From NCBI GenBank assembly GCA_947485165.1, contig CANKRG010000016.1, forward strand, positions 1 through 39,389: a DNA stretch of 39,389 bases, in the 5' to 3' direction. Below, in pieces: positions 1-39,389 of this stretch. This DNA comes from Comamonadaceae bacterium (GTDB lineage: Bacteria > Pseudomonadota > Gammaproteobacteria > Burkholderiales > Burkholderiaceae_C). How positions within the stretch are numbered: position 1 is the stretch's first letter; every line of letters begins with the position of its first letter. The notes below the pieces were generated by a model. That model worked only from the letters and a program-made list of their open reading frames with translations. It did no database searches and was not told the DNA's origin. Both the position numbers and the translations under genes were made by a program.

Positions 1-261
1 CGCAAACAGCGCTGGGGTCGCCCAGATGCGCTCATCGCGGCGCGCCGCTATAACGCGTTGGCGCTGGCCAACGGCATGTCGCCCACGCAAATGGCACTGG
101 CGTTTTGCTACACCAAATGGCAAATCACCAGCACCATCATCGGCGTGCGCACGGTGGCACAGCTGGATGAGTGCATTGACGCCTACGGCACCACGCTGTC
201 CCCTGAGGTGCTGGCCGAAATCGACAAAATCCGCTGGGAAATTCGCGATCCTGCGCAATAG
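1..261 (+). CDS. Aldo/keto reductase, Tas-like, C-terminal part
   Basis: This is the last 86 codons of a gene that begins before the window; the frame is open from base 1 to the TAG at 259-261. The visible part resembles the C-terminus of NADP(H)-dependent aldo/keto reductases of the Tas type: an 'SPTQMALAF' helix, then 'TSTIIGVRTVAQL' (the conserved strand and loop that grips the cofactor's adenosine phosphate in AKRs), then 'LSPEVLAEID' and a short tail. The family folds as a TIM barrel and reduces carbonyls in the cytoplasm; substrate cannot be told from this fragment. The active-site Asp/Tyr/Lys/His lie outside the window. A hairpin repeat follows the stop codon directly. Family assignment is confident, the Tas subgroup less so. 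Confidence 0.8.
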   Translation, partial: RKQRWGRPDALIAARRYNALALANGMSPTQMALAFCYTKWQITSTIIGVRTVAQLDECIDAYGTTLSPEVLAEIDKIRWEIRDPAQ

Positions 262-264
262 ACT

Positions 265-290
265 GTCATTCCCGCGAAGGCGGGAATCCA
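265..290. repeat. Short palindromic repeat between aldo/keto reductase and plsY
   Basis: ATTCCCGC (268-275), loop GAAG, GCGGGAAT (280-287) form a perfect 8 bp stem. The core 'TTCCCGCGAAGGCGGGAA' is a palindromic repeat type I know from many proteobacterial intergenic regions. It lies just after the upstream stop codon and lacks a T-tract, so it is called a repeat and not a terminator, although the RNA would fold. Confidence 0.6.
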
Positions 291-313
291 CGGCACTCAA
301 AGAAAATAAAAAT

Positions 314-330
314 AGAGGAGACAAATTTTG
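314..330 (+). promoter_or_regulatory. Ribosome binding site fixing a TTG start for plsY
   Basis: AGAGGAG at 314-320 stands 7 nt before TTG at 328-330. No ATG or GTG in frame has a comparable site, so plsY appears to start at TTG, which may lower its translation. Confidence 0.7.
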
Positions 331-1005
331 GAAAATATCAGCACTTTTTACCCCATCCTTGCCACCATCGCCGCCTATTTGATTGGCTCTTTGTCCTTCG
401 CCGTCATCGTCAGCAAAGTCATGGGGCTGAACGACCCGCGCACCTTTGGCAGCAAAAACCCAGGGGCGACCAATGTTTTGCGTTCGGGTAACAAGTCTGC
501 GGCGATTATCACGCTGGTGTTGGACGCGCTGAAAGGCTACATTCCCGTCGCGCTGGTGCAGTGGTTGGGGCGAGACTTCGGTTTAAGCGATGGCACAGTC
601 GCCATGGTAGGCATCGCGGCGTTTTTAGGGCATTTGTACCCTGTGTTTTTCAAATTCAAGGGCGGCAAAGGCGTGGCTACGGCGGTGGGCGTGTTGTTTG
701 GCGTGCATTGGGCGCTGGGCGTGGTTTGCGTTATCAGCTTTGCCATCGTGCAGTACTTTTTCCGTTACGTGTCCTTAGCCTCTTTGGTCGCCGCTGTTTT
801 TGCACCCGTCGCCTACCTGTTTGGCGACCGCGTGCTGTGGGCAGCAGACCGCTACATCACGCTCGCCTTGGTGGTGATCGCCATGCTGCTAGCCTACCGC
901 CACAGCGCCAACATCACCCGTTTGATCAAAGGCACAGAGCCCAAATTAGGCGATAAAAAGCCCGTAGCAGCTGCTGCCGTTAAGCCGAAAGCTAAAAAGC
1001 ATTGA
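328..1005 (+). CDS. plsY: Glycerol-3-phosphate acyltransferase PlsY
   Basis: An inner-membrane enzyme that moves an acyl group from acyl-phosphate to sn-glycerol-3-phosphate, making lysophosphatidic acid, the first committed step of phospholipid synthesis. The 225 residues hold several hydrophobic segments and the family's loop motifs: 'GSLSFAVIVSK' near the N-terminus, 'GSKNPGATNVLRSGNK' (residues ~38-53), and 'FKFKGGKGVATA' (~108-119), the glycine-rich phosphate-binding loop. The protein is about 20 residues longer than E. coli PlsY because of a Lys/Ala-rich C-terminal tail (ending KPKAKKH), probably cytoplasmic. The start is TTG with a strong Shine-Dalgarno sequence 7 nt upstream. It stands alone between a repeat hairpin and a copy of the 45 bp repeat. 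Confidence 0.95.
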   Translation: MENISTFYPILATIAAYLIGSLSFAVIVSKVMGLNDPRTFGSKNPGATNVLRSGNKSAAIITLVLDALKGYIPVALVQWLGRDFGLSDGTVAMVGIAAFLGHLYPVFFKFKGGKGVATAVGVLFGVHWALGVVCVISFAIVQYFFRYVSLASLVAAVFAPVAYLFGDRVLWAADRYITLALVVIAMLLAYRHSANITRLIKGTEPKLGDKKPVAAAAVKPKAKKH

Positions 1006-1033
1006 AAATGCCTTTTTAGGGGTATAAATATGC

Positions 1034-1078
1034 CTCTAGCCAGCGTATTAATTGCTTAAGCCGCTACTAAATGTATAG
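1034..1078. repeat. 45 bp dispersed repeat, copy 1 (orientation B)
   Basis: Begins CTCTAGCCAGCGTATTAATT and ends with the half-palindrome CTACTAAATGTATAG. Orientation B means the GC-rich 'CTAGCCGGCGTATTTA' end comes first on the plus strand. It lies between plsY and a truncated acetyltransferase and may mark the break point of that gene. Confidence 0.8.
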
Positions 1079-1094
1079 TGAAAATGATTTCTAG

Positions 1095-1277
1095 GTGACT
1101 ATGCTAGACCTCCAAAAAGCCGAAGCGATTGCCGTCACTCTGGGCTGTTGCAAACTCACCCTGGAAGTCCTGGAAGGCAACAAACTCGCGCAAGCCGCCT
1201 ACATCGCCAATGGCTTTGCGGGCTACCAGTTAGACCCAGAAATGGGCAGGGCGATGTTTTGGCAGAAGAAGCTTTGA
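1095..1277 (+). pseudogene. GNAT acetyltransferase remnant (C-terminal third)
   Basis: About 60 codons match the C-terminal part of GNAT-fold N-acetyltransferases: 'AEAIAVTLGCCKLTLEVLEGN' is the strand beta4/5 and acetyl-CoA region, followed by 'AQAAYIANGFAGYQLDP' (the usual A-x-x-x-Y-x-x-x-GF ending) and 'GRAMFWQKKL'. A working GNAT domain needs about 140 residues, and the N-terminal strands and the pyrophosphate-binding R/Q-x-x-G-x-G/A loop are absent. No ribosome binding site precedes the possible GTG (1095) or ATG (1101). The upstream sequence is a copy of the 45 bp repeat ending 16 bp earlier, so the gene was probably truncated by a rearrangement there. Expression as a short peptide is unlikely but not excluded. 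Confidence 0.7.
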
Positions 1278-1355
1278 GTGTTGAAAGTAAAGGCGCACAA
1301 TCGCGTCGACACCTCTAACTTGGAGAAACAAGAACATGCATGCCAGCAAACTCGC

Positions 1356-1404
1356 GGCCCCCTCGGGGGGCAGCGCATCACGCGCAGCGAAAAGCGTGGG
1401 GGTC
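1356..1404. repeat. GC-rich palindromic element downstream of yajQ
   Basis: CCCCC-TC-GGGGG (1358-1369) forms a short strong hairpin, followed by a run of GCGC-containing bases and a G-run. On the minus strand it begins a few bases after the yajQ stop codon. I recall similar C-run/G-run elements in intergenic regions of Comamonadaceae. It may act as a factor-independent block to transcription from yajQ, though no T-tract follows. Confidence 0.45.
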
Positions 1405-1408
1405 ATGT

Positions 1409-1900
1409 TCAGTCTCTGAAATTGTCAAAGCTCACTGGCATATCGGTGATCTCAGACCGAATCAGCGCCATCGCCCCCTGCAAATCGTCGCGCTTGGCAC
1501 CGGTCACGCGGATGGCGTCGCCTTGAATCGCGGCTTGCACTTTGAGTTTGCTTTCTTTCAGCAGCTTGGTGATTTTCTTCGCGGCTTCGGCTTCAATGCC
1601 GTTTTTCACCTTGATGTGCACTTTGACTTTGTCGCCACCGATTTTTTGCATATCGCCTTTGTCCAAAAAGCGGATATCGACGTTGCGCTTGGTCAACTTG
1701 TTGCGCAGCACGTCTTCCACCTGGTCAAGCTGAAAGGCGGCGTCGCCATACATGATGATTTCTTTGTCTTTTTCCTTCAACTCCACGGCGGCAGAGGTGC
1801 CTTTGAAGTCAAAACGGGTGTTGATTTCCTTGCTGGTGTTGTCGATGGCGTTCTTGATTTCGACGAAATTGGCTTCGCAGACGGTGTCAAATGAGGGCAT
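1409..1900 (-). CDS. yajQ: YajQ family nucleotide-binding protein
   Basis: 163 residues, full length for the family. It starts '[20 protein letters not shown]' and ends '[10 protein letters not shown]', both diagnostic of YajQ (UPF0234). The central '[18 protein letters not shown]' and '[20 protein letters not shown]' belong to its two ferredoxin-like alpha/beta repeats. YajQ proteins bind nucleotides and RNA; in Xanthomonas and Pseudomonas a homologue binds cyclic di-GMP and acts with a transcription factor. It is a soluble cytoplasmic protein. It is divergent from murB, with 83 bp between the starts. The ATG at 1898-1900 is the only sensible start. Confidence 0.95.
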
Positions 1901-1983
1901 GGTTCAGCTTCTTTATGGAGTTTTTGAGTAATTTCAGCGTATTTTAGAGATTTTGATACAGCTTTGAATGCGACAATTGTCCC

Positions 1984-3063
1984 ATGTTCATCGAGAAAAA
2001 TGTAGCCCTAGAGTCGCTAAATACCTTCCATATCGTCGCCAAAGCACAAACTATGGTGCGAATCAGCTCCGTCAACGATGTTTTGGCTGTTTTGGTCGAT
2101 CCTAAATTGGCCCTGCAGCCGAAATTTGTGCTCGGCGGCGGCAGCAACATCGTCATCACCGGCGACATCAAGCCTTTGGTGATGAAAGTCGAAATCACCG
2201 GCAAACATGTGGTGCAAGAAACCGACAAACACTGGATCGTCGAAGCGGGTGCGGGTGAAAACTGGCACGACTTTGTGACCTGGTGCGTTTACAGCGGCTA
2301 CCCGGGCTTGGAAAACATGGCGTTGATTCCAGGCTCGGTCGGCGCCAGCCCAGTGCAAAACATAGGGGCGTACGGCGTGGAGCTGCAAGACCGCTTTCAT
2401 GAGCTAGATGCCATCAACCTGGACACGGGTGAGACTTTCACCCTCAACGCCGCGCAATGTGCTTTTGGCTACCGCGACTCAGTGTTCAAACACGTTGCGG
2501 CAAGAGAGGGCGATTTCGGCCTTGGCGGTAAAACACTGATCACGCACGTACGTTTTGCATTATCCAAAGAATGGAAGCCAGTGTTGGGTTATGCGGATAT
2601 CGAAAAAAAAATGATAGCTTTAGGGCTGGAGCCTACAAATTATATACCTACACCGCTACAAATTTATGAGTGGATTTGCAGCATCAGAAGCGCTAAATTG
2701 CCCGACCCCAAAGTCATAGGCAACGCCGGCAGCTTCTTTAAAAACCCAACGGTTAGTGCCGAGCAGTGTGCCGACATCATCCAGCGCGAACCCAAAATTG
2801 TGCATTACCACTTAGACGATGGTACGGTGAAGCTGGCGGCGGGTTGGCTGATTGATGCTTGTGGCTGGAAAGGCAAAAGCGTCGGCAACGCGGCGGTGTA
2901 TGAGAAACAGGCGTTGGTGATTGTGAACCGTGGCCATAGTGAAATTGGAAGCGGCGCCAAAGGCGCCACGGGCGGCGAGGTGATGACCTTAGCCAAGGCG
3001 ATTCAAACCAGTGTTTACGAGCGCTTTGGCATCCGGCTGGAGCCGGAGCCGGTGGTGGTCTGA
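1984..3063 (+). CDS. murB: UDP-N-acetylenolpyruvoylglucosamine reductase MurB
   Basis: A cytoplasmic FAD enzyme that uses NADPH to reduce UDP-GlcNAc-enolpyruvate to UDP-MurNAc in peptidoglycan synthesis. Visible motifs are 'LGGGSNIVIT' and 'VEAGAGENWHDFV' (FAD-binding domain), 'GLENMALIPGSVGASPVQNIGAYG' in two adjoining pieces, 'YRDSVFK' (substrate Tyr/Arg), 'IGNAGSFFKNP' with the proton-donating Ser, and the C-terminal 'RLEPEPVVV' carrying the catalytic Glu. The lack of a Tyr-loop deletion makes it a type I (E. coli-like) enzyme. At 359 residues it is somewhat longer than E. coli MurB (342). Part of the excess is residues 215-229, encoded exactly by a 45 bp repeat copy, placed before 'CSIRSAKLPDPK', where E. 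coli MurB has a shorter stretch. It ends 4 bp before the convergent argG stop. Confidence 0.95.
   Translation: MFIEKNVALESLNTFHIVAKAQTMVRISSVNDVLAVLVDPKLALQPKFVLGGGSNIVITGDIKPLVMKVEITGKHVVQETDKHWIVEAGAGENWHDFVTWCVYSGYPGLENMALIPGSVGASPVQNIGAYGVELQDRFHELDAINLDTGETFTLNAAQCAFGYRDSVFKHVAAREGDFGLGGKTLITHVRFALSKEWKPVLGYADIEKKMIALGLEPTNYIPTPLQIYEWICSIRSAKLPDPKVIGNAGSFFKNPTVSAEQCADIIQREPKIVHYHLDDGTVKLAAGWLIDACGWKGKSVGNAAVYEKQALVIVNRGHSEIGSGAKGATGGEVMTLAKAIQTSVYERFGIRLEPEPVVV
2626..2670. repeat. 45 bp dispersed repeat, degenerate copy inside murB (orientation B)
   Basis: CTGGAGCC...ACCTACACCGCTACAAATTTATGAG aligns over 45 bases to the copy at 7793-7837, best over 'CCTA...CGCTA' and 'AAATTTAT'. It begins on a codon boundary and encodes MurB residues 215-229, exactly 15 codons. 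The copy is decayed, so the call rests on equal length and shared ends. Confidence 0.5.
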
Positions 3064-3067
3064 GACT

Positions 3068-4441
<1,374 letters not shown>

Positions 4442-4449
4442 TCAATGGA

Positions 4450-4779
4450 TTAACCGAAATGGCAAATGTAGTGGTAAGCCTCAGTCACCCGAATCTCAAA
4501 GCTGGAGTTACCCGCGATGCTGAACTTTTCACCCGCCACAGACTTCACCCAAGCGTCAGTTCCTGCGAGCTTGTATTCACAACTCCCAGCCGTGCATTCC
4601 ATGATTTCAGGTGCGCCGGTGTTGAAGGTGAGGGTGGATGGTAGCACCACGCCAACTGATTTTTTCGTGCCATCCGCCAAGGTGATGCCGTGGCTCACGC
4701 ATTTGCCGTCAAAGTAAACGCTGGCGGTGGTGGCAACGGTGACGTTGTGGAAATGAGGGGTAACTGTGGATGTGGTCAT
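4450..4779 (-). CDS. ppnP: Pyrimidine/purine nucleoside phosphorylase PpnP
   Basis: A small cupin-fold enzyme (DUF1255, formerly YaiE) that splits several nucleosides with phosphate into base and ribose-1-phosphate. The 109 residues show 'YFDGKCVSHGITLADGTKKS' then 'GVVLPSTLTFNTGAPEIMEC', the family's 'T-x-A-x-E-x-M' signature, and 'FEIRVTEAYHYICHFG' at the C-terminus, matching the E. coli ending. It carries about 15 more N-terminal residues than E. coli PpnP. Cytoplasmic. It lies 47 bp upstream of argG on the same strand, so co-transcription is possible, but no functional link is evident. Confidence 0.9.
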   Translation of the reverse strand: MTTSTVTPHFHNVTVATTASVYFDGKCVSHGITLADGTKKSVGVVLPSTLTFNTGAPEIMECTAGSCEYKLAGTDAWVKSVAGEKFSIAGNSSFEIRVTEAYHYICHFG

Positions 4780-4800
4780 GGTGCGTCAAATTTTAGGCAA

Positions 4801-4834
4801 TAAAAAAGGGGCTGTGCTGCAACGCACAACCCCT
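4801..4834 (-). terminator. Rho-independent terminator of the glycine-zipper gene
   Basis: On the minus strand AGGGGTTGTGC - loop - GCACAGCCCCT (4807-4834, one mismatch) is followed by TTTTTT (4802-4807). It stands 34 bp after the stop of the gene at 4868-5605 and before ppnP. Confidence 0.85.
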
Positions 4835-4867
4835 GATTTTAAGGCACTCTAAGCAGTGCGCTTAAAT

Positions 4868-5605
4868 TTAACGCCAATTGCGGTAGTCGTCATACCCACG
4901 GTCGTAGCGCACGGGTTGCACGGGGTGGCGAACTGTGTGCACTGGGCGCTGCACAGCGCGTGGCGCGTAGTAGTTGGAGTTGTAGAAATAGCGTGGTGCA
5001 GTGGGTGCAAATGAGTCGTAGTAATAAACCACAGGCGCCACTGGGTTCACATAAGTCACGGTTTGCACGGGCGCATAGTTTTGTACGGGTGCTTCCACAT
5101 ACAGCGCAATCCGCGCACCTGGACGGAAATCACCCGTCGCTGGCATCTGCACCGTGTAACGCTGATTTGTATATTCATACAGCACATGATGCGACACAGT
5201 GCGGTTTTCTACCGTGTTTTGGGTGTGGCAAGTCTGGTTTGGGTACTGTCCTGCATAGTTTTGCGCTTCAATCTGGTTGCCCACAAAGCCGCCGCCCAGT
5301 GCGCCCACCACGGTTGCTATCGCACGGCTATCTTGCCCATGACCACGGCCAATCTGGTTGCCCAAAGCACCGCCGACCAAAGCACCAATCAACGCACCAC
5401 CGCCTGCAGGTCGGTAGGATTGCACGGTTGTCGTGGTGCAAACTTGCTGAGGCACGGTCACTTGCTGCACCACGGGCGTGGCAGAGATCACAACGCCAAA
5501 CGCATTAGCAGGGCCAGATTGCGCCAAAGTGACGCCGGCAGCGGCCAACAATGCGGTGGCGACCATACTCTTAATGACGATACTTTTTGTAGCGATATTT
5601 TTCAT
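4868..5605 (-). CDS. Secreted glycine-zipper 2TM-domain protein
   Basis: 245 residues with a clear Sec signal peptide (KNIATKSIVIK, then a hydrophobic Ala/Val/Leu run, cleavage probably after 'TLAQS'). Residues ~68-112 are a glycine zipper: 'GGGALIGALVGGALGNQIG' and 'VGALGGGFVGNQIEAQ', the Rick_17kDa_Anti/Gly-zipper-2TM pattern found in outer-membrane-associated proteins. The C-terminal half is rich in Tyr, Pro, Val and Arg ('VVYYYDSFAPTAPRYFYNSN') and looks low in structure. There is no lipobox Cys at the cleavage site. Probably periplasmic or outer-membrane; members of the family are linked to envelope stress, but the role here is unknown. It has its own terminator and is therefore monocistronic. 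Confidence 0.8.
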   Translation of the reverse strand: MKNIATKSIVIKSMVATALLAAAGVTLAQSGPANAFGVVISATPVVQQVTVPQQVCTTTTVQSYRPAGGGALIGALVGGALGNQIGRGHGQDSRAIATVVGALGGGFVGNQIEAQNYAGQYPNQTCHTQNTVENRTVSHHVLYEYTNQRYTVQMPATGDFRPGARIALYVEAPVQNYAPVQTVTYVNPVAPVVYYYDSFAPTAPRYFYNSNYYAPRAVQRPVHTVRHPVQPVRYDRGYDDYRNWR

Positions 5606-5780
5606 GTCTTAGCTCCTAATAAGTCCAAATTGTTCTGGACTAGAAACTGAGGCCACCAGCGCACCATACGCAAATGTGTTTCAGTACAACTACAACGGCT
5701 ATCAGAAGACCGAAGCTGACCGAGGTTTGCAACGCTTGTGTAAAGGTGCTGTAACTGTTTGTGAAGAAAATGTGAGTTAA

Positions 5781-5826
5781 GCTATAAATAATATAGCGAA
5801 TTAGGGAATAAATACGCTGGCTACAG
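5781..5826. repeat. 46 bp dispersed repeat, copy 3 (orientation A)
   Basis: GCTATAAATAATATAGCGAA... to GCTGGCTACAG. It is the same length as the copy at 21121-21166 and differs from it at about ten positions. It lies between the start of the glycine-zipper gene and the end of ggt; the rest of 5606-5871 shows no gene. Confidence 0.85.
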
Positions 5827-5871
5827 CAAAAAAAGCCTTTAAATCAGCCTTATTCCCTTTGCAATCCCCTT

Positions 5872-7773
5872 TCAATCCCCCAAAACCACCCCTTCCCGCC
5901 GTGGATCCGCCCCGCCAAAGAAGCCGTCATAGGTCGCAGCGCCAGAAGAAGTCGTCCGCTCAATCGCTTGCAGCCCACTGGTCATATCGATTTCTCTGAT
6001 CTCGTGGCCTTTGGCTTTCAGGGCTTCGACGACTGCGGGTGGAAAGCGCTTGGCTTCCAGAATACTGGGGCCGTTGAGTGAGCCGAAGTTGGGCAGGTTG
6101 ATGGCTTCTTGTGCGTTCATGTCCCAATTTAGCGTGCCGATCAGCGTTTTCGCGGTGAAGTGAATGATGAGCGCACCGCCCGGGCTGCCGGCGCTCATGA
6201 TGACTTGGCCTGTGGTTTTGTCGATCACCAAGGTGGGGGACATGCTGGAGCGGGGGCGTTTGCCGGGTTGGACGCGGTTGGCGATGGGTTTGCCTGACGC
6301 GTCTGCAGCGGCGAAGCTGAAATCGGTCAGCTCGTTGTTGAGTAAAAATCCCCCTGCCATGGCGGGGCTAGGGGACACCATCTGCATAGACCCAAAAGCG
6401 CCCTCAATCGTCGTCGTCATCGCCAGCGCATTGCCCGACGCGTCGATGATGCTGATGTGCGATGTGCCGTATTCGGGCTGGTCGGGCATGGGTGCATATT
6501 TGAAATCTATGCGTGCATTTGCATTGTTTTTAATAGCATCATAGGGAAGTGGTATACCGGCTGAAGCGGTTTTCATGCTCACATTAGTGATCAATTTAGA
6601 GCGCTTCTCCAAGTAAACAGGGTTCAGCATCTGCGCCCAACTTCCCGCTGGCGGCTCAACAAAATCAGGGTCAGCCACGTACTGCGCACGGTCGGCAAAG
6701 GCAAGGCGGGAGGCTTCCAGGTACAAATGCAGCCACTCGGGGCTGAGAAATTCGTTAGGCGTGGGCGCTTTGGCTGACTCCAGCGGCAGCTGCGGGGCAA
6801 CCGTGTTGTTCAAAATGCCCAAAATTTGCCCAATCGCAATCGCCCCCGAGCTGGGCGGTGGCATGCCGCAAATTTGGTAGATTTCGGGCTCAACTTTGTA
6901 GTCAAAACACAGTGGCTCGCGCTTTTTTGGTGCGTAATTGGCTAGGTCTTGCAGGCTCAGTTGTCCTGCATTTGTGGGGTGATTCCGCACTTTGTTGACG
7001 ATGGCCTGTGCAAGTTCGCCCTCATGCAAGGCTTTTGCGCCTTTTGCCGCGATTTGACGCAACACGGCGGCGTAAGCCGGGTTTTTCAGCACATGCCCCA
7101 CGGGCCAAGCTGTACCTGTAGCATCGTAAAAATAAGCCGCTGCCACAGAGTCGTTTTTGAGGAATTTCTCAGCAGTTAAGAGTGTGTTCAATCGCGGGCT
7201 GACCTTGAAGCCGCCTTCCGCCAAAGCAATCGCCGGCAGAAACAGCGTCGCCCACGGCAGCTTGCCATGCTGCTTGTGCGCCATCTCCAGCATGCGCACC
7301 GTGCCCGGAACGCCAACGGGGCGACCACCGACGACAGCATCGCTAAACGCCATAGGTTTGCCGTCCGCGCCCATGAAAAGCGACTCGGTTGCCGCTGCGG
7401 GTGCGGTTTCGCGACCATCGAATGCTTCCATCTTGCCGTTCGGTTTGCCATCTTGGTGCAGCAAAAATGCCCCCCCGCCAATCCCGCTAGACTGCGGCTC
7501 CACCAGTCCCAGCACCATCTGCACCGCCACAGCCGCATCCACCGCGCTGCCGCCCGCTTTCAAAATCTGGTAGCCCGCATCGGTGGCAAGTGGATTCGCC
7601 GCAGCCACCGCAAACTTCTTAGTCGCCCAGCCGGGTTTTTCTGTGTAGCTAGAGGCTGCTTCGGGCAGGGTGGGAGCGGTGTAGGTGAATGGCGGAGCCG
7701 GTTGAGTTGCGCAGCCAGCGAGTAAGGATGCTGCAAAAGCCGCAACATAGCCAAGTTTAGTGAAATGCGTCAT
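5872..7773 (-). CDS. ggt: Gamma-glutamyltransferase, lipoprotein type
   Basis: An Ntn-hydrolase that removes or transfers the gamma-glutamyl group of glutathione in the periplasm. The 633-residue precursor starts with a lipoprotein signal peptide ending 'SLLAG-C21', so it should be lipid-anchored. The large-subunit motifs 'SSGIGGGAFLLHQDGK' and 'FDGRETAP' (binding the gamma-glutamyl carboxylate) are present. Thr437 in 'YGTSHISIIDASGNALAMT' is the expected self-cleavage site and nucleophile; 'MSPTLVIDKTTG' and 'GSPGGALII' (oxyanion region) follow. Residues ~403-418, about 20 before the cleavage site, are encoded by a 46 bp repeat copy and extend the tail of the large subunit. Another repeat copy sits 20 bp before the start codon. 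The gene seems to stand alone. Confidence 0.93.
   Translation of the reverse strand: MTHFTKLGYVAAFAASLLAGCATQPAPPFTYTAPTLPEAASSYTEKPGWATKKFAVAAANPLATDAGYQILKAGGSAVDAAVAVQMVLGLVEPQSSGIGGGAFLLHQDGKPNGKMEAFDGRETAPAAATESLFMGADGKPMAFSDAVVGGRPVGVPGTVRMLEMAHKQHGKLPWATLFLPAIALAEGGFKVSPRLNTLLTAEKFLKNDSVAAAYFYDATGTAWPVGHVLKNPAYAAVLRQIAAKGAKALHEGELAQAIVNKVRNHPTNAGQLSLQDLANYAPKKREPLCFDYKVEPEIYQICGMPPPSSGAIAIGQILGILNNTVAPQLPLESAKAPTPNEFLSPEWLHLYLEASRLAFADRAQYVADPDFVEPPAGSWAQMLNPVYLEKRSKLITNVSMKTASAGIPLPYDAIKNNANARIDFKYAPMPDQPEYGTSHISIIDASGNALAMTTTIEGAFGSMQMVSPSPAMAGGFLLNNELTDFSFAAADASGKPIANRVQPGKRPRSSMSPTLVIDKTTGQVIMSAGSPGGALIIHFTAKTLIGTLNWDMNAQEAINLPNFGSLNGPSILEAKRFPPAVVEALKAKGHEIREIDMTSGLQAIERTTSSGAATYDGFFGGADPRREGVVLGD
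6521..6566. repeat. 46 bp dispersed repeat inside ggt (orientation A on plus strand)
   Basis: GCATTGTTTTTAATAGCATC... to ATACCGGCTGAAG aligns without gaps to the 21121 copy. It encodes GGT residues ~403-418 (SAGIPLPYDAIKNNA region) with no stop codon. Confidence 0.7.
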
Positions 7774-7792
7774 TTTTACCCTTCAAATATGA

Positions 7793-7837
7793 CTCTAGAC
7801 GGCGTATTTATTGCCTAAGTCGCTATGAAATTTATAG
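7793..7837. repeat. 45 bp dispersed repeat in the ggt leader (orientation B)
   Basis: CTCTAGACGGCGTATTTATT...GAAATTTATAG. A well-preserved copy, 20 bp upstream of the ggt start codon, so it probably lies in the ggt 5' untranslated region or promoter. Confidence 0.85.
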
Positions 7838-7901
7838 TATTTTAGAGAATCTATTCTACCTGCAAGCCTGATGCTGGCATGGTATTTTTTCTTCTAGTAT
7901 G

Positions 7902-7933
7902 AGATTTATATTCTTAAATAGATATATAAATCT
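7902..7933. promoter_or_regulatory. 10 bp inverted repeat upstream of the TSUP gene
   Basis: AGATTTATAT (7902-7911) and ATATAAATCT (7924-7933) are perfectly complementary with a 12 nt spacer, in the very AT-rich 232 bp between ggt and the TSUP gene. Size and spacing suit an operator for a dimeric regulator; the regulator is unknown. Confidence 0.4.
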
Positions 7934-8005
7934 AATTTAATATTATTTTGTGATCTATAAAATATTTGGCATCATGGATTCTTTTGTATCAAATAGGCGT
8001 TCTTA

Positions 8006-8989
8006 ATGAAATTTAGAGATATAGATTTGAGCGACAACGCGTTAAATTCTGAGCACGAACGGCTGGGGATTCCACCGCTCGAAAGATCGGTTGAGAAAAT
8101 CGCTTTGGCCGACTCGCAAAGTCGCGTTATTCGTGGTGCTGTGTGGCTGTCCTCTAGCATGCTTGCTTTACTCATTTGCTACCTGCTCATACAACTTTTT
8201 GGAAACGGCACTGCTGCTGCAAAAGCATTGGTTGGTGAAGCATTGGCAAGCGACATTTTTTGGAGTGCTGTTGCTGTTGGCTTGTTCGCTCAAATTGTTG
8301 ATGGCGCGTTGGGAATGGCCTATGGGGTAACTTCAACAACATTTTTAATGGCCAGCGGCGTCAGCCCAGCCATGGCATCTGCCAGCGTGCATGTTGCAGA
8401 AGTATTTACGACGGGTGTTTCAGGCATCTCCCACGCTAAGCTTGGCAACGTCAATAAAAAGCTTTTTCTTAAACTTTTGTTGCCGGGAATAACTGGGGCA
8501 GTAACGGGTGCTTATATCTTGACGAACATCGATGGAAAAGCCATCAAGCCGTATATTTCCGCCTACTTGGTTGTGATGGGTATCTACATCATTAGCAAAG
8601 TTTTTCGAAAAATTAAAGCGAACCGACAAGAGCCCAAACATGTTGCCAAATTAGCTTTGTTGGGTGGTTTTGTAGACACCATAGGCGGAGGCGGCTGGGG
8701 CCCAGTCGTTACATCGACCTTGGTAGGAACGGGTCAAGACCCAAGAACCACCATTGGATCGGTTAATTTCGCAGAGTTTTTCTTGACGTTTGGCAGTGCA
8801 ATCGCTTTCACCGCCTTGGTTGGTTTTGGCCCTTGGATGGTCGTTGCAGGGTTGGTGATAGGCGGTTTGTTTGCAGCGCCGTTTGCCGCTTATCTGTGCA
8901 GTAAACTACAAACCCGTACTTTGTTAATGCTGGTCGGTACGCTAATCACTGTGGTCAGTGCATTCAATTTGTATAAGTCGTTGGTGTAG
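8006..8989 (+). CDS. TSUP-family (TauE/SafE) membrane permease
   Basis: 327 residues with about eight hydrophobic segments in two repeated halves. The signature motifs are 'GMAYGVTSTTFLMASG' in the first half and 'GGFVDTIGGGGWGPVVTSTL' in the second, typical of the TauE/SafE sulfite/sulfonate exporter superfamily. A cytoplasmic N-terminal extension of about 45 charged residues precedes the first membrane helix (residues ~47-66), which is longer than in the usual ~260-residue members. TSUP proteins move sulfur compounds or organic anions across the inner membrane; the substrate is unknown. The gene has no operon partner: an AT-rich promoter region with an inverted repeat lies upstream and a bidirectional terminator downstream. 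Confidence 0.85.
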   Translation: MKFRDIDLSDNALNSEHERLGIPPLERSVEKIALADSQSRVIRGAVWLSSSMLALLICYLLIQLFGNGTAAAKALVGEALASDIFWSAVAVGLFAQIVDGALGMAYGVTSTTFLMASGVSPAMASASVHVAEVFTTGVSGISHAKLGNVNKKLFLKLLLPGITGAVTGAYILTNIDGKAIKPYISAYLVVMGIYIISKVFRKIKANRQEPKHVAKLALLGGFVDTIGGGGWGPVVTSTLVGTGQDPRTTIGSVNFAEFFLTFGSAIAFTALVGFGPWMVVAGLVIGGLFAAPFAAYLCSKLQTRTLLMLVGTLITVVSAFNLYKSLV

Positions 8990-9014
8990 TTTCTGATAAC
9001 TCACAAGCCGAGAA

Positions 9015-9050
9015 AAAAAGCCTGCATATACGAGGATATGCAGGCTTTTT
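9015..9050. terminator. Bidirectional terminator between the TSUP and SDR genes
   Basis: A perfect 15 bp stem, AAAAAGCCTGCATAT (9015-9029) and ATATGCAGGCTTTTT (9036-9050), with loop ACGAGG. A-tract on one side and T-tract on the other serve both convergent genes. Confidence 0.93.
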
Positions 9051-9066
9051 GCGAATCAAAATTGAA

Positions 9067-9825
9067 TTATTTCGGAGCCAGACGAATCGCGCCATCCAAG
9101 CGAATCACTTCGCCATTGAGCATGTCGTTCTCAAAAATATGCTTGGCTAGCTTGGCGTAGTCTTGTGGGGTGCCCAAACGTGATGGGAACGGTACGGCTG
9201 CAGCCAAGGCGTCTTGCACGTCTTGCGGCATGCCAAACATCATGGGGGTGCCGAAAATGCCGGGGGCGATGGTCATGTTGCGGATGCCGTTGCGGGCCAG
9301 GTCGCGGGCTATCGGCAAAGTCATGCCGACCACGCCGCCTTTGGACGCGCTGTAGGCGGCTTGACCGATTTGGCCGTCATACGCGGCAACAGAGGCGGTA
9401 GATATCATCACGCCGCGCTCACCGGTGGCTTCTGGCTCGTTTTTGCACATGGCGTCAGCGGCCAGGCGGATCATGTTGTAGCTGCCGATCAGGTTGATGG
9501 TGATGGTGCGCTTGAAGGTGTCAAAGTTGTGCGGGCCATTTTTGCCGACGGTTTTTTCACCAGTGGCGATGCCAGCGCAGTTGACCAAACCCATGAGTTT
9601 GCCTAAAGACACGGCTTTGGCGACCACGGCTTGGCCATCGGCCTCAGAAGTCACGTCGCACTTCACAAAAGCGCCACCGATTTCTTTGGCGATGGTCTCG
9701 CCTTTGTCGGCCTGCATGTCTGCAATCACAACCGTGCCGCCAGCGGCCGCCAGCAGACGCGCTGTCCCTTCACCCAAGCCTGATGCGCCGCCTGTGACGA
9801 TGAATATTTTGCCTTTGATGTCCAT
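9067..9825 (-). CDS. SDR dehydrogenase, type II 3-hydroxyacyl-CoA dehydrogenase-like
   Basis: A 252-residue classical short-chain dehydrogenase: cofactor loop '[10 protein letters not shown]' (residues ~12-21), 'NCAG' (~83), catalytic Ser in 'MISTASVAA' and 'YSASKGG'. Asp38 in 'VIADMQ' predicts NAD preference. The body ('[20 protein letters not shown]', '[20 protein letters not shown]') resembles HSD17B10/type II 3-hydroxyacyl-CoA dehydrogenases, which oxidise 3-hydroxyacyl-CoA in fatty-acid or branched-chain amino-acid breakdown; this substrate is inferred. A Shine-Dalgarno GAGGA precedes the ATG at 9823-9825. It has no operon partner. Confidence 0.88.
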
Positions 9826-9957
9826 GGAGAAATCCTCTTGAGTTGAAAAATGGGGTTAACCGTTGACGTTCACGTCAAAGGAAACCCCAATTATGACCCA
9901 AGAGGATGCGCACCCGTTCTTCTGAAAGTAATTCCGTTCCCGCTGACCCTTCGATAC

Positions 9958-10008
9958 CTCAGGGCGAACGACTTCTCAGAGCGAACGGGTTCTCAGGGCG
10001 AACGGGTT
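9958..10008. repeat. Three tandem 17 bp units with REP-like core
   Basis: CTCAGGGCGAACGACTT, CTCAGAGCGAACGGGTT and CTCAGGGCGAACGGGTT follow each other at exact 17 bp period. The unit 'CTCAGGGCGAACGG' is one arm of the palindromic repeat seen inside uvrC; partial opposite arms ('CCGTTC') lie at 9914-9940. It sits after the Fe(III)-binding protein gene in the 211 bp before the SDR gene, where I see no gene. Confidence 0.75.
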
Positions 10009-10036
10009 TAGTCACGTCTGTGCAACGGTTTATAGC

Positions 10037-11101
10037 TTACTTATACCCAACACGGTCCAACATTTGCTGCACTTTGACCAAGTTTTTGCTGGCTGCAGCT
10101 AATGGAATCGTCTCGCTTTTGAACGAACCGCCGCTCATGGCTTTGAGTGCCGCGTTGTCGATTTTCACCCCTTTGACGGTCGGCCACTCGTTGTTGCCAT
10201 TGGCAAAGTGGTCTTGCGCGAAGGGGCTGGCGAGGTATTCCATGAACAAAATCGCGTTGTCGCGGTTTTTGGCGTATTTCGCCACGGCGCCGCCAGCGAT
10301 GTTCATGTGCGTGCCCCAAGAAGCTTGGTTCGGGAAGACCACGCCAACTTTTTCCATCATGGCTTTGTCTTCAGGGTTGGTGGAGCGCATCAAGCGGGCG
10401 AGGTAGTAGGTGTTTGTGATGGCAATCGCGCATTCGCCAGAGGCGACGCCTTTGATTTGATCGGTGTCGCCACCCTTGGGTGCGCGCGCCATGTTGTCGA
10501 CCATGCCTTTGAGGAAGGCTTCGGTTTTGGCCTCGCCCAGGTGTTCCATGACGGAGGAAAACAAGCTCATGTTGTACGGGTGCGAGCCGGAACGGGTGCA
10601 GAGTTTGCCCTTGTTTTTAGCGTCGGCGAGCTCTTCGTAGGTGTCAACATCGTCTCTTTTGACTTTGACTTTGTCGTAAACGATGACGCGGGCGCGGGTG
10701 GAGAAACCTGTCCAGGTGACACCCTCTTTGGTCGCGGCAGCACGCAGATTGGCGGGAATGCCGTCGTCCAGCAGCTTAGATTTGAAGGGTTGGAACAGGC
10801 CTTCTTCGTCGGCTTTGGTCAGACGGGCTGCGTCTACCAGTAAGATCAAATCAGCGGGAGAGGCTGCGCCTTCAGCTTTCAGGCGGGTCAAAATGCCAGC
10901 ATCGTCGGAATCCACGCGGTTGATTTTGATATAGGTTGTCTTTGTAAAGGTGCTGTACAGCGCCTCGTCGGTTGCGTAATGGCGTGCAGAATACAGGTTG
11001 AGCACTTTCTCTGTGCTTTGGGCTTGGGCGGTGTTGCTTAACAACAATGCGCCGCAGGCAGCAGCGAGGCAAGTCAAAGTAGTTACTGAACGCTTGAACA
11101 T
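10037..11101 (-). CDS. Periplasmic Fe(III)-binding protein of an ABC transporter
   Basis: 354 residues with a Sec signal peptide (MFKRSVTT, hydrophobic core, cleavage after 'NTAQA'). The mature protein starts 'QSTEKVLNLYSARHY', the usual opening of FbpA/FutA/SfuA ferric-binding proteins, and includes 'TWTGFSTRARVIVYD', 'GSHPYNMSLFSS' and 'ITNTYYLARL', whose paired Tyr are expected iron ligands. It captures Fe3+ in the periplasm for an inner-membrane permease and ATPase. No permease or ATPase gene lies next to it, so it is an orphan binding protein here. A Fur-like box about 72 bp upstream of the start supports repression by iron. A tandem 17 bp repeat follows the gene. Confidence 0.92.
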   Translation of the reverse strand: MFKRSVTTLTCLAAACGALLLSNTAQAQSTEKVLNLYSARHYATDEALYSTFTKTTYIKINRVDSDDAGILTRLKAEGAASPADLILLVDAARLTKADEEGLFQPFKSKLLDDGIPANLRAAATKEGVTWTGFSTRARVIVYDKVKVKRDDVDTYEELADAKNKGKLCTRSGSHPYNMSLFSSVMEHLGEAKTEAFLKGMVDNMARAPKGGDTDQIKGVASGECAIAITNTYYLARLMRSTNPEDKAMMEKVGVVFPNQASWGTHMNIAGGAVAKYAKNRDNAILFMEYLASPFAQDHFANGNNEWPTVKGVKIDNAALKAMSGGSFKSETIPLAAASKNLVKVQQMLDRVGYK

Positions 11102-11172
11102 GGTGAGTCCTTAAAAGAGTAATTGAAAAGTAAGAAGAAAAATCAGCAGAAAAAATAGAAAGAAAGTTTATT

Positions 11173-11191
11173 GCAAATGCGAATCATTCTT
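11173..11191. promoter_or_regulatory. Fur-like box between the Fe(III)-binding protein and patatin genes
   Basis: GCAAATGCGAATCATTCTT matches the 19 bp Fur consensus at about 13 positions, with an intact AATCATT core. It is positioned to control the minus-strand iron gene and overlaps the likely start region of the divergent patatin gene. Confidence 0.6.
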
Positions 11192-12139
11192 AATTATAAC
11201 GTGACAGCGATCGATAGGTTGACAGTAGCACCTAAAAACACAAGTTTTGTAGGTGTAAAACTTCTTTTGGTGTCGCTTTTGGGTGTTTATTTGGTCGGTT
11301 GTACCACCGTGCCACCCGTGCCTACAACGTCGATTACACCCCCTGTCATCAGCAAACGGCTACCCAAAATCGGCCTCGCCTTGGGTGGTGGCGCGGCGCG
11401 TGGCTTCGCGCATATCGGGGTGATTCAGGTGCTGGAAGAGGCCGGCATCAAGCCCGATTTGGTGGTCGGCACATCGGCTGGCAGTCTGGTTGCCGCCATT
11501 TATGCCAGTGGCAAAACGGGGGCACAGCTGCAAATCGTGGCTGAAACCATGGAAGAAGCGGCCTTGACGGACTGGATCTTGCCCTTCGTCAGCCGTGGCA
11601 TGCTGCGCGGCGAGGCGTTGGCGCGGTATGTCAGCAGCCAAGTCGGCGGCAAAACCATAGAGTCCTTCGCCATGCCGCTGGGCATCGTCGCGACAGATTT
11701 GCACAGCGGCCAAGGTGTGTTGTTCATACGGGGCGACACCGCCACCGCCGTGCGCGCCTCCAGCGCCGTGCCCGCTGTGTTTCAGCCCGTCAAAATTGGC
11801 ACACGTGAATATGTGGATGGCGGTTTGGTGTCGCCCGTCCCCGTGCGTTATGCGCGGCAAATGGGTGCTGAGGTGGTGATAGCAGTCGATATCTCCGCCA
11901 CACCAGAGAGCAACCCCGCGCTGGGAACGATGGATATTCTGCTGCAAACCTTCGCCATCATGAGCCGATCAATCAACACGTTCGAGCTGAGAGAAGCCGA
12001 TGTCGCCGTGCGGCCCGCGCTGGCGGGGGTGTCGAGTGCAGATTTTGCGTCCAAGCGGCGCTCGATTGAAGCGGGCAGGGCGGCGATGTTGGCGGCGCTG
12101 CCGCAACTGCGGACGGCTATTGCGGTGAAGAGTCAGTAG
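11177..12139 (+). CDS. Patatin-like phospholipase, lipoprotein
   Basis: A patatin/RssA-type serine hydrolase: oxyanion loop 'LALGGGAARGFAHIG', nucleophile motif 'GTSAGSLVAA' (G-x-S-x-G) and catalytic 'YVDGGLVSPVP' (D-G-G). The Ser/Asp dyad is intact, so lipid acyl-hydrolase activity is expected. Before the domain comes a hydrophobic stretch with lipobox 'LVGC', suggesting a lipid-anchored periplasmic protein. The start is uncertain: ATG 11177 is given, but TTG 11171, GTG 11201 and TTG 11219 are in frame, and TTG 11219 would give a typical short lipoprotein signal. If the early start is right, the Fur-like box is inside the coding region. Divergent from the iron-binding protein gene. Confidence 0.85.
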   Translation: MRIILNYNVTAIDRLTVAPKNTSFVGVKLLLVSLLGVYLVGCTTVPPVPTTSITPPVISKRLPKIGLALGGGAARGFAHIGVIQVLEEAGIKPDLVVGTSAGSLVAAIYASGKTGAQLQIVAETMEEAALTDWILPFVSRGMLRGEALARYVSSQVGGKTIESFAMPLGIVATDLHSGQGVLFIRGDTATAVRASSAVPAVFQPVKIGTREYVDGGLVSPVPVRYARQMGAEVVIAVDISATPESNPALGTMDILLQTFAIMSRSINTFELREADVAVRPALAGVSSADFASKRRSIEAGRAAMLAALPQLRTAIAVKSQ

Positions 12140-12196
12140 AGTTTCATCTTTAAATTTGCCATCAAAATAACAGTGAATTTAGGTAAAACAAACAAA

Positions 12197-12241
12197 CACT
12201 AGCAATTGTATTTGTTGCCTAAATAGCTATTAAATGTATAG
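12197..12241. repeat. 45 bp dispersed repeat (orientation B) after the patatin gene
   Basis: CACTAGCAATTGTATTTGTT...TATTAAATGTATAG, between the convergent ends of the patatin and phasin genes. Confidence 0.8.
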
Positions 12242-12256
12242 CAAAAAGACGTAAAA

Positions 12257-12284
12257 AAAGCCACACAGTTACCTGAGTGGCTTT
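12257..12284 (-). terminator. Rho-independent terminator of the phasin gene
   Basis: On the minus strand AAAGCCACTCAG-GTAA-CTGTGTGGCTTT (one mismatch) is followed by a T-run (complement of 12253-12259). Confidence 0.85.
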
Positions 12285-12292
12285 ATGCTGCT

Positions 12293-12318
12293 TGGTTCAA
12301 ACCCTGAGGTTTGAACCA
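12293..12318. other. Perfect 11 bp hairpin in the phasin 3' untranslated region
   Basis: TGGTTCAAACC (12293-12303), loop CTGA, GGTTTGAACCA (12308-12318). It lies 13 bp after the phasin stop codon and 9 bp before the terminator hairpin, without its own T-tract. It could protect the mRNA 3' end. Confidence 0.7.
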
Positions 12319-12331
12319 GACAAAACGTTAA

Positions 12332-12880
12332 TTAACGCTTTTTAGTGGCAGTAGCTGATGCAGTTGCCTTCATCGCTGTTTCTGAAGCAGCTGCGAAGTT
12401 TTTCTCAGCCATTTCAGTTGCTTGCTTGACAGACTTTTGCACTGATTCAAATGCGTTGTTTGCAGCTGTAACAGCGCTTTTCATCATGGTTACAGCAGAC
12501 TCAGAGCCAGCTGGTGCGTTTTTAGAAGCTGTTTCAACCAAACCCATCAATTTTTTCTGTGCTTCAGCAGATTGCTCTTCAACGTTCTTTGTGAATTCTG
12601 CGCCAGCGCTGGTAGCGATGTCATACAGGTGACGGCTGTAAGCCGCTGATTTTTCAGCCATAGGCTGGATCAAACCGGCTTGCAAAGCCAAAAATTCTTG
12701 TGCGTCTTTCACGCTCATAGAGGCTTTCGCGTGCTCTGAAGTCTCAGCCAAAGCGGCTTTGGCAGCGGTCACGTTCAACTCAAGCATTTTTTCAACGCCA
12801 GCGAAGGCTTTGGTGGTCAGGCCAAACAAGGTGTCGAGGTTGGCTTTGTTTGAGGCTACGATTTGTTCTACGGTCAACAT
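12332..12880 (-). CDS. phaP: Phasin family protein
   Basis: A 182-residue, nearly all-helical, Ala/Lys/Glu-rich protein of the phasin_2 type: '[20 protein letters not shown]' at the N-terminus, then '[21 protein letters not shown]' preceded by 'KDAQ', and a repetitive Ala/Thr/Lys tail. Phasins coat polyhydroxyalkanoate granules and control their number and surface. ATG 12880 is preferred over an upstream TTG (12892) because GGAAA stands 6-7 nt before it. The gene is monocistronic, ends in two hairpins, and has two PhaR-like operator repeats about 110-185 bp upstream. No PHA synthase or depolymerase gene is in the window. Confidence 0.9.
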
Positions 12881-12987
12881 GGTAATTTCCAATCTATAAA
12901 AATTTAAAAACTATAAATAAAGCATGTGAAGTGAATAATGATCTTCGCCTTCTATCGCTTTTACTCTAAGAACTGCTCTGAAACTTT

Positions 12988-13064
12988 TTATGTTGCAGTG
13001 CAGCATGGTTTGAATTATAGGATTATTACTAGGCTTTGCAAGTGTTTTATGTTGCACTGCAGCA
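12988..13064 (-). promoter_or_regulatory. Two PhaR-like operator repeats upstream of phaP
   Basis: TTTTATGTTGCAGTGCAGCA (12988-13007) and TTTTATGTTGCACTGCAGCA (13045-13064) match at 19 of 20 bases, 57 bp apart, same direction. Each holds a near-palindrome ATGTTGCA-S-TGCAGCA. PhaR repressors of PHA metabolism bind TGC-rich sites of this kind. The AT-rich stretch between the two probably contains the phaP core promoter. Confidence 0.65.
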
Positions 13065-13132
13065 AATTAGAGGTGAGTTTCTAAAAACCTTGATCTGCAT
13101 CCAACAACACACTCCTGACACAATCTCGCCTT

Positions 13133-14101
13133 ATGAATAGTTCAATGGATCTGTCAATGGATGTTTATTACACAGCTCAATTCGTTTTGCCTCTGCCAGA
13201 AGGCCACCGCTTCCCGATGGCCAAGTACCACATGCTACGGGACCGGTTGGTCGCTGAATACCAAGGCATAGAGCTAAAAACAGCTTTTCCCGCCAGTGAC
13301 GGCATGTTGGCGCTGGCGCACACGCCTGAATACATCCGTGAGCTGACCAGTGGCAGCATTGCCGCACCGGCGATGCGCGAGATTGGCTTCCCGTGGAGTG
13401 AAGCCATGGTGGCGCGGGCGCGCTTGTCCGTGGGGGCAACGATTGATGCTTGCCGTTCGGCGTTTAAAAACGGCTTGGCTGCGAATATTGCTGGCGGTAC
13501 GCACCACTCGTATGCGTACAAAGGCAGTGGGTTTTGTGTGTTCAACGACTCAGCAGTGGCTGCGCGTCTGATGCAGGCAGAGTGGAGTCGTGACAAGGCG
13601 AACCTGCATAAACCGCTGCATGTGGCGGTGATTGACTTGGATGTGCACCAAGGCAACGGCACGGCCAGCATCTTCCAAAACGACGACAGTGTGTTTACCT
13701 TGTCCCTGCACGGCGCAAAGAACTTCCCCTTCCGCAAAGAAGCCAGTGATTTAGACATTGAGCTGCCCGACGGTTGCCAAGATGATGACTATTTGCATGC
13801 GCTGGACCAAGCGCTGGACGAGTTGGAGCGCCGGTTCAAACCTGGTTTGATCATCTATTTAGCTGGCGCTGACCCGCACGAAGGCGACAGGCTGGGGCGG
13901 CTCAAGCTCACTTATGATGGTATGGAGGCGCGGGACAGGAGGGTGTTTGACTGGGCGTGGCAACGCCGCATGCCATTAGCATTCAGCATGGCTGGCGGTT
14001 ATGGCAATGACATTGATGACACCGTGCAGGTGCAAATGAACACCTACCGTGTCGCCTTAGCGTACGCTGCCAAGTGGCAAAGCTGGCAGAATAAAGCTTG
14101 A
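13133..14101 (+). CDS. Histone deacetylase / AcuC-family deacetylase
   Basis: 322 residues with the arginase-deacetylase fold. Catalytic and zinc-binding signatures are present: 'AGGTHHSYAYKGSGFCVFND' (the His pair), 'VAVIDLDVHQGNGTA' (zinc Asp/His) and 'AGADPHEGDRLGRLKLT' (second zinc Asp). Bacterial members remove acetyl groups from proteins (AcuC-like), polyamines or other small amides; the substrate is not readable. The start may be ATG 13133, 13145 or 13157; homologous sequence begins at 'MDVYYTAQFVLP', which favours the latest. It is first of three closely spaced genes with a thioesterase (29 bp later) and a nitroreductase. It is divergent from phaP, with the PhaR-like sites between them. 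Confidence 0.9.
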   Translation: MNSSMDLSMDVYYTAQFVLPLPEGHRFPMAKYHMLRDRLVAEYQGIELKTAFPASDGMLALAHTPEYIRELTSGSIAAPAMREIGFPWSEAMVARARLSVGATIDACRSAFKNGLAANIAGGTHHSYAYKGSGFCVFNDSAVAARLMQAEWSRDKANLHKPLHVAVIDLDVHQGNGTASIFQNDDSVFTLSLHGAKNFPFRKEASDLDIELPDGCQDDDYLHALDQALDELERRFKPGLIIYLAGADPHEGDRLGRLKLTYDGMEARDRRVFDWAWQRRMPLAFSMAGGYGNDIDDTVQVQMNTYRVALAYAAKWQSWQNKA

Positions 14102-14130
14102 TGCAAGCACCCAGATAGACAATCACAACC

Positions 14131-14610
14131 ATGTTAAGCACGCCTTCAACGTCATCTACACCTTCACGCCCCGTCCCCGAACCGCGTAACGCTTACCACT
14201 TGTTTAGACGCATAGATACCCGCTGGGCAGACAACGACGCCTATGGACACGTCAACAACGTTGTGTACTACGCTTGGTTTGATACGGCGGTGAACGCGTA
14301 TTTGATCGAGCAGGGTGCTTTGGATATTCACGATGGCGCAACGATTGGCTTGGTCGTGGAAACGCATTGCAATTACTTTTCACCTGTGGTGTTCCCTGAG
14401 CAGGTAGAGCTTGGCATTCGCATTGCGAGTATGGGCAGTTCCAGCGTGCGCTATGAGCTGGGTGTTTTTACCGCCAATGCGCAAGGCGCTTTTGAGATCT
14501 GCGCTGCCAAAGGTCACTTTATTCACGTCTATGTCGATCAACACACGCGCCGCCCGGTGCCACTGCCCTTAAACTTGAAATCTGTTCTGGAGAAAATACG
14601 CAATGACTGA
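14131..14610 (+). CDS. Acyl-CoA thioesterase, hotdog (4HBT) fold
   Basis: 159 residues with the 4-hydroxybenzoyl-CoA thioesterase/YbgC signature: '[23 protein letters not shown]' with the catalytic Asp in '[10 protein letters not shown]', then '[21 protein letters not shown]' in the usual distance. A Ser/Thr/Pro-rich stretch of about 20 residues precedes the domain. It hydrolyses acyl-CoA to free acid and CoA in the cytoplasm; chain length is unknown. Its last codons overlap the start of the next gene by 8 bp, indicating translational coupling. Confidence 0.9.
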
Positions 14611-15322
14611 AGCTTTGAAAATGAGTATGAATTTAAACGCGATCGATGCCGCCATCACCAGCCGCATGTCGGCGCGTGCGTTTACCCAGCAAGCTGTGCC
14701 GCGTGCCTTGCTGGAGCAGATTTTAGAAGTCTCCAGCCGTGCCCCATCTGGCACCAACACGCAGCCGTGGAAAGTCTATGCGCTGCAAGGCGCGAGCCGC
14801 GACAGCTTGGTTGAAAAAGTTTGCGCTGCACATGACGCGATTCGCGCCAACCCCGCCTTGGCCGCAGACTACCAAGAGTCCTACGACTATTACCCTGAAA
14901 AATGGGTCAGCCCTTTTATCGACCGCCGCCGTGAGAATGGTTGGAGTTTGTATGGCCTGCTGGATATTGGCAAAGGGGACAAAGACAAAATGCATGCGCA
15001 GCACCAGCGTAACTTCAAATTTTTTGATGCGCCAGTGGGGCTGATGTTCACCATCAACCGCGTCATGGGGCGCGGTAGCTTGGTGGATGCGGGCATGCTG
15101 TTGCAAAACATCATGGTGTCAGCGCGTGGCCACGGCTTGCACACTTGCCCACAGGCAGCTTGGAACGGTTTTGCCAACATCATCATGCCGCATATTGGTG
15201 CGGGTGAGGATGAGTTGCTGGTTTGTGGCATGGCTTTGGGTTATGCAGACCCTAACGACAAGGTCAACAGCTTCAACACCCCGCGCGTGCCAGCTGCAGA
15301 ATTTACGACTTGGTTGGACTAG
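14603..15322 (+). CDS. Nitroreductase family FMN oxidoreductase (PnbA-like)
   Basis: 239 residues of the NfsB/PnbA nitroreductase type: '[20 protein letters not shown]' with the FMN-phosphate-binding Arg-Ser-x-Arg-like start, '[18 protein letters not shown]' (FMN loop), '[19 protein letters not shown]' (dimer helix) and '[15 protein letters not shown]' at the C-terminus. These dimeric flavoproteins use NAD(P)H to reduce nitroaromatics or quinones. ATG 14603 lies inside the end of the thioesterase gene (8 bp overlap). The stop overlaps by 4 bp the stop region of the minus-strand small gene that ends the aldehyde oxidoreductase operon. Confidence 0.9.
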
Positions 15323-15618
15323 CCACCACCGCGGTGCATGTACAGATCGAAGCGCTTCATGAAAGTGAAGCGTTCTTCGTCCGTTAAACCCGCAAAACGA
15401 AAACTAACCAGCAACCTGGGCATGCTCACCAGGCCAATGTTGCGTGGCTCGCCGATTTGCCATTTCAAGCCCAGCGCGCCATCGCCAATACGCACGCCGG
15501 CAGAGTTGACTTGAAGTTTCCAGTGGTTGTCGCCCACTGCGGCGGGAAGCAGACGTAGCCAATCTGCTTCGGTGCAACCCATTTCACGGTCAAATTTTTC
15601 TTCGTAAAACGCTTGCAT
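15319..15618 (-). CDS. Conserved small protein, fifth gene of the aldehyde oxidoreductase operon
   Basis: A 99-residue soluble protein that I cannot assign to a named family. It opens 'MQAFYEEKFDREMGCTEADW', has a middle of alternating hydrophobic strands ('WKLQVNSAGVRIGDGALGLKWQIG') and ends with 'RFAGLTDEERFTFMKRFDLY' followed by MHRGGG. No signal peptide, membrane helix or Cys pair. It lies 9 bp after the MoaD-like gene as the last gene of the aorA-aorB-aorC-moaD operon, so a role in maturing or assembling the tungsten enzyme is inferred. The C-terminal Gly-Gly-Gly resembles the tail of sulfur carriers, but there is no ubiquitin-like sequence signal. It overlaps the end of the convergent nitroreductase gene by 4 bp. 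Confidence 0.75.
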   Translation of the reverse strand: MQAFYEEKFDREMGCTEADWLRLLPAAVGDNHWKLQVNSAGVRIGDGALGLKWQIGEPRNIGLVSMPRLLVSFRFAGLTDEERFTFMKRFDLYMHRGGG

Positions 15619-15627
15619 GTTACTGGC

Positions 15628-15882
15628 CTATCCGCCAGCGATTGGAGGCCAAATGGCTAAGACATCGCCATCTACTAGTGTATGTGCAGCCCGTTGTTCG
15701 GGGTAAATATAAACACCGTTGACCAGTACCAAATGCACCCATTTAGGCGGCAAATGGTGCTGCTCAATGATATTGTCAATGGTTGTACCCATCGCAACAT
15801 CCAACGCCACAATGTTGGTGTATTTTGATTCGGCGGGTAGATAGTCAGTGAGCGAGGCAAATAACTTGAGCGTGATGTTCAT
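15628..15882 (-). CDS. MoaD/ThiS-like sulfur carrier of the aor operon
   Basis: 84 residues with a ubiquitin-like beta-grasp pattern: 'MNITLKLFASLTDYLP', 'LVLVNGVYI' and the terminal 'DGDVLAIWPPIAGG', whose Gly-Gly is the site adenylated and thiocarboxylated in MoaD-type proteins. MoaD donates sulfur to make molybdopterin, which binds tungsten or molybdenum. ATG 15882 is preferred over an upstream TTG at 15900 because homology begins there. It lies 25 bp after aorC and 9 bp before the last gene. A dedicated MoaD copy in AOR operons probably supports the bis-pterin tungsten cofactor; this is inference from context. Confidence 0.88.
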   Translation of the reverse strand: MNITLKLFASLTDYLPAESKYTNIVALDVAMGTTIDNIIEQHHLPPKWVHLVLVNGVYIYPEQRAAHTLVDGDVLAIWPPIAGG

Positions 15883-15907
15883 TGCTACCCATTTTACCAA
15901 TCACAGC

Positions 15908-17200
15908 TTATCTGCGTCGCTCGTCTTGCGCGCCAGCCCACGCTTGCTGCCCTTGTGCGCTGGCAATGTAGGCTTCCATCAATTTTGTGGGGTCTTTTTT
16001 GAGATGATCTTTCCATGCGCCTAGCTTGATTTTTCCTTCCACCAAGCCGCGCATCACACCCACATGCTGAGTCCAGCCTACGCTGTTGCAGCCCACCATC
16101 ACATCGTCTTTGAACTGCAAACTCAAGTGTTTTCCATTTTTTAGATCAGTCAGCTCTACTTGCTCGCCCCCAGGTTGGCCTTGCCAGTCGCCAAAGCTGG
16201 TTGAAATCAACCCCAGCGTATCCAGCACGTTGATTTGCGTCACACCCTTTAGCTCGGCTTGCATGGCTTTGCCACGGCTGCAAGCCAGCATGTTCATGCC
16301 TGCAACCCGCGCTTGTTCTGCCGCATTGGGTTGAATAGCGCTGACGATGGTTTTGCCTGTAACCTTGTCAAAGGCTTCAGCGCAGTCACCCGCAGCAAAA
16401 ATACCTGGTACATTGGTTTGCAAATGCGCATCGGTCAAGACACCCAGCAAGCAACTGATACCGGAGTCTTTCAAAAAGCCAATCGCAGGCCGCACACCTG
16501 CTGCGCTGATGACCAAATCAGCTTCAATTGTTTTGCCGTTGCTTAATTTGACTTTCAAGGGTGCGCCAGATTCAATGGATTCAACTTTGGTCGCCGTGAA
16601 TACCTCGACACCTTTAGCTTGCACCCAATCGCGAATCATGCCGCCAGCGGTGGATCCCATCATGCGCGGCACCATGCGGTCGCCCATTTCTACAACGCTG
16701 AGTTTCACGCCACGGGCGGCCAGTGCTTCCATGATGATGCAACCGATGAAGCCCGCACCCAATTGCAGCACCCGCGAGCCCTTGTTTGCCAGCGCCATGA
16801 TGTGGCGCGCATCTTCCATGGTCCAGCAGGTGTGAACGCCTTCAGAGTCAATGCCAGGAATGGGTGGCTTGATGGGGTGCGAGCCGCTTGCAATCAACAA
16901 AGTATCAAACGTGATTTCTACGCCAGAATCTAGAGCTATCTTTTTAATAGCAATATCGACATGTTTTACGCCGGCTTGAACCCAATTTACATGTTGATTT
17001 TTAAGGTGTGACGGGTCTTTTCTCAAATAGGTTCCATCTTCCTTCACATTGCCCATCAGCAAATAGGGAATCGCCATGCGCGAGTAGGCCGGCACGGCTT
17101 CATCACTGACAATGGTGATGTTGTCGTACGGCGCCTGCTTGCGTATGGTTTCAGCAGCGATAACGCCGGCGGGGCCACCGCCGATGATGACGTGATGCAT
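15908..17200 (-). CDS. aorC: FAD/NAD-dependent subunit of aldehyde oxidoreductase (AorC-like)
   Basis: A 430-residue pyridine-nucleotide-disulfide-type oxidoreductase. The FAD site is 'HHVIIGGGPAGVIAAETIRK' at residues 2-21, the NAD site 'RVLQLGAGFIGCIIMEALAA' around residue 145, and the second FAD motif 'VPGIFAAGDCAEAFD' near residue 265. It lacks the redox-active Cys pair of disulfide reductases. In the AorABC enzymes of Aromatoleum/Azoarcus this subunit passes electrons between the Fe-S subunit and NAD+. Its start is 42 bp after aorB, and the MoaD-like gene follows. Residues ~74-89, just before 'DTLLIASGS', are encoded by a sequence aligning with the 46 bp repeat over its full length. Confidence 0.88.
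   Translation of the reverse strand: MHHVIIGGGPAGVIAAETIRKQAPYDNITIVSDEAVPAYSRMAIPYLLMGNVKEDGTYLRKDPSHLKNQHVNWVQAGVKHVDIAIKKIALDSGVEITFDTLLIASGSHPIKPPIPGIDSEGVHTCWTMEDARHIMALANKGSRVLQLGAGFIGCIIMEALAARGVKLSVVEMGDRMVPRMMGSTAGGMIRDWVQAKGVEVFTATKVESIESGAPLKVKLSNGKTIEADLVISAAGVRPAIGFLKDSGISCLLGVLTDAHLQTNVPGIFAAGDCAEAFDKVTGKTIVSAIQPNAAEQARVAGMNMLACSRGKAMQAELKGVTQINVLDTLGLISTSFGDWQGQPGGEQVELTDLKNGKHLSLQFKDDVMVGCNSVGWTQHVGVMRGLVEGKIKLGAWKDHLKKDPTKLMEAYIASAQGQQAWAGAQDERRR
16935..16980. repeat. 46 bp dispersed repeat-like sequence inside aorC (orientation A)
   Basis: GCTATCTTTTTAATAGCAAT...TTTTACGCCGGCTTGAA aligns gap-free with 21121-21166, keeping both ends (GCTAT-N5-TAATAGC and ACGCCGGCT). It encodes AorC residues ~74-89 with no evident length increase, so it may have replaced native sequence. 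Confidence 0.6.
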
Positions 17201-17242
17201 ATTTACGACCTTACTCTTTATGACCTTATGTGAAGCCTAGAA

Positions 17243-19090
17243 TTAAAGCCCGAGACGTTCGCGCGTTGCTTGTGTCGGGCGACCTTCTGTGTCCCAACCA
17301 CGTGCGGCATAGTATTTCGGCATCATCTCAGCCAGCATATTGACCTTGCCTTTGGCTGGGCCTGTCTTGCAAGCTTCTTCCAGCAAACGTTTTGGCAAGC
17401 TGTCGTCTTTCGCGGTAAAGCCAGCGCGGTTGTTGAACTCGCGCTCCATGTTCCAGATGCGTTCGCCGATTTTTTCCAGTTCCTCGGTGGTGTATTGGTC
17501 GCCACATGCGGCCGCGAGTTGCGGTGCCAGGTCGGTCAAGCCCCAGGCAAAGGTCGTAAAAATGCACAAACCCGATGAGTCAAACGCTGCGGTCGCGTCT
17601 TGAAACGCCTTGACCAGCTCTGGTTTGCCTTCGTGCTCCAACGGATCGGTTTTGACGGGAATGCCCAGCACCTCAGACGCAATGGTGTAGCCACGCAAAT
17701 GGCAGCCACCCCGGTTTGACGTGGCGTAAGCCAGGCCAATGCCTTGAATGGCACGGCCATCGTAAGCCGGGAACTCTTGCCCTTTACTGCTCATGCTCAG
17801 TTCTGGGTGACCGTATTTAGCCGTCAAACGTTTAGAGCCTTGGCCAATTTCTTTGCCAAAACCGCGGCCATAAATAGTTTCTTCTGCCAAAAATGCCAGT
17901 GTTTCGGCCGAGCCAAATTTGGCGTCAATACCAATTTGTTCTTTGGTCAACACCCCCATTTCGTACAACTCCATCACCGCGCCCACGGTGGTGCCGAAGC
18001 TGATCGGGTCAATGCCTTCTTCGTTGCACAGCAGATTGGCATATTGCAGCGCTTCCAGGTCGTTCACGCCATTGGCTGCGCCCAGCGCCCAAGCCGCTTC
18101 ATACTCCAAGCCGCCATTGGCACCTTTGTACTGCGGTTTGTTGACGATGGTGAAGTGGTTTTCATCCATTTTGCTGATGCGACCGCAAGCAATCGTGCAA
18201 CCAAAGCAGGCTTGATTCGTCACCAGATGTTTTTTACCATCCGATTTGCGCGGTGCGGCCATGGCTTCTGCACCAATGTCTTTGGCGCCTTCAAACTGGT
18301 TGTCACGGTGGTTGCGCGTTGGCAATGCACCGGTTTCGTTGATCACACTCATCAGAACCTGCGTGCCCATGGCGGGTAAACCTGTGCCGGTGACGCCGTT
18401 TTCTGCCAAGATTTTCTTCTTCTCAGCGATCACTTTCATGAACTCTTTGGGGTTGTGCAAGTTGCCTACACCTTTGGTACCACGCACCGCGATAGCTTTG
18501 AGGTTTTTACTGCCCATCACCGCACCCACGCCCGAGCGTCCCGCCGCACGGTGCAAATCATTGACCACAGCGGCAAAGAGCACGCCATTTTCACCGGCTT
18601 TGCCAATGCTGGAGACACGGGTGAGCGGGTCTTGCAAACTGGTTTTTAAGATGCCTTCGGTCTCCCAAACGCTCTTGCCCCACAAATGAGACGCATCGCG
18701 CAACTCGGCAACATCGTCATTCACATACAAGTAAACGGGCGTCGGTGATTTGCCTTCAAAAATCACCATGTCCCAACCCGCCATTTTGAACTCCGCGCCC
18801 CAGTAGCCGCCAGAGTTTGAGCAGGCAATCGCACCGGTCAACGGGCTTTTGGTGATCACGGTATAGCGCCCACCGGTCGACGCCATCGTTCCCGTCAGCG
18901 GGCCCGTGGACCAGATGATTTTGTTGGCCGGTGACAGAGGGTCGACCGTGGCATCCATTTCTTCAACCAAATATTTCGTGCCTAAGCCGCGCGAGCCAAT
19001 GTAGGCATTCGCCCAATCCATCTTCAGAGGTTCAGACTTGACGGTTCCCGCAGTCAAGTTAACGCGAAGTATTTTTCCTGCCCATGACAT
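17243..19090 (-). CDS. aorB: Tungsten-containing aldehyde:ferredoxin oxidoreductase, catalytic subunit
   Basis: 615 residues, the usual size for the AOR family. The catalytic subunit oxidises aldehydes to acids (reversible in some members) at a tungsten-bis-metallopterin beside a [4Fe-4S] cluster. Cluster ligands are Cys295, Cys298 and Cys302 in 'ACFGCTIACGR' and Cys509 in 'DSSGLC'; spacing fits P. furiosus AOR (288/291/295/494). Pterin-binding stretches 'GTGLPAMGT', 'EEGIDPISFG' and 'DSSGLC' are present, and 'STGGRYTVITKSPLTG' and 'RAAGRSGVGAVMGSKNLKA' are family blocks in the N-domain. A strong AAGGAG site precedes the ATG. Genes in order: ferredoxin subunit, this, FAD subunit, MoaD-like, unknown. 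Cytoplasmic, as there is no signal peptide. Confidence 0.95.
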   Translation of the reverse strand: MSWAGKILRVNLTAGTVKSEPLKMDWANAYIGSRGLGTKYLVEEMDATVDPLSPANKIIWSTGPLTGTMASTGGRYTVITKSPLTGAIACSNSGGYWGAEFKMAGWDMVIFEGKSPTPVYLYVNDDVAELRDASHLWGKSVWETEGILKTSLQDPLTRVSSIGKAGENGVLFAAVVNDLHRAAGRSGVGAVMGSKNLKAIAVRGTKGVGNLHNPKEFMKVIAEKKKILAENGVTGTGLPAMGTQVLMSVINETGALPTRNHRDNQFEGAKDIGAEAMAAPRKSDGKKHLVTNQACFGCTIACGRISKMDENHFTIVNKPQYKGANGGLEYEAAWALGAANGVNDLEALQYANLLCNEEGIDPISFGTTVGAVMELYEMGVLTKEQIGIDAKFGSAETLAFLAEETIYGRGFGKEIGQGSKRLTAKYGHPELSMSSKGQEFPAYDGRAIQGIGLAYATSNRGGCHLRGYTIASEVLGIPVKTDPLEHEGKPELVKAFQDATAAFDSSGLCIFTTFAWGLTDLAPQLAAACGDQYTTEELEKIGERIWNMEREFNNRAGFTAKDDSLPKRLLEEACKTGPAKGKVNMLAEMMPKYYAARGWDTEGRPTQATRERLGL

Positions 19091-19133
19091 GATGTGTTCT
19101 CCTTATGAATAGAGATTGAACTAATACGTTGAA

Positions 19134-19610
19134 TTACGAAGCTGAGGTCTGGTTGCCGAGCTTGTCGGCCCACTGCGCCATCTTGCCCAGACCAGTCCAG
19201 TTGGCATCGATAAAGGTGATCGCGCCCGTTGGGCAAGCCGATGCGCAGGCGGGGTCGCCACCGCACAGGTCGCACTTTTGCACTTTGCCAGTTTCTTCGA
19301 CGTAGTTGATCGTGCCAAATGGGCAGGCGATGGTGCAAACCTTGCAGCCCACGCAGGTGCTCTCGTTCACGACTTTGGCACCCGTCGCTGCGTCAACCGT
19401 GATGGCCTCTACCGGGCAAGCATGCAGGCACCAAGCCTCATCACACTGGGTACAGGTGTACGGAACTTTTTTGCCGGTATGGTGGAAATCAAAAACTTTG
19501 ATGCGGGATTTGGCTGTGGCAAATGTCCCATAGTTTTCAAAAGAACAGGCCATTTCGCACTGTAAGCAGCCGGTGCATTTGTCTGGGTTGATGTGCAATA
19601 TCTTTTGCAT
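19134..19610 (-). CDS. aorA: Four-cluster ferredoxin subunit of aldehyde oxidoreductase
   Basis: 158 residues with sixteen Cys in four groups: 'CTGCLQCEMAC', 'CTQCDEAWCLHAC', 'CVGCKVCTIAC' and 'CDLCGGDPACASAC'. This is the HycB/DmsB-type pattern for four [4Fe-4S] clusters. In AorABC enzymes this electron-transfer subunit links the tungsten subunit to the FAD subunit and can form long filaments by self-association. It is the first gene of the operon, with AGGAG 8 nt before the ATG, and ends 43 bp before aorB. Residues after 'AITFIDANWTG' form a short polar tail. No twin-arginine or Sec signal, so cytoplasmic. Confidence 0.93.
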   Translation of the reverse strand: MQKILHINPDKCTGCLQCEMACSFENYGTFATAKSRIKVFDFHHTGKKVPYTCTQCDEAWCLHACPVEAITVDAATGAKVVNESTCVGCKVCTIACPFGTINYVEETGKVQKCDLCGGDPACASACPTGAITFIDANWTGLGKMAQWADKLGNQTSAS

Positions 19611-19768
19611 ACTTTTGACTCCTGTGGGTTAACTATCGATAGCAGCAGACATACCTATGTTTTGCAATGCTTATGAAATGAATAACATAACTATCATCTG
19701 CACATTGAACCGCTGACAATCTAGTGTTAACCCTTGGTTTGCATCGATGGAATGCGAAAATTCTCAAT

Positions 19769-19787
19769 CTGAAACACTTGTGTTCAG
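19769..19787. promoter_or_regulatory. Interrupted palindrome in the aor/transporter divergent promoter region
   Basis: CTGAAACACTTGTGTTCAG: arms CTGA-A-ACAC and GTGT-TCAG around TT, one bulged base. The whole 213 bp region 19611-19823 holds no gene. It also has CTATCGATAG (19633-19642) and an inverted GGGTTAAC/GTTAACCC pair about 90 bp apart. I see no convincing FNR box. Confidence 0.3.
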
Positions 19788-19823
19788 GGTAACATCACGG
19801 GTATATTTTTTTGGAGCAAACCC

Positions 19824-21095
19824 ATGTTTGTCGTCGGTATTCCGCTTGATTTTTTCCTTTTTGGTTTGACGCTTTTGGGTGTCGCGCTGTTTCACCACCA
19901 TGTGCTTAAAGTAGCCCTGACTGGATTGGCTGTCATTACGCTGTATAAGCTCGGCTTTAGCGATTTTTCAGGCACGCCAGGATTTTCAGGCTTATTGAAA
20001 CTGATAGGGCACGAGTGGGTCACCATTGCCAATTTATTGGGTTTGTTGCTGGGTTTTGCATTGTTGGCCGATCATTTTGAGAAAACCGAAATCCCCGCCA
20101 TCCTGCCTAAGTACCTGCCAGATGACTGGAAGGGCGGCTTTGTGATGCTGATTTTGGTGTTTTTCATGTCCAGCTTTTTGGACAACATTGCAGCCGCCAT
20201 GATTGGCGGCACGATGGCCGCCGTTTTGTATAAGCGTAAGGTGCACATCGGCTTTTTGGCTGCCATTGTTGCCGCAAGTAATGCGGGTGGGGCGGGCAGT
20301 GTAGTGGGAGACACAACGACAACAATGATGTGGATTGGTGGCGTCGCGCCAGCGCAGGTGTTTGAAGCTTATGTGGGCTCTTTCGTCGCTTTGAGCATTT
20401 TTGGCGTTATCGCAGCACGCCAGCAGCATGCTTACCAGCCGATTTTGAAAGATTCCCCGTTAGGTGCACACGTGCATTGGGCGCGCCTGTGTATTGTTGG
20501 CATCATTTTGCTCAGCGCTGTAGGCGCCAATGTGTTTTTTAATTTGAACTACCCAGCTGTTTTGGGCAGCTTCCCAGTCATTGGCGTGGCGGTTTGGGTG
20601 GCTATTTTGGCGACGACGCCATGGCGCAAACCGACTTGGAGTTTGCTGCCAGAGGCATTCAAAGGCAGTATTTTTTTGCTGTCCTTAGTCATGTGCGCAT
20701 CCATGATGCCGGTGCAGCATCTGCCTGTGGCATCGTGGCAAAGCGCCTTCGGTTTGGGCTTTTTGAGCGCCGTGTTCGACAACATTCCTTTGACTGCTCT
20801 CGCTTTGAAACAGGGCGGCTACGATTGGGGCTTTTTGGCTTACGCTGTCGGCTTTGGTGGAAGCATGCTGTGGTTTGGTTCGTCTGCGGGCGTTGCTTTA
20901 AGTAATATGTATCCTGAGGCCAAGTCTGTGGGCGCTTGGATCAAAGCTGGCTGGCACATTGCTTTGGGCTATGTGGTCGGCTTCATCGTTTTGCTGCTGG
21001 TTGTAGGCTGGCATCCGCAAGAAAAGCAGGGGAAAGGCGTACAAGCTAAACCTACTGTTTCTACAACTGTTGAGAGTGCCAAGCCAGTACATTAG
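19824..21095 (+). CDS. Ion transporter of the NhaD/ArsB (IT) superfamily
   Basis: 423 residues with about ten to eleven hydrophobic helices and the paired re-entrant motifs of the ion transporter superfamily: 'SSFLDNIAAAMIGGTMA', 'ASNAGGAGSVVGDTTTTMMW' in the first half and 'SAVFDNIPLTALAL' with 'GSSAGVALSN' in the second. Sequence databases often name such proteins citrate transporter or Na+/H+ antiporter NhaD-like; which ion or acid it carries is not readable. Located in the inner membrane. GGAG stands 10 nt before the ATG. It is divergent from the aldehyde oxidoreductase operon, so import of an acid or aldehyde-related substrate, or ion homeostasis, could be linked to it; this is inference only. 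Confidence 0.75.
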   Translation: MFVVGIPLDFFLFGLTLLGVALFHHHVLKVALTGLAVITLYKLGFSDFSGTPGFSGLLKLIGHEWVTIANLLGLLLGFALLADHFEKTEIPAILPKYLPDDWKGGFVMLILVFFMSSFLDNIAAAMIGGTMAAVLYKRKVHIGFLAAIVAASNAGGAGSVVGDTTTTMMWIGGVAPAQVFEAYVGSFVALSIFGVIAARQQHAYQPILKDSPLGAHVHWARLCIVGIILLSAVGANVFFNLNYPAVLGSFPVIGVAVWVAILATTPWRKPTWSLLPEAFKGSIFLLSLVMCASMMPVQHLPVASWQSAFGLGFLSAVFDNIPLTALALKQGGYDWGFLAYAVGFGGSMLWFGSSAGVALSNMYPEAKSVGAWIKAGWHIALGYVVGFIVLLLVVGWHPQEKQGKGVQAKPTVSTTVESAKPVH

Positions 21096-21120
21096 CCATC
21101 GATAAATTGATGTCGAATAG

Positions 21121-21166
21121 GCTATAAATTTAATAGCTACTTAAATAGTAAATACGCCGGCTATAG
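21121..21166. repeat. 46 bp dispersed repeat, reference copy (orientation A)
   Basis: Reads GCTATAAATTTAATAGC (a 17 bp near-palindrome), TACTTAAATAGTAAA, then TACGCCGGCTATAG. It ends 19 bp before the 2-hydroxyacid dehydrogenase start and lies in its 5' region. Confidence 0.85.
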
Positions 21167-21185
21167 TCATATATTAAAGATAAAA

Positions 21186-22151
21186 ATGAATAAATTGAAA
21201 ATACTTGTTACACGTGCCATCTTTCCTGAAATACTGGAAAAATTAGCGCAGTATTTTGATATTGAAGCCAACCAAGCAGACGACATTTGGACAAAATCTC
21301 AGCTGATTGAGAAGCTGCAAGGCAAAGTCGGCGCTTTCACGTTTGGCTTAGAGCGTATCGACGCTGAGCTGTTGGCCGTCTGTCCGCAGCTCAAAATTTG
21401 CGCCAACATGACGGTGGGTTACAACAATTTTGATTTGGCAGCGATGTCGGCGGCAGGTGTGGTCGGTACCAATGCCCCTGACACCTTGACTGAAACCACG
21501 GCTGATTTTGGCTTTGCGCTGCTGATGGCAACCGCTAGACGTGTGACTGAGAGCGAGCATTTCCTGCGCGCTGGCAAGTGGAAAAGCTGGCGGTTTGACA
21601 TGTTTGCCGGCAGCGAGGTGCATGGCAGCACGCTTGGCATCATCGGCATGGGAAAAATTGGCCAAGCAATTGCCAAACGCGGCGCGTTTGGCTTTGGCAT
21701 GAAAGTGATTTACAACAACCGTTCCCAGTTAGATACGGCGACAGAAGCCGCTTGCCAAGCCCGCTATGTCAGTAAAACCGAGCTCTTGCAAACGGCTGAC
21801 CACGTCATGCTGGTCGTGCCGTATTCTGCAGAGTCGCACCACACCATTGGCTCGGCTGAGCTGGCGCTGATGAAGCCAACGTCCCATTTGATCAATCTCG
21901 CGCGCGGTGGCATTGTGGACGATGCCGCTTTGGCGCTGGCGCTCAAAAACAAGCAAATCGCTGCGGCCGGCTTGGATGTGTTTGAAGGCGAGCCGTCTGT
22001 TCACCCTGATTTGCTCACCGTGCCGAATATCGTCCTCACCCCCCACATCGCCAGCAGCACCGTGCCCACGCGCATGGCGATGGCGAACAAGGCGGTGGAA
22101 AACTTGGTCGGTTATCTACGCAATGGCAAAGCCGTTTCACCACTCAATTAG
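21186..22151 (+). CDS. D-2-hydroxyacid dehydrogenase (glyoxylate/hydroxypyruvate reductase type)
   Basis: 321 residues of the D-isomer-specific 2-hydroxyacid dehydrogenase family. The nucleotide site is 'LGIIGMGKIGQAIAKRG' (residues ~147-163), followed by 'VIYNNRSQ', where Asn-Asn-Arg instead of Asp suggests NADPH. 'INLARGGIVDDAALALAL' holds the substrate Arg, 'AGLDVFEGEPSVHPDLL' the catalytic Glu and 'VLTPHIASST' the catalytic His. It resembles GhrB-like reductases that convert glyoxylate or hydroxypyruvate to glycolate or glycerate. A cytoplasmic dimer in known members. rmuC begins 68 bp downstream on the same strand. A copy of the 46 bp repeat lies in its leader. Confidence 0.9.
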   Translation: MNKLKILVTRAIFPEILEKLAQYFDIEANQADDIWTKSQLIEKLQGKVGAFTFGLERIDAELLAVCPQLKICANMTVGYNNFDLAAMSAAGVVGTNAPDTLTETTADFGFALLMATARRVTESEHFLRAGKWKSWRFDMFAGSEVHGSTLGIIGMGKIGQAIAKRGAFGFGMKVIYNNRSQLDTATEAACQARYVSKTELLQTADHVMLVVPYSAESHHTIGSAELALMKPTSHLINLARGGIVDDAALALALKNKQIAAAGLDVFEGEPSVHPDLLTVPNIVLTPHIASSTVPTRMAMANKAVENLVGYLRNGKAVSPLN

Positions 22152-22219
22152 TTGAAATTAATAGCCAAATCGGTTTTAATTTACTGTTATTAAATCCAGT
22201 ACCAAGTAGAATCAGCGTG

Positions 22220-23632
22220 ATGGATGTTTCGAACTTAAGCCCCGCCGTCGTGATTTGGTCTTTGCTTGCGCTGGTGGCGTTCAACATCATCGTTGTGCTG
22301 TGGTTTGCGGTGCGCAAAGCCGACAGGCAAGCGACCGAAGCGGCCGTGCAAGGCAAGGTGGAGCTTTTGGGCGCTGTCTCGGCCACCTCTGAACGGCTAG
22401 AGCGAGAGCTGCGCCGTGAAATTACTGAGTCTTCTCGCGGTGGCCGGCAAGAGCTGACGCAGAGCTTCGGCGCATTTCAGCAGGCCGTGGTGCTACAAAG
22501 CGGCGAAGCCTTCCGCACGCAAAACACGCAGATTGATGCGCTGACCGTGCAATCCAGCCAACAGCTCGCCACGCTGCAAAAAACTTTGGCTGATACGCTG
22601 ACAACACAGCTGCAAGGCTTGTCTGAGTCCAACGCGCGCCGCATGAACGAGGTGCGCGACACGCTGGAAAAGCAGCTCATGCAGCTGCAAACCACCAATT
22701 CCGCCAAGCTCGACGAAATGCGCGCCACGGTCGACGAAAAGCTGCAAAACACCTTGCAAGCGCGCTTGGGCGAGAGCTTCAAACAAGTGGCGGATCGCCT
22801 TGAGCAAGTCCACAAAGGCTTGGGCGAAATGCAAACGCTGGCGCAGGGCGTGGGCGATTTGAAGCATTTGCTCACCAACGTCAAAACACGCGGTATTTTT
22901 GGCGAAGCGCAGCTGGCCAGTTTGCTGGAGCAAGTGTTCACCGTTGACCAATATGGTGCGCAAATTGCCACCAAACCGGGCAGCAAAAACGTCGTCGATT
23001 TTGCCGTCAAGCTGCCAGGCAGGTCGGTCGATGGCGAGCCGCTGTGGCTGCCGATTGACGCGAAATTCCCAAATGAAGACTACGAACGCCTGCTAGACGC
23101 GCAAGGCAACGCCGATGTATTGGGCGCAGAAGCGGCAGGCAAAGCGCTGGAGCTGCGGATTCGCTTAGAAGCCAAGTCCATCTCAGAAAAATACATAGAG
23201 CCGCCCTACACCACCGATTTTGCGATTTTGTTTTTGCCAACAGAAGGCTTGTACGCCGAAGTGCTGCGCCGGCCGGGTTTGATGGAGTCGCTACAACGTG
23301 ACCACCGCATCACTTTGGCGGGGCCGACCACGCTTTTGGCGATGCTCAGTTCGCTGCAAATGGGTTTCCGAACGCTGGCTTTGGAGAAACGCTCCAGCGA
23401 AGTATGGCAAGTGCTGGGTGCGGTGAAGACAGAGTTCGGCAAGTTTGGCGACGTGCTGGCTTCAGTTCGCTCACAAACGCAAACCGTGCTGAACACCATA
23501 GACCGCGCCGAAACCCGCAGCCGCGCCATGGGACGTGCTTTGAAGCAAGTAGAAGCATTGCCTGAGACGCAAGCGCAGGCCTTGCTGCTGAGTGATAAGG
23601 ATGTTGACGACCCAACCAGTGAGGGTGGTTAA
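22220..23632 (+). CDS. rmuC: DNA recombination protein RmuC
   Basis: 470 residues: an N-terminal membrane helix (residues ~10-28, 'VVIWSLLALVAFNIIVVLWF'), a long Gln/Glu-rich coiled coil (~45-200, 'LTVQSSQQLATLQKTLADTL'), then the RmuC nuclease-like domain with 'LLTNVKTRGIFGEAQLASLL', 'LPIDAKFPNEDYERL', 'YIEPPYTTDFAILFLPTEGL' and 'TTLLAMLSSLQMGFRTLAL'. RmuC limits DNA inversions at short inverted repeats, which is notable in a genome rich in palindromic repeats. An in-frame GTG immediately upstream (22217) is an alternative start. It converges with the LOG-family gene, 44 bp apart. Confidence 0.92.
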   Translation: MDVSNLSPAVVIWSLLALVAFNIIVVLWFAVRKADRQATEAAVQGKVELLGAVSATSERLERELRREITESSRGGRQELTQSFGAFQQAVVLQSGEAFRTQNTQIDALTVQSSQQLATLQKTLADTLTTQLQGLSESNARRMNEVRDTLEKQLMQLQTTNSAKLDEMRATVDEKLQNTLQARLGESFKQVADRLEQVHKGLGEMQTLAQGVGDLKHLLTNVKTRGIFGEAQLASLLEQVFTVDQYGAQIATKPGSKNVVDFAVKLPGRSVDGEPLWLPIDAKFPNEDYERLLDAQGNADVLGAEAAGKALELRIRLEAKSISEKYIEPPYTTDFAILFLPTEGLYAEVLRRPGLMESLQRDHRITLAGPTTLLAMLSSLQMGFRTLALEKRSSEVWQVLGAVKTEFGKFGDVLASVRSQTQTVLNTIDRAETRSRAMGRALKQVEALPETQAQALLLSDKDVDDPTSEGG

Positions 23633-23676
23633 GCCGAGGCAAGTCGAGATAGGCCGAGGTTCAAATCGATACTGTA

Positions 23677-24543
23677 TCAACCCAGCTGGTAAAACGTTTT
23701 GATGGTGTGCCAAGCCACTTGTGGGTCGTCGGTGTAGGTGAACAGTGCCAAATCTTCTTTTGAAATCGTACCTTCTTCCAGCATAACATCAAAATTGATC
23801 AAGCGCTTCCAATAATCGACGCCAAACAAAACGATGGGCACGGGCTTGGCTTTGCGGGTTTGCACCAGCGTCAGCACTTCAAACAACTCGTCCATGGTGC
23901 CCATACCGCCGGGAAAGGCGACCAGCGCTTTGGCGCGCATCATGAAATGCATTTTGCGCAGGGCAAAGTAGTGGAATTTGAAGTTCAGCGAAGGCGACAC
24001 GTAAGGGTTGCCGCTTTGTTCATGCGGCAACGCAATATTCAGCCCCACCGTCAAAGCGCCCAAGTCGTGTGCCCCTCTATTGGCTGCTTCCATGATGCCA
24101 GGGCCGCCGCCTGTGCAGATGTAGAGGCGCTCTTTGGACGGTTTGCGTGCGCCATAGCCTGCTACCAAACGCGAAAATTGCCGCGCTTGCTCGTAGTACT
24201 GGGCGTTATGCATCTTTTGTGCGGCTGCTGCAATCGCTTCGGCATCACCTGATGCTATCGCCGCTTGCTGAATCCGCAACGCATCTTCTGGCGCAGCGAA
24301 ACGCGCACTACCAAAAACGACAATCGTGTTTTCTATCCCCAGCGCTTGCATCTCCAGCTCCGGCTTGAGCATCTCCAGCTGCATGCGCAAACCCCGCGTC
24401 TCGCGGCGCAGCAAAAATTCAGGGTCTGCAAAAGCGAGGCGGTAGGCATCTGCATTCAGTGGGCTGCCTTCGTTGGCATGGTGTTGTAGTTCGGCCCAAG
24501 CGTTGGCCAGACGGGAGACGTTCAGGTCTTGTGTGTTTTGCAT
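23677..24543 (-). CDS. LOG-family protein (TIGR00730, Rossmann fold)
   Basis: A 288-residue lysine-decarboxylase-like Rossmann protein with the LOG signatures 'CTGGGPGIMEAANRGAHD' and 'VAFPGGMGTMDELFEVL' (the PGGxGTxxE motif). Family members cleave nucleoside-5'-monophosphates, releasing ribose-5-phosphate, and some activate cytokinins. The N-terminal ~90 residues ('LANAWAELQHHANEG') extend the core, as in the larger type of LOG proteins. The start is uncertain: ATG 24543 is given; ATG 24573 would begin right at the T-run of the efp terminator; neither has a Shine-Dalgarno sequence. Cytoplasmic. Possibly translated from readthrough of efp or from a leaderless transcript. Confidence 0.87.
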   Translation of the reverse strand: MQNTQDLNVSRLANAWAELQHHANEGSPLNADAYRLAFADPEFLLRRETRGLRMQLEMLKPELEMQALGIENTIVVFGSARFAAPEDALRIQQAAIASGDAEAIAAAAQKMHNAQYYEQARQFSRLVAGYGARKPSKERLYICTGGGPGIMEAANRGAHDLGALTVGLNIALPHEQSGNPYVSPSLNFKFHYFALRKMHFMMRAKALVAFPGGMGTMDELFEVLTLVQTRKAKPVPIVLFGVDYWKRLINFDVMLEEGTISKEDLALFTYTDDPQVAWHTIKTFYQLG

Positions 24544-24573
24544 GATGCTATTGTGGATGAAATTTTCGGCCAT

Positions 24574-24600
24574 AAAAAAAGGCTCAGATAGAGCCTTTTT
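24574..24600 (-). terminator. Rho-independent terminator of efp
   Basis: AAAAAGGCTC-loop-GAGCCTTTTT: 10 bp stem at 24576-24600 and a T-run of seven on the minus strand (24574-24580). It lies 29 bp after the efp stop codon and touches a possible LOG start codon. Confidence 0.9.
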
Positions 24601-24629
24601 AAGGTGCAAGTAAATTGCAAGTCTAAAAC

Positions 24630-25190
24630 TTAAACACGCTTGCGGTATTCACCGGTACGCGTATCAATCTCAACCATATCGCCTTGCGCGACGAAAATTG
24701 GCACGCCGATTTCAAAGCCTGTAGCCAATTTGGCGGGTTTCAGCACTTTGCCGGAGGTGTCGCCCTTGACGGCTGGCTCGGTCCACTCGATCACGCGTTG
24801 CACGCTGGTTGGGACTTCAACAGAGATGGCTTTGCCTTCGTAGAACACCACTTCCAGCTCCATGCCGTCTTCCAGATAGTTCAGCGCGTCGCCCATGTTT
24901 TCGGCTTCAACTTCGTACTGGTTGTACTCGGTGTCCATGCACACGTACATTGGCTCTGCAAAGTAAGAGTATGTGCACTCTTTTTTGTCCAACACGATTT
25001 GGTCAAATTTGTCGTCAGCGCGGAACACCTGCTCGGTGTTGAACGTGCCGATCAGGCTTTTGAGCTTCATACGCACTGTTGCAGCACCACGGCCACCGCG
25101 GGCGTATTCGGTTTTCAGGACGATCATAGGGTCCTTGCCATGCATGACAACGTTGCCTGCGCGGATTTCTTGAGCGATTTTCAATGCCAT
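24630..25190 (-). CDS. efp: Elongation factor P (arginine-rhamnosylated type)
   Basis: 186 residues, three beta-barrel domains. EF-P enters the ribosome E site and relieves stalling at polyproline stretches. The N-domain loop reads '[20 protein letters not shown]': it has Arg (residue 34) at the tip where beta-lysylated EF-Ps have Lys. This is the form that EarP glycosylates with rhamnose, and earP is the gene directly upstream on the same strand (85 bp gap). '[20 protein letters not shown]' and the C-terminal '[17 protein letters not shown]' are the EF-P family signature. A strong terminator follows. Cytoplasmic. Confidence 0.97.
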
Positions 25191-25275
25191 AGTGGTGACT
25201 CTCGGTGCGTGAATGTTTGGGTTGACTGAAATGACTTGAAATAATTCGGAATTATTTTCAGGAAAGCCTATGATT

Positions 25276-26505
25276 TTAGCTGTTTTTCTCTGTAAAAGAG
25301 ATCAGGTTTGTAGCCAAATCAGCCTGCAGACGCAGTTTGTTGCTTAAATTTTCAGCACTTTGCGCCCAAATCGGCAGGTCAAGTTGCGGAAAACGGGGTA
25401 AATAAGGGGCAGCTTGGCGCTCTGCCGCCGATGCATTCCAAGCAATATGTGCCGTCTTGAGCGACGCGGGCGCCTCCATCATCGCCAAAAACGCGTCCAA
25501 CTTGGCATGGTGCGCACCGTCATGCTGTGGGTAAATCTGCCAAATAAACGGCTTCGCAGCCCAAATAGCGCGAACCAGTGAATCTTCACCCCGCACGAAA
25601 TTCAAATCGCAGCTCCACAGCAGGTGGTCATAATGGGTTTGGGTGAGTTGAGGTAGATATACAATTGATAGCACCTTGGGCAATAAATACGCCGTCTTGA
25701 GTCGTTTTTTTCCTTTTATAATGGCTTTAACAGCGTTTGTAGCGCGTCCTGCTGTGACGAGCAGGCAAGTGGGGGTTTGACTGGCGGCGAGTTGGTCAAT
25801 CAAAACTTCTAGCGCGGCGGGTTCATAGCAAAAGAGGGAAATCAATTGTGAACTTGAAAGCCTTGATTTAATTAATTCAACGCGAGAGTGATCACTAACT
25901 TCAAACGGCAAACCCGCTAGCCAAGTTGTCTTATCAAATGCTTTTTTCCGCTCAAACAAATCCGCTTCCCGCAGCAAGCCACCCGTCCGCTGGTTAAACC
26001 CCGGGTAAAAATAGCGCTGTATCCAGCCCAGCGCTGCACCGCTGTGGTGCACGTAGGGGAGGGTGTGGGCGCGCTCGGCGAACGATTCCGCCGTCAAATA
26101 CTCCAAGTTCAGCCAAACGGGTCTTTTTCCTGGTGAGGGCTCTAAAATAGTGTCATTTATGCCACTAGCCTGTGTATTTATCGCCTTAGCTGCTATTAAA
26201 TTAATAGCAAATTCAGAATCGAAAGTGTCTAATAGGACGTCACCAAGGTCAAGGTTGGTATCTTTTGGGATACCATTTTTGCAGTTGATGACTTCCACAT
26301 TCGCGAAACCACCAGGCGCCATCCAAGCCAGCGACGACACATCATCCACCCACAGTCGCACAACTTTCCCCCGAGCCGCCAAGTTACAAGCCAGCCGCCA
26401 GCAAACCCCAATATCGCCAAAGTTATCGACGACATTGCAGAAGATATCCCATTTTGATTTAGGAGAAGGGGACGAAGGAGCGGATTCCATGGCTAGATTG
26501 TCCAC
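25276..26505 (-). CDS. earP: EF-P arginine rhamnosyltransferase EarP
   Basis: Transfers rhamnose from dTDP-rhamnose to the loop arginine of EF-P. The 409 residues show a GT-B-type inverting enzyme: catalytic/binding Asp27 and Asp31 in '[16 protein letters not shown]', '[13 protein letters not shown]', and Glu307 in '[19 protein letters not shown]' with '[19 protein letters not shown]'. EarP proteins are normally about 375-385 residues; two stretches explain the excess: residues 100-115 ('[15 protein letters not shown]' region) and 269-284 ('[13 protein letters not shown]' region), each encoded by one copy of the 45-46 bp repeat in opposite directions. GTG 26505 has GAAGG upstream and is chosen over ATG 26490. 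Its start is 24 bp from the divergent uvrC start. Confidence 0.93.
25656..25701. repeat. 46 bp dispersed repeat inside earP, copy 1 (orientation A)
   Basis: GATATACAATTGATAGCACC...AATAAATACGCCGTCTTGAG aligns gap-free to the 21121 copy. It encodes EarP residues 269-284, where most EarP proteins seem to run directly from the preceding strand into 'LPxLTQxxYDxLLW'. Confidence 0.8.
26163..26207. repeat. 45 bp dispersed repeat inside earP, copy 2 (orientation B)
   Basis: CACTAGCCTGTGTATTTATC...CTATTAAATTAATAG is a well-kept copy. It encodes EarP residues 100-115, just before the conserved '[13 protein letters not shown]'. Confidence 0.85.
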
Positions 26506-26529
26506 AAAATACCTTCACAATACAGGCTT

Positions 26530-28596
26530 ATGCCAGACTTGCCACCTCAATTACCGCCAAATATCGACGAAATAACCGGTTTGCCCATCGCCGCCAAGTC
26601 GCATTCTGACGCGCTGTTGGCCGAAGTGGCGGCTTTGTCGGCGTTGCCTGGGGTTTATCGGTATTTTGATGCAAACGGGGATTTGCTCTATGTGGGCAAG
26701 GCGATCAACCTGAAGCGGCGCGTTTCCAGCTATTTCCAAAAAGACCACGGCGGTACGCGCACGGGGCACATGGTTGGCAAAATTGTGCGGATGGAGACGA
26801 CGGTGGTGCGCTCTGAGGCAGAGGCGCTGCTGTTGGAAAACAACCTGATCAAAACGCTGAGCCCGAAGTACAACATCTTGTTTCGGGACGACAAGAGCTA
26901 CCCGTATTTGAAGATTACCAACCAAGCCTTCCCCAGAATGGCTTACTACCGTGGCGCGGTGGATAAAAAGCACAGTTACTTTGGCCCGTACCCCAACGGC
27001 TGGGCGGTGAAAGAGTCTATTTTGTTGCTGCAAAAAGTGTTCATGCTGCGCACGTGTGAAGATTCGGTGTTTGGGAACCGCACACGGCCTTGTTTGCTGT
27101 ATCAAATCAAGCGCTGCTCAGGTCCCTGCGTGCCAAGTTTGACCAAAATCACGCCGGAAGCTTATGGCCAAGACGTGAAGCATGCCGAGCAGTTTTTGCG
27201 GGGTGAAACGCAGGTGGTGCTGCAAACGCTGGAGGCGCAGATGATGGCGTGCTCAGAGCAGCTGGCGTTTGAAATGGCGGCGGCGCTGCGCGACCGGATT
27301 GCGGCGCTGTCGAACATCTTGCACCAGCAGGCCGTCGAGACCACGGGGTCGGACAAAGACGTGGATATTTTGGCGGTGAAAGTGCAGGGCGGCAAAGCCT
27401 GCGTGAACCTGGCGATGGTGCGCGGGGGACGGCATTTGGGCGATAGGCAGTATTTTCCGGTGCATGTGGAAGATGCGATGAGTATGAACATGGTGGAATC
27501 CAAGTCCGTTCGCCCTGAGCCTGTCGAAGGGTTGGGTGAAGAAGACTTCGACAAGCTCAGTCCGAACGGTAGTGGGAGCAGTCCGAAAGGTAGGGAAATA
27601 CCCGTCGAGGTGCTGGTTTTAGAGGCGTTCATCGCTCAGCACTACATCCACGTGCCGATTCCGGCGGCGCTGATTACCAGTGTGGCGGTTGACAAAGGTT
27701 TGATCAAAGCGGTGTCTGAACAGGCTGGCTTTAAGGTTACTGCGGTGCACAACCCACGCGAGCAGCGGCGTATTTGGCTGGAAATGGCGCAAAACAACGC
27801 CAATATCCAACTGGCGCGGTTGTTGAGCGAAGAAGGCTCGCAGCAGGCACGGACGCGTATGTTGGTGGCTGCGTTGGAGCTGGTGACAGATGATATGGAT
27901 GCGCTGCGGATTGAGTGTTTTGACATTTCCCACACCGCAGGCGAAGCCACGCAGGCGTCGTGCGTGGTTTTCCACCACCACAAAATGCAAAGCGCGGAAT
28001 ACCGCCGCTACAACATCGACGGCATCACCGGCGGGGACGATTACGCCGCCATGCGGCAGGTGCTGGAGCGGCGCTATAGCAAAATCGTCGAAGCGGACAA
28101 AGAGGCTGTGAAAGCTGCTGCGGAAACGGGTGCAGAACCCAAGTCACTGATGCCGCAGGTGGTGCTGATTGACGGTGGCAAAGGCCAAATCAGCACGGCG
28201 CGGGAGGTGTTTGTGAAGCTGGGACTGGATGTGGCGCTGTTGGTCGGTGTTGAAAAAGGCGAAGGCCGCAAAGTGGGCTTGGAGGAATTGGTGTTTGCCG
28301 ATGGGCGGGAGAAAGTCTATTTGGGCAAAGATTCCAGCGCGTTGATGCTGGTCGCGCAAATCCGAGATGAGGCGCACCGCTTCGCTATCACCGGCATGCG
28401 TGCCAAGCGCGCGAAAGTACGGGTGGGCGGCAGCAAAATTGAGGATATTCCCGGTATTGGCCCCAAGCGCCGCGCCAAGCTGTTGCAGCGCTTTGGCGGT
28501 ATTCGTGGTGTTGCTATGGCGAGTGCGGAGGACATTGCGACGGTGGAGGGTGTGTCTAAAGAGCTGGCGGAGACGATTTATCGGGCACTGCACTGA
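26530..28596 (+). CDS. uvrC: Excinuclease ABC subunit C
   Basis: Makes the dual incision in nucleotide excision repair after UvrA/UvrB damage recognition. Domains in order: GIY-YIG nuclease ('LPGVYRYFD...LLYVGKA', residues ~36-130), Cys-containing region ('[17 protein letters not shown]'), UVR/UvrB-binding helix pair (~205-250), RNase H-like nuclease ('[19 protein letters not shown]' and '[14 protein letters not shown]') and C-terminal helix-hairpin-helix pair ('[16 protein letters not shown]'). At 688 residues it is long compared with about 610 in E. coli. Residues ~326-347 are encoded by a 64 bp palindromic repeat lying between the UVR and RNase H-like domains. The start codon lies 24 bp from earP and has no clear ribosome binding site. 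Confidence 0.95.
27506..27569. repeat. Palindromic REP-type repeat embedded in uvrC
   Basis: Arms CCGTTCGCCCTGAGCCTG... (27506-27529) and its complement (27546-27569) pair at 21 of 24 positions around a 16 nt loop. The 'TTCGCCCTGAGCCTGTCGAAG' core is common between genes of many proteobacteria, split here as GTTCGCCCTGAG and CCTGTCGAAG. It encodes the peptide VRPEPVEG... in frame; a partial third arm follows at 27579-27590. Confidence 0.9.
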
Positions 28597-28658
28597 GCTG
28601 TAAGTTAAGTTCCTCGCTTATATTCTGTTCATAAGCAAACAAGTCTGAAAGACAACAC

Positions 28659-29028
28659 ATGCGCAGTTGCATTATCGGTGGCGGAGGTTTTATGGGTCGG
28701 TACTTGAGCGAGGCCTTGGCTGCCTCTGGACGCGATGTGCTCGTCTTGGGGCGCAAGCCTGAGCTTCAGTTCACAGGCAAACGTATACATTACCAAGCCG
28801 TTGATGCCTCAGACATGGCTGTGCTGCCCCCTTGCTGGCAGCGCTGGAGCATGCACGAACGGTGCGGTTTACAACATTGGCAGCGGCGTGGGGCGTAGCA
28901 ACTTTGACCTTGCGGCAAATGTGCTGAATTTTCGCCGACTGCTCAGCTGCTCGGGTTGGTTGCCTAAAATCAGCATGAAAGAAGGTTTGCTTGCCATGTG
29001 GCAAAGCCTCTCGAATCCACAAACCTAA
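28659..29028 (+). pseudogene. NAD-dependent epimerase/dehydratase remnant
   Basis: The first part encodes 'MRSCIIGGGGFMGRYLSEAL', the Rossmann GxxGxxG start of an extended-SDR epimerase, through to 'YQAVDASDMAVLPP'. The C-terminal end of such a protein ('GAVYNIGSGVGRSNFDLA' to 'MWQSLSNPQT') follows at once but in another frame (from about 28840 to the TAA at 29026-29028). About 370 bp remain of a gene that should be ~900 bp, with the catalytic YxxxK region missing. One internal deletion with frameshift explains this. It separates uvrC from pgsA. The short first part has no clear ribosome binding site. Confidence 0.75.
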
Positions 29029-29048
29029 ACCTGTAGCACAATAGCCCT

Positions 29049-29615
29049 ATGTTCTTAACCATTCCAACCATCATGACCTGGGCTCGCATCGTGGCGATTC
29101 CGCTCATCATCGGCGTCTATTATTTGTCGATTGACGAACCGACGAAAAACCTCATTGCCACCGTGCTGTTCGTGGTTTTTGCCTTGACGGATTGGTTGGA
29201 TGGCTATTTGGCACGCAAGTTGAACCAAACCTCAGCGTTTGGTGCGTTTTTAGACCCGGTGGCAGACAAGATATTGGTCTGCGCTTCGCTGCTGGTCTTG
29301 GTGCACCTCAAGCGGGTCGATGTTTTTGTGGCGCTCATCATCATTGGGCGCGAGATTGCGATATCTGCACTGCGCGAATGGATGGCTCAAATCGGTGCTT
29401 CAAAAAGTATGGCGGTGCACATGATTGGGAAGCTAAAAACGGTAGCGCAAATGGTCGCCATTCCTTTTTTGCTATTTCATGGCAAGCTTTTTGGTGTGAT
29501 TGATACAAATGTGTGGGGAACTTGGCTGATTTGGGTCGCGGCGATTATGACGATCTGGTCCATGATCTACTATTTACAAAAAGCCATCCCTGAAATTCGC
29601 GCCAGAGTCAAGTAA
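29049..29615 (+). CDS. pgsA: CDP-diacylglycerol--glycerol-3-phosphate 3-phosphatidyltransferase
   Basis: Makes phosphatidylglycerophosphate from CDP-diacylglycerol and glycerol-3-phosphate in the inner membrane, the first step to phosphatidylglycerol and cardiolipin. The 188 residues have about four to five membrane helices and the complete CDP-alcohol phosphotransferase motif, D-G-x2-A-R-x8-G-x3-D-x3-D, in 'DWLDGYLARKL' followed by 'GAFLDPVADK'. A second block, 'GREIAISALREWMA', is typical of PgsA. It follows uvrC as in many proteobacteria, here with a pseudogene between them. Start ATG 29049. Confidence 0.95.
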   Translation: MFLTIPTIMTWARIVAIPLIIGVYYLSIDEPTKNLIATVLFVVFALTDWLDGYLARKLNQTSAFGAFLDPVADKILVCASLLVLVHLKRVDVFVALIIIGREIAISALREWMAQIGASKSMAVHMIGKLKTVAQMVAIPFLLFHGKLFGVIDTNVWGTWLIWVAAIMTIWSMIYYLQKAIPEIRARVK

Positions 29616-29755
29616 GGGTAAATATATAAGTTTGTTGACGATTTTTTTGTCACATTAATCAACTTATCGCTGGCATGGCCGGTCAATGCCCCCCAAAAAA
29701 CGACTAAAATCTGCTTCGAGACAATTTATCCCTAATTTCAAAGAGGAAGTTTACT

Positions 29756-30028
29756 GTGAACAAATCAGAACTCATTGAGCACATTGCTACGCAATCCGAT
29801 ATTTCTAAAGCAGCTGCAACACGCGCTTTGGAGGCCATCATCGGTGCTGTGAAGTCAACGCTTAAAAAGGGCAACTCAGTGTCTTTGGTTGGTTTTGGCA
29901 CATTTGCGGTAACAAAGCGCGCAGCGCGCCTCGGTCGCAATCCGCGTACCGGTGCAGCCTTGAAAATCAAAGCTGCAAAAGTTCCAAAGTTTCGTCCCGG
30001 TAAAGCATTGAAGGATGCTTTAAACTAA
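29756..30028 (+). CDS. hupB: DNA-binding protein HU
   Basis: A 90-residue HU/IHF-fold nucleoid protein: '[20 protein letters not shown]' forms the dimerising helices and '[20 protein letters not shown]' followed by NPRTG the beta-arm that inserts Pro into the DNA minor groove. It bends and compacts DNA as a dimer. The start is GTG 29756 with AGAGGAAG 7-8 nt upstream. A tRNA-Val gene begins 20 bp after the stop, so both are probably on one transcript ending at the terminator at 30158-30183. The 140 bp upstream region is AT-rich and probably contains the promoter. Confidence 0.97.
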
Positions 30029-30048
30029 TTAACGTACAGGTTTAGCTT

Positions 30049-30124
30049 GGGTGCTTAGCTCAGTTGGTAGAGCGGCGCCTTTACACGGCGTAGGTCGGCG
30101 GTTCGAGCCCGTCAGCACTCACCA
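30049..30124 (+). tRNA. tRNA-Val (anticodon UAC)
   Basis: 76 nt with CCA encoded. Acceptor stem GGGTGCT/AGCACTC (one G-U), D arm 'TAGCTCAGTTGGTAGAGC', anticodon stem GCGCC/GGCGT with loop TTTACAC (anticodon TAC), T arm 'GGCGGTTCGAGCCCGTC'. It lies between hupB and ppiD. Confidence 0.97.
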
Positions 30125-30157
30125 CTCAATCTAAAACTTATGACGTAAAAAATGAAG

Positions 30158-30183
30158 GGCGAACTGCAGGTTCGCCTTTTTTT
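30158..30183 (+). terminator. Rho-independent terminator after tRNA-Val
   Basis: GGCGAAC (30158-30164), loop TGCAG, GTTCGCC (30170-30176), then seven T. Confidence 0.92.
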
Positions 30184-30218
30184 GTTATCAATAAAACATA
30201 TCGGAATGTTACGTTTTT

Positions 30219-32126
30219 ATGTTTGAAACTATTAGAAACCACGGTAAACCGGTCTATGCGATCTTGTTCGCCCTCATCATCCTAGCATTTGCGGTGAGTG
30301 GAATGTCTGGCTATGAAAGCATGTTCAATGCTGGTCCAGATGTTGCCCAAGTTGACGGCTGGAAGATCAAACAAACCGAGTTAGATGCAGCTTACAAAAA
30401 CGAATTGGAACGTATCCGTGCAGCCAACCCATCGGTTGACATCAAGCTGCTGGATACCCCAGAAGCCAAATATGCCACCTTAGAGCGTTTGGTGCGTGAA
30501 CAAGTCATCGCTGCTGCTGCGCGCGATGCGTATTTTGAAACCAGCGACCAGCGCTTGGCCAATGAGTTGCAATCCGACCCAACCATCGCTTCTTTACGTC
30601 AGCCAGACGGCAAAATCGACAAAGAGCGCTATAAATTATTGGTTGGTAGCCAAGGGTTGACGCCTGAAATGTTTGAAGCGCGTGTGCGCTCGCAAATATC
30701 TTCACGACAAGTCTTTAAAGGCATTCAAGGTTCGGGTTTCACGACCAATGCGGTGGGCGATGTGGCTTTGAATGCGTTTTTGCAAAAACGTGAAGTACAA
30801 GTTGTCGCTTTTGATGCTGCAAGTTTTGCCAGCAAAGTGACGCTGACGGATGCAGATTTGGAAACCTACTACAAAGCGAATCAAGCTTTGTTCCAATCCC
30901 CAGAGCAAGCGAACATTGAATATGTCGTTCTCGATATCGAAACGATCAAGAAAAGCATCACGGTTTCCGACGAAGAGTTGAAAAGCTATTACGAGCAGAA
31001 CCAAGCGCGCCTAGCGACGCAAGAAGAGCGTCGAGCAAGTCACATTTTGATCACTTCACCCAAAGGCGCCCCAGCCGCCGATCGTGAAAAAGCAAAATCC
31101 AAAGCGCAGGCGTTGCTGGATACTGTCAACAAAGCACCGGCTACTTTTGCAGAAGTCGCCAAAGCGAATTCGCAAGACCCAGGCTCTGCCGTCAAGGGCG
31201 GTGATTTAGATTTCTTCCCCCGTGGCGCGATGGTCAAACCGTTTGAAGATGCGGCTTACGCTTTGAAAAAGGGCGACATCAGTGCTTTGGTGGAATCCGA
31301 CTTCGGCTTTCACATCATTCAAGTAACAGACATCAAGTCAGCCAAGCAACGCAGCTTTGAAGAAACCAAACCAGAGTTGGTTGAAGACGTCAAAAAACAG
31401 CAAGCGCAGAAGAAATTTGCGGAACTGGCTGAAACCTTTACCAATGCTGTCTACGAGCAATCAGACAGCTTGAAGCCTATTGCTGACAGATTAAAACTGG
31501 AAGTTAAAACCGCTGCGAATGTGACCCGCACTGCTGCGATTGGCGCAACAGGTGTGTTGGCAAACCCTAAATTTTTGAATGCTATTTTCTCAGCTGATGC
31601 GATTGAGAAAAAGCGCAACACCGAAGCGTTTGAGCTGGCCAGCAAACAACTCGTTTCAGGCCGAATCAGCCAATACACGGCAGCGCGTACCTTGCCTTTG
31701 GCAGATGTGAAAGACCGTGTTCGTGAAAAACTCGTGGTGGTACGTAGCTTCGAATTGGCCAAAAAAGAAGGTATGGAGAAGCTGGCAGCTTGGAAGGCCG
31801 CGCCTGCCACGGCTGTGATGCCGACCGCTGTGGAGATTGCGCGTAACCAACCGCAAAATCTGCCGGCGCAAATTGTAGAAGCTGCTTTGAAGGCCGAGAC
31901 TTCTAAATTGCCAGAGTTTGTGGGTGTAGAGCTTGCTGGCCGCACTTACTATGTGACAAAAATAAACAAAGTACTGCCCCCTGTTGTGGCCGATGATGCG
32001 ACTGCTAAACAGGGTCGCGTTCAGGTGTCACAAGCCTGGGTTGCTGCTGAAGACCAGGCGTATTACGACATGCTGAAAGAGCGCTTTAAGACGGATATCA
32101 AAATGGCGAAACCAGTTGTTAAATAA
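30219..32126 (+). CDS. ppiD: Periplasmic folding chaperone / peptidyl-prolyl isomerase PpiD
   Basis: 635 residues. An N-terminal anchor 'KPVYAILFALIILAFAVSG' (residues ~10-28) puts the rest in the periplasm. A SurA_N-type chaperone region follows (~30-210), then a parvulin domain (~255-360) with 'RRASHILITSPKGA', 'AKANSQDPGSAVKGGDLDFF' and 'GFHIIQVTDIK', and a long C-terminal helical and second inactive isomerase-like part. PpiD sits at the SecYEG exit and helps newly exported proteins fold. The position after hupB and tRNA-Val is common in beta- and gammaproteobacteria. It begins 36 bp after the tRNA terminator and has its own terminator. Confidence 0.94.
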   Translation: MFETIRNHGKPVYAILFALIILAFAVSGMSGYESMFNAGPDVAQVDGWKIKQTELDAAYKNELERIRAANPSVDIKLLDTPEAKYATLERLVREQVIAAAARDAYFETSDQRLANELQSDPTIASLRQPDGKIDKERYKLLVGSQGLTPEMFEARVRSQISSRQVFKGIQGSGFTTNAVGDVALNAFLQKREVQVVAFDAASFASKVTLTDADLETYYKANQALFQSPEQANIEYVVLDIETIKKSITVSDEELKSYYEQNQARLATQEERRASHILITSPKGAPAADREKAKSKAQALLDTVNKAPATFAEVAKANSQDPGSAVKGGDLDFFPRGAMVKPFEDAAYALKKGDISALVESDFGFHIIQVTDIKSAKQRSFEETKPELVEDVKKQQAQKKFAELAETFTNAVYEQSDSLKPIADRLKLEVKTAANVTRTAAIGATGVLANPKFLNAIFSADAIEKKRNTEAFELASKQLVSGRISQYTAARTLPLADVKDRVREKLVVVRSFELAKKEGMEKLAAWKAAPATAVMPTAVEIARNQPQNLPAQIVEAALKAETSKLPEFVGVELAGRTYYVTKINKVLPPVVADDATAKQGRVQVSQAWVAAEDQAYYDMLKERFKTDIKMAKPVVK

Positions 32127-32150
32127 AATCCTCTGAGTCAATAAAAAAAT

Positions 32151-32171
32151 AGTCCCGCAAGGGACTTTTTT
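32151..32171 (+). terminator. Rho-independent terminator of ppiD
   Basis: AGTCCC-GCAA-GGGACT followed by a T-run (32166-32171), with an A-run before it. Confidence 0.9.
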
Positions 32172-32260
32172 GATGCCTATACCTGTTGAAGAAAATTTGA
32201 ATTTTGTAGAATTTTGCAGAATGACACAAATCTGCAGATGGAGTTCCTACAATAGAAGCT

Positions 32261-35200
32261 ATGTTTGTACACCTTCGCCAGCACACTGAATTTTCCGTCG
32301 TAGACGGTACCAACCGCATTCCTGATGTTGTGCAAGCTGCCGCAACAGATCAACAGCCTGCGCTGGCCATTACTGATTTAAACAATCTTTTTGGTACCGT
32401 CAAATTTTATAAAGCAGCCCGCAAATCAGGCGTCAAGCCTTTGATCGGGGCTGAGATCTTTTTAGAAGGCCTGAGTCAAGACGCTACCGCTTTGTCGCGC
32501 ATGTTGGTATTGGTTCAAAACAACCAAGGCTATTTGAATTTGTCTGAGTTGCTGACGCGCGCTTGGACCCAAAATATCGTTAAAGCACAAGCGGTTTGCA
32601 AGTTGGCCTGGCTGGCTGAATTGAATGCAGGTTTGATCGTGTTGAGTGGCGCGCAAGCTGGTGCAGTCGGGCAAACTTTGCTGCAGGGAGACCTTCAACG
32701 CGCCGGCGAGATTGCGATGCAATTGGCGACGATGTTTCCGCATCGGTTTTATATGGAGGTGCAACGCGCTGGCAGGGTTGATGATGAACAGCATGTTGCT
32801 GCTGCCGTACAGCTTGCAGCACGGTTGAAGCTGCCTGTGGTGGCAACGCACCCCGTGCAATTTACCGATATTGATGGCTACGAGGCGCACGAGGCGCGCG
32901 TGTGTATTTCTGATGGGGAAATTTTGGGTAACCAGCGCCGCGTACGCAAGTTCACCCGTGAGCAATATTTCAAATCAAGCGCGCAAATGCAGTCACTTTT
33001 TGTTGATTTACCGTCGGCATTGACTAACACTTTAGAAATTGCCAAACGATGCAACCTCACATTGGTACTTGGCAAGCCGCAATTACCTGTATTCCCAACG
33101 CCGAATGTTAACGGGCAGCAGTTGTCACCGGAAGAGTATTTTCGTTATTCTTGCCAAGAGGGTTTAGATGTCCGTTTGAAGCATTTGTACCCTGATGAAG
33201 CTGTCAGAGAGGCAAAAAAACCTACTTATTTGGCACGACTAGAGTTCGAAATCGGCACAATTTTGAAGATGGGGTTTCCAGGTTACTTTTTGATTGTGGG
33301 CGACTTCATCAATTGGGCTAAAAACAATGGCTGTCCCGTTGGTCCAGGACGTGGTTCTGGGGCGGGTTCCTTGGTCGCGTATGCCTTAAAGATTACCGAC
33401 CTTGACCCGCTGCAATACAATTTGTTGTTTGAGCGGTTTTTGAATCCTGAGCGGGTATCCATGCCCGACTTTGACATCGACTTTTGCCAAGCCAACCGTG
33501 ACCGTGTGATTGACTACGTCAAACTCAAATACGGCCGTGAAGCGGTCAGCCAAATTGTCACCTTCGGCACCATGGCTGCGCGTGCAGCGGTGCGAGATGT
33601 TGGCCGTGTGCTGGATATGAGCTACACCTTTTGCGATGGCATCAGCAAGCTGATTCCTAACAAGCCCGGGGTCAGCGTTACTTTGCAGTTGCCACCGCCC
33701 GGTCGCGCTAAAGACGACAAAATGGTCTACGCCACCGAGGCCGAACCGATCTTGGCTGAGCGCGAACGCAATGAAGACGAAGTTAAAACCCTGCTCGAAC
33801 TGGCTCGCAAACTTGAAGGCATGACGCGTAACGTGGGCATGCATGCCGGTGGCGTACTTATTGCGCCTGGCAAGCTCACAGACTTTTGTCCGCTCTACCA
33901 GCAACCTGGCAGCGACTCAGCGGTGAGTCAGTTCGATAAAAACGACGTCGAAGACATTGGCTTGGTGAAGTTCGACTTTTTGGGTTTAGCGACGCTGACG
34001 ATTTTGGAATTGGCGCGCGAATTCATCAGCAAAGGTCACGCCGGTCAGGAAAACTTTGCCTACGAAAACTTGCCGCTGGACGATGCGCGCGTCTACAAGC
34101 TTTTTACTGAAGGCAAAACCGAAGCCGTCTTCCAGTTTGAAAGTCGCGGCATGCAGGGCATGCTGAAAGACGCGAAGCCAACGCGCTTGGAAGATTTGAT
34201 TGCGCTGAATGCCTTGTACCGTCCGGGGCCCATGGATTTGATTCCTAGCTTTGTGGCGCGTAAGCATGGCCGCGAAGTGGTGGAATATCCGCACCCTATG
34301 GTTGCCGAGATGTTGTCTGAAACCTACGGCATCATGGTTTACCAAGAGCAGGTGATGCAAACCGCGCAGATATTGGGCGGCTATTCACTCGGTGGTGCAG
34401 ACATGCTGCGCCGCGCGATGGGTAAAAAAGATGCGGACGAAATGGCGCGTCATAGGCAAATTTTCCGCGAAGGTGCGTCTAAAAATGCCATCGATGAAGC
34501 CAAGGCCGATGAGATCTTCGATTTGATGGAAAAATTTGCGGGCTACGGTTTTAACAAATCGCACGCTGCTGCGTATTCATTGCTAGCGTACCACACGGCT
34601 TGGATCAAGGTGCATTACACCGCAGAGTTCTTCTGCGCCAATATGACGATTGAGATGGGTGACACGGACAAGCTGAAAATCTTGTACGAAGATGCGCAAC
34701 GCACCATTTTGGGCAAACCAGGCATCACGTTTGAACCGCCAGATGTGAACCGTGGTGTGTACCGCTTTGAGCCCGTTTCTGCCACCGTTATTCGTTACGG
34801 CCTAGGCGCTATCAAAGGCACGGGGCAGCAAGCGGTTGAGGCTATCATCGCCGCGCGGGAATCGGGCGGACTGTTCACCAGTTTGTTTGACTTTTGCGTA
34901 CGGGTAGAGCGCAGCAAAATCAACAAGCGCACGGTTGAAGCACTGATCAAAGCTGGCGCTTTCGACACCTTGCAACAAAATCGCGCAGCCATGCTCGATT
35001 CTGTTGAATTAGCGTTTGACTTTGCCAGTGCGGCAGAGGCCAATGCCAACCAAGGCGGCTTGTTTGACATGATGGGTGGCGACGATGCCGCGCATGGCTC
35101 CAGCACACAAGAGCCAGAACTCAGCGACGCAACGCCCTGGGGAGTGAAAGAGCGTCTAACACTTGAAAAAACCGCGATGGGGTTTTACTTCTCAGGCCAT

Positions 35201-35809
35201 TTGTTTGACGAAGTGTCGCGTGAAATCCGACAGTTTGTGAAACGCAAGATTGATGATTTGATTGATTCGCGCGAACCCCAATTGTTAGCCGGCATCGTCA
35301 GTGATTTTCGCGTCATCAATGGTCAGCGTGGCAAGATTGGTTTGTTCAAGCTAGACGACACCAGTGGTCAAATCGAAACGACGGTGGATGATGCCACGAT
35401 GCAGGCGAACCGCAATTTGTTCAAAGAAGACGAGTTGATCATCGTCATGGGCGTGATTCAAGCCGATCGATTCTCTGGCGGTAGCCCACGACTCAAAATC
35501 AACCAAGTGTGGGATTTACCAACAGCGCGTTGCCGCTTCGGCAAACATTTGAAAGTCGATATTGGCGATAAAACACCGGATATCAGCCGCCTGCTGCGCG
35601 AATTTCCGCCCATCAAAGTTCAAACCGAGCAGGGTGATTTGCAGCGCGGCATGGCGGTGCGGATGGCCGTTGCCCGATCAGCTGATTTAGGCGTGGTGAA
35701 TGCTGAAATTCAGCTGGGCGATGACGCTAAGTTTTACCCGAGTGATGCTGCGTTGGCCAGTTGGATGGCGCAATCTGGCATCTCTAAAACACATATTGTT
35801 TATGAGTAA
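32261..35809 (+). CDS. dnaE: DNA polymerase III alpha subunit
   Basis: The replicative polymerase's catalytic subunit, 1182 residues (E. coli DnaE is 1160). Domains in order: PHP domain (residues 1-~275, 'FVHLRQHTEFSVVDGTNRIP', 'ALAITDLNNLFGTVKFYKA'), palm with catalytic Asp405 and Asp407 in 'MPDFDIDFCQANRD' and 'GRGSGAGSLVAYAL', the middle/finger part with 'ALNALYRPGPMDLIPSFVAR', 'YQEQVMQTAQILGGYSLGGAD' and 'GYGFNKSHAAAYSLLAYHTA', then helix-hairpin-helix and OB-fold region ('LLAGIVSDFRVINGQRGKIG'). It synthesises both DNA strands with the beta clamp and epsilon exonuclease. The start ATG 32261 fits the family exactly. It converges on tolA, 46 bp apart, with a repeat copy between. Confidence 0.97.
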   Translation: MFVHLRQHTEFSVVDGTNRIPDVVQAAATDQQPALAITDLNNLFGTVKFYKAARKSGVKPLIGAEIFLEGLSQDATALSRMLVLVQNNQGYLNLSELLTRAWTQNIVKAQAVCKLAWLAELNAGLIVLSGAQAGAVGQTLLQGDLQRAGEIAMQLATMFPHRFYMEVQRAGRVDDEQHVAAAVQLAARLKLPVVATHPVQFTDIDGYEAHEARVCISDGEILGNQRRVRKFTREQYFKSSAQMQSLFVDLPSALTNTLEIAKRCNLTLVLGKPQLPVFPTPNVNGQQLSPEEYFRYSCQEGLDVRLKHLYPDEAVREAKKPTYLARLEFEIGTILKMGFPGYFLIVGDFINWAKNNGCPVGPGRGSGAGSLVAYALKITDLDPLQYNLLFERFLNPERVSMPDFDIDFCQANRDRVIDYVKLKYGREAVSQIVTFGTMAARAAVRDVGRVLDMSYTFCDGISKLIPNKPGVSVTLQLPPPGRAKDDKMVYATEAEPILAERERNEDEVKTLLELARKLEGMTRNVGMHAGGVLIAPGKLTDFCPLYQQPGSDSAVSQFDKNDVEDIGLVKFDFLGLATLTILELAREFISKGHAGQENFAYENLPLDDARVYKLFTEGKTEAVFQFESRGMQGMLKDAKPTRLEDLIALNALYRPGPMDLIPSFVARKHGREVVEYPHPMVAEMLSETYGIMVYQEQVMQTAQILGGYSLGGADMLRRAMGKKDADEMARHRQIFREGASKNAIDEAKADEIFDLMEKFAGYGFNKSHAAAYSLLAYHTAWIKVHYTAEFFCANMTIEMGDTDKLKILYEDAQRTILGKPGITFEPPDVNRGVYRFEPVSATVIRYGLGAIKGTGQQAVEAIIAARESGGLFTSLFDFCVRVERSKINKRTVEALIKAGAFDTLQQNRAAMLDSVELAFDFASAAEANANQGGLFDMMGGDDAAHGSSTQEPELSDATPWGVKERLTLEKTAMGFYFSGHLFDEVSREIRQFVKRKIDDLIDSREPQLLAGIVSDFRVINGQRGKIGLFKLDDTSGQIETTVDDATMQANRNLFKEDELIIVMGVIQADRFSGGSPRLKINQVWDLPTARCRFGKHLKVDIGDKTPDISRLLREFPPIKVQTEQGDLQRGMAVRMAVARSADLGVVNAEIQLGDDAKFYPSDAALASWMAQSGISKTHIVYE

Positions 35810-35816
35810 AATGGAC

Positions 35817-35861
35817 AGATAGTCGGCGTATTTATTGCCTAAGGCGCTATTGAATTTATAG
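35817..35861. repeat. 45 bp dispersed repeat at the tolA stop codon (orientation B)
   Basis: AGATAGTCGGCGTATTTATT...CTATTGAATTTATAG. Its last six bases overlap the end of tolA and supply the tolA TAA stop. Confidence 0.88.
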
Positions 35862-36788
35862 TAAGTCTTTGGGTTTGAAATACATCTCAATCGGTGATGG
35901 AACGCGTCCATCCGTATCTTTAGGCAATATTTCCGTCTTGTCTAAAGCGCGTAAGACGGCGTCATCCCAAGCTTTGTTGCCACTTGATTTGATGATTTTT
36001 CGTCCCGTAATTGTTCCATCTGGCGAGGTTCGAACCTCCACGCCAGCCTCAATATTGCCGGAAACCTCAGCCGTAAACACGATGTTGGGCTTGACCCTTG
36101 CGCTTACTCGTCCTGCGTAGCCCGCAGACGGCCCAGTGGATTGTTTTGCGGTGCCTGTGGCCGCTTCCCCGCCAGTTGCACCAGCTAAGCCAGCAATGCG
36201 CTTTAAATTCACATCTCGTGCAGCTTTTAATGAGGCTTCGTATTTGGCATCAGCAGCTTTTTTCACTTCAAGTTTTTTAGCCTCTAAAGCACGCTTTTTC
36301 TTGTCCATGGCTTCCAACCTAGCTTCTTCCGCCGCTTCCTCTTCAGCTTCTTTCTTTGCTAGTGCTTTGGCTTTTACTTTGATTTCTTCGGCTTTTATCT
36401 TCTCTAATTTCTTCTTTTCTTCTTTTTTCGCTTTTTCTATCGCTATCTGCGGGTCAATTTTGGGCTCTGATTCCGGTTCAACCACTTTTGCGGGTTTTGG
36501 TGGCGGGGGAGGTGGTTCCACTTTGGGCCCAGGCTTGGGTTCAATTTTCGGCTCCGGTTCCGGTTTAGGCTCAGACGTAGGCTCAACCAAAGCCGGCGCG
36601 GCTTGTTGCACGGTGGTTGACCACAGCTCAGCCTGCACGGGTGCGTTGGTAGATTCGTGTTTCCAGCTGACGCCCCAAGTGAGGGCGGCTATTAAAAACG
36701 CATGCGCCAAAACGGCCAAGCCAATAGCACGCCCGCGACCAGAAGTCGAAGGTGGTGTGAATTCGGGGCGATCAGAGGCTAATGACAT
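35856..36788 (-). CDS. tolA: Cell envelope integrity protein TolA
   Basis: 310 residues: one N-terminal inner-membrane helix (~22-42, 'AIGLAVLAHAFLIAALTWGV') with the TolQ/R-binding start, a Pro/Glu/Lys linker (~60-105, PKPEPEPKIEPKPG and a Pro run), a long charged Lys/Glu/Ala helix (~110-195), and the C-terminal TolA domain ('GYAGRVSARVKPNIVF', 'VEVRTSPDGTITGRKIIKSS', 'DGRVPSPIEMYFKPKD') that contacts TolB/Pal. TolA carries proton-driven force from TolQR to the outer membrane during division. It is the last gene of tolQRA; tolB and pal do not follow. The stop codon and last two residues lie in a 45 bp repeat copy. Confidence 0.92.
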   Translation of the reverse strand: MSLASDRPEFTPPSTSGRGRAIGLAVLAHAFLIAALTWGVSWKHESTNAPVQAELWSTTVQQAAPALVEPTSEPKPEPEPKIEPKPGPKVEPPPPPPKPAKVVEPESEPKIDPQIAIEKAKKEEKKKLEKIKAEEIKVKAKALAKKEAEEEAAEEARLEAMDKKKRALEAKKLEVKKAADAKYEASLKAARDVNLKRIAGLAGATGGEAATGTAKQSTGPSAGYAGRVSARVKPNIVFTAEVSGNIEAGVEVRTSPDGTITGRKIIKSSGNKAWDDAVLRALDKTEILPKDTDGRVPSPIEMYFKPKDLL

Positions 36789-36822
36789 GACGATTCAGAT
36801 AATCAAACTAAAGCAAACGGCT

Positions 36823-37251
36823 TCATTTTGCAAGCTGTACAGAAAGCCCCACGCGCTGAATGCCCGCACGTTGCAACTTGTCCATCACTTCAACGACAGA
36901 TTCATATTTGACCGCTTTGTCTGCGCTGATGACGACTGGTATTTTTGCATCATTATTTTGCGCTTTTTGCACCAAATTTGCTATATTATCAATAGCAATA
37001 CCTTTTTCAGATACAACGGTTGAGTCACTTTTTATCTCTAACGTACCACTCTTTGAAATCACCACTTGAATCACTTTATCTGCCTGTTTGTTGGCTTTAC
37101 CCGTCGTTGGCAAATCAATCACACTCGGTGAAATAAGCGGTGCTGTGACCATGAAAATAATCAACAAAACCAGCATCACATCGATGAAGGGCACCATGTT
37201 TATTTCATTGATGGTGCGTCGTCCGCGCCCGCGTGAAACAGTGGCTACCAT
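36823..37251 (-). CDS. tolR: Biopolymer transport / Tol-Pal protein TolR
   Basis: 142 residues of the ExbD/TolR family. The single membrane helix with its proton-conducting Asp is in 'INMVPFIDVMLVLLIIFMVT' (Asp24). The periplasmic domain includes 'VIDLPTTGKA' and 'IPVVISADKAVKYESVVEVM', ending 'AGIQRVGLSVQLAK'. With TolQ it forms the motor that energises TolA. It starts 3 bp after the tolQ stop codon, and tolA starts 34 bp after it. The operon context decides for TolR over ExbD. Residues ~76-91 are encoded by a repeat-like sequence, with no clear length change. Confidence 0.92.
   Translation of the reverse strand: MVATVSRGRGRRTINEINMVPFIDVMLVLLIIFMVTAPLISPSVIDLPTTGKANKQADKVIQVVISKSGTLEIKSDSTVVSEKGIAIDNIANLVQKAQNNDAKIPVVISADKAVKYESVVEVMDKLQRAGIQRVGLSVQLAK
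36980..37024. repeat. Degenerate 45 bp repeat-like sequence inside tolR (orientation A)
   Basis: GCTATATTATCAATAGCAAT...GATACAACGGTTGAG keeps the GCTAT-N6-ATAGC end and a decayed ATAC-N2-CGG end at the right distance. It encodes TolR residues ~76-91. This is the weakest of the set and could be chance in AT-rich coding sequence. Confidence 0.4.
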
Positions 37252-37254
37252 GGC

Positions 37255-37941
37255 TTAGTTCGCTACTTTCGCGCTCAAGTTGCGCTGCAAAATGTTGGAA
37301 AACTCTTCAATGAAGGTTTCTAATTTGATGGCAATGCGGTCAATATCATGCGCAAACCGGTTGTACGCTACCACCGCAGGTATCGCTGCAAACAGACCAA
37401 TGGCAGTGGCCACCAATGCCTCGGCAATACCTGGCGCAACTGTTGCAAGCGTCACCTGCGTCATCGCTGCCAAACCGGTGAATGAATGCATGATGCCCCA
37501 CACCGTGCCGAATAAACCGACATAGGGGGACACCGAGCCGACTGAGGCTAAGAACGACAAATTTGTTTCAATGGCATCCAGCTCGCGCTGAAAACTTGCC
37601 CGCATGGCCCGGCGTGCACCATCAAGCAGGGCGCTGTTGTCGTCAATACGGCGTTCACGGAGTTTTTGGTATTCGCGCATGCCACTGGCGAAAATGCGTT
37701 CCATCGGCCCAGCATTGGGGTCGTTTTTCTTGGCAGCACTGGCCAATTCATTCAAACTCGTGCCAGACCAAAAATCCGCCTCAAATTCTTCGTTCAATCG
37801 CTGCACGCGTTTCAATGCAAAGTATTTGCGAAATATGGCAGCCCAGCTGGCTACTGAAATGGTCATCAGCAGCGCGATAACCAGTTGAACCACGAAGCTG
37901 GCATGAAGGATGAGTTGCAGGATGGAGAGGTCTTGGTTCAT
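37255..37941 (-). CDS. tolQ: Tol-Pal motor protein TolQ
   Basis: 228 residues with three membrane helices: ~12-32 ('LHASFVVQLVIALLMTISVA'), ~130-150 and ~165-190 ('TLATVAPGIAEALVATAIGL'). 'SVGSVSPYVGLFGTVWGIMH' and 'VAPGIAEALVATAIGLFAAI' are the MotA/TolQ/ExbB signatures lining the proton path. It forms a pentamer around TolR. It is first of tolQ-tolR-tolA on the minus strand. No ybgC precedes it; upstream lie a 102 bp gap and an aminotransferase gene on the same strand. In the gap the phrase 'AAGTTG' recurs but no clear promoter or terminator was found. Confidence 0.94.
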   Translation of the reverse strand: MNQDLSILQLILHASFVVQLVIALLMTISVASWAAIFRKYFALKRVQRLNEEFEADFWSGTSLNELASAAKKNDPNAGPMERIFASGMREYQKLRERRIDDNSALLDGARRAMRASFQRELDAIETNLSFLASVGSVSPYVGLFGTVWGIMHSFTGLAAMTQVTLATVAPGIAEALVATAIGLFAAIPAVVAYNRFAHDIDRIAIKLETFIEEFSNILQRNLSAKVAN

Positions 37942-38043
37942 GTTTCAGTAGACATTGTGATTGTGAGGGTTGTTTTCTAGATTAGTTCAGCAAAGTACCC
38001 GTGACTAAGTTGCAAGTTGTAAGTTGAATATTAGATTGCAAAG

Positions 38044-39231
38044 TTATGCCAACATCACACGCAAACGTTCAATAGCTTGCTGCAGCTGTGGCAGCGAATT
38101 GGCAGTTGAAAATCGGATGAATCTAGCGGTTTCATACGTGCCAAAATCTCTGCCTGGTGTGACTGCCAAGTGCGCTTTGTGCATGATTTCATAGGCCAAG
38201 TCCCAGCTGTCTTTGATGCCTAGTTTGCTACATATTCTAGAGCAATCTGCCCAAGCATAAAAAGCGCCATCAGGCATAACCGGCACGTCGAACCCAAGCT
38301 GCTGCAGAGCGGGAATGAAGTAATCGCGCCGTGCTTTGAATTCGGCTCTGCGCTTTTCGTATTCGGCAATAGAGGCATCTTCAAAACAGGCCAGTGCGGC
38401 ATGCTGCGTGACGGTGCTTGGGCAAATAAACAAGTTTTGCGCAATCCGTTCAATCACCGGTGCCAAAACTTCAGGCACGACCAACCAGCCCAGCCGCCAG
38501 CCTGTCATATTGAAGTATTTTGAGAAGCTGTTGATGCTGATGACCTGGTCATCCAAGGCCAGTGCAGTTTGACCATAAGTGTCGTCATGACTCAGACCAA
38601 GGTAGATTTCGTCAATCAGCGTGATGCCACCTTGCATTTGCACAAAGCTGTGTATGCGGCGCATTTCGTTCGGGTGAATCGATGTACCTGTCGGGTTGGA
38701 TGGCGATGCCAACAAAACGCCGCGTGTTTTGCCATGCTGCCAAGCCGCTTCAACCTTGGCGGCACTCAACTGAAAACGCTCCGCAGCAGTGGTCGGAATC
38801 ATGACAGGCACGCCATCTGCCGCGCTGACGAACTGGCGGTTGCAAGGGTAGCTGGGGTCTGGCATCAAGATTTCGTCACCCGAATTGATGAGAGCCAAGC
38901 ATGCCAGTTGTAAAGCGGCAGACGCGCCAGCGGTCAAAATAATTCGGCTAGCGGGAACATCGACATTAAAACGCTGCTTATACCAATGGCTGATACGTTC
39001 GCGCAACTCAGGCATGCCGCTGGCTTGTGTGTATTGGGTGTTGCCGGCTTTTACAGCGTCAATAGCCGCCTCTTGCACCAGCGGAGGTGCGGTGAAGTCT
39101 GGCTCACCCACATTCAAGTAGAGCATGGGGCGCTCGGTATTGAGCAGCTTATCGCCCAACAATCGCGCGGACTTGGCCACTTCCATCACATAAAAAGGCT
39201 CAATGCGCTGGGCGCGATTTGAAATTTGCAT
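38044..39231 (-). CDS. Pyridoxal-phosphate aminotransferase, class I/II
   Basis: A 395-residue fold-type I aminotransferase. Motifs: 'YLNVGEPDFTAPPLVQEAAI' (substrate side), 'YTQASGMPELRERI', 'LTAGASAALQLACLAL' (PLP phosphate), 'SPSNPTGTSI', 'LIDEIYLGL' (PLP Asp), the PLP Lys in 'SINSFSKYFNMTGWRLGW', and the substrate Arg in 'ARFIRFSTA'. It moves an amino group between an amino acid and a keto acid, probably with glutamate; the specific substrate (aspartate, alanine or aromatic type) is not clear. It begins 41 bp after the nusB stop on the same strand, so it may be transcribed with nusB. Cytoplasmic. Confidence 0.92.
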   Translation of the reverse strand: MQISNRAQRIEPFYVMEVAKSARLLGDKLLNTERPMLYLNVGEPDFTAPPLVQEAAIDAVKAGNTQYTQASGMPELRERISHWYKQRFNVDVPASRIILTAGASAALQLACLALINSGDEILMPDPSYPCNRQFVSAADGVPVMIPTTAAERFQLSAAKVEAAWQHGKTRGVLLASPSNPTGTSIHPNEMRRIHSFVQMQGGITLIDEIYLGLSHDDTYGQTALALDDQVISINSFSKYFNMTGWRLGWLVVPEVLAPVIERIAQNLFICPSTVTQHAALACFEDASIAEYEKRRAEFKARRDYFIPALQQLGFDVPVMPDGAFYAWADCSRICSKLGIKDSWDLAYEIMHKAHLAVTPGRDFGTYETARFIRFSTANSLPQLQQAIERLRVMLA

Positions 39232-39272
39232 GCTGTACTGTTTTTTTATTTTTTAGAAAATTAATCCCAAAA

Positions 39273-39389
39273 TCAATCAGTGACCACGTTGACTTTACCG
39301 CTCGCAATATCTGCTTGAACTTCACGCGAGCGCAGCTCTGAAGCCAGCCCATTAAGCACACCATTGACATACTTGTGGCCATCCGTGCC
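39273..39389 (-). CDS. nusB: Transcription antitermination factor NusB, C-terminal part
   Basis: The last 38 codons of a gene that starts beyond the window. 'DGHKYVNGVLNGLASELR' matches the conserved C-terminal helix of NusB (E. coli has '(D/S)HKFVNGVLDK'), followed by a short tail 'SREVQADIASGKVNVVTD'. NusB binds boxA RNA with S10 (NusE) for rRNA antitermination. The frame runs open to the edge. Identified by this short match and by its common place before an aminotransferase gene in Burkholderiales. Confidence 0.8.
   Translation of the reverse strand, partial: GTDGHKYVNGVLNGLASELRSREVQADIASGKVNVVTD

Follow-up and report, generated by a model that had tools for sequence, protein, structure and literature searches.

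The earP gene in the window, i.e. the whole stretch of 39,389 nucleotides that was analysed from a Comamonadaceae bacterium, carries two copies of a repeat of ~70 nt in opposite directions. Across many genera the repeat stands in EarP in a fixed register and orientation, at the second of its two sites without a gain in length, and it resembles the gene at the level of the DNA. With a probability of slightly above one half we take the EarP copies to be ancient orthologous copies of a Comamonadaceae-wide REP-like repeat, which would have been laid over coding sequence by replacement and kept near the current repeat of the genome.

Two copies of the repeat are read in frame in earP

The gene for the EF-P arginine rhamnosyltransferase EarP extends from position 25276 to 26505 on the minus strand, starts with GTG and encodes 409 aa. 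The protein scored 355.8 bits with PF10093 (E 3.7e-106, cut-off 25 bits) and 365.4 bits with TIGR03837 (cut-off 347.05 bits). The repeat was searched with the model R1, which has 79 columns and was made from 38 repeat copies outside earP. At E < 1e-10 R1 detected eight copies in the window, two of them inside earP. Site 1 at 26143-26214 on the plus strand corresponds to residues ~98-121 (54.7 bits, E 1.2e-15), site 2 at 25656-25722 on the minus strand to residues ~262-284 (48.8 bits, E 8.6e-14). Neither score was reached by any of 300 synonymous shuffles. Both copies are read in frame and yield two unrelated peptides in EarP, and the sequence-only reading was correct in these points.

The other six copies lie between ORFs. 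For those at 1012-1086 (plus strand, 61.3 bits), 5776-5844 (minus strand, 51.7 bits) and 21115-21187 (minus strand, 55.6 bits) this was taken from the ORF table. At 7772-7845 (plus strand, 71.1 bits) and 12190-12246 (plus strand, 39.4 bits) synteny showed that genomes G001 and G003 have a copy there too. The same was true for the copy at 35796-35867 (plus strand, 58.7 bits), which according to the ORF table is located between convergent ORFs and overlaps their ends by ~12-14 bases.

The conserved positions of the repeat span ~65-70 nt. Its 18-base core had 241 matches with up to three mismatches in the 2.2 Mb genome versus a single match for the reversed control. Of 72 copies sampled in the genus outside earP, 62 were outside any ORF of at least 150 aa and hence not necessarily intergenic; in this sample at least two of the window's copies were counted twice. 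The repeat is REP-like in its high copy number and mainly intergenic location.

The gene uvrC (26530-28596) contains a different element that is likewise read in frame. It occupies positions 27504-27571, encodes SVRPEPVEG...FDKLSPNG and consists of two nearly inverted arms; we take the peptide to be known from many other proteobacterial proteins. Site 2 in the EarP of locus L049, from the repeat-poor genome G032 of the same family, contains CTGAGCTTGTCGAAG, which resembles part of this second element. Thus one EarP stretch may have received two repeat families.

Fold and catalytic residues of EarP

The structure predicted for EarP with a 44-row alignment as input had a pLDDT of 89.9. Compared with P. 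aeruginosa EarP (6j7k) the model had a Z-score of 40.9 and an rmsd of 2.3 with 347 aligned residues in a re-examination of Foldseek's own match list, which indicates that the predicted fold is the same despite both repeat copies. Asp27, Asp31 and Glu307, presumably the catalytic residues of EarP, were invariant across 44 EarP sequences, in agreement with the earlier statement that they are retained.

In the model site 1 forms a helix (residues 98-113) and a subsequent low-confidence loop, and site 2 comprises the end of a helix (254-269), a loop and a strand (279-283). The earlier expectation of surface loops fits the end of site 1 only; otherwise both sites are predicted to be largely helix or strand.

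Length of the two sites

We compared 127 EarP genes, i.e. that of the window, 46 from related genomes whose loci were fetched and 80 from named loci, with at least three genes duplicated. Site 1 of the window's EarP has 33 residues between Cys and Trp anchors. In the 13 fetched EarPs of other families this stretch was 18 residues long in 11 cases, 22 in one and 25 in one, the latter two being outgroup genes among five ORFs that lacked a start motif and were left untrimmed. In Comamonadaceae 22 residues were the commonest value, and three congeners had 30, 30 and 34. Site 2 of the window's EarP has 44 residues, compared with 39-44 in the 13 EarPs of other families, and it aligns with P. aeruginosa EarP without a gap. 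In repeat-poor members of the family site 2 ranged from 30 to 69 residues, so its length is held loosely. Taken together these lengths place the excess of the window's EarP mostly at site 1.

According to the sequence-only reading the repeat had been inserted twice, each time adding ~15 residues. For site 1 the figure agrees with the difference of 15 residues to 11 of the 13 EarPs of other families, while at site 2 the alignments show native sequence of equal length in other EarPs and thus no insert. Furthermore, neither copy is a private insertion because the repeat stands in the same register in all three congeners and in many further genera of the Comamonadaceae. Lineage-specific in-frame insertion of a mobile repeat is therefore a very unlikely origin of the two copies: equal-length alignments refute it for site 2, and the register common to the genera refutes a private event at site 1. 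The high copy number of the repeat, the greater length of site 1 and true in-frame insertions in the EarP of L067, in UvrC and in the second copy of an AMP-ligase (see below) speak for it.

Two side observations concern site 1. The EarP of L067 (G022) has a separate true insertion of ~22 repeat residues after a native helix that was kept, and that of L131 (Rhodoferax) has a tandem duplication of DLGSCQ after the repeat.

Likeness at the DNA level

Synonymous codons were shuffled within the gene, 300 times each, in 19 hand-picked earP genes of the 127; the matrices used for scoring contained no earP, rarA or coaBC copy. Fifteen of the genes came from repeat-bearing genomes, including the named loci L112, L118, L123 and L131, which were classed by the copies in their own locus. 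The observed score was never reached at 29 of the 30 sites of these genes; the exception was site 1 of L131 with 4 of 300 shuffles. In the four other genes with eight sites the score was reached by none of 300 shuffles at site 2 of L133, by one at site 2 of L031, by four at site 2 of L132 and by 68 to 299 at the rest. Site 2 of L132 and L133, both from Variovorax, reads as a decaying relic of the repeat. L031 is an EarP of another family.

The third-position match was 11-34% in repeat-poor versus 54-79% in repeat-rich genomes, the window's genus being compared with its own consensus and the others with the family consensus. The repeat likeness of the earP stretches lies at the DNA level, beyond the protein level. 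That chance or a shared protein constraint makes EarP codons resemble the repeat has next to no probability: it is refuted by the shuffles, and the third-position matches contradict it as well. In its favor are some native residues that fit the repeat's reading and the result for L031.

Distribution of the repeat in the family

A family model of 69 columns was built from 37 copies, all of them repeats outside earP in other genera. At E <= 0.01 it matched 19 of the 60 related genomes, and every one of the 19 belongs to the family of the window. Seventeen of the 19, including the window's genome, were repeat-rich, i.e. had at least 15 matches, and the other two had one match each. Matches were scored among up to 84 candidates per genome with the family model and up to 78 with the own-genus model, such that all match counts are lower bounds. 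The family model also detected the form of the window's genus; four genomes had between at least 23 and at least 61 matches each. Conversely, the own-genus model matched 14 of the 60 whole genomes, ten of which belong to other genera and all of which are repeat-rich; G012 had at least 76, G022 at least 24 and G005 at least 15. Thus the genus versions of the repeat, or dialects, are not sharply separate. Among the 80 named loci the own-genus profile gave three matches in nhmmer at E 0.01, none of them beyond its own genus.

In the 127 EarP genes matches of at least 10 bits with the own-genus and family models had the same orientation at site 1 (30 of 30) and the opposite orientation at site 2 (29 of 29), with no such match elsewhere in the genes. 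The outgroup EarP L039 reached 11 bits elsewhere in the gene with two genus-specific models. Site 2 was 44 aa long in 25 of the 29 matching EarPs and 40, 47, 47 and 52 aa in the others. Of the 34 family genomes with a fetched EarP, 14 of 17 repeat-rich versus none of 17 repeat-poor genomes had the repeat in EarP (Fisher p 1e-6, ignoring kinship); the repeat-rich genomes G006, G015 and G023 had no EarP match of 10 bits. A tree of 30 genomes based on three proteins grouped the repeat-rich ones in a single clade, which also contained the repeat-poor G004, G019, G021, G025, G027 and G028. The first five of these had no EarP copies, and the EarP of G028 was outside the sample. Nodes that place G021 and G025 were weak (0.12 and 0.21).

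Outside the genus the core hairpin of the repeat covaries, with 22 cells changed on both sides versus 12.8 after shuffling (0 of 500 shuffles). For the own-genus repeat no hairpin was supported with the pairing that was tried, nor was a conserved RNA fold. Among the G018 matches listed, no skew of orientation with the replication arm was apparent by eye, from which we draw no conclusion. The same genome has four near-tandem copies within ~600 bp inside a long, possibly spurious ORF (L195:17376-19448).

The repeat in other genes

All repeat matches of rarA are in one register, and so are those of coaBC. In a length survey with a profile that may contain rarA and coaBC copies, 13 of 14 repeat-rich genomes had a rarA stretch of 44 aa; that of G001 was 49 aa long, and in 11 others it had 44-45 aa. 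The coaBC stretch was 39 aa long in each of the 14 repeat-rich genomes. Anchor motifs for the shuffle test were found in 25 of 30 rarA and 27 of 30 coaBC loci. In repeat-rich genomes the score was never reached in 11 of 14 for rarA and 9 of 14 for coaBC, again with one register per gene, as opposed to 1 of 11 and 0 of 13 in repeat-poor or outgroup genomes. CoaBC of G018 and ProS of G003 aligned gapless through the repeat copies with solved homologs, which for ProRS and CoaBC we take to be those from P. aeruginosa and E. coli. The rarA of L239, from G028, which retains a single repeat match, contains a possible relic of the repeat, whose score was reached by none of 300 shuffles.

Ten own-genus matches within ORFs provided the ProS case and an AMP-ligase of G003 (L192:2076-3959), which carries two copies in opposite directions, one without insertion and the second inserted with ~28 extra residues. 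Linker or terminal cases among the ten were dnaX, dnaG, sucB, TetR, SLT and an FAD protein. In UvrC of L108, L112 and L131, judged against the window's UvrC alone, the repeat is inserted after the same motif YPYLK; the proteins of L108 and L112 are ~35 residues longer than that of the window.

These cases bear on a second account, in which the repeat was inserted in an ancestor of the Comamonadaceae, native sequence of similar length was then trimmed under structural constraint, and the copies descended vertically with the differences of the window's genus due to drift and AT bias. We consider this account rather unlikely. It would require near-exact restoration of length separately in earP site 2, rarA, coaBC and proS, with flanking motifs that still align, and it does not readily account for the own-genus core CGTATTTATTGCCTAAG, which G003 has at site 2 of earP. 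In its support, the accessible text of PMC3733652 and PMC10969869 treats intragenic REPs and RPEs as insertions, insertion units occur in the EarP of L067, UvrC, the AMP-ligase and an intergenic place of G003, and site 1 had a net gain. The insertions and the length of site 1 relative to most other families count at the same time against overwriting, as do the variable length of site 2 in repeat-poor members of the family, the blurred borders between the dialects, the three repeat-rich genomes without an EarP match of 10 bits, the shuffle result for site 2 of L031 and the lack of a near-identical donor (see below).

Stable places and candidate agents of copying

When flanks of the copies were compared among G000 to G003 with both directions counted, a copy was present in 52 of 55 comparisons. 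The three comparisons without a copy comprised an absent unit of ~115 bp, a decayed copy in place and a weak match of 17 bits. The ~115 bp unit is intergenic, present in G003 and absent in G001.

Copies that mostly keep their places across the species of the genus could reflect selection for a function of the DNA at fixed chromosomal places, e.g. as sites of an architectural protein, with sites having followed a changed protein preference in the genus. The occurrence of copies in both orientations, the restriction of EarP copies to genomes that keep repeats and the covarying hairpin outside the genus agree with this possibility, which we regard as unlikely. It does not fit well with the patchy presence of the repeat within genes among genera and the lack of a supported own-genus hairpin with the pairing tried. 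We know of no protein that would bind the repeat as an architectural site.

A RAYT-like gene has repeat copies on either side in G000 and G001 and on one side in G003 and G013 (19 neighbourhoods scanned). The two copies next to the genes of G000 and G001 have the same direction. The RAYT-like protein of G000 scored 70.4 bits with NF047646, below the cut-off of 80. Y1 transposase genes were rejected as a cause. They occur in 28 of 36 genomes, mostly one in each, repeat-poor genomes included, and thus do not account for which genomes hold repeats. A recent donor copy was likewise rejected for site 1, as no genome match of at least 45 bases exceeded 87%; shorter matches were closer, up to 100% over 23 bases. 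For site 2 the donor comparison was made with sampled copies. No recent copying is seen given that a near-identical donor was not found.

Copies in genes of the window's genus lean to its own repeat version

The match of the gene-borne copies to the two consensus sequences was compared between groups of genes, which were picked by hand after the repeat result was known; genes that lacked an anchor were dropped, leaving 9 of 11 repeat-poor genes at site 1 and 4 of 11 at site 2. Copies of the window's genus matched their own consensus to 78% at earP site 1, 69% at site 2, 69% in rarA and 64% in coaBC, and the family consensus to 61, 54, 59 and 55%, respectively. For the other repeat-rich genera the corresponding values were 63, 59, 61 and 62% with the family consensus and 54, 46, 43 and 53% with the consensus of the window's genus. 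By raw matrix score, with matrices of unequal length, the own model was better in 8 of 8 cases for earP, 3 of 4 for rarA and 1 of 4 for coaBC of the genus. Thus the own dialect is the better fit to coaBC when match fractions are compared; with raw scores this holds in one of four genomes. Part of the match to the own dialect can stem from AT bias as the genus is lower in GC. In all, these comparisons lean toward gene-borne copies in the window's genus following the genus' own version of the repeat.

At EarP site 2 CTATCAATT was present in 16 of the 28 other Comamonadaceae shown and in all four EarPs of the genus, yet among the 81 other repeat matches of the genus, which include some double counts, it occurred just once. 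This distribution suggests that this arm of site 2 is old and vertical and that the core is of the new kind.

A possible course of events

The pattern as a whole suggests overwriting. According to the reading that we prefer, the repeat would have replaced native coding sequence in place in an ancestor and would not have been spliced in. As long as a genome keeps repeats its copies may be held near the current consensus by concerted evolution, and in this way both EarP copies would have come to carry the AT-rich core of the window's genus. The protein would tolerate this since the repeat reads as an alpha helix at site 1 and as helix end, loop and beta strand at site 2, which fits the EarP fold. 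In lineages that lose the repeats the copies would decay by substitution. Candidate agents of the copying are the RAYT-like transposase encoded beside copies in the genus, gene conversion among copies or a drive like that of DNA uptake sequences.

A bolder version can be put forward tentatively, with the odds clearly against it. A motif of 65-70 nt with genus dialects might overwrite conserved genes base by base and without insertion by a genome-wide drive, i.e. biased recombination or copying of single strands made by RAYT, such that EarP, RarA and CoaBC are rewritten when the dialect changes. If so, protein sequence would be led by a DNA motif, be it selfish or functional, and the process would be the long-motif equivalent of the drive that has been proposed for DNA uptake sequences.

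The repeat stands in a fixed register in conserved enzymes, mostly at unchanged length, and encodes helix and strand segments of the fold. The repeat family may thus be able to rewrite conserved proteins and not only to insert into them. If the rewriting is real, some protein differences between genera would be driven by a DNA repeat and not by protein function. Furthermore, the question of how REP populations stay uniform would become testable at marked places in coding genes.

Comparison with known systems

Searches that covered few subscription papers found no literature on an insertion in EarP rhamnosyltransferase, on an 'intergenic repeat' in Comamonadaceae or on REP, protein-coding, gene conversion and concerted evolution in combination. 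Among the matches listed, none of the REPIN literature that names Polaromonas, Acidovorax or Rhodoferax was on this repeat by title, and a search joining RAYT, REP and Comamonadaceae yielded nothing on RAYT in Comamonadaceae except chance words. The following comparisons draw on the accessible parts of the papers cited.

RAYT genes are flanked by inverted REPs (PMC2817692), and REPs of SBW25 are nearly all extragenic, with 14 of the 1,067 most abundant 16-mers overlapping genes (PMC3116915); REPIN populations have been described as well (PMC8049555). The repeat of the Comamonadaceae resembles these REP/REPIN-RAYT systems in having short copies by the hundred, for the most part outside long ORFs, in the covarying hairpin outside the genus and in the RAYT-like gene adjoining copies (PMC2817692, PMC3116915, PMC8049555). 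It differs in its length of ~65-70 nt and in an own-genus form without a supported hairpin. The copies beside the RAYT-like genes of G000 and G001 have the same direction, and Y1 genes are found in repeat-poor genomes too. Moreover, several intragenic copies are in a fixed register without a change in length.

GTAG/CGTC REPs are read in frame inside conserved genes, many of them DNA-repair genes; in two Xanthomonas species they occupy nearly the same position in recB (PMC3733652). They share in-frame repeats within conserved genes with the system studied here; yet in the accessible text they are described as insertions, and the following of a genus-specific consensus seen here is not found there (PMC3733652). 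Polaromonas, Acidovorax, Rhodoferax, Delftia and words with Comamona- do not appear in the accessible main text of that paper.

Rickettsia palindromic elements (RPE) are insertions of ~150 bp in frame in many unrelated genes and are alike in that repeat DNA is read in frame in unrelated genes (PMC10969869). In contrast, the present repeat has ~70 nt and is found without insertion at earP site 2 and in coaBC, proS and most rarA. The lengthening of the host protein known from RPEs was accordingly absent at earP site 2, in coaBC, in proS and in 13 of 14 rarA, present in UvrC and the L067 EarP, and partial at earP site 1.

DNA uptake sequences (DUS/USS) arise in coding sequence by point changes and not by insertion and have clade dialects, as described in the available portions of PMC1939737 and PMC3630211. 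The repeat is similar to them in being a motif in coding sequence without indels at earP site 2 and in rarA, coaBC and proS, although other copies of it are insertions. Uptake sequences have ~9-12 nt compared with ~65-70 nt here, and the likeness is drawn from the pattern of sequences. Taken together, intragenic REP-like repeats are already known; the unusual features of this family are that copies at several places are neutral in length, share a register between genera and lean to the repeat of the genus.
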